Shown here one piece after another: positions 1 to 57,826 of a DNA stretch of 57,826 nt. The DNA comes from Bacteroidota bacterium. GTDB taxonomy: Bacteria; Bacteroidota; Bacteroidia; NS11-12g; UBA955. Numbering within the stretch: position 1 is the first letter of the stretch; the number at the start of each line of letters is the position of its first letter. The stretch covers positions 1 to 57,826 of the forward strand of contig CANMBF010000016.1 of assembly GCA_947496065.1 (NCBI GenBank), given 5' to 3'. The notes beneath the pieces were generated by a model. That model had not been told where the DNA came from, made no database searches, and saw nothing but the letters and a program-made list of their open reading frames with translations. A program made the position numbers and the translations under genes.

Positions 1-438
1 TTGTTTGCAGTCAATACCATTAAAGACGAAAGACAAATTGATATTCCTGTAATGGTATCTGGAACCATTACTGATGCCAGTGGCAGAACTTTAAGTGGTC
101 AAACCCCTGAAGCCTTTTGGAACTCCTTATCGCATGCCAACATCATTAGCATTGGTTTAAATTGTGCTTTAGGTGCTAAGGATATGATACCACATATCAG
201 CGAAATTAGCCGTGTGGCATGGGTATATACTACCGCTTATCCGAATGCAGGTTTGCCTAACGAGTTTGGACAATACGATGAATCGCCTGAGGCAATGGCC
301 AATGTGGTCGAAAAATTTATGGCCGAAGGTTGGGTAAACATGATAGGTGGCTGCTGCGGTACAACACCAGCGCATATTAAAGCCATTGCCGATAAAGCAA
401 AAAATTACGCCCCGCGTGAAGTGCCAGTGTTAGCTTAA
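1..438 (+). CDS. metH: Methionine synthase, homocysteine-binding domain (C-terminal part, cut by window edge)
   Basis: This is the end of a cobalamin-dependent methionine synthase homocysteine S-methyltransferase domain, which binds homocysteine through a zinc-thiolate site. Visible signatures are GLNCALGA (first zinc Cys), [11 protein letters not shown], and [11 protein letters not shown] near residue 120, whose paired Cys are the other two zinc ligands. The gene starts outside the window, so the first codon here is not the true start. The frame stops shortly after this domain, whereas full-length MetH continues into pterin, B12 and activation domains. This suggests the split-MetH arrangement, with the rest encoded elsewhere. 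A membrane protein follows 9 nt downstream, probably in the same transcript. Confidence 0.9.
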
Positions 439-447
439 TTTATTGGG

Positions 448-1065
448 ATGAAATTTTTAGCTTGGTTCTTTTCAGTATTGTTTCATCCGCTCATTCTCTT
501 GAATGCAGGTATTGCAGCCTTGTTGTTATACCATCCTTATTACAGCAGTAAGTATTACGATGAGCAATTAATTACGCTCGTTATTTATATGGCGGTCAAT
601 ACCTTAGTAATGCCATTGCTAGTAGTTGTTTTACTCAAGCGGTTTAAGTTTTTAGACAATTATATAATCTCAACGCATAAACAACGCACCTTTCCCTATG
701 TCATAATCTCCATTTTGTTAGCGGTAACATCTTATCAATTGTACAAAAATGAGATGGGTGGCTTACCGATGTATTTTTTGATTGGATCAGCCATTTGTTT
801 GTTTTTAAATGCTATTATAACCATTAAATTTGGTATTAGCAGTCATACCATAGCAGCAGGAGGCATGGTGGCATTGATGTTTTATGTAGTGTCCATACAG
901 CATATTGCTCAAATGGAAGCGTATCTTCTCATTTCAATAATAGTTGCGGGACTTAGTGGCAGTAGCCGCTTATGGTTGCAAGCCCATACTACTAAACAAA
1001 TTTATTGGGGGTATTTGTTGGGCTTTAGTGTGGTGTTAAGCTCTTTGTTTCTTTTGGAAAACTAA
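448..1065 (+). CDS. PAP2-like integral membrane protein
   Basis: A 205-residue polytopic membrane protein with about six hydrophobic segments. Late in the sequence it has ISSHTIAAGG and SRLWLQAHTTKQIYWGYLLG. These resemble motif 2 (SGHT) and motif 3 (SRxxxxxHxxxD) of the PAP2 phosphatase superfamily, but the motif 3 Asp is replaced by Gln, so the phosphatase active site looks altered. It may be a non-catalytic PAP2-like protein or use a variant site. It lies 9 nt after the methionine synthase fragment and ends 1 nt before a convergent small gene. The substrate is unknown. Confidence 0.6.
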   Translation: MKFLAWFFSVLFHPLILLNAGIAALLLYHPYYSSKYYDEQLITLVIYMAVNTLVMPLLVVVLLKRFKFLDNYIISTHKQRTFPYVIISILLAVTSYQLYKNEMGGLPMYFLIGSAICLFLNAIITIKFGISSHTIAAGGMVALMFYVVSIQHIAQMEAYLLISIIVAGLSGSSRLWLQAHTTKQIYWGYLLGFSVVLSSLFLLEN

Positions 1066-1066
1066 A

Positions 1067-1333
1067 TTAACATCCACAAGGATTATACTTCCTTATTTTT
1101 CCTTTGCGGTTGCGCGATTGCACCATTTGACCCTTGTTGTTGAACAACATCCAAGTGCTTAACTCGCCATGTTTATAGCGCTCTTTTTTAATTAATTGAC
1201 CAGAATTGTTTTTACAAAGCCATACGCCATGCTTTTTACCATCTTTATCTAAAGTCCCGTTGCAGCTTAGGGTATCGCTACCCCAAGCTTTTTGGGTTGA
1301 AAATAGAGTTAATATAAAGATCAGTGTTTTCAT
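1067..1333 (-). CDS. Small secreted protein with MORN-type repeat
   Basis: An 88-residue hypothetical protein. The first ~18 residues form a signal peptide (hydrophobic LIFILTLFST, then QKAWG). The mature part has the pattern DGKKHGVWLC...KERYKHGELSTW, which resembles the MORN_2/YwqK-type beta repeat. It ends in a Cys-Gly-Cys tail. It lies 32 nt downstream of ftsH on the same strand and may share its transcript. Cys at the repeat and tail may form disulfides outside the cytoplasm. Function is not known. Confidence 0.55.
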   Translation of the reverse strand: MKTLIFILTLFSTQKAWGSDTLSCNGTLDKDGKKHGVWLCKNNSGQLIKKERYKHGELSTWMLFNNKGQMVQSRNRKGKIRKYNPCGC

Positions 1334-1365
1334 AACTATGATGAAGGCACTATTTGGTATAAATA

Positions 1366-3453
1366 TTAGGCGCTTTGATCGTCGGCAGTGGCACTGTTCT
1401 CTAGTGTTTGCGTTGGTTCAACAACAGCACTTTCAGTGTTGCTTTCCACTACTGGGACAACTACTTCATCTTTCTTATTTGAATCGCTTTCCATGTAATT
1501 CTCATAATTGGTTTTATGATCGAATGGACGTTTACCTATCAATGCTTCTAAATCGTATTGGAACAAGATTTCTTTCTTCAATAACTCTTGCGCCAAATTA
1601 ATCAATTCTGCTTTTTTGCTACTCAATAAGGCTTTTGTTCTTACATAAGCAATGTCAATGATTTTACGAACTTCTTCGTCAATCATCTCCGCAGTTTTTT
1701 CGCTGTATGGTTTACTGTAAGTATACTCTCCAGTTGAATCATTGAAACTTACATTGCCAATTCTCTCATTCATACCATAAATGGTGACCATTGAGTAGGC
1801 CATTTTAGTAATACGTTCCAAATCGTTTTGCGCCCCTGTACTTACTTTTCCAAAGATCAAATCTTCGGCCGCTCTACCACCTAAGGTCATACACATTTCA
1901 TCAAGTAATTGTTCGCTTCTGTAAATGTATTGTTCTTTTGGTAAGTATTGCGCATAACCTAAGGCTGCAACACCACGTGGTACAATCGATACTTTTACCA
2001 ATGGATCGGCAAATTCTAAGAACCAACCTGCCACAGCATGCCCAGCTTCGTGATAAGCTACAATGTTTTTCTCTTCTGGAGAAATCAATTTATTCTTTTT
2101 CTCAAGACCGCCAATCACTCTGTCAATGGCATCTTGAAAATCTTGCATATCAATTCTGTCTTTGTTATTACGCGCAGCTATTAAAGCAGCTTCGTTACAA
2201 ACGTTGGCAATTTCGGCACCAGCAAAACCAGGCGTTTGAGCAGATAGTTTTTTAGCATCAACCTCAGGAGATAATTCTTTGCCTTGTAAATGCACTTTAA
2301 AGATTTGGTCTCTACCCACTAAGTCTGGTTTATCAATAGAAATTTGTCTATCGAATCTTCCCGGTCTAAGTAAGGCAGAATCCAAAATATCAGGACGGTT
2401 AGTAGCTGCTAAAATGATAACACCACTATCGGTTCCAAAGCCATCCATTTCTGTTAACAATTGGTTCAGGGTATTCTCTCTCTCATCGTTAGAGCCACTC
2501 ATTAAGTTTTTACCACGGGCTCTACCAATCGCATCTATCTCATCAATAAAAATGATACATGGTGCTTTCTCTTTGGCCTGACGGAATAAATCTCTTACAC
2601 GCGATGCACCAACACCAACAAACATCTCCACAAAATCGGAACCCGATAAAGAGAAGAAAGGCACATTGGCTTCACCAGCAACTGCTTTTGCTAAGAGGGT
2701 CTTACCTGTTCCAGGCGAACCAATTAACAAAGCGCCTTTAGGAATTTTACCACCTAAGCGGGTATATTTTTTTGGATTTTTTAAGAAATCTACAATTTCC
2801 ATGACTTCCACTTTGGCTTCATCTAATCCAGCCACATCTTTGAAAGTAACATTCACTTTGGTATTTTTATCAAACAAAGTGGCTTTACTTCTGCCAATGT
2901 TAAACAATTGACCAGGGCCACCACCAGCGCCACCGCCACCACCGCCCATTCTGCGCATCATAAAGCTCCAGAAGGCAATGAGTAAACCAATCATGATAAT
3001 CCAATTCAATATCTGCCAAGTGCTATCGTTTTCGTATTGATAATCGATAACAACATCTTTGGCTTCTTTGTGCTCTGATTTTAAGGATTCAATATTTTTA
3101 TTGAACGCATCTTTATCTATTTCGAAATAATACTGAGGTGATACTTGACCGAACATATTCGGTGTTTGCTTATTCAAATCTTTGTATTTATCATTGGTTA
3201 GCATTTCCTTTTTGATGTATACTTTGACTAAGCGGTTATTTACAACCTCCATTTTTTCTACATCATTGCTCACTATCATTTCACTTACTGCGTTCCAGTT
3301 ACTGCGTTTGCCAGGGTTATTAGGGTAAAAACTTATGATGATAAACCCAAGGAGTAGGATGCCCCAAATCCAATACATATTAAATTTTGGTGCATTGTTT
3401 TTGCGCTCACCGAAAGGGTTTTCTTCTTTTTTCTTTTTTTCTTGTTCGTCCAT
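1366..3453 (-). CDS. ftsH: ATP-dependent zinc metalloprotease FtsH
   Basis: A membrane-anchored AAA+ protease of 695 residues that degrades misfolded membrane proteins and short-lived regulators. It has TM1 at ~26-46, a periplasmic domain to ~147, TM2 at ~148-166, and a Gly-rich linker. Walker A is GSPGTGKT at 245-252 and Walker B is IIFIDEID at 300-307. The second region of homology contains ATNRPD and LRPGRFDR. The zinc site HEAGH is at 468-472. The C-terminal ~50 residues are acidic and low-complexity. All catalytic elements are intact and length is normal for the phylum. A -7-type box lies about 50 nt upstream of the start. Confidence 0.97.
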
Positions 3454-3502
3454 TTTGGATATTGATAAGGTGCTAGTGATTGAAATCTATAGGTATTAAC
3501 GG

Positions 3503-3510
3503 CAAATCTA
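3503..3510 (-). promoter_or_regulatory. Candidate -7 promoter box of ftsH
   Basis: TAGATTTG on the minus strand matches the Bacteroidota -7 consensus TAnnTTTG, 49 nt before the ftsH ATG. No clear -33 element is seen. Confidence 0.4.
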
Positions 3511-3565
3511 ATTATTTGTTCAGAGATATTGTTGAAATAGACTGAAAAATATGCTTTGACTCACT

Positions 3566-3573
3566 TATTTTTG
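3566..3573 (+). promoter_or_regulatory. Candidate -7 promoter box of kbl
   Basis: TATTTTTG matches TAnnTTTG and lies 19 nt before the kbl ATG. It is divergent from the ftsH box, so the 140-nt gap plausibly holds two back-to-back promoters. Confidence 0.45.
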
Positions 3574-3592
3574 CAAAAAACATTCCATTAAT

Positions 3593-4798
3593 ATGTACGG
3601 TAAACTTCAACAACATTTAAAGCAAGAATTAGAACAAATAGAACAAGCGGGCTTGTATAAAAAAGAACGCATCATTGTATCTCCACAAGGCGCAGACATT
3701 AGATTGAGCAGTGGTCAGGAGGTCGTTAATTTTTGTGCAAATAATTACTTAGGCTTATCAAGTCATCCTCGTGTAATAGATGCTGCCAAAAAGTCATTAG
3801 ACACCCATGGTTTCGGGATGAGCAGTGTGCGCTTTATTTGTGGAACCCAAGATATACACAAAGAATTGGAAGCTAAAATTGCCGAGTTCTATGGTACAGA
3901 AGATACCATTTTATACGCAGCTGCTTTCGATGCGAATGGTGGTATATTTGAACCATTATTTGGAGAGGATGATGCCATCATTTCTGATTCATTGAACCAT
4001 GCTTCTATCATTGATGGCGTGCGTTTATGTAAGGCAGCAAGGTATAGATATAACAACAATGATATGGCCGATTTGGAGCAACAGCTAATTGCTGCAAATA
4101 CTGCTGGTCACAGACATAAAATAATTGTTACCGACGGTGTATTTAGTATGGACGGCTATGTGGCACAACTTGATAAAATTAATGCACTGGCTAATCAATA
4201 CGATGCATTGGTAATGGTAGATGAGTGTCATGCTGCTGGCTTCATAGGTAAAACAGGAAAAGGTACACCAGAATTGTGTGGTGTACATGGTCAAATTGAC
4301 ATTATCACTGGCACCTTGGGTAAGGCCTTAGGTGGGGCAATGGGTGGTTATACCACAGGTAAGAAAGAAATTATTGAATTATTGCGCCAACGTTCACGCC
4401 CTTATTTATTCTCTAATTCATTAGCGCCCGCCATTGTGTCTGCTAGCTTAGAAGTCTTTAAAATTTTAGGTGAATCAACAGAATTACGCGACAAACTTGA
4501 GTGGAATGTGAATTATTTCAAAGCTGGGATTAAAAAAGCAGGGTTCGACTTCAAGAATGGTGACAGTGCAATAGTGCCGATTATGCTATATGATGCCAAG
4601 TTGAGTCAGACCATGGCAGATAAATTATTAGAAGAAGGTATTTATGTTATTGGATTTTTCTATCCTGTTGTTCCAAAAGATCAAGCAAGAATAAGGGTTC
4701 AGTTATCTGCTGCGCACGAGCAACACCATATAGATAAAGCAATTGCAGCGTTTACTAAGGTGGGCCTAGAATTAGGTGTTATTAAGCAAGCACAGTAA
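3593..4798 (+). CDS. kbl: Glycine C-acetyltransferase (2-amino-3-ketobutyrate CoA ligase)
   Basis: A PLP enzyme of the alpha-oxoamine synthase family that cleaves 2-amino-3-ketobutyrate with CoA to glycine and acetyl-CoA, the second step of threonine catabolism. The 401-residue length matches E. coli Kbl (398). DGVFSMDG, VDECHAAG (PLP-ring Asp/His region) and GTLGKALGGAMGG are all present. The Schiff-base Lys falls at residue 244, the same number as in E. coli. The partner enzyme, an epimerase-type threonine dehydrogenase, is encoded about 4 kb downstream on the same strand rather than next to it. Related BioF or HemA activities are less likely given the near end-to-end Kbl-like sequence. Confidence 0.92.
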   Translation: MYGKLQQHLKQELEQIEQAGLYKKERIIVSPQGADIRLSSGQEVVNFCANNYLGLSSHPRVIDAAKKSLDTHGFGMSSVRFICGTQDIHKELEAKIAEFYGTEDTILYAAAFDANGGIFEPLFGEDDAIISDSLNHASIIDGVRLCKAARYRYNNNDMADLEQQLIAANTAGHRHKIIVTDGVFSMDGYVAQLDKINALANQYDALVMVDECHAAGFIGKTGKGTPELCGVHGQIDIITGTLGKALGGAMGGYTTGKKEIIELLRQRSRPYLFSNSLAPAIVSASLEVFKILGESTELRDKLEWNVNYFKAGIKKAGFDFKNGDSAIVPIMLYDAKLSQTMADKLLEEGIYVIGFFYPVVPKDQARIRVQLSAAHEQHHIDKAIAAFTKVGLELGVIKQAQ

Positions 4799-4836
4799 AA
4801 ACGATTAATATTTTTAGAAACTTGTTATATTAAATA

Positions 4837-4856
4837 ATTGTAATTGCTATTACAAT
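4837..4856. repeat. Perfect inverted repeat upstream of receiver gene
   Basis: ATTGTAAT-TGCT-ATTACAAT is an 8-bp perfect dyad with a 4-nt spacer, 39 nt after kbl and 44 nt before the response regulator gene. There is no T-tract, so it is not an obvious terminator. The symmetry fits an operator for a dimeric regulator, but no candidate binder can be named. Confidence 0.4.
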
Positions 4857-4900
4857 CATAATGTACTTATTTTGTAGAACATACAAACAACTAATAGCAA

Positions 4901-5302
4901 ATGACCATAAATAAAATTGATTTAGCTTATATAATAGATGATGATGAAATCATAATATACTTAACTGGCGCTTTAATTAAGAAAGAAGAATTTTGCAACA
5001 GAACAGAAACCTTTACGGATGGCCTGCAAGCTATCAAAAGATTAAAACTTGCGATTGAGACGAATGTAGATTTACCTCAAGTCATTCTTTTTGATTTAAA
5101 TATGCCAGTAATGGATGGATGGGAATTTGTAGATGAGTATATGAAATTAGGGATTGATAAGTCGATACCCCTATTTGTATTCACATCTTCAATTAATCCT
5201 GCAGATAAGGAAAAGTTGTTTTCATATTCTTCCATCAAGGGCTTTATTCAAAAGCCGCTTACCAAGCAAAAATTGGATAAAATATTGCGTATTATTTCCT
5301 AA
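4901..5302 (+). CDS. Single-domain response regulator (CheY-like receiver)
   Basis: A 133-residue stand-alone receiver domain with no output domain. The acidic pocket is DDDE at ~13-16. The phosphoacceptor Asp is in LFDLNMPVMDGWEF (~residue 67). The switch Ser/Thr is in VFTSS and the conserved Lys in FIQKPL. All phosphotransfer residues are present, so it should be phosphorylatable by a histidine kinase or phosphorelay, but no kinase is encoded nearby. A second, degenerate receiver lies 372 nt downstream. An inverted repeat upstream and a hairpin downstream suggest a separate transcription unit. Confidence 0.88.
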   Translation: MTINKIDLAYIIDDDEIIIYLTGALIKKEEFCNRTETFTDGLQAIKRLKLAIETNVDLPQVILFDLNMPVMDGWEFVDEYMKLGIDKSIPLFVFTSSINPADKEKLFSYSSIKGFIQKPLTKQKLDKILRIIS

Positions 5303-5305
5303 TTT

Positions 5306-5335
5306 TTTTTCTAAAAAAGTATTTTTTAAGAAAAA
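5306..5335 (+). terminator. AT-rich hairpin after the receiver gene
   Basis: TTTTTCTAAAAAA pairs with TTTTTTAAGAAAAA across a 3-nt loop with one bulged base, starting 4 nt after the stop codon. The stem is weak (A/T only) and is followed by AT-rich DNA. It is a plausible but not certain terminator. Confidence 0.35.
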
Positions 5336-5674
5336 TTTATAATTTTTCTAAAAATATAATTTTCAGACATTTATTTTTTTAGTCTTTTTGAAATTTCAAC
5401 TAATAGAAAATAATTAATTGGATTATAATCAATTGATAAACATATTGATAGATAAATAATGTCAATTTTATATGCGTTTAAAATGGCCCCTTTTTAAATA
5501 ATAATTAATCTGGCTTATTTTATAAAATGAGCATTAACGACTCAATATTTAAAACACTAAAAATCATATTTATAATTTTAGAATCTACTATTAATAAGGG
5601 TGTTAGAGTGATATCTCTCAGTTTTGAAAAGCTAAATTTTATGATAGCTTTGTTGAAACTAAACTTGTAAACTT
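5336..5674. other. AT-rich intergenic region, no supported gene
   Basis: Very A/T-rich DNA between two receiver-type genes. The only notable frame is a 47-codon one at 5527-5670 that ends 4 nt before the next gene. Its composition looks like background, so I do not call it. A TAGCTTTG box at 5645-5652 may drive the downstream gene. Confidence 0.5.
5645..5652 (+). promoter_or_regulatory. Candidate -7 promoter box
   Basis: TAGCTTTG matches TAnnTTTG, 22 nt before the ATG of the degenerate receiver gene. Confidence 0.4.
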
Positions 5675-6166
5675 ATGAAAACTAAATCAATTAAAGTTGT
5701 TGTAATTGAACAACAGCATTACTACAGTCAATTAATCAGTGAAGAAATTAATGAACTGCGTTCGAACAAATCACTCGCTAATTTAAAATTTGAAATTGAA
5801 TCAAAGTCAACTATAGAAAGTATTCTGCAAACATCTAAAGCCAACTTTCAAGTCGTTGTTTTTGATAACCATTTTAGCAATGCTCATCAAAAAAGTGATT
5901 ATGATGTAGTGAAAACAATAGAGGTCATCAAATCTATTAACAAAGATTGTTTTTTTATTTCTGTTTCAGGTTATAGGGAAATTAATATTTCAGGCCAATT
6001 ATACAAAAACGGAGAACTTACATTTGTATACAGTAAGCAATGTAAAATACGCAATGAAAATTTAGATAATAGTATTTCAAAACCATCTTTTTACAAACTA
6101 ATGGAACGCTATATTGATGGTTTATTTAAGGAAATGCAACAAACTAAACATTTATTGGCAGCTTAA
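5675..6166 (+). CDS. Degenerate receiver-like protein
   Basis: A 163-residue protein with the layout of a receiver domain. It has a hydrophobic beta strand (IKVVVIEQQ), a central VVVFDNHFSN holding an Asp at the phosphoacceptor position, FFISVSG at the switch-strand position, and VYSKQ with a Lys near the expected place. The N-terminal Asp-Asp metal pocket is replaced by Glu-Gln-Gln, so normal Mg-dependent phosphorylation is doubtful. A C-terminal helical extension carries no known output domain. It follows a canonical single-domain receiver. Its stop overlaps the stop of the convergent XRE gene. The family call rests on pattern similarity and is tentative. Confidence 0.5.
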   Translation: MKTKSIKVVVIEQQHYYSQLISEEINELRSNKSLANLKFEIESKSTIESILQTSKANFQVVVFDNHFSNAHQKSDYDVVKTIEVIKSINKDCFFISVSGYREINISGQLYKNGELTFVYSKQCKIRNENLDNSISKPSFYKLMERYIDGLFKEMQQTKHLLAA

Positions 6167-6381
6167 TGCTCTATAAAGAGATTTGTAACGGGCGTTTCAA
6201 GTGCCTCGCTTATTTTATAAAGCGTCTGAATTGTTGGATTTGCCTGTCCTGATTCAATTCTAGACATACTAGCTTTATCAAATTGACAAATATTTGCCAG
6301 TTGAATCTGGGACATTCTTTTTACTGCGCGCAGTTGCTTGATGGTAGACCCAATTGATTTTAAAAATTCGACTTTTGTCAT
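6163..6381 (-). CDS. Small XRE-family HTH transcriptional regulator
   Basis: A single helix-turn-helix domain of the Cro/C1 type (72 residues): IKQLRAVKRMSQIQLANICQ, then KASMSRIESGQANPTIQTLYKISEAL. The recognition helix region and the R-I-E-x-G turn are typical. I choose the ATG at 6381 (MTKVEF...) because the upstream alternative at 6420 adds 13 unrelated residues. It stands alone, convergent with the receiver-like gene and sharing overlapping stop codons with it. The target is unknown. It could be the antitoxin-like half of a lost pair, but no toxin is adjacent. Confidence 0.8.
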   Translation of the reverse strand: MTKVEFLKSIGSTIKQLRAVKRMSQIQLANICQFDKASMSRIESGQANPTIQTLYKISEALETPVTNLFIEH

Positions 6382-6452
6382 GATGTTAGAAATGAATGCA
6401 ATATGCAGTATACTTATCATTATTAAAATGACATAAATCAGTTTTAAAAAGA

Positions 6453-6968
6453 TTATTTGTAGAATGATTTTAAGTATGCCTTGCTTAATTCTGAATAAGC
6501 TTCAGCATTTTTAATAATTTTCGTTTTTTGATCTCCGCCAATGGATTTTACAATTTTTGCGGGTATGCCTAATACCAAACTATAGGGTGGAATTTGCATG
6601 CCTTCTGGCACCACTGCCCCGGCTCCTATAATACTATATTCCCCTATATTTACGCCATTCATTACAGTTGCTCGCATGCCAATCAAAACATTGTTGGCAA
6701 GGGTTGCACCATGCACTATGGCCCCATGCCCAATAATACAAGCTTCACCTATAGTTGTAGGAAAGCCTGGATCTACATGAACGACTGCATTGTCTTGTAT
6801 ATTGCTTTTGTTTCCAATGGTTATTTTATCAGTGTCTGCGCGAACCACTGCACCAAACCATATACTAACATCGTCACCTAAAGTTACATTGCCAATGACC
6901 CTTGCTGTATCTGCAATAAAAATTGCTTTACCTTTGCAGTCAATCTGTTTTATATTCTGAATATTCAT
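6453..6968 (-). CDS. Gamma-carbonic-anhydrase-like hexapeptide protein
   Basis: A 171-residue left-handed beta-helix protein of the YrdA/PaaY/CaiE group. Hexapeptide repeats run from ~12 to ~135 (for example IGNVTLGDDVSIWFGAVV). Metal-binding His residues appear in VVHVD and in GHGAIVHG, the usual three-His arrangement. The family binds zinc or iron at trimer interfaces, and some members are carbonic anhydrases, but substrate cannot be told from sequence. It is divergent from hutI, and the two start codons overlap by two bases at 6967-6968, so each promoter must lie inside the neighbouring gene. Confidence 0.85.
   Translation of the reverse strand: MNIQNIKQIDCKGKAIFIADTARVIGNVTLGDDVSIWFGAVVRADTDKITIGNKSNIQDNAVVHVDPGFPTTIGEACIIGHGAIVHGATLANNVLIGMRATVMNGVNIGEYSIIGAGAVVPEGMQIPPYSLVLGIPAKIVKSIGGDQKTKIIKNAEAYSELSKAYLKSFYK
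6929..6936 (+). promoter_or_regulatory. Candidate hutI -7 box inside the neighbouring gene
   Basis: TACCTTTG matches TAnnTTTG, 30 nt before the hutI ATG and within the coding region of the divergent gene. Confidence 0.35.
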
Positions 6969-8193
6969 GATGCTTAAAAATTATACCCTTACAAACATAG
7001 GCCAATTAATGGGAATTTTACCAAAGGAAACCATGTTGTTAAAGGGCGAAGAAATGGGCCATATCAATGCGCTGCACAATGCATTCGTTGAGGTAGTTGA
7101 CGGCAAGATTCACGCTTATGGTATAATGGACAATTGCCCTGAAACCGACCAGCAAATTGTCAATATGCACGGTGACTGGCTTATGCCTGGGTTTGTAGAT
7201 TCGCATACCCACATGGTATTTGCAAGTAGTAGACACAATGAGTATGTAATGCGTTTGCAAGGTAAAACTTATGAAGACATTGCTGCAGAAGGTGGAGGAA
7301 TCTTAAATTCTGCAAAAAAATTGCAGGCGATGGACGCGGATACTTTGTACAAAAAAGCACTAAAATATGCAGAGGAAGCGATTGCTGGTGGTACCTTGGC
7401 ACTCGAAATAAAAAGTGGTTATGGTTTATCTGTTGAGGCAGAATTAAAAATGCTAAGAGTGGTAAAGCGGTTGAAAAATGAATTACCAATCAGTATTAAA
7501 GCGACATTTTTAGGAGCCCACGCATTCCCTGCTGAATACAAATCAAATCACCAAGGCTATATCGATTTAATCATTAATGAAATGTTACCTGTTATAGTCA
7601 AAGAACACTTGGCAGATTACATCGATGTGTTTTGTGATAAGGGTTTTTTTAGCGTAGAAGAAACTACTCAAATACTAACTGCAGCAGCCGCTTTAGGACT
7701 TCAACCAAAAATTCATGGCAATGAATTGGGCTTAACTGGAGGGGTTCAAACAGCAGTAGATAATAATGCACTTTCAGTCGATCATCTTGAACACTTAAGT
7801 GATGTTGAAATTAATTATTTATTAAACAGCAATACAATGCCAGTTATACTGCCGGGAAGTTCGTTTTTTCTAAAAATTCCTTATGCCCCAGGCCGAAGAA
7901 TGATAGATGCTGGATTGCCTGTATGTGTGGCAAGTGATTTCAATCCTGGTAGCAGCCCACATCATAATCTTTGGTTTACTTGGAGTCTAGCTTGTTTATA
8001 TAACGGCTTATTGCCAGCCGAAGCCTTCAATGCTTTGACGATTAATGGGGCCTATGCTCTAGGATTAAGCGAAACCCATGGCAGCATAGCCGTTGGCAAA
8101 AATGCCTGTTTTATACAAACCCGTGCTTTCGATTCTATCAATGAAATACCGTATTGGTTTGCGCAATCGCATGCCAAGAAAGTTTGGTACTAG
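6967..8193 (+). CDS. hutI: Imidazolonepropionase (histidine degradation)
   Basis: An amidohydrolase-superfamily enzyme of 408 residues that hydrolyses imidazolone-5-propionate to N-formimino-glutamate, the third step of histidine degradation. The metal-binding HTH is at 80-82, in FVDSHTHMVF. AAEGGGIL, KSGYGL, HGNEL (metal His) and ASDFNPGSS (late metal Asp) are all present in order. The start is ATG at 6967 or the adjacent ATG at 6970. No hutH, hutU or hutG is in the window, so the pathway genes are scattered or incomplete. It ends 25 nt before a convergent gene. Confidence 0.93.
   Translation: MMLKNYTLTNIGQLMGILPKETMLLKGEEMGHINALHNAFVEVVDGKIHAYGIMDNCPETDQQIVNMHGDWLMPGFVDSHTHMVFASSRHNEYVMRLQGKTYEDIAAEGGGILNSAKKLQAMDADTLYKKALKYAEEAIAGGTLALEIKSGYGLSVEAELKMLRVVKRLKNELPISIKATFLGAHAFPAEYKSNHQGYIDLIINEMLPVIVKEHLADYIDVFCDKGFFSVEETTQILTAAAALGLQPKIHGNELGLTGGVQTAVDNNALSVDHLEHLSDVEINYLLNSNTMPVILPGSSFFLKIPYAPGRRMIDAGLPVCVASDFNPGSSPHHNLWFTWSLACLYNGLLPAEAFNALTINGAYALGLSETHGSIAVGKNACFIQTRAFDSINEIPYWFAQSHAKKVWY
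6992..6999 (-). promoter_or_regulatory. Candidate -7 box of the gamma-CA-like gene, inside hutI
   Basis: TATGTTTG on the minus strand, 23 nt before the divergent ATG. Together with the box at 6929-6936 it suggests interleaved promoters. Confidence 0.35.
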
Positions 8194-8218
8194 TTATCAG
8201 TGATTAGGGTAGTATGAT

Positions 8219-8905
8219 TTACCATATTCTATAATTCAAGGAAATTCCTGTAAAGCCCATTTTCATTGGGAAATCATTAGTTGGGTCGGATTTTAGGTTG
8301 AGAATAATAAAATTTGTTACCCCACGCAAGGTATTGACTTCTAAAAAAAGGCGCTTATACAATTTAAATTCTACACCAAAACCCAATGCTAAGGTATAGG
8401 ATTTCATGTGGCTTTTGCCATTGGTTGTCCACCGTATTTCCTCAGCGACACTATCAATTTCAAAGGTATTTATGGTGTTGAAATAGTGACCAAGACCATA
8501 GTTGATTTTCATCCAATCGAACACTTTATATTGTATCTGGGTATTAATGATAACGCCATTCAGACGAATATGTCCTGTGGTATTAAAATTATTAATGTTG
8601 CTATTCGGTGCAGTGTAATGATAACCGATACGGGCGTGAGAATATAAACCCTCAATTAGAATATTTTTATTGGGTGTGAATGGCAAATGCAGATTTACAC
8701 CAATGGCAGGATTGTGCAAGGGTGCGAATTCACTGTAAAAAAATGCGGTTTTTGAAAGTGATGAACTGACCACTTTATTAAAACCAAAATTGTAGGAGGC
8801 AAACATTAAATGCACTGATTTTGTGCTATCAGGCAATGCCAATAACGACTTAAAACCAACGCCAAATAACAATAGTATCAAAGAAAGGATTTTCAACAGT
8901 CGCAT
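8219..8905 (-). CDS. Putative outer-membrane beta-barrel protein
   Basis: A 228-residue hypothetical protein. An N-terminal signal peptide (~1-23, LLKILSLILLLFGVGF) is followed by alternating amphipathic strands rich in Tyr, Phe, Asn and Gly, with an aromatic C-terminus ending in YRIW. This pattern is typical of small OmpW- or porin-like barrels in Bacteroidota. There are no catalytic motifs. A TAGTTTTG box lies 5 nt before its ATG, so the transcript probably has almost no leader. It is convergent with hutI. Function is not known. Confidence 0.6.
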   Translation of the reverse strand: MRLLKILSLILLLFGVGFKSLLALPDSTKSVHLMFASYNFGFNKVVSSSLSKTAFFYSEFAPLHNPAIGVNLHLPFTPNKNILIEGLYSHARIGYHYTAPNSNINNFNTTGHIRLNGVIINTQIQYKVFDWMKINYGLGHYFNTINTFEIDSVAEEIRWTTNGKSHMKSYTLALGFGVEFKLYKRLFLEVNTLRGVTNFIILNLKSDPTNDFPMKMGFTGISLNYRIW

Positions 8906-8910
8906 CTCAC

Positions 8911-8918
8911 AAAACTAA
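8911..8918 (-). promoter_or_regulatory. Candidate -7 box abutting the start codon
   Basis: TAGTTTTG, 5 nt upstream of the ATG at 8905. A start site at the usual distance would give a leaderless or nearly leaderless mRNA. Confidence 0.5.
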
Positions 8919-8953
8919 AGAAATATTCGAATGAAAATCTCGTATTTTAATTT

Positions 8954-8961
8954 TACGTTTG
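8954..8961 (+). promoter_or_regulatory. Candidate tdh -7 box
   Basis: TACGTTTG, 16 nt before the tdh ATG; matches TAnnTTTG. Confidence 0.45.
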
Positions 8962-8977
8962 CAGTAGAAAAATAATT

Positions 8978-9946
8978 ATGTCTGAAAATATTTTAGTAAT
9001 CGGAGCTTGCGGTCAATTGGGAACTGAGCTTGTTGAATCATTGAGAACCATCTATGGCGATAGCAATGTAGTTGCTTCTGATATTCGCCAAAGCGAACAT
9101 GCTGTTTTTAAACAAGGGCCTTTCGAAAATTTAGACATATTAGATAAAAATAGATTAAGTGAAATTTTGACGAAGTACCAACCTAAGCAGGTGTATCATC
9201 TTGCAGCCTTATTAAGTGCTACTGCAGAGGCTAAGCCAAAGTTAGGTTGGACACTGAACATGGATGGCTTATTTAATGTATTAGATGCAGCTGTAGATTT
9301 TAAAATTGGCAAAGTGTATTGGCCTAGTTCTATTGCAGTGTTTGGTCCTGGCACCCCTGTTAACCATACGCCTCAGAATTGTGTAATGGATCCCAATACC
9401 ATTTACGGAATAAGTAAATTAGCAGGTGAAAGATATTGCGAATATTATTTTCAAAAAAGAGGTGTTGATGTTAGAAGCTTGCGTTACCCAGGTTTAATTG
9501 GACATAAAAGCGATCCGGGTGGTGGAACCACAGATTATGCAGTGAGTATTTACCATGATGCTTTACAAACAGGTGTTCATAATTGCTTTTTAAAGGACAA
9601 TACAGAGTTACCGATGCTATATATGCCTGATGCACTAAAGGCAACATTGGATATTATGCACGCACCTGCAGAACAAATCAAAATAAGAAGCAGTTATAAT
9701 TTAGCAGGCATGAGTTTCTCTCCTTCCGAAATTACGGCATCCATACAGCAATATATTCCCAACTTTAAAACCGAATACAATCCTGATAGCAGACAAGCCA
9801 TTGCCGATAGCTGGCCGAATAGCATAGATGATGCGGAAGCGAGAAAGGATTGGGGTTGGAACCCTGATTTTGATTTGAATAAAATGACCAAGGATATGCT
9901 AGTAAACCTAGCACCTCGCTATGGCAGTACTTTACCTTCTTTATAG
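8978..9946 (+). CDS. tdh: L-threonine 3-dehydrogenase, epimerase (short-chain) type
   Basis: An NAD-dependent extended SDR enzyme of 322 residues that oxidises threonine to 2-amino-3-ketobutyrate. The Rossmann motif GACGQLG is at 9-15, and the catalytic pair is Tyr143/Lys147 in IYGISK. GGGTTDYAVSIYHDAL, the PMLYMPDALKATLDIM stretch, YNLAGMSF and RQAIADSWPNSIDD are hallmarks of this TDH family rather than of UDP-sugar epimerases. Its product is the substrate of Kbl, encoded 4 kb upstream on the same strand but not co-transcribed. It is convergent with the DUF2851 gene, separated by 3 nt. Confidence 0.88.
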   Translation: MSENILVIGACGQLGTELVESLRTIYGDSNVVASDIRQSEHAVFKQGPFENLDILDKNRLSEILTKYQPKQVYHLAALLSATAEAKPKLGWTLNMDGLFNVLDAAVDFKIGKVYWPSSIAVFGPGTPVNHTPQNCVMDPNTIYGISKLAGERYCEYYFQKRGVDVRSLRYPGLIGHKSDPGGGTTDYAVSIYHDALQTGVHNCFLKDNTELPMLYMPDALKATLDIMHAPAEQIKIRSSYNLAGMSFSPSEITASIQQYIPNFKTEYNPDSRQAIADSWPNSIDDAEARKDWGWNPDFDLNKMTKDMLVNLAPRYGSTLPSL

Positions 9947-9949
9947 GAT

Positions 9950-11230
9950 TTAAAGTATCTTAGCCTGCAATAATTTATTGCCAATTTTACATTGAAGGCA
10001 TCGTTTTTTATCGCAATATTGTGATTTTAATTCTAGCAACGCTTGGCTGTCAAATGCCGAATTGGCCGATAGGCCTAAACCTTCCCAATGCTTGATAATG
10101 CTATTGCTTTCAGGGGCTAAATGTTGGAGTAATGAAATGGCTTTATTGCATATGTTCTCGTTGCCTATGCTTTTGCCATATACAAAAAGTACAGGCACAA
10201 CTGCATTGATTAAAAGCAGCTGTTGAGCAGCTTCTGAAAGCGCGGCACTGTGTTTTTTTGCATCCTTTCCAAAGATATAATGTGTTTGCCAATACGCCGA
10301 ACCTTCTATATCGAATAATTGAATAATATCTTTAACATCGTTTAATTCAATGATAAGCGCAAACAAATGGTGGCTTTTATGAATCAATGCCGATAGTTGG
10401 GCCAAGCGCATGGTTGGGAAATTGCCAGGTCGCATGCGCATTAATTTAAAACTACTTGGTTCATTCGAATGCAATTGATATTTCTTTTTTAGAAATTCCC
10501 ACTCTTTTTTCAAATGGATGTAATAGTTATCTAAAATCATTTCATTTAAAAAACCTGCTGTACCAAATATCAAAGCTTCAACTTGATGGGCGTCATTTTT
10601 ATGTTTACCTAAAATTTGAATAGGTAAGCGCATTGCTAATTCTTCAAATGGTTGGGCATTGGTTCCAAATCCAAAACTTCTTGCAATGGCATAATAGAAT
10701 ACAGAATGCCAATCATTATTACAATCTATTAACCACTTTTCAATTTGTTCACTTTTTCGTTCTAAACGGCTCACTAATGAGCGATCAAGCGCTTGATTAA
10801 CAGTAAAATGATCGATTTTAGAAATCAAACTCGCACATGGAATCCAGTGTTCTGATTGTTTTAATAATCTAAAGTGCTTCATCACTTCAGGGTAAATTGT
10901 ATCATTAAGAACAAGGGTAGGTACGTAGCTGCCATCCATGCGCATAGCTACTTTTTGATGAATGTATACAACATGTAAGACAGTATTATTATAAGCGGCA
11001 TCCAAATGATGCTTATGAGAAAACCAATCATTCGAGTTAATGTGGATTTCAACATTGCCTACCCAATCTGCTTCACCAATGCGAATGCGCGCTTGACTGA
11101 AATCCGGCCCAGAATCGCGATTCAACTGCCCGCGCTTTAGGATTAAGATTGGCTGCCCATCAATGGTTTTTAAGTTATCAGAAGTAAATAAACCAGCTTG
11201 CCAAATGTATTGTAATAAGTCTTCGTTCAT
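9950..11230 (-). CDS. DUF2851 family protein
   Basis: A 426-residue cytoplasmic protein of the DUF2851 family, common in Bacteroidota and of unknown function. Family signatures are DLLQYIWQAGLF at the N-terminus, RDSGPDFSQARIRIG, WVGNVEIHINSNDW and LHVVYIHQ. The C-terminus carries a Cys pair pattern YCDKKRCLQCKIGNKLL that could bind a metal. No signal peptide or membrane segment is seen. The neighbours (tdh convergent, mutL divergent) give no functional hint. Confidence 0.85.
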   Translation of the reverse strand: MNEDLLQYIWQAGLFTSDNLKTIDGQPILILKRGQLNRDSGPDFSQARIRIGEADWVGNVEIHINSNDWFSHKHHLDAAYNNTVLHVVYIHQKVAMRMDGSYVPTLVLNDTIYPEVMKHFRLLKQSEHWIPCASLISKIDHFTVNQALDRSLVSRLERKSEQIEKWLIDCNNDWHSVFYYAIARSFGFGTNAQPFEELAMRLPIQILGKHKNDAHQVEALIFGTAGFLNEMILDNYYIHLKKEWEFLKKKYQLHSNEPSSFKLMRMRPGNFPTMRLAQLSALIHKSHHLFALIIELNDVKDIIQLFDIEGSAYWQTHYIFGKDAKKHSAALSEAAQQLLLINAVVPVLFVYGKSIGNENICNKAISLLQHLAPESNSIIKHWEGLGLSANSAFDSQALLELKSQYCDKKRCLQCKIGNKLLQAKIL

Positions 11231-11353
11231 ATTAGTTTATGCAAGTTTAAAAAATAATAAGCAGAAAATAAAAATTTTTTAACAGATAAAATGCTGTTGA
11301 CAATTGGTATATTTTCTTGTCGAAAATTTAGATGAATAAGTGGTGCGATGTCT

Positions 11354-11361
11354 TAAATTTG
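11354..11361 (+). promoter_or_regulatory. Candidate mutL -7 box
   Basis: TAAATTTG, 77 nt upstream of the chosen mutL ATG at 11439; would give a leader of about 70 nt. Confidence 0.3.
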
Positions 11362-11438
11362 TATCCGTAAATCAATTGGTAACAATAAAAAATTTGCAAA
11401 TTGTTTTACATGTTTTTCCTAAACTAGTTAACCTTCAA

Positions 11439-13256
11439 ATGGATTATATAAAGCTGCTACCCGACAATATTGCCAACCAAATAGCAGCTGGAGAAGTTGT
11501 TCAACGACCTGCTTCTATTGTTAAGGAATTACTCGAGAATTCTATTGATGCAGGGGCTACTAGCATCAAATTAATTACAAAGGAAGGGGGCATACTTTTG
11601 GTTCAAATTATTGACAATGGAAGTGGTATGAGTGTTACCGACGCAAGAATGTGTTGGGAGCGGCACGCTACCTCCAAAATTAGGAGTGCTGATGATTTAT
11701 TTAAATTAAAAAGTTTTGGATTCAGAGGCGAAGCACTGGCTTCAATAGCGGCCATTGCACATGTCGAAATGAAAACCAAAAGAGCCGAGGATGAGATTGG
11801 TACTTTAATTAAAATTGAAGGCAGCAAAGTAAACGAACAAAGTCAAACAGCTACACCCGATGGCACCACCTTTTCAATTCGAAATTTATTTTATAATGTA
11901 CCTGCGCGCAGAAATTTTTTAAAAAGCGTTCCTGTAGAAATGCGCCATATCATTGATGAATTTACGCGTGTGGCAATGCCGCATTTTAACATAGCCATGA
12001 GTCTTTATCACAATGATAAAGAAGTATTTGAACTAAAGCCTACCACCTTGGCAAATCGCATTGCAGAGTTGATGAGTAAGAAAAATACCAATGATTTTTT
12101 AAGTGTTTTTGAAAACCATGATTTAGTATTAGTCAATGGTTTTGTTGGAAAGCCTGAGGTTGCCAAGCGCACACGTGGTGAACAGTTCTTATTTGTAAAC
12201 AACCGCTTTATAAAAGATGCCTATCTCAATCACGCCATTGCCTCTGCCTACGATCAACTGATTGCAAAAGATCAGTTTCCTATGTATGCTTTATTTCTAA
12301 CAATTGATCCAGGCAGAATAGATGTTAATATTCATCCAACTAAAACCGAAATTAAATTTGATGACGAACGCGCCATCTATGCACTTGTAAAGTCTGCCGT
12401 AAGAAAGGCATTAGGGCAATACAATAGCACACCTGAATTGGAATTTGCGGATAAGAATGTATTTAATCCAGTTGGCTTTTTAAATAAAGAAGTCGTTCAC
12501 ACCCAATCGCCAGATGTAAAAACAAATAAAAGCTATAATCCCTTTGCAGCAGAGCAGCAATGGAAACAAGTGCAGACAAGTCAATGGCATAAATTGTTTG
12601 ATACCAGTATTGATCAAAAGGAGAGTATCCATACATTTATTTCATCAAGCAGCGAAGTTTCTAATAATGGATTGGGTTTAACTCAAGAGACCATCGATTT
12701 TGAAGTCATTCAGTTAAGCAATGGTTGTTTGGCGACCAATCACAATGGTCATTTTTACATAATCGATCAACGGGCTGCCCACGAAAGAATACTGTTTGAA
12801 AAATATTCGGAGAACATTGTTTACCGCTCGGCTACTGTGCAACAGTTATTATTTCCGCGCACCATTGAATTATCTAAAACAGATTACATACTTGCCCACG
12901 ATTTATTGGATGATATTAAGGATCTTGGCTTTGATGTGGCCGATTTTGGCACCAATTGTCTGATCATCAATGGTGTTCCTGCTGAGACAATTAAAGGCAG
13001 TGAAAAAGAGTTGCTAGAAAGTTTGCTAGAAAATTATAAAAATAATTCAGGCAGTTTTGCTGGCGATAAACGCAAGGCACTGGCCTTGTCGCTGGCTCAG
13101 AATGAGGCCATATTGAGAACCAAGCATTTAGAAAAGGAAGAACAAATAGAACTGATCAATCAACTTTTTAAATGCGAAACGCCGGCCATTCGGCCGAATG
13201 GCAAACCAGTTTTTGTAGAGTTTACCAACCAAAAAATCACCGATTTATTTCTATAA
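11439..13256 (+). CDS. mutL: DNA mismatch repair protein MutL
   Basis: A GHKL ATPase of 605 residues that couples MutS mismatch recognition to downstream repair. I choose ATG 11439 (MDYIKLLPDNIANQIAAGEV) because family members begin there; the frame stays open to 11340 without homology. ATPase motifs are NSIDAGA, DNGSGM and GFRGEALASIAAI. The C-terminal dimerisation domain has DQRAAHERILFE in place of the DQHAxxExxxxE endonuclease motif. The later CPHGRP-type site reads RPNGKP, so the metal-dependent nuclease site appears absent. The stop is 2 nt before the rhomboid gene, indicating one operon. Confidence 0.93.
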   Translation: MDYIKLLPDNIANQIAAGEVVQRPASIVKELLENSIDAGATSIKLITKEGGILLVQIIDNGSGMSVTDARMCWERHATSKIRSADDLFKLKSFGFRGEALASIAAIAHVEMKTKRAEDEIGTLIKIEGSKVNEQSQTATPDGTTFSIRNLFYNVPARRNFLKSVPVEMRHIIDEFTRVAMPHFNIAMSLYHNDKEVFELKPTTLANRIAELMSKKNTNDFLSVFENHDLVLVNGFVGKPEVAKRTRGEQFLFVNNRFIKDAYLNHAIASAYDQLIAKDQFPMYALFLTIDPGRIDVNIHPTKTEIKFDDERAIYALVKSAVRKALGQYNSTPELEFADKNVFNPVGFLNKEVVHTQSPDVKTNKSYNPFAAEQQWKQVQTSQWHKLFDTSIDQKESIHTFISSSSEVSNNGLGLTQETIDFEVIQLSNGCLATNHNGHFYIIDQRAAHERILFEKYSENIVYRSATVQQLLFPRTIELSKTDYILAHDLLDDIKDLGFDVADFGTNCLIINGVPAETIKGSEKELLESLLENYKNNSGSFAGDKRKALALSLAQNEAILRTKHLEKEEQIELINQLFKCETPAIRPNGKPVFVEFTNQKITDLFL

Positions 13257-13258
13257 CC

Positions 13259-14002
13259 ATGCGCATCAATTTAACCCCTGCTGTCAAACAAATACTAATT
13301 GCCTGTATTGTACTTTTTATAGGTACAAAATTATTGCAAATGAGAGGCATTGTTGACTTAGAGTTTCTTCTAGCGGCTCATTATCCTAAGTCTGGATTCT
13401 TTCAACCCTGGCAAATTATCACCCATATGTTCATGCACGATTCAACCAATATTGGACACCTAGTGTTTAATATGTTCGGTTTGGTGTCCATTGGAATGAT
13501 TATGGAAGATTTTTTGGGAACGAAGAAATTTGTACAACTCTATTTTATTTCTGGTTTAGGCGCATTGGCTATTCATTTTCTAGTACAAATATTTCAATTG
13601 CATTATCAGTTTGAACTTTGGCTGCCGAGTCCTGCAGATTTAGGCTTACGCATCGAAGGTAATACCATTTATTCGAACGAAAGTATTATCAAAACCCAAG
13701 AGGCTCTGGCTAGTGCAGGAAGTATTATTGCGGGCTCTGTTGAAGGGGCAAGTGGTGCCCTATATGGAGTTGTTGTTGCTTATGCATTCTTGTTTCCTAA
13801 TAGAACCCTTATGATTATGTTTATTCCTTATCCCATTAAGGCGAAATATTTAATACCCGGCTTCTTAATATTAGATTTGGTATTGGGGTTTACAAATCCA
13901 AAAGGTGATAATGTGGCACACTTTGCACATATTGGAGGGGCTATTTTTGGTTTCCTATTGGTATGGTATTGGAGAAAATTTGATAGAAAAAACTTCTATT
14001 GA
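13259..14002 (+). CDS. Rhomboid family intramembrane serine protease
   Basis: A 247-residue polytopic protein starting 2 nt after the mutL stop (the frame is open further upstream inside mutL, but MRINLTPAVK is the natural start). The catalytic Ser lies in EGASGALYG and the catalytic His in FAHIGGAIFG. The stabilising His/Asn are in HLVFNMFG. An insertion of ~50 residues (LPSPADLGLRIEGNTIY onward) sits between TM segments before the active site. The family cleaves membrane helices near the membrane surface. Substrates are unknown. Confidence 0.88.
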   Translation: MRINLTPAVKQILIACIVLFIGTKLLQMRGIVDLEFLLAAHYPKSGFFQPWQIITHMFMHDSTNIGHLVFNMFGLVSIGMIMEDFLGTKKFVQLYFISGLGALAIHFLVQIFQLHYQFELWLPSPADLGLRIEGNTIYSNESIIKTQEALASAGSIIAGSVEGASGALYGVVVAYAFLFPNRTLMIMFIPYPIKAKYLIPGFLILDLVLGFTNPKGDNVAHFAHIGGAIFGFLLVWYWRKFDRKNFY

Positions 14003-14022
14003 AGTTGTTTTAATAGGCCTTT

Positions 14023-14820
14023 TTAGCTGAGTTTATCTAACCCGTTTTTACAGCGTAATTCACCAGCTATTTTTTTTACTTCCATTTGCTTCAAGCCAAT
14101 TTTTACATCGGTGTCCGAATAATTCAATGGATGGTGCAAATGGTATTCAGTAGCAGAAAACCGAATGGAGATAAGTTGAATGCCATTCTTTTTTAAACGC
14201 CACTCAATATCAGAATCTTCGCCAACGCCAGCTGTTACATAGTCTTCATCAAAGCCATTAATGGCAACAATCTCATTTTTATAAAGCCCCCAATTACAAC
14301 CATAAATACCAATGTCTCTTTTTTGTTTGATGACAGGTAAACTAAATGAATACTTGAGACCTTTAGCATTCTTGGTTAATAGATGCCAATAAGCTAATAA
14401 AGACAGGTTTTTTGATTGATACAGTTTTTGAGTTAGTGATTCACTCAACATCACTCTTCTACCAAAAAGGGCTGTCTTTGGCTCTGACGCTTGCACATAG
14501 CGTTTTATAAAATCCTTATGTGGAATGCAGTCGCCATCTATAAAAATGAGATACTCACCATTTGAGGCTATAATGGCTTGGTTGAGAATTTTATTTTTTC
14601 GAAAACCCGCATCCTCGGCCTGATAAACATGTGTTATATCGAGTTTGAATTGATGGATTAATTCCTCAATAAATAATTTGGTTGTTGAATTATTGTCGTC
14701 TTCTGCAATGATGACTTCGAATGGATGATAGGTTTGCGTCGCCAAGGCTTTAACAATAAGCGCAAGTGCCTTAGTGTTTTTATAAAACGCAATAATGATA
14801 CTAACCTTCGTCTCCTTCAT
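14023..14820 (-). CDS. Glycosyltransferase family 2 with galactosyltransferase-type C-terminus
   Basis: A 265-residue GT-A glycosyltransferase. It begins KVSIIIAFYKNTKAL, has the DxD-type motif in FIDGDCIPH and an ED box in GEDSDIEWRLKKNG, the latter typical of Glyco_transf_7C domains. I choose ATG 14820 over the longer frame to 14880. The longer start lies inside the trigger-factor terminator, and a TATGTTTG box sits 6 nt before 14820. It probably adds sugars to a surface glycan. No other glycan genes are adjacent, and the acceptor is unknown. Confidence 0.82.
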   Translation of the reverse strand: MKETKVSIIIAFYKNTKALALIVKALATQTYHPFEVIIAEDDNNSTTKLFIEELIHQFKLDITHVYQAEDAGFRKNKILNQAIIASNGEYLIFIDGDCIPHKDFIKRYVQASEPKTALFGRRVMLSESLTQKLYQSKNLSLLAYWHLLTKNAKGLKYSFSLPVIKQKRDIGIYGCNWGLYKNEIVAINGFDEDYVTAGVGEDSDIEWRLKKNGIQLISIRFSATEYHLHHPLNYSDTDVKIGLKQMEVKKIAGELRCKNGLDKLS

Positions 14821-14826
14821 TGCGTG

Positions 14827-14834
14827 CAAACATA
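14827..14834 (-). promoter_or_regulatory. Candidate -7 box abutting the glycosyltransferase start
   Basis: TATGTTTG, 6 nt before the ATG at 14820. It supports that start and predicts a very short leader. Confidence 0.45.
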
Positions 14835-14852
14835 ATAATTTTCTTAACGAAA

Positions 14853-14877
14853 ACAGGCGGGTATTGAACCCGCCTGT
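14853..14877 (-). terminator. Rho-independent terminator of the trigger factor gene
   Basis: ACAGGCGGGT and ACCCGCCTGT form a perfect 10-bp GC-rich stem with a 5-nt loop, 25 nt after the tig stop on the minus strand, followed by TTT. It is one of the clearest terminators in the window. Confidence 0.8.
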
Positions 14878-14902
14878 CACTTATTTTATTTAATGGTGTA
14901 AA

Positions 14903-16276
14903 TTAGTGTTGGTGATTGTGTTCTTCAATCATTTTGTAAAAACCTTCAATGCTGGTGTGTTTCTCGTTATATGAAATAATCTCTTTCAATTTGTTGTATA
15001 CTTTTCTACGAACAGCAATGTCGTTCATTTGTTGAACGTGTGCTTCTTTTTTCAAACTATCATCACTGAATTTTTTTACGAATTCAAAATCAGGATTTTG
15101 CATACCATAATTTCTGAACAATGATAAAGTATAACCCAATGAAGCATCTTCAATATCTTCTTTTGTTACCTGAATTTCATATTTAGCAGCTACTTTTTCT
15201 CTAATCAATACTTCTTTCAAAGTGCTAGATTCAGAGGCATAACGTTCGTCAATATTCTCTTCATTGTAGTTGTCTTCTTTGCTTACCAATAACCATCGTT
15301 TTAAGAAAGCATCTGGCAAAGTAATTGGATGTTTATCGTTTAATAAGTGGGTCAGCATGTGTTCAATCTGATGTTCACTTTCGTTCTTATAATAAACTTC
15401 TAAATTTTCTTTTATTTTAGTTCTAAACTCTTCTTCAGTGCTAATAGTACCTTCGCCCATCACTGCATCAAAGAAAGCTTGATTAATTTCAGCAGGAATT
15501 CTTCTGCTGATTTCAGTAACTGTTAATTTAAAGTTTTTGTTTAAATCATTCACTGCTTCTTTGGCAATGCCCAATGAAGAACTAATAACTGTTTCGTTGC
15601 CATTGAACAATGCTGATATATCTACTGTAATTGTAGAATCTTTTGCTATGCCGATTAAACTGTTTTTCAAGGCCTCGTCTTTGATTAACTCAGCACTAAA
15701 CGATGTGTTTTTATCGACAACACCACCTTCTAATGGCTCGTTATTTTCGTTTAATTCAGTTAAAGTTCCATAGATTAAATCTTTTTCTTCAGCAATTTCT
15801 ACATTCTCCATACTACCTTGACGGGTGCGCAAAGTTTCCATTTCTTTATCTACTTCGCTGTCTTCAACATCGATAATATACTTATCTAATTTATCTTTTT
15901 CGCTAATGTTTAATTCAAAATGAGGGGCTAAACCTAAATCAAAAGCAAATAAGAAATCTTCGCCTTTTTCAATATCAACCTCAGATTTGATAGATTCACT
16001 CTCAACAGGCTGAGCTAATATATCAATATTATTATCTTTCAAATAATCATATAACGTTTTAGATGATAATCTATTAAGTTCTTCAGCCAAGATACTTTTA
16101 CCATACATGCTTTTTATCATGCCAATGGGTGCAGCACCAGTTCTGAAACCTTTAACAGCCACATTTTTTTGGTGTTTTTTTAATTCTTTCTCAACAGCTT
16201 CAGAGTAATCAGCTTTGGTAAGAGCAACAGTTAGCGTTGCGTTTAAGTCATCTATTTTATTGAATTTTACTTCCAT
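14903..16276 (-). CDS. tig: Trigger factor (ribosome-associated chaperone)
   Basis: A 457-residue peptidyl-prolyl isomerase/chaperone that binds nascent chains at the ribosome exit tunnel. The ribosome-docking loop reads GFRTGAAPIGMIKSMYG (~residues 43-59), equivalent to the GFRxGxxP signature. An acidic PPIase-like middle region and a helical C-terminal substrate cradle follow. The C-terminus ends in a His-rich tail (EEHNHQH). It is transcribed alone between tRNA-Leu and a strong terminator. The PPIase active site is weakly conserved, as usual in this phylum. Confidence 0.9.
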   Translation of the reverse strand: MEVKFNKIDDLNATLTVALTKADYSEAVEKELKKHQKNVAVKGFRTGAAPIGMIKSMYGKSILAEELNRLSSKTLYDYLKDNNIDILAQPVESESIKSEVDIEKGEDFLFAFDLGLAPHFELNISEKDKLDKYIIDVEDSEVDKEMETLRTRQGSMENVEIAEEKDLIYGTLTELNENNEPLEGGVVDKNTSFSAELIKDEALKNSLIGIAKDSTITVDISALFNGNETVISSSLGIAKEAVNDLNKNFKLTVTEISRRIPAEINQAFFDAVMGEGTISTEEEFRTKIKENLEVYYKNESEHQIEHMLTHLLNDKHPITLPDAFLKRWLLVSKEDNYNEENIDERYASESSTLKEVLIREKVAAKYEIQVTKEDIEDASLGYTLSLFRNYGMQNPDFEFVKKFSDDSLKKEAHVQQMNDIAVRRKVYNKLKEIISYNEKHTSIEGFYKMIEEHNHQH

Positions 16277-16417
16277 GGATTTTAATTTGAAAAACTTTTC
16301 GATTGTGTTTTCCTATAAATGAGAATTATTGCATTAAATCCAGGGTTAAGATTAAAGAACACCTCATTTGAGGAAAGGGTAATGAATCAGTATTACTTCA
16401 CAATCTCAAGTGATTAG

Positions 16418-16499
16418 TGCGGATGAAGGGACTCGAACCCCCACGCCTTTCGGCACCAGATCCTAAGTCTGGCACGGCTACCAATTACGCCACATCCGC
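16418..16499 (-). tRNA. tRNA-Leu, anticodon TAG
   Basis: An 82-nt cloverleaf on the minus strand. The 7-bp acceptor is GCGGATG/CATCCGC and the anticodon stem CCAGA/TCTGG encloses CTTAGGA, giving anticodon TAG (reads CUN codons). The long variable arm TGCCGAAAGGCGT is typical of class II tRNA. The T-loop is GTTCGAGTC. CCA is not encoded. It is preceded by a TATTTTTG promoter box. Confidence 0.95.
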
Positions 16500-16533
16500 A
16501 TTTTTAAAGAACTTTTCCTTGTTTAGAGGGCTG

Positions 16534-16541
16534 CAAAAATA
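16534..16541 (-). promoter_or_regulatory. Candidate tRNA-Leu -7 box
   Basis: TATTTTTG, 34 nt upstream of the mature tRNA 5' end; no clear -33 element. Confidence 0.4.
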
Positions 16542-16629
16542 CAAAAATTAATTAAATAAAAAAGGAATATTAAATTTCAATTCCTCTCTGAGAACATAAA
16601 AATATTGAATGAATTGCGGCAAATGAAAA

Positions 16630-16654
16630 AAGGTCGCAAATTATTTGCGACCTT
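16630..16654 (-). terminator. Rho-independent terminator of the DEAD-box helicase
   Basis: AAGGTCGCAAAT and ATTTGCGACCTT form a near-continuous hairpin 15 nt after the helicase stop, followed on the minus strand by a run of five or more T. Confidence 0.85.
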
Positions 16655-16669
16655 CTATTGAATTTAAAA

Positions 16670-18472
16670 TTAATCTTGTCTTCTATTGCGTCCGCCACCG
16701 CCACCGCCACGGTATCCACCGCCGCCGCTTCCGCCGCCATCGCCACCGCGATAGCCGCCTCCACCGCCTCCACCACCGCTTCTGCGATTGTTTCCGCCAC
16801 CTTGGTATCCACCGCCTCCGCCACTGCTTCTGCGATCTCCACCACCACCTCTATAGCTTCTCTCTCTTCCTCCACCGCCGCCACTGTCGCCAGAGCGTTC
16901 AATACGGATAGGGCGACCTTTGAATTTTTTACCGTTAAATACACCAATAAATTCATCCGCAATGGCATTTTCAACTTCAATAAAGCTATAAGAATCCATT
17001 AATTCTATTTTACCCAATTGTGCTTTTGTATGGCCACTGGTATCTAAAAGAAATTCAAGGAAAGCAGCTTTATAAAAGCCATCTTTTTCACCTAAACTCA
17101 TGAATAAGCGAGTAAATGCGCCATTGCTGCTTCTGCTATCTCTGCCCGAAGCATTCAAGTCGCCTGCTTTTTCATAATATTTTAAGAATCTGTTGAATTC
17201 TAATGATGCAACCCTTTGTAAGATCTCATCTTTACTCATATCAGCAAATTGTTCGCTTAAGTATGGTAAATAGTTTTCGTAGTCACCATGACTGATATCG
17301 GCCGCTTTCAATTTTTCTATAAAAGAGAAAAATTGCTTTTCGCATACTTCTCTGCCACTTGGAATTTCAAGTTTTTCGAATTTTGATTTTAACAGGTATT
17401 CAATATCACGTATTCTACCAGTTTCTCTGCTGTGCAATATACTGATACAAGTACCTGTTTTACCAGCTCTGCCCGTTCTACCACTTCTGTGCGTGTATAT
17501 TTCAGGCTCATCAGGTAAAGCATAATTGATAACGTGTGTAATTGAATCCACATCGATACCCCTTGCTGCAACGTCAGTCGCAATTAATAGCTGCAACGTC
17601 TTTTCACGGAAACGACCCATCACTTTATCGCGTTGTTGTTGACTTAGATCACCGTGTAAGGCATCGATTTCGTAACCTTCTTTCAAAAGTTTTTCGGCAA
17701 TGTCTTGGGCTTCTAATTTGGTACGGGTAAAAATAATACCATACATACCTGGATTGAAATCAATCAGACGTTTAAGGGTTTCATACTTTTGACTCGATTG
17801 ACACGAGTAATAAACATGTTTAATGTTTTTAGCAGTGATTTCAGAAGTTACTTTTACTTCAGCAGGATTCTGCATAAAGGTTTCAGCAATTCTTCTTACT
17901 TCTTTTGGCATGGTGGCACTGAATAACCAAGCGGCCTGTCTTGATGTTGCGTGAGATAAGATGTTTTCAATATCTTCTCTAAAGCCCATGTTTAACATTT
18001 CGTCTGCTTCGTCTAGCACAACATGTGTTACGGCATCCAATTTAAGCGCTCTTCTTTCGATTAAATCAATTAATCTACCAGGAGTAGCTACTACAATTTG
18101 TGCACCTCTTTTAATTTGTTTAATTTGATTTTCAATACTACTGCCTCCGTATACGGCCACAGAATGAAAATCGTTCATGTACTTGCCATAATCTACAAAA
18201 TCTTTGGCAATCTGCATACAAAGCTCTCTCGTAGGGCATATTACTAAACCCTGTACTTGTTTAATTGATGTGTCAATTAGTGATAATAATGGTAAACCGA
18301 AAGCTGCTGTTTTACCTGTACCTGTCTGAGCTAAACCTACAAAATCTTTTGTCCCTTTTAATAAAACCGGAATGGCTTGTTGTTGGATTGGAGTGGGGTT
18401 GATGTAGCCTAAATCTCTAATTGCATCGGACACAGGTTGACTTAAACCCATGTCTTGAAATGTTACTGTCAT
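16670..18472 (-). CDS. DEAD-box ATP-dependent RNA helicase with DbpA-type RNA-binding domain and RGG tail
   Basis: A 600-residue RNA helicase of the CsdA/DeaD-DbpA group, likely acting in ribosome assembly or cold-stress RNA remodelling. The Q motif is at ~7-36, motif I AQTGTGKT at 48-55, DEAD at 154-157, then SAT and HRSGRTGRAGKTG. A DbpA RNA-binding fold spans ~445-525 (FTRLFMSLGEKDG...). The last ~75 residues are Gly/Arg-rich (RGG-like), encoded by GC-rich DNA unlike its surroundings. The gene has its own terminator, and a TACCTTTG box lies 10 nt before its ATG. Confidence 0.93.
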   Translation of the reverse strand: MTVTFQDMGLSQPVSDAIRDLGYINPTPIQQQAIPVLLKGTKDFVGLAQTGTGKTAAFGLPLLSLIDTSIKQVQGLVICPTRELCMQIAKDFVDYGKYMNDFHSVAVYGGSSIENQIKQIKRGAQIVVATPGRLIDLIERRALKLDAVTHVVLDEADEMLNMGFREDIENILSHATSRQAAWLFSATMPKEVRRIAETFMQNPAEVKVTSEITAKNIKHVYYSCQSSQKYETLKRLIDFNPGMYGIIFTRTKLEAQDIAEKLLKEGYEIDALHGDLSQQQRDKVMGRFREKTLQLLIATDVAARGIDVDSITHVINYALPDEPEIYTHRSGRTGRAGKTGTCISILHSRETGRIRDIEYLLKSKFEKLEIPSGREVCEKQFFSFIEKLKAADISHGDYENYLPYLSEQFADMSKDEILQRVASLEFNRFLKYYEKAGDLNASGRDSRSSNGAFTRLFMSLGEKDGFYKAAFLEFLLDTSGHTKAQLGKIELMDSYSFIEVENAIADEFIGVFNGKKFKGRPIRIERSGDSGGGGGRERSYRGGGGDRRSSGGGGGYQGGGNNRRSGGGGGGGGYRGGDGGGSGGGGYRGGGGGGRNRRQD

Positions 18473-18482
18473 ATAGAAGGTG

Positions 18483-18490
18483 CAAAGGTA
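18483..18490 (-). promoter_or_regulatory. Candidate helicase -7 box
   Basis: TACCTTTG, 10 nt before the ATG at 18472; predicts a leader of only a few nucleotides. Confidence 0.5.
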
Positions 18491-18614
18491 CGGGAAAATG
18501 TGGAGATTTTGGGGATTAGTTTAATTCATCTGCCAATTGAACACGCTAATGTGAGCAATCATTGTCTTATTTTGCGAAATTTTTCGATAAAAATATCTTT
18601 TTGGGAGTCAGTAT

Positions 18615-18642
18615 GCATGGACTTGATATATCAAGTCCATGC
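18615..18642. repeat. Perfect 28-bp palindrome (copy 1)
   Basis: A perfect dyad of two 14-nt arms with no spacer. The central 20 bases are GGACTTGATATATCAAGTCC. It lies 14 nt after the menB stop, but no T-tract follows on either strand, so it does not look like a terminator. A related 28-bp palindrome is at 37892-37919. Confidence 0.85.
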
Positions 18643-18656
18643 TTCTATCTTTTGAC

Positions 18657-19478
18657 TTATGGGAACTTCGGAAACTTCTTAAAATCTGGTTTTCTTTTTT
18701 CTAAGAATGCATTTTTGCCTTCTTGTGCCTCATCGGTAAAGTAATATAAGAGTGTAGCACTGCCCGCTAATTCTTGTATACCCGCTTGTCCGTCTAATTC
18801 TGCGTTTAAGCCATATTTAATCATTCTAAGAGCAATCGGACTTTTCTGCATCATTTCATGACACCAAGTAACAACCTCGTCTTCGAGTTTTTCCAAAGGC
18901 ACCACTTTATTCACTAAGCCCATATCATAAGCCTCCTGAGCAGAATATTGACGGCATAAAAACCAAATTTCTCTTGCTTTTTTCTGACCAACAATTCTGG
19001 CTAAATAACTGCTTCCAAATCCACCATCGAAACTACCAACCTTAGGGCCAGTTTGGCCAAACACGGCATTTTCGCTAGCTATTGAAAGGTCGCAAACCAC
19101 ATGTAATACATGACCCCCGCCAATTGCAAAGCCATTGACCATAGCAATCACGGGCTTCGGACAAGAACGAATTCTTTTCTGTAATTCTAATACATTTAAT
19201 CTAGGAATGCCATGCTCATCTTTATAGCCACCAATGGTCTTAATGTTTTGATCGCCACCACTGCAAAAAGCTTTGTCGCCAGCACCTGTCAAAACAATCG
19301 TATAGATATCTGGATGCTCTTTTGCATAATCCATGGCATCTATCATTTCTGTATTTGTTTTCGGAGTAAAAGCGTTGTGATAGCGAGGACGGTTAATGGT
19401 AATACGCGCAATGCCTTCGAAATAATCGAAAAGTATTTCGTCATATTTCTTGATGGTTTGCCATTCTCTTTTGCTCAT
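18657..19478 (-). CDS. menB: 1,4-dihydroxy-2-naphthoyl-CoA synthase
   Basis: A crotonase-fold enzyme of 273 residues that closes the second ring of the menaquinone precursor from o-succinylbenzoyl-CoA. CSGGDQ (oxyanion-hole region), NGFAIGGGH, and [22 protein letters not shown] are MenB-specific. The C-terminus ends [11 protein letters not shown], as in the family. The ATG overlaps the menD TGA (ATGA), so translation is coupled to menD. A perfect palindrome lies just beyond its stop. Confidence 0.94.
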
Positions 19479-21151
19479 AAAATTTGTTGTTTGTATTGGT
19501 TAAAGATATCTGAATTTATAGTGGAATCGGTTTGTATTTCTAAAATGGAAGCTTTGTCTGAATTGAGCCATTCCTCAAGGGCAGGACTTAATTCCGTAAG
19601 ATTAACAACTTTGAAATAACCTAGTTTAAAATGTTCGGCTAATAATTTTGCATCCATATTGTGCGGGGTTGCTATGAATGGATTTAACTCTGGAATACCT
19701 GCAGGACCATCAATGTTTTTGAAGATACCGCCACCAAAATTATTCAACAACACTATTTTAAAATTACGCGGCAATTGTGTTTGCCAAAGCGCATTAATAT
19801 CGTAGAAAAATGCAACATCACCTGTAACCAAAACATGGGTTCGAGAATCGCTCATTGCCGCGCCTACGGCCGTACTTGTACAGCCATCAATGCCGCTTAC
19901 ACCCCTATTAGAATATACTTCCCATGTGTTTTTTAGGTGACTACCCAAATAGGCTACATAACGAATCGACATACTATTAGCTAAATGCAAAACAATGTTC
20001 TCAGGCAGCGCATCTAATATCAACTTAACCAATAAAAACTCATTGTAATTTTGATCAATTACAGTATCACTAATCTGAATTTGTTGGTGACTTAAACTTT
20101 TAAATAATTGATGATAGTCTGAACGCTCGTCAGGCAAGAAAGCATTGAATTGTTTAAAAAATTGGTTGGGAGAGAGTGATAATACTTCAGGTTCTGTAAA
20201 AAAAGTATCAGCACAATAACCATTCTCAGCAATATGCCAATGGCGTTTTGGTGGGTGTTTTCTAAAAAGGGTCTTGATGGTCTTATTCAAAACCATTTTA
20301 CCAGTGGTTATTAGTAAATCGGGTACTAATTCATGCTGAACATCTTTTCTAGTATTGAGTAAAACGCCCTCCCAATTTTGTATGGATTGAAATTGGTGCT
20401 TGTTTGAAACAACATCACTAATCACTATTACGAATGGATTCTCAGAAAGCACTTTTAATTCGTTTGAACTTACATCGCAATCATTTGTGCCGTGCAATAC
20501 CATCACTTTTGGATAATCCTTAAAAAAATGGGCCTTATCAATTGCAATTTCCCAATCCTCGTCAGTTTCTAATTGGGTATTAATAATACTAACATTTGGG
20601 TATTTGAAAGTTTGGTTTGCCGCACTGTATAAGGGCTCCATTAAGGGCACATTTAAGTGAACCGGTCCTTTTAAGAGGCCATTACAAATATCGTAGATAT
20701 TGATTGTGAGTTTACTAATAATTTCAATTTGGTCTTCATCTATTGCCTCTGGTGTTTGAAGTGAAGCAAGGACATGTGGTTCGAATACATCCTTCTGACG
20801 GATGGTTTGACCATCCCATCGGTCTAACATTTCAATTGGCCTATCGGCAGTAATAGCAATTAAAGGAATTTGCATGTAGTAAGCTTCCGAAATCGCTGGG
20901 TAAAGATTAAGTGCTGCACTGCCGCTTGTACAAATCACTGCTACTGGTTCTTGTAATTGCTTTGCCATGCCTAAGGCTACGAAAGCAGCAGAGCGTTCGT
21001 CTGCGACTGAAGTACATTTAATTTTACCAAACCTCGCGAAGGCCATAACCAAAGGCGCATTTCTACTACCAGGGCAAATAATAGCCCTCCTTAGACCTTT
21101 TGCATAAAGGGTTGCTACGATGGTATTGATATTGGTTTGGTAGATGTTCAA
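19475..21151 (-). CDS. menD: 2-succinyl-5-enolpyruvyl-6-hydroxy-3-cyclohexene-1-carboxylate synthase
   Basis: A ThDP-dependent enzyme of 558 residues, the first committed step of menaquinone synthesis from isochorismate and 2-oxoglutarate. CPGSRNAPL near residue 26 is the family start motif. ADERSAAF contains the catalytic-type Glu. The ThDP/Mg region reads [14 protein letters not shown] followed by LNNFGGGIF. The first codon is TTG at 21151, and no ATG is available at a sensible position. It overlaps menB by 4 nt. MenF, MenH, MenC and MenE are not in the window. Confidence 0.92.
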
Positions 21152-21251
21152 AGACGGCTGCGAAATTAAATTAAAAAGCGCTTGAAATTTAACTTTTTTA
21201 AAATCTATTCATTCATTGTTTTTCTAAATAGGTATTCTAATGAATATGCAA

Positions 21252-21259
21252 TAATTTTG
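21252..21259 (+). promoter_or_regulatory. Candidate -7 box
   Basis: TAATTTTG, 9 nt before the ATG at 21269; it supports that start over the upstream alternative at 21182. Confidence 0.5.
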
Positions 21260-21268
21260 CACCCTTCA

Positions 21269-22186
21269 ATGAAATTTTTTATCGCCGTTTTAGTTTTGCT
21301 TTCTTGTAATGTTGTGTTTTCACAAAATACAATTCAAAAGGGCCATACTATTCCAATGGTAGGCTATTGGCACAAAGGCGCTCACAAAAATGTGACTTAC
21401 ACCAAAACAGAAACTAAAACTGTAAAGGGTAAGCCGCTTGTTGAAACAGCAGTGATGAACGCACTTTGGGAAATAAAAGACTCAACGGATAAGCACTACA
21501 CCATTCATTATACCTACAAAAATTTTATTTTTAGTAATCCAAAGGATTCCTTTTCTATCGCTTATGCAGAACTTTTTAAAGGTGTAATCATTAAGTATAG
21601 AACCAATGAATTGGGTGTTTTTGATACCATTCTCAACCTCGACGAAATAAAAGCCATCTCTAACAAAGGTTTAAACAATGTATTTAAAAAATTGAACTGG
21701 CCAGACAATGAGGTTACAAGCTTTGTCGCTCAAAAAATGAAGTTGCTTTTTAATAATCCAAAACGCATTAGTGAGGAAATGGTTTTGATTCATTATTTCT
21801 TTGGCCTTGAATACAAATTAAACCAAGCTTATACGTATGATTATTTTATGGAGAATACATTTGGCGGCGAGCCCTATCCAGCATTGGCAGTATTTAAAAT
21901 GACGGCCTTAAATGCAGCCGCAGACCGTTGTAAACTAACTGTTAATATTACGCCAAATGATAAGGAGTTGAAAAGAATTCTTTATGAAACAATGGTTAGT
22001 GTAAGCGCGGCCATGCAAATTACAAAACCACAAAAATCAGATTTTGCTACTGCAATTTTACAACATAAATGTGAAGCAGAGTATAGCATTGCAGAAGGCT
22101 GGCCAATTAAAATTATATTCACAAAAATTTCAACTATCAGTGGCAGAAAATCATCAGTTGTCACTACAATAGCCCTAACAGATTAA
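21269..22186 (+). CDS. Secreted protein of unknown function
   Basis: A 305-residue hypothetical protein. The chosen ATG gives a clean signal peptide (KFFIAVLVLLSCNVVFSQ, cleavage before ~Q19). The longer frame from 21182 would bury it 29 residues in. The mature part has no motif I recognise: a mixed alpha/beta composition with several YTK/YKN stretches and two central-to-late Cys. The Cys before the cleavage site is not in a good lipobox. The ferredoxin gene begins 10 nt downstream, probably in the same transcript, but the functional link is unclear. Confidence 0.65.
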   Translation: MKFFIAVLVLLSCNVVFSQNTIQKGHTIPMVGYWHKGAHKNVTYTKTETKTVKGKPLVETAVMNALWEIKDSTDKHYTIHYTYKNFIFSNPKDSFSIAYAELFKGVIIKYRTNELGVFDTILNLDEIKAISNKGLNNVFKKLNWPDNEVTSFVAQKMKLLFNNPKRISEEMVLIHYFFGLEYKLNQAYTYDYFMENTFGGEPYPALAVFKMTALNAAADRCKLTVNITPNDKELKRILYETMVSVSAAMQITKPQKSDFATAILQHKCEAEYSIAEGWPIKIIFTKISTISGRKSSVVTTIALTD

Positions 22187-22196
22187 CAAAACAACA

Positions 22197-22526
22197 ATGC
22201 CCAAAATAACTTTTAAGTTTGAAGAGAAAGATAAACAACCCATCACAGTTGATATTTCTAAAGGTGAAATCATTCTCGATGTCGCCATGGATAGCGATGT
22301 TGAATTACACCATAACTGCGGTGCTGTTTGTGCTTGCAGTACTTGCCATATCTATATTGAACAAGGTGCAGATAGCCTTACAGAAATAAGTGAAAAAGAA
22401 GAGGATTTTGTTGACCGTGCGCGTAACCCAAAATTTAGTTCACGCTTAGCATGCCAATGTAAGTTGGAGGAAGATGTTGATTTAGTCGTTACTATACCTG
22501 ATCAGTCGGTGATTATTGGGCATTAA
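22197..22526 (+). CDS. fdx: 2Fe-2S ferredoxin, adrenodoxin/Isc type
   Basis: A 109-residue electron carrier. Cluster ligands fit C-x5-C-x2-C...C: Cys41, Cys47 and Cys50 in CGAVCACSTCHIYI, with the fourth in LACQCKL. The acidic surface helix EKEEDFVDRA matches vertebrate-type or Isc ferredoxins that serve Fe-S assembly or P450-like partners. No isc genes are adjacent. It sits 10 nt after a secreted hypothetical protein and its stop overlaps the convergent rel gene by 4 nt. Confidence 0.9.
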   Translation: MPKITFKFEEKDKQPITVDISKGEIILDVAMDSDVELHHNCGAVCACSTCHIYIEQGADSLTEISEKEEDFVDRARNPKFSSRLACQCKLEEDVDLVVTIPDQSVIIGH

Positions 22527-24751
22527 TTTGCTATTGCAATTCTGTTTACCTCCATGTTCTGATGCTTCAGTTTGATATTCTGTATGAGCGTATCTAAATG
22601 CGTTGTGTCTTGAATAAATAAAACAATGGTGCCTTCGAAAGTCCCGTCGTGACTCTCAATCGTGATAGATTTCATATTAACACCCATGTTTTTACTGATA
22701 ATATCTGAGAGGCTGCTAATAATGCCAACATCGTCAATGCCAATTAATTTGATACCCGCTAGGAACATTTTATCGGCCTTAACTGGCGAATTTTTCCATT
22801 CTGTTTTGATGACCCTATAGCCATAATTACTCAGTAAAGAAACCGCATTTGGACAGTTCGTTCGATGAATCTTAACACCTTCTCCTATAGTGATAAAGCC
22901 AAAAATATCATCACCTGGTATCGGATTGCAACATTTAGCAAAACTATAAGGCAAGTCGTTTTCATCGCCAATTATTATCTCTTTACTCGATTTTGAAGCA
23001 GGTTTTTCAATGGGCTCTTTTTTAGGTTTAGGCTCAGTGCTTATTTTCTTATTAACGATGTCATGGATTGCTAATTTTTCCTGTGGTATTAGATTTTTAG
23101 CAACAGCGTAACAAAGGTCTAGAATACTTTGAACCTTCAATACGGCAACAACTTTGGTAATGTTATCTTCTGTAAATTCCACTTTTTCTCTGTGAAACTT
23201 CTTTTTTAACATCTCACGGCCTATTTCAGCAACTTCTCTTTTTTCTTCTCTTAGAGAATTTCTAATTCGGGCAATTGCTTTACCTGTCACCACAAATTGC
23301 AACCACTCTTCTCTCGGATGCTGTTTTTCAGAGGTTAAAATTTCAACTTGATCGCCATTACTCAACTTATGACTGATGGGTACCAATTTATTATTAACCT
23401 TGGCGCCTATGCATTTGCTGCCAACTTGTGTATGTATTTCGAAAGCAAAATCGAGTGTGGATGCACCTTGTGGTAACTTTTTTAAGTCACCTTCAGGTGT
23501 AAAAACAAAAATTTCTTCATGGATTAATTGTAGTTTAAAGTCGTCCATGAACTCGAGTGCATTTGCAGAAGGATTTTCAAGAATATCTTTAATTCTAGAT
23601 AACCAACTATCTACGCCTGTGCCTTGATCGCTTTCGATGCCGTCTTTCGAGTTTTTATATTTCCAATGGGCGGCATAACCTTTTTCAGCGATTTCATCCA
23701 TCCGTTTCGAGCGAATTTGAACTTCTACCCATTTGCCATCATTGCTCATAACTGTGCTGTGCAAACTTTCATAACCATTGCTTTTGGGAGTGGTAATCCA
23801 ATCGCGTGTGCGGCCGGGATTTGGCTTATAAATATCCGTTATGATGGAGTAGGCGGTCCAACAATCAGATTTTTCCTTTTCTGGTGTAGAATCTGTGATA
23901 ATCCGAATCGCAAATAGGTCGTATACTTGGTCAAAGGGTATCCCTTGGTGGTTCATCTTTTTGAGAATACTGTAGATACTTTTCGGTCGACCCTTTATTT
24001 CATATTTCAGCTTGGCTTCGTCCAATTTTTCCTTGATGGGCTCAATAAATTTCTTAATAAACCGATCGCGTGCCGCTTTTTTAGCATTTAGATTAGCTGA
24101 TATTTCTTTAAAGGCTTCTCTTTGGGTGTATTTAATAGAGAGGTCTTCTAACTCCGATTTAATCGCATATAATCCCAAGCGATGTGCTAATGGCGCATAT
24201 AAGAACAAGGTTTCGCTGGCAATCTTGAGTTGGTTTTTGCGACTCATGCTCTCGAGCGTACGCATGTTGTGCAAGCGGTCGCAGAGTTTTACTAGGATAA
24301 CACGCACATCATCACTTAGTGTAAGAAGCATTTTACGGAAATTTTCCGCTTGCATACTGTCTGTGTGATCGTATACTTCTTGAATTTTGGTCAGACCTGC
24401 TACTATTTTAGCAATTTTGGGCCCGAATCGTCGGTTGATATCATCGGTTGTATAATTGCTATCCTCCACAACATCATGTATGAGAGCGCAAACGATTGAG
24501 GTTGTGCCAAGGCCAATCTCTTGGGCGGCAATACGGGCAACGGCAATTGGGTGGTAGATATAAGGTTCCCCTGTTTTGCGCCTCATGTCCTTGTGGGCAT
24601 CTATGGCTAAATCAAAGGCCGAACGAATTAATTTTTTCTGTTCACGGGTTAATTCATGGCGAATTGAACGCAGCAACGCTTTGTAACGTTTTAGTATCTC
24701 TACTCTTTCCTGCTCTTCGCGCTCCAATGGAGAAATTTCATTTTCCAACAT
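22523..24751 (-). CDS. Bifunctional (p)ppGpp synthetase/hydrolase
   Basis: A long RelA/SpoT homologue (742 residues from ATG 24751) that sets the stringent-response alarmone level. The HD hydrolase domain is at the N-terminus with HPIAVARIAAQEIGL and IHDVVED intact. The synthetase domain has GRPKSIYSILKKM and PGRTRDWITTPKSNGYESLH. The charged RxKD-position motif is R-T-R-D, basic as in bifunctional Rel rather than EXDD as in RelA. A TGS domain (VFTPEGDLKKLPQGAS), a Cys-rich CCNPIPGD region and a C-terminal ACT domain follow. The start is set by a TAAATTTG box 9 nt upstream; codons further upstream would overlap it. Confidence 0.93.
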   Translation of the reverse strand: MLENEISPLEREEQERVEILKRYKALLRSIRHELTREQKKLIRSAFDLAIDAHKDMRRKTGEPYIYHPIAVARIAAQEIGLGTTSIVCALIHDVVEDSNYTTDDINRRFGPKIAKIVAGLTKIQEVYDHTDSMQAENFRKMLLTLSDDVRVILVKLCDRLHNMRTLESMSRKNQLKIASETLFLYAPLAHRLGLYAIKSELEDLSIKYTQREAFKEISANLNAKKAARDRFIKKFIEPIKEKLDEAKLKYEIKGRPKSIYSILKKMNHQGIPFDQVYDLFAIRIITDSTPEKEKSDCWTAYSIITDIYKPNPGRTRDWITTPKSNGYESLHSTVMSNDGKWVEVQIRSKRMDEIAEKGYAAHWKYKNSKDGIESDQGTGVDSWLSRIKDILENPSANALEFMDDFKLQLIHEEIFVFTPEGDLKKLPQGASTLDFAFEIHTQVGSKCIGAKVNNKLVPISHKLSNGDQVEILTSEKQHPREEWLQFVVTGKAIARIRNSLREEKREVAEIGREMLKKKFHREKVEFTEDNITKVVAVLKVQSILDLCYAVAKNLIPQEKLAIHDIVNKKISTEPKPKKEPIEKPASKSSKEIIIGDENDLPYSFAKCCNPIPGDDIFGFITIGEGVKIHRTNCPNAVSLLSNYGYRVIKTEWKNSPVKADKMFLAGIKLIGIDDVGIISSLSDIISKNMGVNMKSITIESHDGTFEGTIVLFIQDTTHLDTLIQNIKLKHQNMEVNRIAIAN

Positions 24752-24760
24752 AAACTGCAT

Positions 24761-24768
24761 CAAATTTA
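24761..24768 (-). promoter_or_regulatory. Candidate rel -7 box
   Basis: TAAATTTG, 9 nt before the ATG at 24751. The alternative TTG start at 24763 lies inside this box. Confidence 0.5.
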
Positions 24769-25097
24769 AGCATAAACGAAATCAATTTAGGTTGAAAATA
24801 ATGAACAATATCATAATAAACACCTTGCCAATGTAGAGTTTATAGGATGGATTTGCGAAATTTAAAAATCAAAAGTTTGAAATGTAGAAGTAGGTTTAAA
24901 AGAAGTAGTAATTGGAAAATTTAGAATATAAGTATTATTTATATTTTATAACGAATAACTACAGTTTTAAAAAGAATAAAAACATTTTTATTTATATATA
25001 AAACAGTATAAATTGAATTAAAAAATTATATTATGTATTAAAATATTTCGAAACGAACAATATTTTAAATACCTTTGCCTTATAGGAAATCAAAAGT
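24769..25097. other. AT-rich intergenic region, no gene seen
   Basis: Very A/T-rich DNA between the divergent rel and small regulator genes. No frame with coding character is visible on either strand. It holds the TACCTTTG box at 25070-25077 and otherwise only homopolymeric A/T runs. Confidence 0.6.
25070..25077 (+). promoter_or_regulatory. Candidate -7 box of small regulator
   Basis: TACCTTTG, 20 nt before the ATG at 25098. A TTCG 19 nt upstream could be a weak -33 element. Confidence 0.45.
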
Positions 25098-25460
25098 ATG
25101 TTAAAATTTTACATCAAAGAGGTCTTAAGGGTGAAGGGATATAAACCGAATACCCACATTTTACAACGCATGGGATTGAGATATACAGCGGCTAATCGAC
25201 TTATAAAAGGTGTAACCAGAAGTCTAACGCTCGATCACTTAGAAATGTTATGTGTATTTTTAAATTGCACACCCAATGATATATTGAATTTTGAAATAAA
25301 TCCTGACCATCCAATAACAGAGGAACATCCACTTTATTCCTTGTCAAAACCAATAAGCCAAGAAAGTCCTATAGATTATATTAAAACACTTACCCCTGAG
25401 CAAGCGGTAGAAGCAACGGCTTTAGTCAAGGCTTTTTGGGAAAAGCAAAAAAAGCAATAA
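25098..25460 (+). CDS. XRE-like helix-turn-helix regulator
   Basis: A 120-residue protein whose first ~70 residues form a Cro/C1-type HTH of the HTH_26 kind. It reads YIKEVLRVKGYKPNTHILQR, then AANRLIKGVTRSLTLDHLEMLCVFLNCTPNDIL. The last part (SKPISQESPIDYIKTLTPEQ) is a short linker plus helix of unknown role. It stands alone between rel and the OstA-like gene. The target is unknown. The long AT-rich upstream region would be the place for autoregulation. Confidence 0.8.
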   Translation: MLKFYIKEVLRVKGYKPNTHILQRMGLRYTAANRLIKGVTRSLTLDHLEMLCVFLNCTPNDILNFEINPDHPITEEHPLYSLSKPISQESPIDYIKTLTPEQAVEATALVKAFWEKQKKQ

Positions 25461-25537
25461 TAATTATTTAAAATTGGTAGCAAGAAATAACCTTATTTCG
25501 CTCATAGAATTGGCTTCATCATTAAGTTGACAAGGAA

Positions 25538-27112
25538 TTACTTTTTACTTTTCACCTTTTTACTTGATTGCTTATGAACTACAGACTTTGGAGTTGAGAG
25601 CTGGTTTCTATGCTTTTTTCTTTCCAAAAATTGAGCAATCACGGGCTTATTGGAAACTTGCCAATTTAGGCCTTTCAAGTGCTTTTCACTCTCGGGAAAT
25701 TGGTTTACAGGATACATTTTACTCTCGGGTTTACTGTAAAAACAGATATCATCAACCTTGGCAGAATCAAAATTGATTTTCATTTTGCCACAAACTACCT
25801 TATTGACACCGGTATACTCAGCCGAATCAGTCTCATTGTTGCGCATGTAATAAATGGATTCTGCGTTTCCATCAACAAGCACTGAAACTAGCTCATTGTT
25901 ATTAAACTTATTAAACATGGTTTTTCCAGCGATTTGGTTAAACGTATTTGGTTTAAGCTCGGAAGCAAGAAAAGCATTGTCCATCACTGTTAAAGAGTGC
26001 ATTTTCTTGTTTTTTAAAGCAATGTGCATGGTGTCTCCTGTAATCTGATTGTTTTTATTCCATAATATTGGTTGTCCGTATAAACTAATCGTGGAATCAT
26101 TAAATCTATAAATCATGGAATCGCATTTGCCCTGAAATTCTTTTTGAGAAATCATTGTGCCTGGATAAGCTTGTAATTCTCTTTTCAAACTATCATTAAC
26201 ATAGTAAAAGGTATCTGCCATCACATACATAGTGTCGTTGTCAATATATTGAATGGCAAGTGGATTATCGGTAATAATTGTTTCTTTACTTTTAACAAGG
26301 TAAAGTCCTTTTTGTCCATATACTTCGATCTGATTGCTGCTATCATACATTCTGATGTTTCCAAAAGCATTGCCGATCCCTTTCTTTTTATCATAGAGTA
26401 AACTATCCGCCGATAAAGCTGTTGAATCGCTCATAAGAACAGCTTCTTTGCTGAACTGCGCTTTTTCAGTAGCAGTATTGTACCAACCATAATTGCATTT
26501 AATGGTATTTTCTTTACTTACAATTCTTGTAGGTCCTTGAAAATAGGCGGTTTTTGTAGCAGCAAAATAATCTAATGTATCACAATACATAACATATTCT
26601 GGACTGGTTAAAACGACATCTTGTTTAAAATTAAAAACATTGGTTCTTCGCTGATAATAACCATGTTTGCTTTTAAGCGTGTTTTCGCCACTTAAAATAT
26701 TTGCTTTGTTGTGATAGGATCCAATTTGATTGGCTGTATTATATTGTAATGCTGTGGTTACCAAGGTCATTTCAGCATCATTTAAAATAACCTCCTTGCC
26801 AGTAACAGTTGCTGTTTTTGTGGCCTCCTCATATAATAAATACTCTCCTCCAGACAATGTAAACGTATCTTGCTGAAAAATATAGATATGCCCAAATCCT
26901 TCAACTATCCCTTCTTTGATTTTACGAATAGCACTGTCGCAATAAATAGTAACACCATTGTGCTTGAATCCTACATTTTTAACAATATAGGTTAGCTTTT
27001 TTACTTCATCGCCATACATTTTTTCGCCACCGATAACCTCTAGATTGTTTTGAGACATCGCAGAACCACACATTAAAAGTAAAAAAAAACTAAATAAATA
27101 AATGCGTTTCAA
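25538..27112 (-). CDS. OstA-like (LptA/LptD N-terminal type) LPS export protein
   Basis: A 524-residue periplasmic protein with signal peptide (~1-20, IYLFSFFLLLMCGSAMSQ). The body is repeated beta-jellyroll units of the OstA family that shuttle LPS across the periplasm: VIGGEKMYGDEVKKLTYIVKNV, GFGHIYIFQQDTFTLSGGEYLLYE, and several ..YCDTLDYFAATKTAYF.. units to ~430. A basic Lys/Ser-rich tail closes it. It is much longer than E. coli LptA (185 residues), as in other Bacteroidota. The first codon is TTG. It is divergent from tilS. Confidence 0.82.
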   Translation of the reverse strand: MKRIYLFSFFLLLMCGSAMSQNNLEVIGGEKMYGDEVKKLTYIVKNVGFKHNGVTIYCDSAIRKIKEGIVEGFGHIYIFQQDTFTLSGGEYLLYEEATKTATVTGKEVILNDAEMTLVTTALQYNTANQIGSYHNKANILSGENTLKSKHGYYQRRTNVFNFKQDVVLTSPEYVMYCDTLDYFAATKTAYFQGPTRIVSKENTIKCNYGWYNTATEKAQFSKEAVLMSDSTALSADSLLYDKKKGIGNAFGNIRMYDSSNQIEVYGQKGLYLVKSKETIITDNPLAIQYIDNDTMYVMADTFYYVNDSLKRELQAYPGTMISQKEFQGKCDSMIYRFNDSTISLYGQPILWNKNNQITGDTMHIALKNKKMHSLTVMDNAFLASELKPNTFNQIAGKTMFNKFNNNELVSVLVDGNAESIYYMRNNETDSAEYTGVNKVVCGKMKINFDSAKVDDICFYSKPESKMYPVNQFPESEKHLKGLNWQVSNKPVIAQFLERKKHRNQLSTPKSVVHKQSSKKVKSKK

Positions 27113-27147
27113 TTGGATTGGCGGGGTTAGGTGTTATAATGATTCTT

Positions 27148-27155
27148 TATCTTTG
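27148..27155 (+). promoter_or_regulatory. Candidate tilS -7 box
   Basis: TATCTTTG, 14 nt before the tilS ATG; matches TAnnTTTG. Confidence 0.45.
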
Positions 27156-27169
27156 TCAAAATTAATGCC

Positions 27170-28498
27170 ATGCTGCAAAGGTTTGAAAATTTTATTTTTG
27201 AAAATACTCTTTTTGATAAAGAGGAACCCGTTCTACTTGCATTAAGTGGGGGCGCAGACAGTGTTTGTTTATTTTATTTATTGTTAGAGGGCGGGTATAA
27301 TTTTAGTGTTGCACATTGCAATTTTCAATTAAGAGGAAAAGAGAGTGAAGCGGATGAAGCATTTCTAGTGGCATTGGCAAGGACCCATCAAATTGAAATA
27401 TTTAAAGACAGATTCGAGACTTCAACAGAAAGTGAAAAAAGAAAAAAGGGTGTTCAAGAAGTTGCTAGAGAATTAAGGTATACTTGGTTTAAAGAACTGC
27501 TCAATAAGCATAAATTCTCAAAGCTATTAACCGCCCATCATCAAACAGATAACTTGGAAACCATGTTGATTAATATTTTAAGAGGCACCGGTATAAAAGG
27601 ACTCCATGGTATTCCGCTAAATGAAAACAACATTGCTAGACCCCTTTTATTTGCCAATAGAGAGGAGATTGTAAGTTATTTGCAAGAGAACCAATATGCT
27701 TACAGAGAAGATAGCAGCAATGCCTCTGATTACTACCTCAGAAACCAAATTAGACACAATGTATTACCAGCATTAAAGCAAATTCAACCTGAGATTGAAG
27801 CGCGTTTTTATGAAACTGCTCAAAAAGTAAAAGGTTTTGAATTACTGTCATATGAATTGATTTCAAATCTTTGGAAAAGTGCATGTGTTGAAATGGATGG
27901 TAATTTGAAAATTGATTTGGAGACAATTGATAAATTAGACAATCAACCTTTGTTTCTATTTCACAATTTACAAGCCTATGGATTTACCTTACTGCAAATT
28001 GAAGATTTGTTAAAATCAAATCAAATTGGAAAAAAAGTAATTGCCAATCAATACGAATTAATAAAAGAGCGATTGCACCTTCAAATGAAGCGCATAGAAT
28101 TTATGGAAAAAACAAATTCAGTTACAATTGAGGCAATCAATCAAACAGTAAAAATATTTGGTCAAATAGTTGAAATTCATATTTATAACAATAATTTTCA
28201 ACCAGATTATACACTAAAAGATACACTTTTTATAAATGCGGATAAATTGACCTTCCCTGTAACGCTTAGAGTGTGGGAAGATGGTGATAGAATAAGGCCT
28301 TTAGGCATGAATGGCTACAAAAAAGTGAGCGATATATTGACAGACAAAAAAGTTGAAAATAGTAAACGCAACAGTTATATTGTTTTACAACAATATGAAA
28401 AAGAGTTGATTGCGCTATTTCCATTGGTTGTTTCAGAAGATTATAAAATTGATGCAAGCACCCAGTCAATCTTGTCAATTACCCTCAATATGGCTTAA
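27170..28498 (+). CDS. tilS: tRNA(Ile)-lysidine synthase
   Basis: A PP-loop ATPase of 442 residues that converts C34 of the CAU-anticodon tRNA-Ile to lysidine, changing its reading from AUG to AUA. The PP-loop is SGGADS at 26-31. VAHCNFQLRGKESEADEAF and TAHHQTDNLETMLINILRGTGIKGLHGI are TilS-specific. The C-terminal TilS domain has VWEDGDRIRPLGMNGYKKVSDILTDKK. All catalytic elements are present. It starts its own unit divergent from the OstA-like gene, and the secreted metzincin gene follows 26 nt later. Confidence 0.94.
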   Translation: MLQRFENFIFENTLFDKEEPVLLALSGGADSVCLFYLLLEGGYNFSVAHCNFQLRGKESEADEAFLVALARTHQIEIFKDRFETSTESEKRKKGVQEVARELRYTWFKELLNKHKFSKLLTAHHQTDNLETMLINILRGTGIKGLHGIPLNENNIARPLLFANREEIVSYLQENQYAYREDSSNASDYYLRNQIRHNVLPALKQIQPEIEARFYETAQKVKGFELLSYELISNLWKSACVEMDGNLKIDLETIDKLDNQPLFLFHNLQAYGFTLLQIEDLLKSNQIGKKVIANQYELIKERLHLQMKRIEFMEKTNSVTIEAINQTVKIFGQIVEIHIYNNNFQPDYTLKDTLFINADKLTFPVTLRVWEDGDRIRPLGMNGYKKVSDILTDKKVENSKRNSYIVLQQYEKELIALFPLVVSEDYKIDASTQSILSITLNMA

Positions 28499-28524
28499 TT
28501 TGCACATTCACAACTAATAATTAC

Positions 28525-31239
28525 ATGAATATAAAACGTACATCCCTCATCCTCCTACTTTGTTTTCTTATTACTAAAGTTAAATCAGAATGTGTTTTAG
28601 TACCGCTTTCATTATCCGAGAGAGTCAACGCTTCAACACTCATAACAGAAGGAAAGGTAATAAATATTAGGTCCTATTGGAATGCTGACAAGACCATGAT
28701 CTACACAGCAAACACCATTGCTATAAGCAGAGTTTACAAAGGAATGTCGCTTCTGTTTTCAGGCACCATTGAGATTATTACATTGGGGGGCTCTTTGAAT
28801 GATAAAGCGATTAGAGTGGATCCTGAATTGGAATTAGCCATGGGCGAAATGGGTGTTTTCTTATTGCTTCAGAAGGATGGACAATGGGTAGCTGAAAGTG
28901 GTCCTCAGGGTTTTATAAAAATTGATAAAACCGACGCGAGTGCAAGTGATATTTTTAACCAATATCCGCCCTTCACTATCTATAGTACCATTGAAACATT
29001 AACAAAACAAAAGGCTATAGATGTGAATGGAAACATTACAAAAATTGTTTTTAGTGCCAAAAGAGCAGCTGTTACTATTTCATCTATTTCACCCAAAATA
29101 ATTAATGCAGGAACCACATCAACATTAACCATTAAGGGCACAAATTTTAAATCAACCATTGATACCAGCAGTGTTATGTTTAAGAATGGAGATGATGGCG
29201 GGGCCAGCTATATCAAAGCATTAAAAAAGGATTATCTTGCTTGGAGCGATACGATGATCAAGGTATTGGTAAGAACCAAAGCCGGCACAGGAAAAATTAG
29301 GGTAGTTGTTGGCGGCAATGGTGTGGCAACATCTACAGATACATTGCAAATACCATACGCGCATTTAAATGTAGTGCAAGGCGTAAATGCGGATTCCATA
29401 GGTTTTGAAACACAAGAAATTGGTATGAACGCGAGTAATGGTATTACTTGGAAAATCAATAAACGCTTTTATGATTCAGTGGGTGCAAAAGGTGCATTTA
29501 TAAGAAGTTTGGAAAGATGGCGTTGTGGTACTTATATCAATTGGGATACTTTGGGCAAATTGAATTATAGTTCCATTAAATATGATGGGGTTAATATGTG
29601 CGCTTGGGATACAAGTAATGCTATGCCCAACGGCGTTCTAGCGCAATGTTTTAGTTTTTGGAGTGGTTGTTTTTCTGGTCCAACACTCCAATGGTTTGTT
29701 ATTGAAATGGACATCAGGTTTAGGATTAAACCCACCAATACAACGAATTGGAATTATTCTATTGGAAGCGCAAGTGGATCGCAATATCATTTTGAAACAG
29801 TAGCTACGCATGAACTTGGCCATGGCCATCAATTGGGTCACGTAATTGCACCTGCCGTTGTTATGCATTATGCCATTTCAAATGGTCAGGTGAAGCCAAA
29901 CTTAACCACTTCGGACATCGCTGGAGGAAATTATGTAATTACCAAAAGTGCCACAGCTGTTTGTAGTAAAAATGCGCACTCAAAATTAAATTCCGGTAAC
30001 TGTGCCATCGTTGTTCCTAGTGCTAATTTTATAATTGGAAAATCTACGGTTTGTTTAAATGAAAATGTTAATCTTACGGATTCTTCAAAAGGAAATATAA
30101 CAGCCTATAGTTGGAATTTTGGCTCTGGCGCAAGTCCTGCAAGTGCAACAACGGTTGGTCCACATACCTTAGCTTATAGTACTGGAGGTGCCAAAACCAT
30201 TTCATTAACGGTTACAACGTCTACAGGTAGCAACATTGTCAAAACAAAAAATATAACCGTTAAGGCCGATTCAAAAATGAAACCAGATTTTACATGGGTG
30301 GCTGCTGAAAAAGGAAAAGTAACTTTTACCAATACATCCAATAATGCAATTACCAACAAATGGTATTTTGGTGATTTAGATTCTTCGAATCTGGCTGCGC
30401 CAATCCATAATTACTTAAATGGGGGCAGTTATAATGTGAGATTAATTTCAACCAATACTTGTAACACGGAGGATACTATTAAGGCGTTAAAAATAGCATA
30501 CCTCAATTATTATAACAGTCGAAAACAACTATGCATTGGCCAGACTGTGATTTATACAGACTCTAGTGATGCCAATGTTGCAACCTGGCAGTGGACCTTC
30601 GCGGGCGGAACACCGGCAAGCGCTAACACCAAAGGTCCTCATAAAGTTACCTACAATTCATCAGGTGTAAAGGGTTCAACACTTGCTATTACTTTAGCAG
30701 GTGGGCAGCCACAAACCTATTCTATTGCCAATAATGCTACAGTGTCTGCAGATACTTTTGTCACGGCTAATTTTAAATATGGCTATATTGGTAGTAACAT
30801 TGTTGGGTTTACAAGCAATGCTACTGGCAGCAACATGACCTATAAATGGTATTTTGGAGATGGTGATAGCAGTACACTCAAAAACCCAGTACACCAATAT
30901 ACCAATGCCAACAACAAATCTGTGAAATTAGTGGTTGAAGGTGCTTGTAATACAGATGATACCACCATTGTCACCAAAGACTTTACTAGTATTAATAATG
31001 TTAATCCTTCAGATATCTTTAGAATTTATCCTAATCCTACCAAGGACTATTTTAATTTAATAAGCAGTTTGAACACCGCAATTGCAGTCAATATTTTTGA
31101 CCTTTCAGGAAAATTAGTAAAGCAATACCAAGGCGAAATTCAACCGATTTATATCGGTGATTTATCAAATGGTATTTATATGGTTAAGATAATTTCAAAC
31201 GGTGTAGAATCGAATTTGAAGTTAGAAATACAGCATTAA
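28525..31239 (+). CDS. Secreted metzincin-like protease with PKD repeats and T9SS type A sorting domain
   Basis: A 904-residue cargo protein. The signal peptide is at ~1-20 and an uncharacterised domain of adhesin type (SLSERVNASTLITEG) follows. A TIG/IPT-like fold is at ~190-275. The catalytic zinc motif HELGHGHQLGH is at 429-439 with a Met-turn VMHY about 10 residues later, which fits a matrixin-like metallopeptidase. Four PKD-like units follow (YSWNFGSG, KWYFGDLDSS, WQWTFAGG, KWYFGDGDSS). The C-terminal ~75 residues are a type A sorting domain starting at IYPNPTKDYF. It is probably surface-attached or released. It is convergent with an M28 peptidase gene. Confidence 0.85.
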   Translation: MNIKRTSLILLLCFLITKVKSECVLVPLSLSERVNASTLITEGKVINIRSYWNADKTMIYTANTIAISRVYKGMSLLFSGTIEIITLGGSLNDKAIRVDPELELAMGEMGVFLLLQKDGQWVAESGPQGFIKIDKTDASASDIFNQYPPFTIYSTIETLTKQKAIDVNGNITKIVFSAKRAAVTISSISPKIINAGTTSTLTIKGTNFKSTIDTSSVMFKNGDDGGASYIKALKKDYLAWSDTMIKVLVRTKAGTGKIRVVVGGNGVATSTDTLQIPYAHLNVVQGVNADSIGFETQEIGMNASNGITWKINKRFYDSVGAKGAFIRSLERWRCGTYINWDTLGKLNYSSIKYDGVNMCAWDTSNAMPNGVLAQCFSFWSGCFSGPTLQWFVIEMDIRFRIKPTNTTNWNYSIGSASGSQYHFETVATHELGHGHQLGHVIAPAVVMHYAISNGQVKPNLTTSDIAGGNYVITKSATAVCSKNAHSKLNSGNCAIVVPSANFIIGKSTVCLNENVNLTDSSKGNITAYSWNFGSGASPASATTVGPHTLAYSTGGAKTISLTVTTSTGSNIVKTKNITVKADSKMKPDFTWVAAEKGKVTFTNTSNNAITNKWYFGDLDSSNLAAPIHNYLNGGSYNVRLISTNTCNTEDTIKALKIAYLNYYNSRKQLCIGQTVIYTDSSDANVATWQWTFAGGTPASANTKGPHKVTYNSSGVKGSTLAITLAGGQPQTYSIANNATVSADTFVTANFKYGYIGSNIVGFTSNATGSNMTYKWYFGDGDSSTLKNPVHQYTNANNKSVKLVVEGACNTDDTTIVTKDFTSINNVNPSDIFRIYPNPTKDYFNLISSLNTAIAVNIFDLSGKLVKQYQGEIQPIYIGDLSNGIYMVKIISNGVESNLKLEIQH

Positions 31240-31240
31240 G

Positions 31241-32536
31241 TTAAGGCTGTAAACCTATTATAAAATCGCGGAAGAGCAAAAATGCATTGTCGAAATTTGT
31301 AAATGGCACGGCCGATGCTTTGTCATTGATATCGTGGTAGAATGGATAGGAGCCCATTAAATAAAAAAAGAAACAGGGAACACCTGCCTCACTGAAATAA
31401 TAATGATCGCTGTTTTTAGCCTTTCCGCGCGCTTTTACTGCGGGTAAATAGTTGTTTTTGATATTTAAGTTACTGAGTAAATTATACTGTTCTTTATAGT
31501 TTGCACCATTTACTGTCATGACACCTTCGGCACCATTGCCCATCAAATCGATATTGATTAAAAAATGCATTTTTTCTAATGGAATGATAGGGTGACTCAC
31601 ATAGTATTGTGAACCGATTAAACCCGTCTCTTCGCCAGAAAATGCAATAAACAATAAGCTATATTTTTGTGGATGCTCTTTAAAATACTTAGCTAAATTT
31701 AATAGCATTGCAATGCCGCTTGCATTGTCGTTTGCACCAGGGAACAATGCTGTTGAGCCCATCATGCCCAAATGATCGTAATGGGCAGTAAAAACAATGA
31801 AACTATCCTTGTTTTCCGTGCCCTCTAACATCCCTAAAACATTTTTGGAAGTATAGGTACCAATTAACTCTTTTTTGGCGGTATATTCACCGTAGAATTT
31901 ACTTTCAATGGCAATCTCAAAATGGGCAAGTCTACTTCTATCGTATACATTGTTTTTAAGTGTTATAATACAATTATCATCCTCTTGATAGCTGCTGGTC
32001 CAAGTCAATTTATCATTGGTCAACTTAACCAACAAAGATTTTTTAAAATCACTCAAATATTTTTTATTGGTCAGAAAAGCCTCTGAACCCTTATTTTGAG
32101 AAAATGTATCGATGACAGCCATGGTTTGCTGATAGCCAACGCGGTCATAAAAGCTACTATCCTGCAAGTTTTCGCTACTGCTAAAAGGAAGTGTACCATT
32201 AAAATGAAATGTTTTACAACCCGCATTAATAATATAATCGCGGCCCGCAACCAACAATACACCATTGTACTTTACTTCCACTTTTTTGGGGAAGGTGTTA
32301 ACCGGAAAAGTAAAGGATTGGGTATAGGTGCCTTTTACTTTTTTTAAGCCAATGGTTTTAAATTGATTTTGAATATAGGCTGCTGCTTTTTTATCGCCAT
32401 TGCCCACATAGCCACGGCCTTTATACTTAGGACTGCAAAGTTCATTTAATACTTTTCGCGCATAGAGTGTATCTTGTGCACGCGAAAAGGAAACAAACAA
32501 AAAAAGGTATAAAATTATTAAAAGTAGATATCTCAT
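31241..32536 (-). CDS. Secreted M28-family zinc aminopeptidase
   Basis: A 431-residue exopeptidase from ATG 32536, which gives a clean signal peptide (MRYLLLIILYLFLFVSFSRAQ). The two-zinc ligands of the M28 family are visible: AHYDHLG (His), PGANDNASG (bridging Asp), SGEETGLIGS (catalytic Glu and Glu ligand), INIDLMGNG (Asp) and YPFYHDINDKAS (His). The longer frame to 32557 is rejected because a TAAATTTG box lies between the two starts. It probably trims peptides outside the cytoplasm, near a secreted protease encoded convergently. Confidence 0.9.
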   Translation of the reverse strand: MRYLLLIILYLFLFVSFSRAQDTLYARKVLNELCSPKYKGRGYVGNGDKKAAAYIQNQFKTIGLKKVKGTYTQSFTFPVNTFPKKVEVKYNGVLLVAGRDYIINAGCKTFHFNGTLPFSSSENLQDSSFYDRVGYQQTMAVIDTFSQNKGSEAFLTNKKYLSDFKKSLLVKLTNDKLTWTSSYQEDDNCIITLKNNVYDRSRLAHFEIAIESKFYGEYTAKKELIGTYTSKNVLGMLEGTENKDSFIVFTAHYDHLGMMGSTALFPGANDNASGIAMLLNLAKYFKEHPQKYSLLFIAFSGEETGLIGSQYYVSHPIIPLEKMHFLINIDLMGNGAEGVMTVNGANYKEQYNLLSNLNIKNNYLPAVKARGKAKNSDHYYFSEAGVPCFFFYLMGSYPFYHDINDKASAVPFTNFDNAFLLFRDFIIGLQP

Positions 32537-32544
32537 GACGGTTT

Positions 32545-32552
32545 CAAATTTA
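32545..32552 (-). promoter_or_regulatory. Candidate M28 peptidase -7 box
   Basis: TAAATTTG, 8 nt before the ATG at 32536; excludes the longer start at 32557. Confidence 0.5.
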
Positions 32553-32623
32553 ATCAATAATGATAAGTATACTCAGACTGAAAAAGATTCATTTATTGCC
32601 TTCAAAAAACTGAATGGCTGATA

Positions 32624-34177
32624 CTATTCCTTTATTAACTTGCTATGGTAAATAGTATTGTTTTGAAGGATACTAACATTGTAGATACCATTCGGAAAGC
32701 TTGATAAATCAATATTTATAATATTTTTACTGCAAAGAATTTTCTGACCCAAATGGTTATAAATAATGATTTCAAAATCAGAATTATTTGGCAATTTCAG
32801 TTGAAATAAACCAGTGCTTGGATTAGGATATATTAATTGACTAGCCGTATTTGTAATCGCATTAACAGATGAGTTATAACTGCTTGTACAATTGTTGTGA
32901 TGGGGTTGGTGTTGGGATGTATCAACGACAATATTTTCATCGCCGGGTTTGTAAGCTAAATAAGAAAAATAAAACAACATCATTTCATCGGTTGTAGCTT
33001 CGCCAAGACTAACATCTTGCGGAGGATTAAAAGTATTTTCTGAATTGGCAGGTGTGTTATCATAAGTAGCTTCGCCATACAATGTGGTGCCAATTGGTAT
33101 TTTAATTGGTTGCTTAAAATCATAGGAACTCTGCCAATGGAAATTCCATTTTGGAACATTAATCAATTTAATAGTATCGCCAGCAAGCGTAATGCCATAA
33201 GCTTTCATGCTTTTGCAAAGTAAATGTCCGTGGGGCCCAATACTAATGATAGTTGCATTAAGCGGCACAAAGAATTCCTCATGAAAAGTTTTGACCGTAT
33301 TTTTGGGAATAAATAAGGGTCCATCTTTTATAGAACTAGTGTGATTTAATATGGGCGCATCACCAATATTTCTTACGGCATTCGAGGTAAAAAGTAAATT
33401 TATTTTAGTAGAATCAGTTTGACCGCTTGCATATGTTGGGTAGTGAATTTGCGCTACTATTTTAGCTGTGGCGGGCAAACGTTTGCCCATACCGGCTGGC
33501 ACAAAAATAGGACGCGCACCAGGCGCCCAAGTTCCTAGCAAAACAGCGGCATTTGTGCCAACTCCACCAGCAGACGAATAGCCAGGATTTGGATCATTGG
33601 CATCCAATATGGTTGTAGCACCGGTGGTATCATAAAATACTTGTACATGGTGAACAATGTGCTTATTGCCCGGCACAATTTCAATCCCCGTAATAAATTT
33701 TTGAACCGATTGACCTGTTGGAAGAACAAAACATCTGTACAAATCTTGGGTTATGGTTGGAACAGTATAGATAGGTAATTTCAATTTTAAATCCGGATTG
33801 GTAATTACCAATGCTGAGCTATATACCGGAGGTGTAGGCGCGTTGGCCATATTACCTTGCATGGCGCCATTGTTGATCCAAGCAAGAATGGTGTTTTTCT
33901 CAGCATCTGATAGATTTCTTTCATGCGCCATTCTGCGATAATTATTATCGACTGGCCAAGGTGGCATTAATTTATTTTCAATCTGGTATTTAATACCGCT
34001 ACTTTGTAAAACAGCATCATTGAAATCTAATAAGGAAAAAGGACCTGAACCATTCGGGTTGTGACAACTGGTACAGTGGCTGTATACAATGCATGCAACA
34101 TCATCTGCCCAAGTAGGTTTTTGTGCATTTAGGCTTATTGAAATACATAAACTAAATGCGAAAATCAATTTTTTCAT
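32624..34177 (-). CDS. Secreted cytochrome c / copper type II monooxygenase-like protein with T9SS type A domain
   Basis: A 517-residue cargo protein. After a signal peptide (~1-18) comes a c-type haem motif CTSCH at 35-39 in a short cytochrome-like domain that ends before ~residue 110. The next ~300 residues resemble ascorbate-dependent copper monooxygenases (PHM/DBM type): HIVHHVQ (His173, 176, 177), QIHYP (His245), GPHGHLL (His316, 318) and TTDEMML (Met near 400), a full set of candidate Cu ligands. The C-terminal sorting domain starts at IYPNPSTGLF. The haem could donate electrons to the copper centre. The substrate is unknown. Confidence 0.78.
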   Translation of the reverse strand: MKKLIFAFSLCISISLNAQKPTWADDVACIVYSHCTSCHNPNGSGPFSLLDFNDAVLQSSGIKYQIENKLMPPWPVDNNYRRMAHERNLSDAEKNTILAWINNGAMQGNMANAPTPPVYSSALVITNPDLKLKLPIYTVPTITQDLYRCFVLPTGQSVQKFITGIEIVPGNKHIVHHVQVFYDTTGATTILDANDPNPGYSSAGGVGTNAAVLLGTWAPGARPIFVPAGMGKRLPATAKIVAQIHYPTYASGQTDSTKINLLFTSNAVRNIGDAPILNHTSSIKDGPLFIPKNTVKTFHEEFFVPLNATIISIGPHGHLLCKSMKAYGITLAGDTIKLINVPKWNFHWQSSYDFKQPIKIPIGTTLYGEATYDNTPANSENTFNPPQDVSLGEATTDEMMLFYFSYLAYKPGDENIVVDTSQHQPHHNNCTSSYNSSVNAITNTASQLIYPNPSTGLFQLKLPNNSDFEIIIYNHLGQKILCSKNIINIDLSSFPNGIYNVSILQNNTIYHSKLIKE

Positions 34178-34202
34178 TTGTACTTTAATAATTAATGTTC
34201 CT

Positions 34203-34210
34203 CAAAAGTA
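34203..34210 (-). promoter_or_regulatory. Candidate -7 box
   Basis: TACTTTTG, 25 nt before the ATG at 34177 of the cytochrome/copper protein. Confidence 0.4.
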
Positions 34211-34348
34211 TCACTAATTTTTTAAAGTAATTGTAAGTTTTAACAATCCGATTAATAATAGACATAGCTTTTTAGTTTATTAGTTAGACCGATATGTAAT
34301 GAAAAGGGTTTACTGACTATGAATTATCATTGATTTGTGACAATTCAA

Positions 34349-34993
34349 TTAAATGAACTGAAACTTCAGATACTTGATGATAATGCCCTTTTCGCGCCAC
34401 ATTTTTTCATAATAAGTTTTAACCTTTAATTCAGGCTTCATCTCATCAAGTTCGTCAATATTTAGATATAGTTCATTGATTTGAACAGGCTTATCTACCA
34501 AGGTATCCAGCGTGTATTTGAAAAGAAAATCACTGTCAGTTTTAAGATTGATAAATTTGTAATTACCCAAGAGTTGTGCATATTTTCCTAAGAATTTAGG
34601 ACTTGTGAGCCTTTGTTTTTCTCTTGTTTTTTGAGGTTGTGGATCAGGAAAAGTAATCCATAGTTCTTCCACTTCCCCATTGGCAAAAAAATCATTCAGA
34701 AAATCTATTTGAATGCGTAAAAAAGCCACATTTGGTAAATCATTTTCCAAGGAAAACTTGGCGCCCTGCCACATTCTCGAAGCTTTTACATCGAGCCCAA
34801 TAAAATTGCGTTTAGGATACATTTGCGCCAATGCCACTGTGTATTCACCTCTGCCACATGCCAATTCTAAAGTGATCGGATTATTATTTTTAAATACTTC
34901 AGTATGCCATTTTCCTCTGAATTGATTTCTTGCATCATAGGTATTGGTAAACGATTCATATTCGTTAAATTTTTTAAGCTTATTCTTTGGCAT
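34349..34993 (-). CDS. trmB: tRNA (guanine-N7-)-methyltransferase
   Basis: A SAM-dependent methyltransferase of 214 residues that makes m7G46 in tRNA. The SAM motif LELACGRGEYTVALA, GLDVKASRMWQGAK, and the catalytic/tRNA-binding LWITFPDPQPQKTREKQRL are family-specific. Length is typical. It begins 15 nt after the E1 fusion gene on the same strand, so the two are probably co-transcribed, though no functional link is evident. Confidence 0.93.
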   Translation of the reverse strand: MPKNKLKKFNEYESFTNTYDARNQFRGKWHTEVFKNNNPITLELACGRGEYTVALAQMYPKRNFIGLDVKASRMWQGAKFSLENDLPNVAFLRIQIDFLNDFFANGEVEELWITFPDPQPQKTREKQRLTSPKFLGKYAQLLGNYKFINLKTDSDFLFKYTLDTLVDKPVQINELYLNIDELDEMKPELKVKTYYEKMWREKGIIIKYLKFQFI

Positions 34994-35008
34994 AGGGTAT
35001 AAAACGAA

Positions 35009-37054
35009 CTAACAAGACAGCATTTGTTCGAATGCCAATGCTAACTTATCTGCATTTGGAAGCATCTCTTTTTCTAAACCAATGTTCAAAGGGATTGCCG
35101 GTAAATTAGCAGAGCCCATGGTTTGAACAGGGGCATCTAAATAATTAAAACAGTTCAATTGAATTCTTCCTGCAATGGCTTCTGCAAATGAGTTGCGAAG
35201 GGTTTCTTCAGTTAGTACCATTACTTTTCCATGGGTTTTAGCGGCATTGTATATGGCCTCATCATCGCAAGGATTAAGTGTTCTCAAATCAATAATTTCA
35301 ATTTTACCTTCAAATTGTTTGGCGGCATTTAAAGCCCAATGTACACCCATTCCATATGTAATAACAGCTAGTGATTCACCATATTTAACCGCAGAAGCAT
35401 CGGCTGCTAAAACAGTTCTTGCTTTTCCTAGTGGAATAATATAATCCTCGTCGGGTTCAGGACATTTGGCCAAATCAGTATCAGGAACTTTGCTCCAATA
35501 TAAGCCCTTGTGTTCGAACATTACAACAGGATTTGGGTCATAAAAAGCAGCTTTCAATAAACCTTTCATATCTGCTGCATTACTAGGGTAAACGATTTTA
35601 ATCCCTTTGATTTGAAGGATACTGCTTTCAACTGTGCCTGAATGGTAAGGTCCGCCGCCGCCATAAGCACCGGTTGGAATTCTGATTAAAGTTTGCACAG
35701 GGTATTTGCCATTTGATAAATAACAACTCTTAGAAACTTCTTCCACCAATTGATTAATACCAGGCCAAATATAATCGGCAAACTGAATTTCTACAATCGG
35801 TTTGCACCCCACAGCACTCATGCCAACAGTTGAACCAACGATATAGGCTTCTTGAATAGGGGTGTTAAAAACGCGGTCTTTGCCATATTTTTTGGCCAAA
35901 GTAGCAGCTTCTCTAAAAACACCACCTAAACGAACACCAACATCTTGGCCATACAACAAGGCTTCTGGATGTTTTCTTAGAATTTCGTCACAGGCAAAAA
36001 GTGCAGCATCTACCATCATAATAGGTTCCTTATCTTCGGGCGTCCTATTGCCTTTTTCTTCGGTAATAGGCGTAGGCGCAAATTCATGCAAATACAAACT
36101 CTCAGGGGATGGTTCAGGTGCCTTCGCCGCTCTATCGAAACTATCGGCTATTTCTCTCTTACACTCGGCTTCTATTTTTAATAAATTCAATTCTGATTCC
36201 GCTAAATCCAAAAGTATTTTTTTCAATTTTGGAAACGGATCATCGGCCAATTGCTTCTCTAAATCATCTCGGTACCACTCGCTGCGAACACCACTGGTAT
36301 GGTGACCCAACAATGGTACTTTTGCATGTAATAGCATGGGTTTTCTATTTTTTCTGACCCATTCAATGGCTGATTTTAAATCATCGTAACATTCAACAAA
36401 ATCGCTACCATCGGTTCTAGCTCTTTTCAAGCCTTTAAAACCTGCAGCAAATTCATAGGCATCCATGGCACGCATTTCATCGCCACTGGCAGAAATTCCC
36501 CAATCATTGTCTTGTACCAAATACAGAATAGGAAGTTCTTTTAAAACGGCCATTTGTAAGGCTTCACTCACTTCGCCTTCGGTCATACTGCCATCGCCAA
36601 TACTGCATAACACGATTGGTTTATCGCCATCGGGCAAAAGATTCTGACTTTCTTTGTATTTTATACCGTGGGCCATACCCGTTGCTGGAATGGCTTGCAT
36701 GCCTGTAGCACTACTTTGGTGCGGCATTTTAGGCATATTGTCTCTTTTGAGAGAAGGGTGAGAATAATAGGTTCTGCCACCACTAAATGGATCGTCTGCT
36801 TTGGCCAATAATTGTAACATTAATTCGTATGGCTGCATGCCCATGCTCAGTAACATGCTCTCATCGCGATAGTAGGGCGCTGCGTAATCAATGGATTTAA
36901 GTAAAAAACCAGCCGCTATTTGAATGGCCTCATGGCCTTTGCTAGTTGAATGAACATACTTTGTGATGGGTCTGTTTTCTTCATATATTGCAGCCATTGC
37001 TCTGGCTTTGCACATCAATGTATAGGCTTTTAGTAGGATATCTTTGGTAACCAT
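35009..37054 (-). CDS. 2-oxoacid dehydrogenase E1 component, alpha-beta fusion
   Basis: A 681-residue ThDP enzyme in which E1-alpha (~1-320) and E1-beta (~345-681) are joined in one chain. The ThDP motif is GDGSMTEGEVSEAL...VQDNDWGIS (GDG-x-N type). The beta half has VGVRLGGVFREA, TPIQEAYIVG, IPTGAYGGGGPYHSGTVES and VLTEETLRNSF. Fusions of this kind decarboxylate pyruvate or branched-chain 2-oxoacids. The substrate cannot be fixed from sequence alone, but the branched-chain type is common in Bacteroidota. No E2 or E3 is nearby. trmB follows 15 nt downstream. Confidence 0.87.
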   Translation of the reverse strand: MVTKDILLKAYTLMCKARAMAAIYEENRPITKYVHSTSKGHEAIQIAAGFLLKSIDYAAPYYRDESMLLSMGMQPYELMLQLLAKADDPFSGGRTYYSHPSLKRDNMPKMPHQSSATGMQAIPATGMAHGIKYKESQNLLPDGDKPIVLCSIGDGSMTEGEVSEALQMAVLKELPILYLVQDNDWGISASGDEMRAMDAYEFAAGFKGLKRARTDGSDFVECYDDLKSAIEWVRKNRKPMLLHAKVPLLGHHTSGVRSEWYRDDLEKQLADDPFPKLKKILLDLAESELNLLKIEAECKREIADSFDRAAKAPEPSPESLYLHEFAPTPITEEKGNRTPEDKEPIMMVDAALFACDEILRKHPEALLYGQDVGVRLGGVFREAATLAKKYGKDRVFNTPIQEAYIVGSTVGMSAVGCKPIVEIQFADYIWPGINQLVEEVSKSCYLSNGKYPVQTLIRIPTGAYGGGGPYHSGTVESSILQIKGIKIVYPSNAADMKGLLKAAFYDPNPVVMFEHKGLYWSKVPDTDLAKCPEPDEDYIIPLGKARTVLAADASAVKYGESLAVITYGMGVHWALNAAKQFEGKIEIIDLRTLNPCDDEAIYNAAKTHGKVMVLTEETLRNSFAEAIAGRIQLNCFNYLDAPVQTMGSANLPAIPLNIGLEKEMLPNADKLALAFEQMLSC

Positions 37055-37154
37055 TTTGGAGGTTAAATCAGGGTTAAATATTGTAATTGCAATGTTACGG
37101 AAAATTTAGATGGAGATTAAAATAAAATAATACCCCTTTTTACCTAATTTAAAT

Positions 37155-37162
37155 TATTTTTG
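37155..37162 (+). promoter_or_regulatory. Candidate -7 box of the small ORF-cyclophilin unit
   Basis: TATTTTTG, 24 nt before the ATG of the 44-residue ORF and far (161 nt) from the cyclophilin start, so the small ORF would be transcribed first. Confidence 0.4.
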
Positions 37163-37186
37163 TCGCTTAAGTTACAATTAGACGAA

Positions 37187-37321
37187 ATGAGCGATTTAAA
37201 TCAATCAATGGGCATTTTCAAAAATTCAACTCAAAAAAAAGGTGTAAATAACACAAACCAAACTGTACAAAGCGGGGGTGGTTTTTTAAATATCATTTCA
37301 AATTTATTCGGAAAAAAATAA
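37187..37321 (+). CDS. Small 44-residue ORF upstream of cyclophilin
   Basis: The frame reads [19 protein letters not shown]... and ends [15 protein letters not shown]. It has a promoter-like box 24 nt upstream and its TAA is 2 nt before the cyclophilin ATG, as in translationally coupled pairs. Composition is Asn/Gln/Ser/Lys-rich with a short amphipathic C-terminal helix. I do not recognise a family. It may be a real small protein or a leader peptide that controls ppiase expression. It has no signal peptide. Confidence 0.5.
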
Positions 37322-37323
37322 CA

Positions 37324-37869
37324 ATGGATTACTCACAATTACCTGAAGGCTTATATGCCGAAATGCACACTAACAAAGGAACAATCACCCTTACATTAGA
37401 GCACCTTAAAACCCCTTTAACTGTTGCCAATTTTGTTGGCTTAGCTGAAGGCAAACTACCAAACAAAGCAACACCTCCGGGAACGCCCTACTACGATGGA
37501 TTAACTTTTCACCGCGTGATTCCGGATTTTATGGTTCAGGGTGGCGACCCAGGTGGCGATGGCCGTGGCGGTCCTGGTTACCGCTTCAAAGACGAATTTG
37601 ATAGAACTTTAACCCACAGCGGTCCTGGTATTTTAAGTATGGCCAATGCGGGTCCTGCTTCTAATGGCAGTCAGTTTTTTATTACCCATATTGCTACACC
37701 TTGGTTAGATGGAAAGCACACGGTATTTGGAAAAGTATTGGATGGTCAAACGGTTGTTGATGCCATTCAACAAGGCGATAGAATCGAAACTTTAACCATT
37801 ATCAGAAATGGCGTAAGCGTTCAGGATTACGATGCAACAACGATTGCAACGGCTTCTGCCTTTATGTAA
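37324..37869 (+). CDS. Cyclophilin-type peptidyl-prolyl cis-trans isomerase
   Basis: A 181-residue cyclophilin that catalyses proline isomerisation. Catalytic and binding residues appear in [25 protein letters not shown] (Arg of FHR, Gln of QGGD), [18 protein letters not shown] and [12 protein letters not shown]. There is no signal peptide, so it is cytoplasmic, or cytoplasmic with an unusual export route. It is preceded by a 44-residue ORF ending 2 nt upstream. A 28-bp palindrome lies 22 nt after its stop. Confidence 0.92.
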
Positions 37870-37891
37870 AATTCTTGAAATTTACGGACAC

Positions 37892-37919
37892 GTTGGGACA
37901 TGATATATCATGTCCCAAC
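37892..37919. repeat. Perfect 28-bp palindrome (copy 2)
   Basis: Two 14-nt arms with no spacer; the core is GGACATGATATATCATGTCC. It matches the core of the palindrome at 18615-18642 except for one compensated base pair (T:A versus A:T), while the outer arms differ. It lies between the cyclophilin and RNase HII genes, without a T-tract. Confidence 0.85.
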
Positions 37920-37939
37920 AAATTGTCCTTTATAAAAAT

Positions 37940-38533
37940 ATGCTAGTAGATTTCCTACTACCCAACCGAATTGAGGCTGGTTGCGATGAGGCTGGCAGGG
38001 GTTGTTTAGCAGGCCCAGTGTTTGCTGCCGCGGTTATTATTCCTGAGGGAGTAGTGATAGAAGGTTTGAACGATTCCAAACAATTAACAGAAAAACAAAG
38101 GTTGCTTTTGCGCCCGCAAATTGAAGCCCAATGTATATGGGCGGTGGCCAGTTTAACGCCTAAAGAAATTGATAAGATCAATATTCTAAATGCATCGATA
38201 ATGGCCATGCAAAAAGCCTTGGATGGCTTGAATAAACCTTTCGACCATATAGTTGTAGATGGCAACCGATTTAAGCCGTACAAGAAAATACCCTATACCA
38301 CGGTTATAAAAGGCGATGGTAAATTAAAAAGCATAGCGGCTGCCTCTATCTTAGCAAAGACCCACCGCGATGAATACATGGAAAAGTTAGCTTTGAAATT
38401 TCCTGACTACCATTGGCAACAAAACAAAGGCTATGGAACGCTTAAACACCGCGAGGCCATTCGACAACATGGGGCCAATGTGCACCACCGAATGAGTTTT
38501 GCGTTATTGCCTCGACAGTTGGAGTTGCTGTAA
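37940..38533 (+). CDS. rnhB: Ribonuclease HII
   Basis: A 197-residue endonuclease that cuts RNA in RNA-DNA hybrids and removes misincorporated ribonucleotides. The catalytic Asp-Glu pair is in CDEAGRGCLAGPV. Later acidic residues are in VVDGNRF and in AKTHRDEYM. I choose ATG 37940 (MLVDFLLPN). The alternative ATG at 37910 lies inside the 28-bp palindrome and would add 10 residues not seen in the family. It ends before a hairpin that can serve both this gene and the convergent glnA. Confidence 0.92.
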   Translation: MLVDFLLPNRIEAGCDEAGRGCLAGPVFAAAVIIPEGVVIEGLNDSKQLTEKQRLLLRPQIEAQCIWAVASLTPKEIDKINILNASIMAMQKALDGLNKPFDHIVVDGNRFKPYKKIPYTTVIKGDGKLKSIAAASILAKTHRDEYMEKLALKFPDYHWQQNKGYGTLKHREAIRQHGANVHHRMSFALLPRQLELL

Positions 38534-38535
38534 AT

Positions 38536-38566
38536 AAAAAACCCTCAATTATTACCAAGGTTTTTT
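38536..38566. terminator. Bidirectional terminator between rnhB and glutamine synthetase
   Basis: AAAAAACC and GGTTTTTT flank a 15-nt loop between convergent genes, 3 nt after the rnhB stop, with a run of eight T on the plus strand and six A (T on minus) on the other side. Confidence 0.55.
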
Positions 38567-38593
38567 TTATGATATTTATTTGTAATTAGTCGC

Positions 38594-40753
38594 TTATTTA
38601 AAAAACAACAAATCTCTGTATTTCGGTAATTTCCAAGAATCGTTGTCTATTAATTCTTCCAATTTATCTGCACTCTCTCTGATTTTTTCGAAGTAAGGTT
38701 TTACCTTGTCGCAATAAGCTTTTGCACGTTTATCGGCATGTGTTAAATTATTGGCTTTTTTGCGTTCTTCAATCATTTTATTGTTGTTATCCCAGATAGC
38801 GTTTACATTTTCTGAAATTTCTTTTGCAATTTCTTGTAATGATTTGGTGGCAGATTTCGCCTGACCAATTCTGCTCAATCCTTCGATCGCATCGACCAAT
38901 TGTTTTTGATAATTAACAGCCGAAGGAATCACATAATTTTTCACCAATTCACCTAGAATACGGCCTTCGATTTGTACTTTTAACAAGTAGTTCTCGAATT
39001 TAATTTCTGTTCTTGCTTCTAACTCTTTTGGCGTGAATATTTTATTGTCAATGAATAAATCATGGGTCTTTTTAGAATTGTAAGCATCTAAGGCATAAGG
39101 GGCAGTTTTAATGTTTTTTAAACCGCGTTTTGCAGCTTCTTTTACCCATGCATCGCCATAACCATTGCCTTCAAATAAAATGCGTTTGGTTGATTTTACA
39201 TAACCTCTTAAAATTTGTTCGATGGCTTCTGTTTTGCTTACTTTCTTTTTAATCAAAGCGTCAACTTCTTTTTTAAATTGGGCTAACTGATTCGCAACGA
39301 TGGTATTCAATACAATGATGGCATTGGCGCAATGATCGCTTGAACCAACAGCTCTGAATTCAAATTTGTTACCTGTGAAAGCAAATGGTGATGTTCTGTT
39401 TCTATCTGTATTGTCCAATAAGATTTCTGGAATACGGTAAACACTGATGGTTTTCTCGCTCACCTTGGTTGGTTTTTTTGCTGCCTTATCGCTTTCAAAT
39501 TGATTTAATACTTCTGATAGGGTTGAACCAATAAAGATTGACATAATGGCTGGAGGCGCTTCGTTAGCACCCAAACGGTGATCATTGGCAGCTGTTGCAA
39601 TACTTGCTCTCAACAAATCATCGTGGTCGTGTACCGCTTTAATGGTATTGATAAAGAAAGTAAGGAATTGTAAATTGTCTTGTGGACTGTGACCCGGAGA
39701 TAATAAATTAACACCTGTATCAGTAACGATCGACCAGTTATTGTGTTTACCTGAACCGTTGACACCTTTGAAAGGTTTCTCGTGCCACAATACTTTTAAG
39801 TTGTGTCTGTTGGCTACATTTTGCATTACATCCATCAACAATGAATTGTGATCGATTGCTATATCTGCTTCCTCGAACATGGGTGCACATTCGAACTGAC
39901 CAGGGGCAACCTCGTTATGTCTTGTTTTTAAAGGAATACCTAATTTCAAAGCTTCTTGTTCGAAATCGGTCATGTAGTTGTATACTCTGTCTGGAATGCT
40001 ACCGAAGTAGTGGTCTTCTAATTGCTGACCTTTCGCTGGCATATTACCAACAAGGGTTCTACCTGCAAATACTAAGTCGGGACGTTGGTTGTATAACTCT
40101 GCATCAACTAAGAAATACTCTTGCTCGATACCCAATGATACTTTGGTGTTTTTTACTTTGGTATCAAAATATTGGCAAACCTCGGTACTTGTTTTAGTAA
40201 GGAAGTTGGTAGATTTAATGAGGGGTGCTTTATAGTCGAGTGCTTCACCTGTGTAAGCAACAAAAACAGTTGGAATACATAAGGTTTTACCACTTGCTTT
40301 TTCCATGATAAATGCTGGAGAAGAAGGATCCCAAGCGCTGTAACCACGTGCTTCGAAGGTGTTACGAATACCGCCATTTGGAAAACTAGAGGCATCTGGC
40401 TCTTGTTGTACCAATGATTTACCAGAAAAAGATTCCATACCAGTATCGATACCTGTTGGATCGAAGAAGGCATCATGTTTTTCTGCAGTCGATCCGCGCA
40501 ATGGTTGGAACCAGTGGGTGTAGTGGGTAGCACCTTTGCTAATGGCCCAGTTTTTCATGCCTTCGGCAATTTGATCAGCCATTTTGCGGTCCATCGGTTT
40601 GCCTGTGTTTCTCGATTCTGTAACAGCTTTGATGGATTCTTTGCTAACGAATTCTGTCATGGCTTGTGGCCCAAAAATGTTTTCTCCGAAATACTCTGAA
40701 ATTTGTTTCATGTTTTTTCTTAAAGCGTTTTGTTGTTGAATTGATGAACCCAT
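38594..40753 (-). CDS. glnA: Glutamine synthetase type III
   Basis: A large GSIII enzyme (719 residues) making glutamine from glutamate, ammonia and ATP. HYTHWFQPLRGSTAEKHDAF, GIEQEYFLVD, FECAPMFEEADIAIDHN, WHEKPFKGVNGSGKHNNWS and RAVGSSDHCANA are GSIII-specific. GSIII is not controlled by the GlnE adenylylation seen in GSI. The start could also be the ATG at 40711. A near-consensus TACTTTCG box is at 40787-40794. It is divergent from a degenerate Fic-family gene across a short gap. Confidence 0.95.
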   Translation of the reverse strand: MGSSIQQQNALRKNMKQISEYFGENIFGPQAMTEFVSKESIKAVTESRNTGKPMDRKMADQIAEGMKNWAISKGATHYTHWFQPLRGSTAEKHDAFFDPTGIDTGMESFSGKSLVQQEPDASSFPNGGIRNTFEARGYSAWDPSSPAFIMEKASGKTLCIPTVFVAYTGEALDYKAPLIKSTNFLTKTSTEVCQYFDTKVKNTKVSLGIEQEYFLVDAELYNQRPDLVFAGRTLVGNMPAKGQQLEDHYFGSIPDRVYNYMTDFEQEALKLGIPLKTRHNEVAPGQFECAPMFEEADIAIDHNSLLMDVMQNVANRHNLKVLWHEKPFKGVNGSGKHNNWSIVTDTGVNLLSPGHSPQDNLQFLTFFINTIKAVHDHDDLLRASIATAANDHRLGANEAPPAIMSIFIGSTLSEVLNQFESDKAAKKPTKVSEKTISVYRIPEILLDNTDRNRTSPFAFTGNKFEFRAVGSSDHCANAIIVLNTIVANQLAQFKKEVDALIKKKVSKTEAIEQILRGYVKSTKRILFEGNGYGDAWVKEAAKRGLKNIKTAPYALDAYNSKKTHDLFIDNKIFTPKELEARTEIKFENYLLKVQIEGRILGELVKNYVIPSAVNYQKQLVDAIEGLSRIGQAKSATKSLQEIAKEISENVNAIWDNNNKMIEERKKANNLTHADKRAKAYCDKVKPYFEKIRESADKLEELIDNDSWKLPKYRDLLFFK

Positions 40754-41045
40754 GGTTTTTTTATTTTGTTAGTGCGAAAGTATTCTTAAGAAATTATAAT
40801 TGAATCAAATTGGGTATCAAAATTTAAATAATTATTGCAAAAATGATTAAATAAGGTGAAAAATATTAAATTATTCGACATATTTGTGCTAATAAATACA
40901 TAAAATTAAAAAACTAACTGACTATAGAATAGCAGAAAGCTACCAGATTTTAAAGGCTTTAACCGAAACTTGGAAAGCGATTTCCGAACTCAACGGATAC
41001 ATCAAAGCCGTTAAAAGTGATTTTAGCAATGCCGAGTTAAACTTA

Positions 41046-41873
41046 TTGTTTATATGTGAAGCTCGCAGCGCTATGGAGATAGATGGGTTTAATTTAGCTG
41101 CTATACGCGTATTTGAAGCCAATGCTTCTGAAAATAAATTGAATGATCCAACAGCTCAACTCATCTTTGAGATGGCTAATATTGGTCAAAATTTAAAACA
41201 AGTGAATGCCAATGCGCTGAGTTTGATTTTTCCATTTGTACAAAAAAGCAAGCGAAAGAAAGTACAATTGCCTGCATTAAAAAAGGAGATCAATGGCTAC
41301 TTGGAGGTTAATGCTGCGCCCGATGCATTGCTTTATATGGCTTTGTTGCATGGCTATATCGCGTTGCAAAAGGATAAATTGAATTATCAAGTATTTTTAG
41401 CCAATACCATTTTTAACCATTGGATGAAGGAGCAAGGTTTATTGGAATGGCCTATTTTGCCTATGTCTTTTACAATTAAAAATAATATCAAAAGAGCCGA
41501 TGAATTGCTGCAAGATGCTTTTGAAGCAGATGATTTACAAGGCTGGGTTTTATTTTTTCTTGGAATGGTTCAAACTTCTGCTATCACTGCGCAAAAGCAA
41601 TTAATAGAACTCACAACTTTGAAAAAAGTAACCAGAGAAATGATACTGAAGTATACCTTGTATCCTTTGCCAGCCAACACGCTTGTGAGTTTGTTATTTG
41701 AGAAACCCTTTATTAAGGCAGCTGATTTAATGTTAGCATTGAATTGTCATCGGCAGACGGCCGCCACTTACTTAAAGCATTTAGAAAGTATTGGGCTATT
41801 AATTGAGAAAAAATCAGGCAGGGAGAAACTCTATTTTCACAAGCGATTATTTGATGTTTTAATAGCGTCCTAG
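41046..41873 (+). CDS. Catalytically degenerate Fic-family protein with C-terminal winged helix
   Basis: The frame aligns by eye with SoFic-like Fic proteins. EARSAMEIDGF sits at the inhibitory-helix position. LPALKKEINGYL and ALLHGYIA precede the active-site position. LLEWPILPMSFTIKNN and GWVLFFLGMVQTSA follow it, and the end is winged-helix-like (NCHRQTAATYLKHLESIGLL). The HPFx[D/E]GNGR loop is replaced by residues of the ALQKDKLNYQ region, and the inhibitory Glu by Asp. The coordinates start at the only canonical codon (TTG 41046), but coding-like sequence (for example ESYQILKALTETWKAISELN) runs upstream in frame to ~40905 with no ATG, GTG or TTG. It may have an atypical start or be decaying. 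Confidence 0.65.
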   Translation: MFICEARSAMEIDGFNLAAIRVFEANASENKLNDPTAQLIFEMANIGQNLKQVNANALSLIFPFVQKSKRKKVQLPALKKEINGYLEVNAAPDALLYMALLHGYIALQKDKLNYQVFLANTIFNHWMKEQGLLEWPILPMSFTIKNNIKRADELLQDAFEADDLQGWVLFFLGMVQTSAITAQKQLIELTTLKKVTREMILKYTLYPLPANTLVSLLFEKPFIKAADLMLALNCHRQTAATYLKHLESIGLLIEKKSGREKLYFHKRLFDVLIAS

Positions 41874-41878
41874 TTTTG

Positions 41879-43657
41879 TTAGTTTGGTTTGAATGTATAT
41901 TCGCTAGGATTATCCTCTCTAATTAGCATAATAACCTCTATCGGCTTTGCAAATACCTTATCACTATTCCAAATATATAATTTGATACGCAAGTCTGATG
42001 TAAATCCCTTAATTACATCCTTCACTTTTAATGTTAGCAACTGACCGGGTTCCAAATACACCGAACGCCAATCGATTCTCTCTTCACCCTTATAAGTTTC
42101 TAAAACCAATTCCGCCCCATTAATAGTTGAGTCGATGAGCGGCTTAAATTCAATAAAATGGTAAGGTGTTTTAATAAGTGAATCTAATTTATATTGATAG
42201 GCAACTTTGCTCCATTCTAATGCAGTATCAAATGCAAATTGGAGTTTAACTGGATTGGAATAGAGTTTTTTGGCACTTGATGACCTGGTTAAAGTAATGC
42301 AAGTATAAAGTAGGTTATCCTCGCGAGATTGCACAAATGGAAAACTATTCTTTAAGAAATAAAGCAATTGTGGTGCAAGTTGATTGCATATAATAGCATC
42401 GTAATCTTTTAAATTTATTTGAGCAATGTTTTTAAGTGTATCGGTAACTATGATGCTATTTTGAAAATTGTGTTTTTTCAAATAGTAGGCGATATAATGC
42501 GAGTTGCCCGACCATATGACCAAGGTTTTACCGGGCTTGTTGTTTTTTAAATTTGTCTGACTTTGAAGCACAAATTTTTCAATTGGTTGGTAGTTTCTCA
42601 AACTATAAAATTTGTTCTCCATAAGAAGGAAATAACCATTATAAAAAGTGAGCAAAAGTAGTAGGGTGATTTTGAGATATTTTTTAAAATAATTGATGCC
42701 ATTTCCACCTAAAATAAGAAGATAGGGTGTGCAAAAGAATAATGCTGGCGCTTGTAAAATGGGGGCTCTAATGATGGAATAACTATACAAAACGACAATA
42801 GGTAGAAGTATTAGTAGTAATAAGATAGGCTTTGTTTTTTTGCTTTTACTTTTTACGATAATGCCCAAACCAAAGAGTAGGACGCCTGCAATTAACAATA
42901 CATAACTGCTGTTGAAATATTGATAAATGAATCCTGAAAAGAAGTCTAATGTTGGAGCCGATAACCAATCTAAACCGCCCATACCCAGTTGGTGTATAGT
43001 GATACCCAAATGAGGAATAAAACAAAGGATTGCAGCAATTACTGCGATATAAAAATAGCGATTATTCAGTCGCTCATAATAAAAATAATAAAATAAGAAT
43101 AGAATGGTAAGGCCTTGTAAAAAACTAAAATAATGCGTGTAGAATGCACCAATAGAAAATAGAGTTAGGTACAAATATAGTCGCAGTTGGGTTGGATGGG
43201 TTTTAATTCTTAAACAATTATAAACCATGCCTAATGTGAAAAAGAGACCCAAGCTATAAGGGCGAGCCACCACTATCTGACTGATATAATAACTAAGAAA
43301 AATAAAAAATACAGCAGTAGTTACCGCGGCATATCGATTGAAAAGGGCTTCACTTATTTTATAAATTAGAAAAAGACTTGCCATTCCCGAGAGTATAAAT
43401 GGCAGTTTCAGTATCCACTCTTTTATTCCAAATAATTGGATCAATGCATATAAAAACAATTGCACCCCCGCAGGGTGACCGTCGGGCATAATACCTTTAG
43501 CTATGAGTTCTTGGATGCTTGCAAAGCGGCAGCGGTCGATGGCACTTAATTCATCATGCGAAAATGGGATATTAAAAAAGTCATAAAAGAGCACTAATCC
43601 TTGTAAAAGGAGTAAGATGATGAGTGGCCAATTGTTTTTTAGTTTAGTCCAAATCAT
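41879..43657 (-). CDS. GT39-like membrane glycosyltransferase
   Basis: A 592-residue protein with ~10 membrane helices in its first ~340 residues and a large non-cytoplasmic C-terminal domain. The early FSHDELSAIDRCRF loop has the acidic residue expected in the PMT/ArnT GT-C fold, and ARPYSLGLFF follows TM3. Such enzymes move sugars from polyprenyl-phosphate carriers. The acceptor is unknown and could be lipid A or surface protein. It overlaps the thiamine pyrophosphokinase gene by 14 nt and ends 5 nt before the convergent Fic-like gene. Confidence 0.72.
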   Translation of the reverse strand: MIWTKLKNNWPLIILLLLQGLVLFYDFFNIPFSHDELSAIDRCRFASIQELIAKGIMPDGHPAGVQLFLYALIQLFGIKEWILKLPFILSGMASLFLIYKISEALFNRYAAVTTAVFFIFLSYYISQIVVARPYSLGLFFTLGMVYNCLRIKTHPTQLRLYLYLTLFSIGAFYTHYFSFLQGLTILFLFYYFYYERLNNRYFYIAVIAAILCFIPHLGITIHQLGMGGLDWLSAPTLDFFSGFIYQYFNSSYVLLIAGVLLFGLGIIVKSKSKKTKPILLLLILLPIVVLYSYSIIRAPILQAPALFFCTPYLLILGGNGINYFKKYLKITLLLLLTFYNGYFLLMENKFYSLRNYQPIEKFVLQSQTNLKNNKPGKTLVIWSGNSHYIAYYLKKHNFQNSIIVTDTLKNIAQINLKDYDAIICNQLAPQLLYFLKNSFPFVQSREDNLLYTCITLTRSSSAKKLYSNPVKLQFAFDTALEWSKVAYQYKLDSLIKTPYHFIEFKPLIDSTINGAELVLETYKGEERIDWRSVYLEPGQLLTLKVKDVIKGFTSDLRIKLYIWNSDKVFAKPIEVIMLIREDNPSEYTFKPN

Positions 43658-44312
43658 TGCATTCCATGGCTAATAAGAAACCTGAATCGAAAGATATACT
43701 TATAAAATCTGTCGTTGAAACTTTATTACTACTGCTAGTGGAATAGGGGAACTTTAGATCGGTGTTTGTAAGGTTCCAATCAAGATTAGTGGTGACAATA
43801 TTTTTCACCTCATTTAAGGGTAATAGTGAAAAATTATCTCCTTTATTTTTGTGCTTTTTGAAGCCGGAATCAATGGCGTATATTTTTGAGTGGTCATCTA
43901 ACATTACCATATTGATTTGTTTGTGATATCGCGCAAGTGTGCCAATATTATTTAAATAATGGTCGCTGCGCTTACCTGTGGCCCAAACAATATTTACTGC
44001 AGCCATTTCTTTTTTTATCAAATATTCAATGCCCTTTTCAAGGTCGGTTTTGTTTTGGTCGGGGGTAAATTCAATGGCAGTATCTGGGGGTATTTGGTCG
44101 CGTATAGTATCAATATTTAAGCCATCAAAATCGCCTAAAGCAACATCGAATTTAATGCCTAGTTCTAACACACGACTAAGTGCACCATCTAACACCACAA
44201 TAAATGGACTCCACTCAAGCAATTGGTTGAGTAAATCCATAGAACATGCATGACCATTGGCTATGATTAATGCGGGTTCTTGACCTTCTCTTACGATGTG
44301 GTGTGATGACAT
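43644..44312 (-). CDS. thiN: Thiamine pyrophosphokinase
   Basis: A 222-residue kinase that makes thiamine diphosphate from thiamine and ATP. VVLDGALSRVLELGIKFDVALGDFDG has the GDFDS-type Asp pair. PDQNKTDLEKGIEYL is the DQx(n)TDLEKA box, and ATGKRSDHYLNNIGTL the GGRxDH box. Family and fold are clear. The ATG follows the stop of the BNR-repeat gene with zero spacing, and its end overlaps the GT39 start. The three form a tight operon without obvious functional link. No TPP riboswitch is seen. Confidence 0.88.
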   Translation of the reverse strand: MSSHHIVREGQEPALIIANGHACSMDLLNQLLEWSPFIVVLDGALSRVLELGIKFDVALGDFDGLNIDTIRDQIPPDTAIEFTPDQNKTDLEKGIEYLIKKEMAAVNIVWATGKRSDHYLNNIGTLARYHKQINMVMLDDHSKIYAIDSGFKKHKNKGDNFSLLPLNEVKNIVTTNLDWNLTNTDLKFPYSTSSSNKVSTTDFISISFDSGFLLAMECNDLD

Positions 44313-46739
44313 TTATTTACTTACATTGAAGACGCTGCTTTCGGTTTTTCCTTCGGTTTCGATATTAATGATATAATTCCCACTTTGCAATGTTTCGATT
44401 GCAAAACTATTTATACCCGCTGTTAACTTTCCACTTTGAATTAGTTCTCCCAACATATTGTAGATGCTATAATTGGCAACATTGTATTGCGTATTTAATT
44501 CAATATTTAACAGATTGTTGGCAGGTACAGGAAAAATTTGAAAAAGTGAATTCGTCTTTAAAGTATTTTTCAAACCAACATTGGAATTGTTTTTGATAGT
44601 AGCCTTGAATACACCACGACCATGCGTGAAAAAATAGATATCTTTTTTATTAACACTTACTTTGATACTGCTTACAACAACATTCGGAACGCGGGTGTCC
44701 TTAATCCATGTTGTACCACTGTCTTCGGTAACATACAGACCAAAATCGGTCCCTGCAAAAATAACTTTTTCAGGATTAATAGGATCGCATTCCACCCAAT
44801 TGACAGGTAAGCCTTTCGGTAAATTACCACTGATGTTTTTAAATTTAGGTGTTCCGGAAAGCATATTGATACCTTTGTATAATCGGCCAGAATCGTTGAT
44901 ACTACTATAGGCTAAATATACCCTATCGCGGTAGCCTGGAATCACTTTAATGCTACTGCAAAATGAACTTTTAATTGCATTAGGAAGTTTAGCGTAAAAG
45001 TTGATGAGTTTAGGTTTGGCATTTAACATTGAATCGAATCCCATTAAACAATTACTGCCCCCTGCATAAACTGCAGGATTTGCATCGTATGAGGAATTGG
45101 AAGCAAATAGTTTTCCATTAGTGATACTGCCTAGTTTTGTGAAATTATTGCCACTGTTTTTACTAATTAATAAGTTTAAACCTGCTGGATATATCACCCA
45201 ATCGCTGTTGTATTCACTCACATCATAAGGTTGTATGAACCATATACCTGCACTACCTGATGGCAAGTTATTACTAATGTTATTATCTACGAGTCCTTCA
45301 CGTCTCACAACTACGCCATTTTGATAGGATAGGTAGCGGGTATCCTCTAAGGCATTGTGATAAAATACATAAGCACCATCTCCACCGAAAATGCGGTTGA
45401 AATCAGTTGCTCCACTCAAGCTCTCGTTGGTACCATTGTCTTGACAACCGCCCATGAAATTATTGCTGTGAGGCGATACCGCTCCTGAGTAAAACTGTGT
45501 AATGTTAAAGCCGTTATTAAGTGATTTAAATTTTGAAAAATCATTCCATTTGTAAATACATATTCCACCATCACAACCAACCAATAATTCTGAATCATTC
45601 ATGTTTTGTGCAACATGGTGATCTGCGTGCATATCATTGGCTTTATTCCATGAATTTCCGCCATTGTTACTGTATCCGGCATCTAATGATGCAATGTAAA
45701 TACTATTTGTGTCATCTGATTTAACAGACATGGTTAAACAATACCAAGTGAAGCTAAATTTAACGATGCCATTAGGATTAGATTTAAGTGTGAATGTTTT
45801 ACCAGTATCGCTCGATTTATAAAAACCATTTAATACACCAGAGTACCCATTGTCAACACCAGAAATAGCGGCATAGACCACGTTTGGAAATTCTTTACAA
45901 TAAGCCAATTCTCCTCGGGCAGTTGAACTCGAATTGATTGAACTAATTTTAGCAAAAGAGCCTAAGTTTCCGTTAGCTGATCGGTAAACCCCTAAGCCTT
46001 TAACAGCGAATAATACACTGCCATTTGGTAAAACTTCTAGGTCATTAATTTCTGTAGTAGTTGCATATACTTTTGAAAATGTTATACCAGCATTTGTGCT
46101 TCTCCAAAGGCCTGCCGATTCGGTAGATATATACAGCACATTGGTATCCTTTGGTGAGCATTTGATACTCCAGCAAAAGTTAAAAGCCGCAATATTTGTT
46201 GCACTTAATTGGGAAAAGGAGTTACCTCCATCAGTTGATTTAAATACGCCCGCCCCAAGAATATCAGCACTGTTGCCACTGCCTTCACCCGTACAATAGT
46301 AAATAATATTGGGTTGAAACGGATTTTGATCCATACCGGTTACAGAAGGACTTATCTGTTGGTCATTGATAACGCGCCATGAAATACCCTTGTTGTCAGA
46401 AATAAAAATCCCACCAGAGACGCCACTAGCAATTATACGGTTAGGATTACTTAGGTCTGTAATCATCCCTCTAGTTCTTCCGGCAATATTATTTGGGCCT
46501 ACTTCAGCTAAATTAAGTAAGGCATCAGAGGTGGCTCTTTTGATTGATTGCGGCATCCAGTTGTAATGTGTTAAATCGGGCATCACATTGGTGCCATTGG
46601 TTTTGATATAAAGCAGTTGTTCTTGATAACCAGGATGGGCTGCCTTTTCAGATTTGGTAGTTTTAGTCGTAAATTTGCTGCAACTGAACAATAATAAAAG
46701 CGCAAAGGGAAACAATAAGTGATATTTTTGTATAGACAT
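44313..46739 (-). CDS. BNR/sortilin-type beta-propeller lipoprotein with T9SS type A domain
   Basis: An 808-residue surface protein. From ATG 46739 it has a lipoprotein signal peptide with lipobox LFSC (Cys about residue 19). The body has repeated Asp-box units: SDNKGISWR, STDGGNSFSQL, SSDTGKTFTLK, SKNSGNNFTKL and TEDSGTTWIKD, as in BNR and VPS10-type propellers. The last ~75 residues (FQIFPVPANNLLNIEL...) are a T9SS type A sorting domain. Carrying both a lipobox and a sorting domain is unusual. A TACTTTTG box 6 nt before the ATG excludes the longer frame to 46799. thiN follows directly. Confidence 0.8.
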   Translation of the reverse strand: MSIQKYHLLFPFALLLLFSCSKFTTKTTKSEKAAHPGYQEQLLYIKTNGTNVMPDLTHYNWMPQSIKRATSDALLNLAEVGPNNIAGRTRGMITDLSNPNRIIASGVSGGIFISDNKGISWRVINDQQISPSVTGMDQNPFQPNIIYYCTGEGSGNSADILGAGVFKSTDGGNSFSQLSATNIAAFNFCWSIKCSPKDTNVLYISTESAGLWRSTNAGITFSKVYATTTEINDLEVLPNGSVLFAVKGLGVYRSANGNLGSFAKISSINSSSTARGELAYCKEFPNVVYAAISGVDNGYSGVLNGFYKSSDTGKTFTLKSNPNGIVKFSFTWYCLTMSVKSDDTNSIYIASLDAGYSNNGGNSWNKANDMHADHHVAQNMNDSELLVGCDGGICIYKWNDFSKFKSLNNGFNITQFYSGAVSPHSNNFMGGCQDNGTNESLSGATDFNRIFGGDGAYVFYHNALEDTRYLSYQNGVVVRREGLVDNNISNNLPSGSAGIWFIQPYDVSEYNSDWVIYPAGLNLLISKNSGNNFTKLGSITNGKLFASNSSYDANPAVYAGGSNCLMGFDSMLNAKPKLINFYAKLPNAIKSSFCSSIKVIPGYRDRVYLAYSSINDSGRLYKGINMLSGTPKFKNISGNLPKGLPVNWVECDPINPEKVIFAGTDFGLYVTEDSGTTWIKDTRVPNVVVSSIKVSVNKKDIYFFTHGRGVFKATIKNNSNVGLKNTLKTNSLFQIFPVPANNLLNIELNTQYNVANYSIYNMLGELIQSGKLTAGINSFAIETLQSGNYIINIETEGKTESSVFNVSK

Positions 46740-46745
46740 AAAGTA

Positions 46746-46753
46746 CAAAAGTA
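46746..46753 (-). promoter_or_regulatory. Candidate -7 box abutting the BNR lipoprotein start
   Basis: TACTTTTG, 6 nt before the ATG at 46739; predicts a leaderless or nearly leaderless transcript of a three-gene operon. Confidence 0.5.
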
Positions 46754-46777
46754 ATTCAAACGTGTTTAAAATAAAAG

Positions 46778-47440
46778 ATGCAAAAGTTACAGTTCCCAAT
46801 ATCAGCCCTCTTATTTATTTGTTTATTCGCTTGCTCGGCTAAAACAAACAATAATTCAACAAACATTGTTAGCAATAAATCCAATATGAATGATACTAAT
46901 TTAAAAAGAGATACTGCCACCTTTGCTGGCGGTTGTTTTTGGTGCATTGAAACCACAATGGCGCGCCTTAAGGGTGTTGATACTGTGATTAGTGGCTACA
47001 CTGGAGGTAAGACAAAAGATCCAACCTACAGAGAAATATGTTCGGGTTTTACTGGTCATGCTGAAGCTGTTCAAATAATATACAATCCAGAAATAGTGGA
47101 TTATAATACTTTGTTAACGGTGTTCTTTACGATGCATGATCCAACCCAATTGAACAGACAAGGAAATGATGTTGGAACACAGTACCGTTCTGCAATTTTT
47201 TACAATAGTCAAGCACAAAAAGACAGTGCCGAAGCTTTTATCAATAAATTGACCATTGATAAAGTGTTTGATAATCGAATTGTTACCGAATTGCAGCCTC
47301 TTGGTGTTTATTATAACGCAGAAGATTATCACCAAGATTATTACAATCAAAACAGATTGGAAAACAGTTATTGTACGGCCGTTATCGACCCTAAAGTTAG
47401 TAAATTAAGAAAGACTTTTAGTCATTTGCTCAAAGATTAA
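46778..47440 (+). CDS. msrA: Peptide methionine-S-sulfoxide reductase, lipoprotein form
   Basis: MsrA repairs methionine-S-sulfoxide. GGCFWCIE holds the catalytic Cys53. GYTGGKTKDPTYREIC, GHAEAVQI and TQLNRQGNDVGTQYRS are family-specific, and a late Cys (ENSYCTAVIDP) can resolve the sulfenate. Unlike cytoplasmic MsrA, it has a lipoprotein signal with lipobox LFAC (Cys19), so it likely repairs proteins outside the cytoplasm. The 220-residue length includes a ~45-residue leader and linker. It is divergent from the BNR lipoprotein by 38 nt and convergent with the next gene by a 4-nt overlap. Confidence 0.92.
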   Translation: MQKLQFPISALLFICLFACSAKTNNNSTNIVSNKSNMNDTNLKRDTATFAGGCFWCIETTMARLKGVDTVISGYTGGKTKDPTYREICSGFTGHAEAVQIIYNPEIVDYNTLLTVFFTMHDPTQLNRQGNDVGTQYRSAIFYNSQAQKDSAEAFINKLTIDKVFDNRIVTELQPLGVYYNAEDYHQDYYNQNRLENSYCTAVIDPKVSKLRKTFSHLLKD

Positions 47441-48054
47441 TTGTTCTTACGAGCACCAAATTCTCGCATTTTCTGATCTTGGTATTTTTGATTTTCAACA
47501 TCAAAAATATGTTTATTCTCATCTGTATTATTCTCGTAATACCTTGACATGGCATTTGAATAATCAGGGTATTCCTCCAAATACCTAGCTTCTATAAGCG
47601 TTCTATAAGGCATAAAATACATAATGGCAAAGCACACCATCCAAATAAAGTAACGCAGGTTATGTACGAATTCAATTTTGCGGGTAACAAGTTGAACAAT
47701 AACTAAAAACATGAGGCCTAGAATAATAGTTAAGCCGCTAACCATAAGCATTGCATTTGCGCCAGGCCATAGCATTAGTTTAAATAAAAGACCAGACAGT
47801 ATGTTACTTAATATGATTCCTAAAATTGCACCCATGGTAATTTTGAGGGCACTTAGATTTTCATAAGTTGACTTGTTAAAAATTTTATAAATATGTTTAT
47901 TGTTAAGCAATAAAAAACCAAAAAGGAAATATATAATAGCCAACAACAGACTCGAAAAAATGACGATTGTATTTGTTGTTTCTGTAACACCATTTAAAAT
48001 AAAAATGGAAGAAACAAAAATAATAGCAAGCAGTATTATTTCAGTCTTGCGCAT
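47437..48054 (-). CDS. Integral membrane protein of unknown function
   Basis: A 205-residue protein with six hydrophobic segments in the first ~155 residues (for example TEIILLAIIFVSSIFIL, NTIVIFSSLLLAIIYFLF, FIWMVCFAIMYF). It includes LMLWPGANAML, a WPGA-type loop seen in several Bacteroidota membrane proteins. The C-terminal ~50 residues are polar and Tyr/Glu-rich. No catalytic motif is recognised. A near-match to the -7 box (TACGATTG) lies 1 nt from the ATG. It sits just downstream of a putative beta-barrel gene. Confidence 0.6.
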   Translation of the reverse strand: MRKTEIILLAIIFVSSIFILNGVTETTNTIVIFSSLLLAIIYFLFGFLLLNNKHIYKIFNKSTYENLSALKITMGAILGIILSNILSGLLFKLMLWPGANAMLMVSGLTIILGLMFLVIVQLVTRKIEFVHNLRYFIWMVCFAIMYFMPYRTLIEARYLEEYPDYSNAMSRYYENNTDENKHIFDVENQKYQDQKMREFGARKNN

Positions 48055-48066
48055 GCAATCGTATGT

Positions 48067-48720
48067 TTAAAGTGCAATACAGAAACCCAAGTTCATTCTT
48101 AATTGAACACCCCTTTGATAAGGTGAAATTAAGCCAATATTGAGTTGTTCATGGTGGTCTCCTGTTACAGGTATATAAATGCCACCGCCCAATGATAAAT
48201 CAAGATAAATATTCTCGAAAACAGATTTCCTTAAACCCATCATATAACCAAATGCAACTGTTGATGCCATTCTATTTTCGTCAATTTTATTTTCTTTTTG
48301 AATATACGGATTGTAGGTGGTTGTATAATATGTTTCAGTGTATTTCATCGACAATGTCTTGAAAGCAACAAATGGCCCTATCCATACATTTTTAATATAG
48401 TTGTTTGGTTTTCGGTAAAAGCGGTATTGTCCTTCAACTTTTACACCATTCATATCTGAATAGCCATCCTTTTTCAACTTATACAAACCAGGATTGGTAG
48501 ATGTATAAAAACCAACTTGTGTATAGAATGATTCTTTATGAGCGGTTGCCTTTTCGTAACCCATCTCAAAGCCTCCGACCAATAATGGAACTGGCACAAA
48601 ATGAATCATTTTATTAAATGGCGTATTGCGCGTTACTGCACTGTATTCTTTTTGAGCGAATGCAGTAGAAGAAATAAATACAGTTAAAATGATAAAATTT
48701 AAAATCCTTAAGCCTTTCAT
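48067..48720 (-). CDS. Putative outer-membrane beta-barrel protein
   Basis: A 217-residue protein with a signal peptide (LRILNFIILTVFISSTAFAQ) and alternating amphipathic strands rich in Tyr, Gly and Phe (QVGFYTST, VEGQYRFYRKP, VAFGYMMGLRK). It ends RMNLGFCIAL in barrel style. The periodic strands fit an outer-membrane barrel of the OmpW-like size class. No motif gives a substrate. A TAAGTTTG box lies 4 nt before the ATG. It is followed 12 nt later by a membrane protein gene on the same strand. Confidence 0.6.
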   Translation of the reverse strand: MKGLRILNFIILTVFISSTAFAQKEYSAVTRNTPFNKMIHFVPVPLLVGGFEMGYEKATAHKESFYTQVGFYTSTNPGLYKLKKDGYSDMNGVKVEGQYRFYRKPNNYIKNVWIGPFVAFKTLSMKYTETYYTTTYNPYIQKENKIDENRMASTVAFGYMMGLRKSVFENIYLDLSLGGGIYIPVTGDHHEQLNIGLISPYQRGVQLRMNLGFCIAL

Positions 48721-48724
48721 AATT

Positions 48725-48732
48725 CAAACTTA
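48725..48732 (-). promoter_or_regulatory. Candidate -7 box abutting the barrel gene start
   Basis: TAAGTTTG, 4 nt before the ATG at 48720; predicts a leaderless mRNA. Confidence 0.5.
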
Positions 48733-48757
48733 AGCGAATTAAACTAAAAACCAATCA

Positions 48758-49852
48758 TTACATAAAAGGAATTTTTACGACTTTAGCTTTGAGTGCTTTG
48801 TCTCTCACCTCAATATAAATCTCAGAATCAAGCGCATTAAATGGTGAATTAACATAACCCAAACCGATCGCTTTTCCAAGCGTAGGAGATTGTGTTCCTG
48901 AGGTTACTTCACCTATAGTGTTGCCTTGGGCATCTTTGATCATATAATGTTGACGGGGAATACCACGGTCAATCATTTCGAAACCAACCAATTTTTTCGA
49001 AACACCATTGTCTTTTAGCGATTTATGGTAAGCACTATTCACAAAGTCTTTTGTAAATTTTGTGATCCAACCTAATCCAGCTTCAATTGGAGAGGTGGTG
49101 TCATTGATATCATGGCCATATAAGCAAAAACCTTTTTCAAGTCTTAAGGTATCTCTGCAACCTAAACCCGCAGGAAGAATTCCGAATTCAGCACCTGCTT
49201 CAAAAACAGCATCCCATAATTTCTTAGCGTCTTTATTCCATACATATAATTCGAATCCGCCTGCACCAGTATATCCAGTATTAGAAATAATAACATCTTC
49301 GCAGCCACCAATTGTTCCTGTTTTGAATGAATAATATTCCATTGACGACAAATCCACATCAGTTATTTTTTGAAGTGCTTTTATAGCATTAGGTCCTTGA
49401 ACTGCCAATAAACTTAATTGATCACTGATGTTTTCCATCTGAACACCGAATGTATTATGCGATGAAATCCAATTCCAATCTTTTTCAATGTTCGAGGCGT
49501 TAACAACTAAATAATATTCGTTATCGTTGTATTTATAAACCAATAAATCATCTACAATACCACCAGTGTTATTTGGTAAACAGCTGTATTGAACCTTTCC
49601 GTCTATTAATTTGGAAGCGTCATTGCTTGTAACCAATTGAATTAAATCTAATGCTTTTTCACCTTTCAAAACGAATTCACCCATATGAGAAACATCAAAT
49701 ACACCAACACTGTTGCGCACTTGATTGTGTTCCAGAATTAAGTTACTGTATTGAACCGGCATATTAAATCCAGCAAATGGCACCATTTTGCCACCAAGAG
49801 CAATGTGTAAATCATTAAGTGCAACTAATTTTAGAGCTTGTGTATCGTCCAT
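48758..49852 (-). CDS. gcvT: Aminomethyltransferase (glycine cleavage T-protein)
   Basis: A 364-residue folate enzyme that transfers the methylene group from aminomethyl-lipoyl H-protein to tetrahydrofolate, releasing ammonia. [44 protein letters not shown] and [21 protein letters not shown] are diagnostic, the last holding the catalytic Asp/Arg. GcvP and GcvH are not adjacent. No glycine riboswitch is seen in the short upstream gap, which instead has a TATCTTTG box 7 nt from the ATG. It could use glycine made by Tdh and Kbl. Confidence 0.95.
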
Positions 49853-49859
49853 ATGGCGG

Positions 49860-49867
49860 CAAAGATA
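49860..49867 (-). promoter_or_regulatory. Candidate gcvT -7 box
   Basis: TATCTTTG, 7 nt before the gcvT ATG; predicts a very short leader. Confidence 0.5.
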
Positions 49868-49922
49868 ATTGAATATTGGAATTAATTTTCAATTTGCACT
49901 TTGAAGTAACATTGAAAAACCA

Positions 49923-50696
49923 CTATAGTATAAGCTTCGCCTCGTTCCACCATTGGTCCATCTGAGCTAAGCCAACAGTTCGTAAATCAAGGTTAAGTTC
50001 TTTTGCTCTTGCTTCTATATGGTTAAAACGCTTAATGAATTTTCGATTGGTTTTTTCAAGAGCATCGTCTGGATTGATATTGCTAAACCTTGCATAGTTC
50101 ACCAAAGAGAACAACAAATCGCCTAATTCATTTTCTTTTTCTTCATCCGAAATGGCCTCCTTAAATTCTAATAATTCTTCGTCAACTTTGGCCCATACTT
50201 GTTCTTTTGTATCCCAATCAAAACCAACTTGTGCTGCTTTTTCCTGCATACGGTAGGCTTTTACCAAGGCTGGCATCGACTTTGGTACACCGCTTAATAC
50301 AGATTTATTTTCATTGCCTTTTTCCTTTAGTTTAATTTGTTCCCAATTTTGTTTAACCGTTTCACTATCCTCAGCGATTACCTCGCCATAAATATGGGGA
50401 TGTCTGCGAATTAATTTTTCGCATAATTGGGTCAACACATCTTCAATACTAAACTGCTTTTTTTCTTCTCCGATTTTTGCATAAAAAACAATGTGTAGTA
50501 GGATATCGCCTAATTCTTTCTTGATTTCCTCTGCATCGTTTTTTAGAATTGCATCACTTAGTTCGTAAGTTTCTTCAATGGTAAGATGTCTAAGCGATTC
50601 AGTGGTTTGTTCCTTATCCCAAGGACACTTCTCCCTTAGTTCATCCATTATGGTTAAGAGTCTTCCAAAGGCTTCTAATCTTGAGTCGGTTTGCAT
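49923..50696 (-). CDS. mazG: Nucleoside triphosphate pyrophosphohydrolase
   Basis: A house-cleaning NTP pyrophosphatase of 257 residues with two MazG domains. The first has CPWDKEQTTESLRHLTIEETYELSDAI and ELGDILLHIVFYA. The second has EELLEFKEAISDEEKENELGDLLFSLVNYARF. Each EExxE...ExGD set binds Mg. The C-terminal LAQMDQWWNEAK matches the family. It may also affect ppGpp level, as E. coli MazG does. A TAATTTTG box lies 4 nt before its ATG, so its mRNA is predicted to be leaderless. Confidence 0.94.
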   Translation of the reverse strand: MQTDSRLEAFGRLLTIMDELREKCPWDKEQTTESLRHLTIEETYELSDAILKNDAEEIKKELGDILLHIVFYAKIGEEKKQFSIEDVLTQLCEKLIRRHPHIYGEVIAEDSETVKQNWEQIKLKEKGNENKSVLSGVPKSMPALVKAYRMQEKAAQVGFDWDTKEQVWAKVDEELLEFKEAISDEEKENELGDLLFSLVNYARFSNINPDDALEKTNRKFIKRFNHIEARAKELNLDLRTVGLAQMDQWWNEAKLIL

Positions 50697-50700
50697 GGGT

Positions 50701-50708
50701 CAAAATTA
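50701..50708 (-). promoter_or_regulatory. Candidate mazG -7 box abutting the start
   Basis: TAATTTTG, 4 nt before the ATG at 50696, about as close as a promoter can be for a leaderless mRNA. Confidence 0.5.
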
Positions 50709-50735
50709 CAGATTTATTTTAAGCCATTGACTGAA

Positions 50736-51446
50736 TTAAAATAGTTTACCAAATTTCGCCTTCCACTTAAATTTTGTGAAGGATTCATTCCCCCTAATGT
50801 CAATTCTTTGGATACTGTAAAGTTGTTTTAAATTAAACTTATTTATCCTGTTGCCAATGCGCATGGCATAAAGAATACCGGCATTTTTGAATACTTGAAT
50901 TAATGTATTGAATTGCCCTTTGTCTTTTTTTGGGAATGAACCATATGTATATGCCCATACCGGTTCTATTGGGATTGAAAGCGTGCGAAATTGATTTATA
51001 CAATTTTGAATTTCAGCTTCCCAAAGTTTAGGATCAAGATCCATCAAACTAACATGCTTTTCGCTGTGATAACCATATGTTACGTAATCTTGCATTTCAA
51101 TAAGTTGGCTTGTATTAAGAAATTCTTGCTCCTGATTGTCATGCATTAATTTCTTACCTACAAAGTCACCTACTAAAAAGATTGAAAAAGGTATTTTTAG
51201 TGCCTTAAAAATAGGATAGGCAATTGTATAATTATTGAGATAGCCGTCATCAAAAGTGATTAATAAAGGTTTATTAGGTAGCGGTTCATTATGCTTAATA
51301 AAGTTTGTTAAATGGTGTAAAGTGATAAAGTTGTATCGGTCTTTCAACCAATGCAGTTGCATTGTTAATTGTTCCTCAGAAACAGTTAGAAAATCTGTGT
51401 CTGACTTCGCAACCTTATGATACATTAATACCCGAAGTCCACTCAT
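50736..51446 (-). CDS. Polysaccharide deacetylase family protein
   Basis: A 236-residue CE4-type (NodB homology) protein. The catalytic and metal Asp lie in LLITFDDGYLNN. VTYGYHSEKHVSLM has the H-x4-H pattern equivalent to the metal-binding HS/TxxH motif. AYTYGSFPKKD is a motif 3 variant of RxPY/G. It lacks a signal peptide, so it may act on a cytoplasmic or lipid-linked sugar. Its ATG overlaps the TGA of the glycosyltransferase upstream, so the pair is co-translated and probably builds or edits the same glycan. Confidence 0.83.
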   Translation of the reverse strand: MSGLRVLMYHKVAKSDTDFLTVSEEQLTMQLHWLKDRYNFITLHHLTNFIKHNEPLPNKPLLITFDDGYLNNYTIAYPIFKALKIPFSIFLVGDFVGKKLMHDNQEQEFLNTSQLIEMQDYVTYGYHSEKHVSLMDLDPKLWEAEIQNCINQFRTLSIPIEPVWAYTYGSFPKKDKGQFNTLIQVFKNAGILYAMRIGNRINKFNLKQLYSIQRIDIRGNESFTKFKWKAKFGKLF

Positions 51447-52189
51447 TTTTTTGAATTTAATTCGTGTAATTTTAGGTACTTAACCACGTGGTACCAAGCA
51501 CTCAAATAACTCCATATAAAACCCGCTTTACCATTCATAAAATTTCTATAAACAAAGTAGTGCTTTATGAAATAAAATGGGAAGCTTGTAACAGACAAAA
51601 ACAAGGACCTTTGCTTTCCCTTATCTTTTAGCTTAATAGCGCCAATACTGGTGTATTGGTTAAATTTGTCGAAGTAATGTTTAAGGTCTTTGTAACTGTA
51701 ATGTAAAACGACATTTTTTAAATCTCTAATTGTTCCATTTATCTTGACTTTCTCATGGACCTTGGCCTCATCAAAATTTCCTGATAATTTATTGAATAAA
51801 CGAAGATGCTTATAATTACTCTCTTTTCCATGAAGAAAAACTTTGCCTAAAAAGACGTGCCGAATGGGAATTGTAAAACCTGCTGTTGACCCGTTTTTAA
51901 AATCAATTGCCAATATTTCTTTTATTAATTCATCACTTAGCACCTCATCAGCATCAATGTTAAGAATCCATTGATGTGCGGCCTTACTCACTGCAAATTG
52001 CTTTTGTGTGCCAAAGCCATCAAAAGCGCGATTGAATATTTTACATCCAAATTGTTCAGCAATTTCCAAAGTATTATCGGTGCTATTATCATTCACTAAA
52101 ACAATATCATCGCACCAATGAAGTTTTGGAAGTGATAATTGAAGATTATCGGCTTCGTTCTTTGCAATAATGATAACTGAAATGGACAT
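51443..52189 (-). CDS. Glycosyltransferase family 2 (WaaE/KdtX-like)
   Basis: A 248-residue GT2 enzyme beginning ISVIIIAKNEADNLQLSL. VLVNDNSTDNTLEIAEQFGC and ILNIDADEVLSDEL hold the nucleotide-sugar binding Asp residues. HLRLFNKLSG and VHEKVKINGTI are typical of the WaaE/KdtX group that glycosylates LPS core. I choose ATG 52189 over the TTG at 52201 because a near-consensus box (CATTTTTG, 52199-52206) overlaps the TTG. It is coupled by ATGA to the deacetylase gene. Confidence 0.85.
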   Translation of the reverse strand: MSISVIIIAKNEADNLQLSLPKLHWCDDIVLVNDNSTDNTLEIAEQFGCKIFNRAFDGFGTQKQFAVSKAAHQWILNIDADEVLSDELIKEILAIDFKNGSTAGFTIPIRHVFLGKVFLHGKESNYKHLRLFNKLSGNFDEAKVHEKVKINGTIRDLKNVVLHYSYKDLKHYFDKFNQYTSIGAIKLKDKGKQRSLFLSVTSFPFYFIKHYFVYRNFMNGKAGFIWSYLSAWYHVVKYLKLHELNSKK

Positions 52190-52281
52190 TGGGCGGCTCA
52201 AAAATGCAGAAAACTAATGAGATTATAAAAATTAAATCAAGATTAGTAATGCACCATTACCAGCATATGGCTTAAAAAATG

Positions 52282-52794
52282 CTAGGATTGCTTTCTCTTT
52301 TTAGGATTGATTAAGCTATCTGAAGGAAGCGTTATTTCCATTTTTAAACGAATGCCTTTTGCCCAATCAATCAATTCGGTTTTTTGTGCATCTGATAATT
52401 TTGCATCGCCATGAATGATTGTATAGGAATATAAGGGCATTTCACTTTCTTCAACTTCTTCAATTAACTCCTCTAATTTATGGTATTGGCGGTAATGGGG
52501 ATATTTGGCAAACTCATCAAAATTCAACTTGCGCTTACCCTCTTCAACATGATCGTTTAACCACCATGCCACTGGCTGAATATTGGCATACCAAGGATAA
52601 ACAGTTTTATTGCTGTGGCAATCATTGCATGCTATTGTTAAAATAACATCTATTGGTTCGGGCACACTGTATATACTTGCAATACTATTCACTTTTATAC
52701 CACTTTCATTTTTAGCAGGTTTGAAAAATTGCATTATTATGAGCAATACAGCTAATACAAGCAATGATTTTTTAAGAATGTTTTTAAATTTCAT
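52282..52794 (-). CDS. Haem-binding domain protein (Haem_bd), membrane-anchored
   Basis: A 170-residue protein with an N-terminal membrane anchor or signal (KKSLLVLAVLLIIMQFF) and a c-type haem motif CNDCH in ACNDCHSNKTVYPWY. PVAWWLNDHVEEGKRKLNFDE and ESEMPLYSYTIIHGDAKLS are characteristic of the Haem_bd family of Bacteroidota, proposed periplasmic cytochromes. I choose ATG 52794. The TTG at 52806 lies inside the TAATTTTG box 9 nt upstream. It stands alone between a glycosyltransferase and the large T9SS gene. Confidence 0.85.
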   Translation of the reverse strand: MKFKNILKKSLLVLAVLLIIMQFFKPAKNESGIKVNSIASIYSVPEPIDVILTIACNDCHSNKTVYPWYANIQPVAWWLNDHVEEGKRKLNFDEFAKYPHYRQYHKLEELIEEVEESEMPLYSYTIIHGDAKLSDAQKTELIDWAKGIRLKMEITLPSDSLINPKKRKQS

Positions 52795-52803
52795 AATGAA
52801 ATT

Positions 52804-52811
52804 CAAAATTA
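52804..52811 (-). promoter_or_regulatory. Candidate -7 box of the haem-binding protein
   Basis: TAATTTTG, 9 nt before the ATG at 52794; the upstream TTG start overlaps it. Confidence 0.5.
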
Positions 52812-52842
52812 GATAAAATTTTGAGTGATAAAATATGATTTA

Positions 52843-55800
52843 TTACCGTATTAAAAATAAAACACCTTTGGTGTAGCGGGTCGCTGTTTTTTTACCTTTA
52901 TAACTGATATAATAAACATAATAATCGGTAGGGCATGGCTTTCCTTGATAAGTACCATCCCATCCAATTTTTGAATTATCACTATAGAATACTTTTTCAC
53001 CCCATCTATTAAAAATGGCCATTGTTGATTTTGCAATCGAGGTAGATTCTATTTTGAATATATCATTCAACTCGTCATCATTAGGCGTGAATGCAGTTGG
53101 TAATACAATGGTTACGGTGTCTATCACGCATATATTGACATAAAAACTATCTATACAATTGCCAATGTTTTTAATGGTTAGTTTTACTTTGTAATTTTCT
53201 TTTAGACCATCAAATAAATGAGAAGGATTGGTTGTTGGGTCGTATGGTATAATCGTACCATCACCAAAATCCCAAGTGCCTGTTGTGCCGCCATCACTTA
53301 AGTTTATAATTTGCAATTCTGCATTGTTACTATACAAGCATCGATCGTTTGGAGAAAAAGAAAAATAGGCGCGAATATTATTATACCCGGGAATGTTTAC
53401 ACTTGTATCGTATTTACAGCCTGTAATTTTATTGGTAACAATGGCTTTATATGTATTATTAACGGGTGCGTTAATAAAAGAAGTGGTTTGCGGTGGAATG
53501 GTGTTCCACAAATAACTAAAAGGCCCACTTCCTTTCATTTTTAAATCGATGAATCCTTGATTGCCATAACACTGAATTGGACTCGTACTGCTTGAACTGA
53601 ACATTTGTGGATGCACATAAATTAGCTGTTGCTGTATAACAGAATCACTGCACCCATCTTTAAGTGTTGCAGAATATAATTTAGGCGCAGTTGGGGAAAC
53701 AAAAATGGCACTCACATTGGTTGAACCAGTGCTCCATTTTAAATCATAATTATTCGTTCCACCACTTGATTTTGTGCTTAATGTTATTGTTGAGCCTATG
53801 CAAATTGTATCCTTATCTGATAAAAGTTTCAGCTTTAATGTATCACCAATTTCAACATCTAATACATCTTGGTTAATACATTTACCTGTGCCATACACAT
53901 ATTTTAGTCGGTGCAAACCAGTACCTGCTTTACGGGGATTGAAAGTTGTACCATTGGTGCCTACGCCTGTAAAAGTGCCACCTGCAGGGGTAAGATTTAC
54001 CGTGATAGTTGTGTCTCTGAAACAATAATATTGCGAAAGCCCATTAATTTTAACAATTGGTAATGCGTTCACTCTAATTCTGATGGTATCTTGACAACGG
54101 CCAGGAAGATTGTAAAGAATTAAATGGGTACCAGCACCAGCCAAAGCAGGACTGAAAATACCTGTTATAGCATTTGTTATGCCTTTGCCTGCAAAGGTTC
54201 CTTTTTTCTCACCATTGTATAACTGGTAAGCATTGTCAGCAATACAAAAAGTGGTATCCTTTTGTATATTGGCCCTTGGATAAATTTGGATAATGATGGT
54301 GTCTTTACAGCCATTGCCATCGCCAATTATTTGATGCAATGTTCCCCTTCCGGCCAACGAAGGACTAAACTTTTGATAGTATACTGAATTGCCAACAATG
54401 GCATTGCTGCCAGAAAATAATAAATTCCAAGGGTCATTAAAGACATATTGATAACGCAAATAATAACTTGAATCGCTGACACAATTCTTAATAGTGTCTT
54501 TGTAAAAACGAGAGTATCGCAAATACATTATCTTATCATCTTTACACCCTGTTAAAGTTGTATAGGTTAAATTGACTTGTACAAATGTGCTTTTACCTGG
54601 CACTTTAAAAGTATCTGCATCGAATATGCCAGCGATAGGGTCGAAAATTCCTTTTCCTGACCATTTACCTCCAGCGGGTAATCCAGCAGGTAGTATTCTC
54701 TGGCCGGCATCCGGACATGCAATTTCATCCCAGCGCGCATCAATGTCTTTGATATGTCTTTTAACAGTGTCTTTACAACCATTTATTGAATAAATATATA
54801 ATTTATTGCCAGCGCCAGCATTGAATGGAATGCTAATACCTAAAAGACTATTCGTTATACCTGGGCCTGACCAAATGCCTCCAATTGGCGTAAAGGACAT
54901 GGTGTCATAAGGTTTAGATTTACAAAGGGTATCAACTTTTTTAAGCGAAATGCCACCAATATTGATGTCTTTTTTTGCTGTACAACCATTCCATGCATAG
55001 GTTACTTGAAAAGTGCCATTGGTTGAAGGTGGTGTAACAATCCCTACAGAATTAATATTCGGACCGCTCCAGGTTCCACCAGTTGGAGAAAAATTAGTAA
55101 CTAAAAATGGGTTACTATTCGGACAAGCAGCATTGGGTGGGCCGGCATTAATAGCCTTGACAGTTACTACAACGATATCGGAACATTTGCCATTTAGGTA
55201 TGTGATATTAAACACTCCACTTCCTGCAATGGCAGGATTAAATGTCCCATTACTTGCATTGGTAATACCTTTACCAGACCAACTACCTCCACTCGGATTC
55301 GCTACTAGATTAAATGGTCCACTCGACTGGCAAACAGTGGTATCGTTTTGAGCAATGGGCGGTGTTAGCACTGTAATATCAATCGTATCTCTGCCTGGCA
55401 CCGAAACACCGTCACTAACTTCTAAAATGTATCTCGTATCTATTGTTGGACAAATAATATGGGGTGGTTTTCCGATTAATCCACCACTGAGCCAAGTGTA
55501 AGTATAATTGGTAGCATTGCCACCAGTTACTGTAGCAGTAAGCGTAATACATCCGCCATTACACAATGTGTCTTTGGTTGACTTAAGAACTACTTTGATA
55601 GGACAATCGGTGATTTTAAAATTCAGCTTTGCATTAATCTTCCAAATGCTATCACATTTATCTTTAAATGTGGAATTGAAGTCGAGTGTATAGTTTCCAC
55701 TTTGATTTAATCCTGAGGCAAAAGTGATATCGAATGTATTCGACTCGTTTTTATTGTCGCAACTAACGCCTACTGCGCTGGTTATAGCAGTTGATAAGGT

Positions 55801-56400
55801 GCCAGAGAGCTTAAAATTTTTAGCCTTAACAGAATCGCAATTAAATTTCTGATCAAGCACTACTCGAATCGCAGTGGTTTTGCAGTTAGGGTTTGTAATT
55901 GTGTTAAATTTTGGCTGTGGTACAGAGGTGATTTTTGCCTCCCAACTCAATTCAAAGCCATCGCCATTCACAAATTTATCAGAATGAAAATAAAATGTGA
56001 TACAGCTATCTGTTGTTGAAAAAGGACCTGATGGTTTGTTATTGTTGTCGAATTTTTTCAATAAACTAGCAAATGTATCATCGCCATTGTATACTTTTAA
56101 ATAATCTGCACCGGCTTCAACATTAAAAGGATTGGTAAATTTTATGTTGATTTTACTAGCCCCACTTACACAAATTGTAAAAATAAAGTTTTCATTGCTA
56201 GCATACCAACTCGAGTTAACCTTATTTCCTTCGCTATCCGTTAATTTGCCTCTGCAATCATACACCCTATTATTGCTCATTTTATAGGTTGTTTGCGCAC
56301 TAATGTTAGGTAAGAGGAGGCAAAGTAAAATAACTGCCCCTATCAGCCTTCGGCTAAAACGGGATATTGGGTTAAATCGATATAAAATTGCTAGAATCAA
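52843..56400 (-). CDS. Giant secreted CUB/repeat protein with T9SS type B (CHU_C) domain
   Basis: An 1185-residue surface protein. A signal peptide is at ~16-36 (RLIGAVILLCLLLPNISAQ). A CUB-like domain is at ~49-155 (DYLKVYNGDD...CITFYFHSD). Ig/PKD-like units follow. About seven diverged tandem repeats of ~70 residues span ~350-850, each with a Cys followed by GGxWSGxGI and later GxFxPxxAGxG. A PKD unit (TWDFGDGT) and the type B sorting domain (AFTPNDDELNDIFKI...FNRWGEKVF) end it. It is probably an adhesin. The first codon is TTG, immediately after the stop of the upstream lipoprotein gene (TAATTG), and no ATG precedes the signal peptide. Confidence 0.85.
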   Translation of the reverse strand: MILAILYRFNPISRFSRRLIGAVILLCLLLPNISAQTTYKMSNNRVYDCRGKLTDSEGNKVNSSWYASNENFIFTICVSGASKINIKFTNPFNVEAGADYLKVYNGDDTFASLLKKFDNNNKPSGPFSTTDSCITFYFHSDKFVNGDGFELSWEAKITSVPQPKFNTITNPNCKTTAIRVVLDQKFNCDSVKAKNFKLSGTLSTAITSAVGVSCDNKNESNTFDITFASGLNQSGNYTLDFNSTFKDKCDSIWKINAKLNFKITDCPIKVVLKSTKDTLCNGGCITLTATVTGGNATNYTYTWLSGGLIGKPPHIICPTIDTRYILEVSDGVSVPGRDTIDITVLTPPIAQNDTTVCQSSGPFNLVANPSGGSWSGKGITNASNGTFNPAIAGSGVFNITYLNGKCSDIVVVTVKAINAGPPNAACPNSNPFLVTNFSPTGGTWSGPNINSVGIVTPPSTNGTFQVTYAWNGCTAKKDINIGGISLKKVDTLCKSKPYDTMSFTPIGGIWSGPGITNSLLGISIPFNAGAGNKLYIYSINGCKDTVKRHIKDIDARWDEIACPDAGQRILPAGLPAGGKWSGKGIFDPIAGIFDADTFKVPGKSTFVQVNLTYTTLTGCKDDKIMYLRYSRFYKDTIKNCVSDSSYYLRYQYVFNDPWNLLFSGSNAIVGNSVYYQKFSPSLAGRGTLHQIIGDGNGCKDTIIIQIYPRANIQKDTTFCIADNAYQLYNGEKKGTFAGKGITNAITGIFSPALAGAGTHLILYNLPGRCQDTIRIRVNALPIVKINGLSQYYCFRDTTITVNLTPAGGTFTGVGTNGTTFNPRKAGTGLHRLKYVYGTGKCINQDVLDVEIGDTLKLKLLSDKDTICIGSTITLSTKSSGGTNNYDLKWSTGSTNVSAIFVSPTAPKLYSATLKDGCSDSVIQQQLIYVHPQMFSSSSTSPIQCYGNQGFIDLKMKGSGPFSYLWNTIPPQTTSFINAPVNNTYKAIVTNKITGCKYDTSVNIPGYNNIRAYFSFSPNDRCLYSNNAELQIINLSDGGTTGTWDFGDGTIIPYDPTTNPSHLFDGLKENYKVKLTIKNIGNCIDSFYVNICVIDTVTIVLPTAFTPNDDELNDIFKIESTSIAKSTMAIFNRWGEKVFYSDNSKIGWDGTYQGKPCPTDYYVYYISYKGKKTATRYTKGVLFLIR

Positions 56401-56865
56401 TTATTTAGTTATCGTTATAACTGGTGTAATAATGCTGTTGCTCCAATTGCCTGCGCGGTCTTTTAGTTTAAGCTCGAAAGTTGTTGTTTCACTGTTTGCA
56501 GTTCCAAGCAAAAAGGTATTTTTCATCTGTACAGCAATAATTCCTTTTGTTTTTATCTCTGAGCCAGGTGGTGATAATGGTTTTACAAAATAAAAATCGG
56601 CTTTATTTAAACGCTTATCCTTGATTTGTAAATCATTTTGGTCGGGGTTTAATTCTCCTATATCACCATCACCATCCGTATATTCAAATCGAATGACTAA
56701 GCTATCCTTAAACTGTAAAATTGTAGTTGAAGAAACATCTAGTATTTTAATAAATGGCACATTGCTATTGCCACTTAAAGTGTCGTCTTTCTTACAACTA
56801 CCAAATAATACTAGTAATATTAATATCAACCAATTGAAGTGCTCATTTATAAAATAGTTTTTCAT
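56401..56865 (-). CDS. Small lipoprotein of unknown function
   Basis: A 154-residue lipoprotein with lipobox LFGSC (Cys near residue 24) followed by KKD, a common outer-membrane lipoprotein start in Bacteroidota. The mature part is predicted beta-rich with DSLVIRFEYTDGDGDIGE, which resembles Ca-binding or cadherin-like strands, and ends TPVITITK. It overlaps the upstream gene by ATGA, and its stop abuts the TTG of the giant T9SS gene, so the three genes form one operon. It may anchor or assist the large surface protein, but that is inference. Confidence 0.75.
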   Translation of the reverse strand: MKNYFINEHFNWLILILLVLFGSCKKDDTLSGNSNVPFIKILDVSSTTILQFKDSLVIRFEYTDGDGDIGELNPDQNDLQIKDKRLNKADFYFVKPLSPPGSEIKTKGIIAVQMKNTFLLGTANSETTTFELKLKDRAGNWSNSIITPVITITK

Positions 56866-57695
56866 TTGATGCGAATAGCAAAATATTTTTTAGCATTAAA
56901 GGCCGATGGAACTGAAGGGATGTAAACGGGGGTATTTACTTTATCTGTTGTTTCGGTTCTTAGCCAAATAACATCGTTGGCAGCAGCCCCTAATGTATTG
57001 ACATTTACAGTAATGCTATGCCAATAGTCGACAGAGGTGCCCGAAAAACCTTTGGCACTAAATGGCGATGATTCAGTTGTCATATTGGATTCCATTCCTA
57101 TATAAATATTGGGATTTAAAGAAAAGTTGAAAGTGGTAGTTCCAAATTGATTAACCGGTGTTTTGTCATCGGTGTAAGCTACCATTAATTTTATAGAGGA
57201 TGTGCCAGAAGGAATTTCAATAGGATTAAAACCTGAATGTGGGAGTGGTGTTGCAGCACCATCTGCGAAGGCAATAAGTCCGGCCATTTGTGGCGGAAAA
57301 TCATAACTCAAAGCACTTTTACCAAATTGGTCTTTTGCGCCATTATTAATCCAATTTTTTATATTGTCTATGTATTGGCTTTTTTTAGTTGGCCAATCAC
57401 TTGTAGGTTCAAGTGAAAGTGGCATAACACCTTGTGAACCCGTTATAAAGGTGGTAAGTCTATGCAATAGCATACTGCTGGCTGCGTCACCAGGTATCAC
57501 ACGCTTTGCATATTGCGGATTTTGTGGATCAGTGTTAATAGAAGCGCGATTGATGAGTGAATTATATGAACTTTCAATGCTTCTAAAATCGGGTTCGAAA
57601 TTGCCATCATGACAACCACTGTTAGCGCAAGTAGGCTTGAAAATATTTTTATGTAAACCTTCTATCGTATTTGGATCAATAGCAATATCATCCAT
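56862..57695 (-). CDS. Cytochrome-like secreted lipoprotein body (reading frame broken upstream)
   Basis: A 277-residue frame with the layout of the Bacteroidota c-type-cytochrome-like surface lipoproteins. FKPTCANSGCHDG is a CX4CH haem-like motif near residue 25. RVIPGDAASSMLLHRL and a final IDNIKNWINNGAKD complete the haem domain. A beta-rich domain of ~140 residues follows. It lacks a signal peptide, but the frame is open upstream of the ATG to 57740 and reads PFDNWTTSQRGAVMDD. The missing lipoprotein signal lies just upstream in another frame (57662-57817). A -1 shift at CCCTTTG would join them. Either the gene is frameshifted or expression uses recoding. Confidence 0.7.
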   Translation of the reverse strand: MDDIAIDPNTIEGLHKNIFKPTCANSGCHDGNFEPDFRSIESSYNSLINRASINTDPQNPQYAKRVIPGDAASSMLLHRLTTFITGSQGVMPLSLEPTSDWPTKKSQYIDNIKNWINNGAKDQFGKSALSYDFPPQMAGLIAFADGAATPLPHSGFNPIEIPSGTSSIKLMVAYTDDKTPVNQFGTTTFNFSLNPNIYIGMESNMTTESSPFSAKGFSGTSVDYWHSITVNVNTLGAAANDVIWLRTETTDKVNTPVYIPSVPSAFNAKKYFAIRIK

Positions 57696-57817
57696 AACAG
57701 CTCCGCGTTGACTGGTGGTCCAGTTATCAAAGGGATACTGCTATTACTACTTTTTTTACAAGATATAATACTAATCAATAAAACCAACAATCCCAAGTTA
57801 ATACATTGCTTTATCAT
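57662..57817 (-). CDS. Lipoprotein signal-peptide leader frame, out of frame with the downstream body
   Basis: The frame encodes 51 residues and starts MIKQCINLGLLVLLISIISC followed by KKSSNSSIPL, a standard lipoprotein signal with its Cys at ~20. It then runs out of frame with the cytochrome-like body and stops at 57664. The sequence C-CCT-TTG at 57728-57734 has the X-XXY-YYZ form of a -1 slippery site, read in this frame, and slipping there enters the body frame exactly. The upstream promoter lies outside the window. Confidence 0.55.
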   Translation of the reverse strand: MIKQCINLGLLVLLISIISCKKSSNSSIPLITGPPVNAELLWMILLLIQIR

Positions 57818-57826
57818 ATGCGATCG

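Follow-up and report, generated by a model that had tools for sequence, protein, structure and literature searches.

The window, a stretch of 57,826 nucleotides from a Bacteroidota contig, encodes what appears to be a catalytically dead Fic protein of the SoFic type (here termed pseudo-Fic; 40905..41873, forward strand, 322 aa). This protein probably serves as an autoregulated, dedicated local transcription regulator of its neighbour, a type III glutamine synthetase (GSIII), which it would most likely activate. Five steps of this reading have support in the sequence: loss of catalysis, purifying selection, pairing with GSIII, an operator, and phased spacing between the operator and a predicted promoter.

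By homology, the open reading frame encodes a Fic protein that is SoFic-type (class II) over its full length, as the original prediction had proposed. In Pfam searches the window protein passed the cut-off for SoFic-like_C (PF21248; 6.7e-16), scored only 0.052 for Fic_N and gave no match to the Fic core. The NCBIfam SoFic equivalog returned 86 bits with a cut-off of 550, and SoFic chains in the PDB were matched at 5e-16. When the five short forms described below were built into a profile and aligned with intact SoFics using hhalign, the alignment covered residues 11-322 with a probability of 99.8 and an E value of 1.9e-28, and this comparison favours the Fic family. An AlphaFold model made from three sequences only reached a pLDDT of 38.8. 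SoFic itself (SO_4266; PDB 3EQX, 3ZCN) shares the domain order, full-length homology and a related RQTA recognition helix. PDB entry 3EQX is titled transcriptional regulator; the SoFic paper treats the protein as an AMP transferase (PMC3667792). The recognition helix of the winged helix in the window protein is CHRQTAATYLKHL (41745..41783, forward strand), and the recognition-helix motif CHR(Q/H)TA is retained in 16/16 orthologs. Of the invariant columns of the pseudo-Fics, 18/23 lie in the C-terminal 84 residues, where the winged helix is located, whereas those of intact SoFics lie chiefly in the FIC core.

Orthologs were found in 16 of the 17 genus members by a search of 97 related genomes (G000-G096). 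The genus member without an ortholog, G011, has an incomplete genome and also yielded no GSIII match. High-scoring SoFics elsewhere in the phylum were considered as orthologs and rejected, the loop being intact in all 29 examined. In a tree with 36 intact Fic proteins the pseudo-Fics formed a single clade (support 100/100) on a stem of 2.5 changes per column. Five members are short forms lacking the flap (G000, G004, G006, G014 and G016) and eleven are long forms that possess it.

The divergent GSIII neighbour named in the original prediction (719 aa; 38594..40753, reverse strand) was confirmed, and GSIII is the immediate divergent neighbour of pseudo-Fic in 16/16 orthologs. Therefore, the link to glutamine synthetase (GS) is much stronger than first held. 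Downstream of pseudo-Fic, the neighbours of the short clade differ from those of the long clade. No pseudo-Fic homolog was present beside GSIII at 40 loci from other genera. In the closest outgroup, G022, GSIII is 79% identical and directly faces an ABC transporter with no pseudo-Fic in between; in the long clade that transporter follows pseudo-Fic. This layout fits either insertion of the Fic gene between GSIII and the transporter or its loss in G022. In many other genera of the family (L083-L105), the gene divergent from GSIII resembles a Kup-type potassium transporter, judged by its N-terminal sequence.

Just 5' of the pseudo-Fic start lies a 27-bp palindrome, TGTCGAAA-N11-TTTCGACA. Significance was assessed by shuffling the same stretch. 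The palindrome is matched at 14-16 of 16 positions in 12 genomes (all eleven long forms and G004), scores that were reached in 0-0.5% of shuffles. The putative operator of the window (40854..40880; AGGTGAAA-N11-ATTCGACA) matches at 12/16 positions, its half nearer GS having decayed; shuffles reach this score in 15%, and the site, not significant alone, was assigned by its position and by the relatives. The G006 palindrome likewise scores 12/16 and is not significant alone, that of G014 scores 11/16, and the G016 site was placed by eye. The upstream regions of 40 GSIII genes without pseudo-Fic scored 9-11/16. Genome-wide, near matches were about as frequent as with a reversed control pattern and lay mostly inside genes. 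One intergenic candidate in G007, at a lipoprotein gene followed by peptide transporters, was tried as a second regulon member; it proved not to be conserved across the genus and was therefore taken as chance. G007 also contains a near-perfect copy of the palindrome (L075, 2330-2356) with further TCGACA half-sites beside a HipB/HipA-like gene pair, which may reflect chance or another regulator.

The GSIII promoter was predicted with the Bacteroidota -7 consensus TAnnTTTG (PMC9723704). Every member carries a match on the GSIII strand, at 7/8 positions in the window, where the predicted -7 box (TACTTTCG; 40775..40782, reverse strand) lies 88 bp from the operator centre. This distance is 87-90 bp in 15 genomes (for G016, measured from the site placed by eye); in G002 it is shorter by one helical turn, at 78 bp. 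For most pairs, the spacers between operator and box are about as similar as shuffled sequences, and members differ in how far the operator lies from the GS coding region (143-196 bp). With a fixed operator-box distance and a variable GS leader, length changes are thus tolerated only in the leader. This suggests that a protein held to one face of the helix acts on the GSIII promoter. The spacing could instead be conserved through a constraint between two divergent promoters rather than through regulation of GSIII by pseudo-Fic.

The direction of control cannot be read from sequence, and a GlnR-like role as a GSIII repressor under ample nitrogen, through a roadblock of upstream sequences, looping or DNA bending, would accord with the repression by GlnR of its own glnRA operon (PMC9249791). 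This reading is considered rather unlikely: the only operator is upstream of the -7 box at a distance (about 88 bp) that is too great for the promoter simply to be occluded, and the anchored spacers showed no further site.

A possible -7 box for pseudo-Fic itself (CATATTTG; 40879..40886, forward strand) was predicted in the window by reading the sequence. In most long forms the operator overlaps a TAnnTTCG-like predicted box of pseudo-Fic, and in the long forms the start codon follows 4-6 bp further on. Because of this overlap and the closely following start codon, autoregulation of pseudo-Fic and a near-leaderless mRNA are suggested for the long forms.

The same palindrome, TGTCGAAA-N11-TTTCGACA, precedes the gene of intact SoFics from other Bacteroidota in 15/19 cases where the recognition helix is RQTA, four such SoFics being without it, and in 0/17 cases with other helices; these counts are not phylogenetically independent. 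It was located 5' of the start at loci L123-L136 and L140 (Bacteroidota intact SoFics) and at L169 and L174 (plasmids). Plasmid SoFics of Rhizobium and Martelella, with an RQAA helix, have palindromes scoring 13/16 and 12/16, which were reached by no shuffles and by 1% of shuffles, respectively. No palindrome of this type was found for Ilyobacter and Roseovarius SoFics. On the Ilyobacter polytropus plasmid pILYOP02, two neighbouring Fic family genes are convergent (L168, 1495-2565 and 3040-4053); upstream of the first, no such operator was found. As the palindrome tracks the RQTA helix, it is very probably the operator of the RQTA-helix SoFic family, and its presence before SoFics away from GSIII connects the winged helix with this site irrespective of GSIII.

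That a Fic-HTH protein can autorepress through a palindrome is known from experiments on CccR of Yersinia pseudotuberculosis, a class II Fic protein with a C-terminal HTH like pseudo-Fic: as a dimer, CccR represses its own gene by binding to a palindrome at the promoter (PMC9755527). A palindrome at the own promoter is found in the relatives of the window protein and is half decayed in the window. Unlike pseudo-Fic, CccR is catalytically active, secreted and not paired with GS, and its operator, AGATAATCAT-N26-ATGATAATCT, differs in sequence and spacing (PMC9755527).

Such autorepression, which intact SoFic relatives also seem to exert, might be the operator's sole function, with GSIII a passive neighbour and the cellular role of pseudo-Fic elsewhere, for example as partner or decoy for another Fic protein. 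The overlap of the operator with the predicted pseudo-Fic promoter, the occurrence of this operator upstream of intact SoFics located away from GSIII, and the three intact Fic proteins encoded in the window's genome are all consistent with this. We regard it as distinctly improbable, since it explains neither why GSIII is the partner in 16/16 orthologs when other neighbours change nor why the distance to the GSIII -7 box stays in phase across a scrambled spacer.

Enzymatic function appears to have been lost throughout the genus. In the window, the loop HPFDDGNGRTGR of intact relatives is replaced by KDKLNYQVFLAN (41370..41405, forward strand), in the place of HPFxxGNGRxxR, and no FIC loop residue is retained. 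This loop replacement had been stated correctly in the original prediction, which understates the case. The flap that should precede the loop is deleted. The HPFx(D/E)GNGRxxR loop with its catalytic His is absent from the window protein, and the His is missing in 16/16 orthologs, so that homologues with an intact loop at the same place number 0/16. The inhibitory site (41070..41087, forward strand) reads AMEIDG as predicted, replacing (S/T)xxxE(G/N), a motif that most long forms retain. The target-docking flap is gone in the window's clade, the five short forms. The eleven long forms have the flap YTNLTLYTAP, keep the loop Asn and the second Arg and in most cases the S-x3-E motif, and have Ala, Ser or Gly in place of the catalytic His. 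Flap and inhibitory motif are thus features that the long forms share with SoFic class II adenylyltransferases bearing a C-terminal winged helix. Unlike SoFic, the window protein has had all its catalytic loop residues replaced, the His is lost in every ortholog, and the gene is fixed beside GSIII. As the long forms also lack the His, AMP-transfer catalysis was most likely gone before the genus diversified, and the nucleotide pocket probably decayed further in the window's subclade.

With the catalytic His missing in 16/16, the earlier suggestion that AMP transfer connects the protein with GS is unsupported, and the evidence points to transcriptional control; the GS link itself stands. That pseudo-Fic still modifies GSIII as an AMP transferase or de-AMPylase through a non-canonical active site is highly improbable: the gene pairing with GSIII speaks for it, and against it stand a catalytic His in 0/16 orthologs, a window protein without any loop residue and a deleted flap.

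The reading frame runs without a stop through 40896-41873 (forward strand) and contains no ATG, GTG or TTG before codon 48. An N-terminal boundary, ATT-AAA-AA(A/G), is common to four species (the window, L034, L035 and L048), and the conserved ATT of G004 and G014 is preceded by an in-frame stop at a distance of two or three codons. Therefore, translation most likely starts at AUU (40905..40907, forward strand, in the window). The fifth short form starts with TTG, and the long forms with ATG or TTG. AUU starts outside infC are rare, and a low pseudo-Fic protein level would be expected. Between G000 and G006, dN/dS was 0.074 for the whole gene and 0.042 for the codons 5' of the first TTG, indicating purifying selection. 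The frame is open in 16/16 genomes; one stop was reported at the match edge in G016, where the 323-aa frame is nonetheless open. A decaying pseudogene, to which the lost loop, lost flap and non-standard start codon might point, is ruled out by the selection test and the open frames for practical purposes.

The earlier proposal that a Fic fold with a lost catalytic loop and an intact winged helix is a regulator is well supported by purifying selection, invariant columns lying mostly in the winged helix, the family operator and genus-wide GSIII pairing, with 16/16 homologues lacking the catalytic His and 16/16 divergent from GSIII. In the proposed course of events, a SoFic-type Fic protein autoregulated through TGTCGAAA-N11-TTTCGACA would have come to adjoin GSIII in the ancestor of the genus, lost AMP transfer and then become a dedicated local transcription regulator. 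Its winged-helix dimer would bind the operator, covering its own promoter (autorepression), and, positioned about 95 bp upstream on a constant face of the helix, would control the GSIII promoter, most likely by activation. The remaining Fic fold could serve as a body for dimerisation and sensing. The input is guessed to be contact with GS, as for GlnR and TnrA, or another ligand, rather than ATP; a nucleotide signal is unlikely in the window's subclade, which has no nucleotide pocket yet keeps the GSIII arrangement.

GS itself as the signal, after the GlnR circuit of Bacillota (PMC9249791), is an attractive guess. GlnR and TnrA are alike only in the way they work: a winged-helix regulator encoded beside GS controls it via a palindromic site (PMC9249791). 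They differ in being MerR-like, in acting on GSI rather than GSIII, and in lying in the same operon instead of divergently (PMC9249791). No MerR match was obtained with Pfam for the window protein, whose C-terminal winged helix is SoFic-like_C. Sensing of feedback-inhibited GS has been demonstrated for GlnR and TnrA (PMC9249791); for pseudo-Fic it would be a guess by analogy. P-II (PF00543) was detected in only 2/97 related genomes. As it is missing in the other 95, nitrogen sensing in the order works without P-II, and its absence was rejected as a genus-specific cause. Tentatively, in a lineage without detectable P-II, pseudo-Fic may sense GS or its metabolites and switch GSIII from the phased upstream operator, as an analogue of GlnR derived from a dead AMP transferase. 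By homology, pseudo-Fic belongs to the SoFic family; it lacks the defining adenylyltransferase features and would work like a local GS regulator.

No Fic-type regulator of GS was found in the literature covered, which was mostly without subscription papers and is not proof of absence, and no description of a GSIII regulator in Bacteroidota was found there. The present analysis provides a concrete protein, operator and promoter for GSIII control in Bacteroidota, open to testing. It also names a likely operator for a SoFic-type group for whose DNA targets no description was found. Pseudo-Fic would represent an enzyme that has become a transcription factor, and steps along the way are preserved inside one genus.
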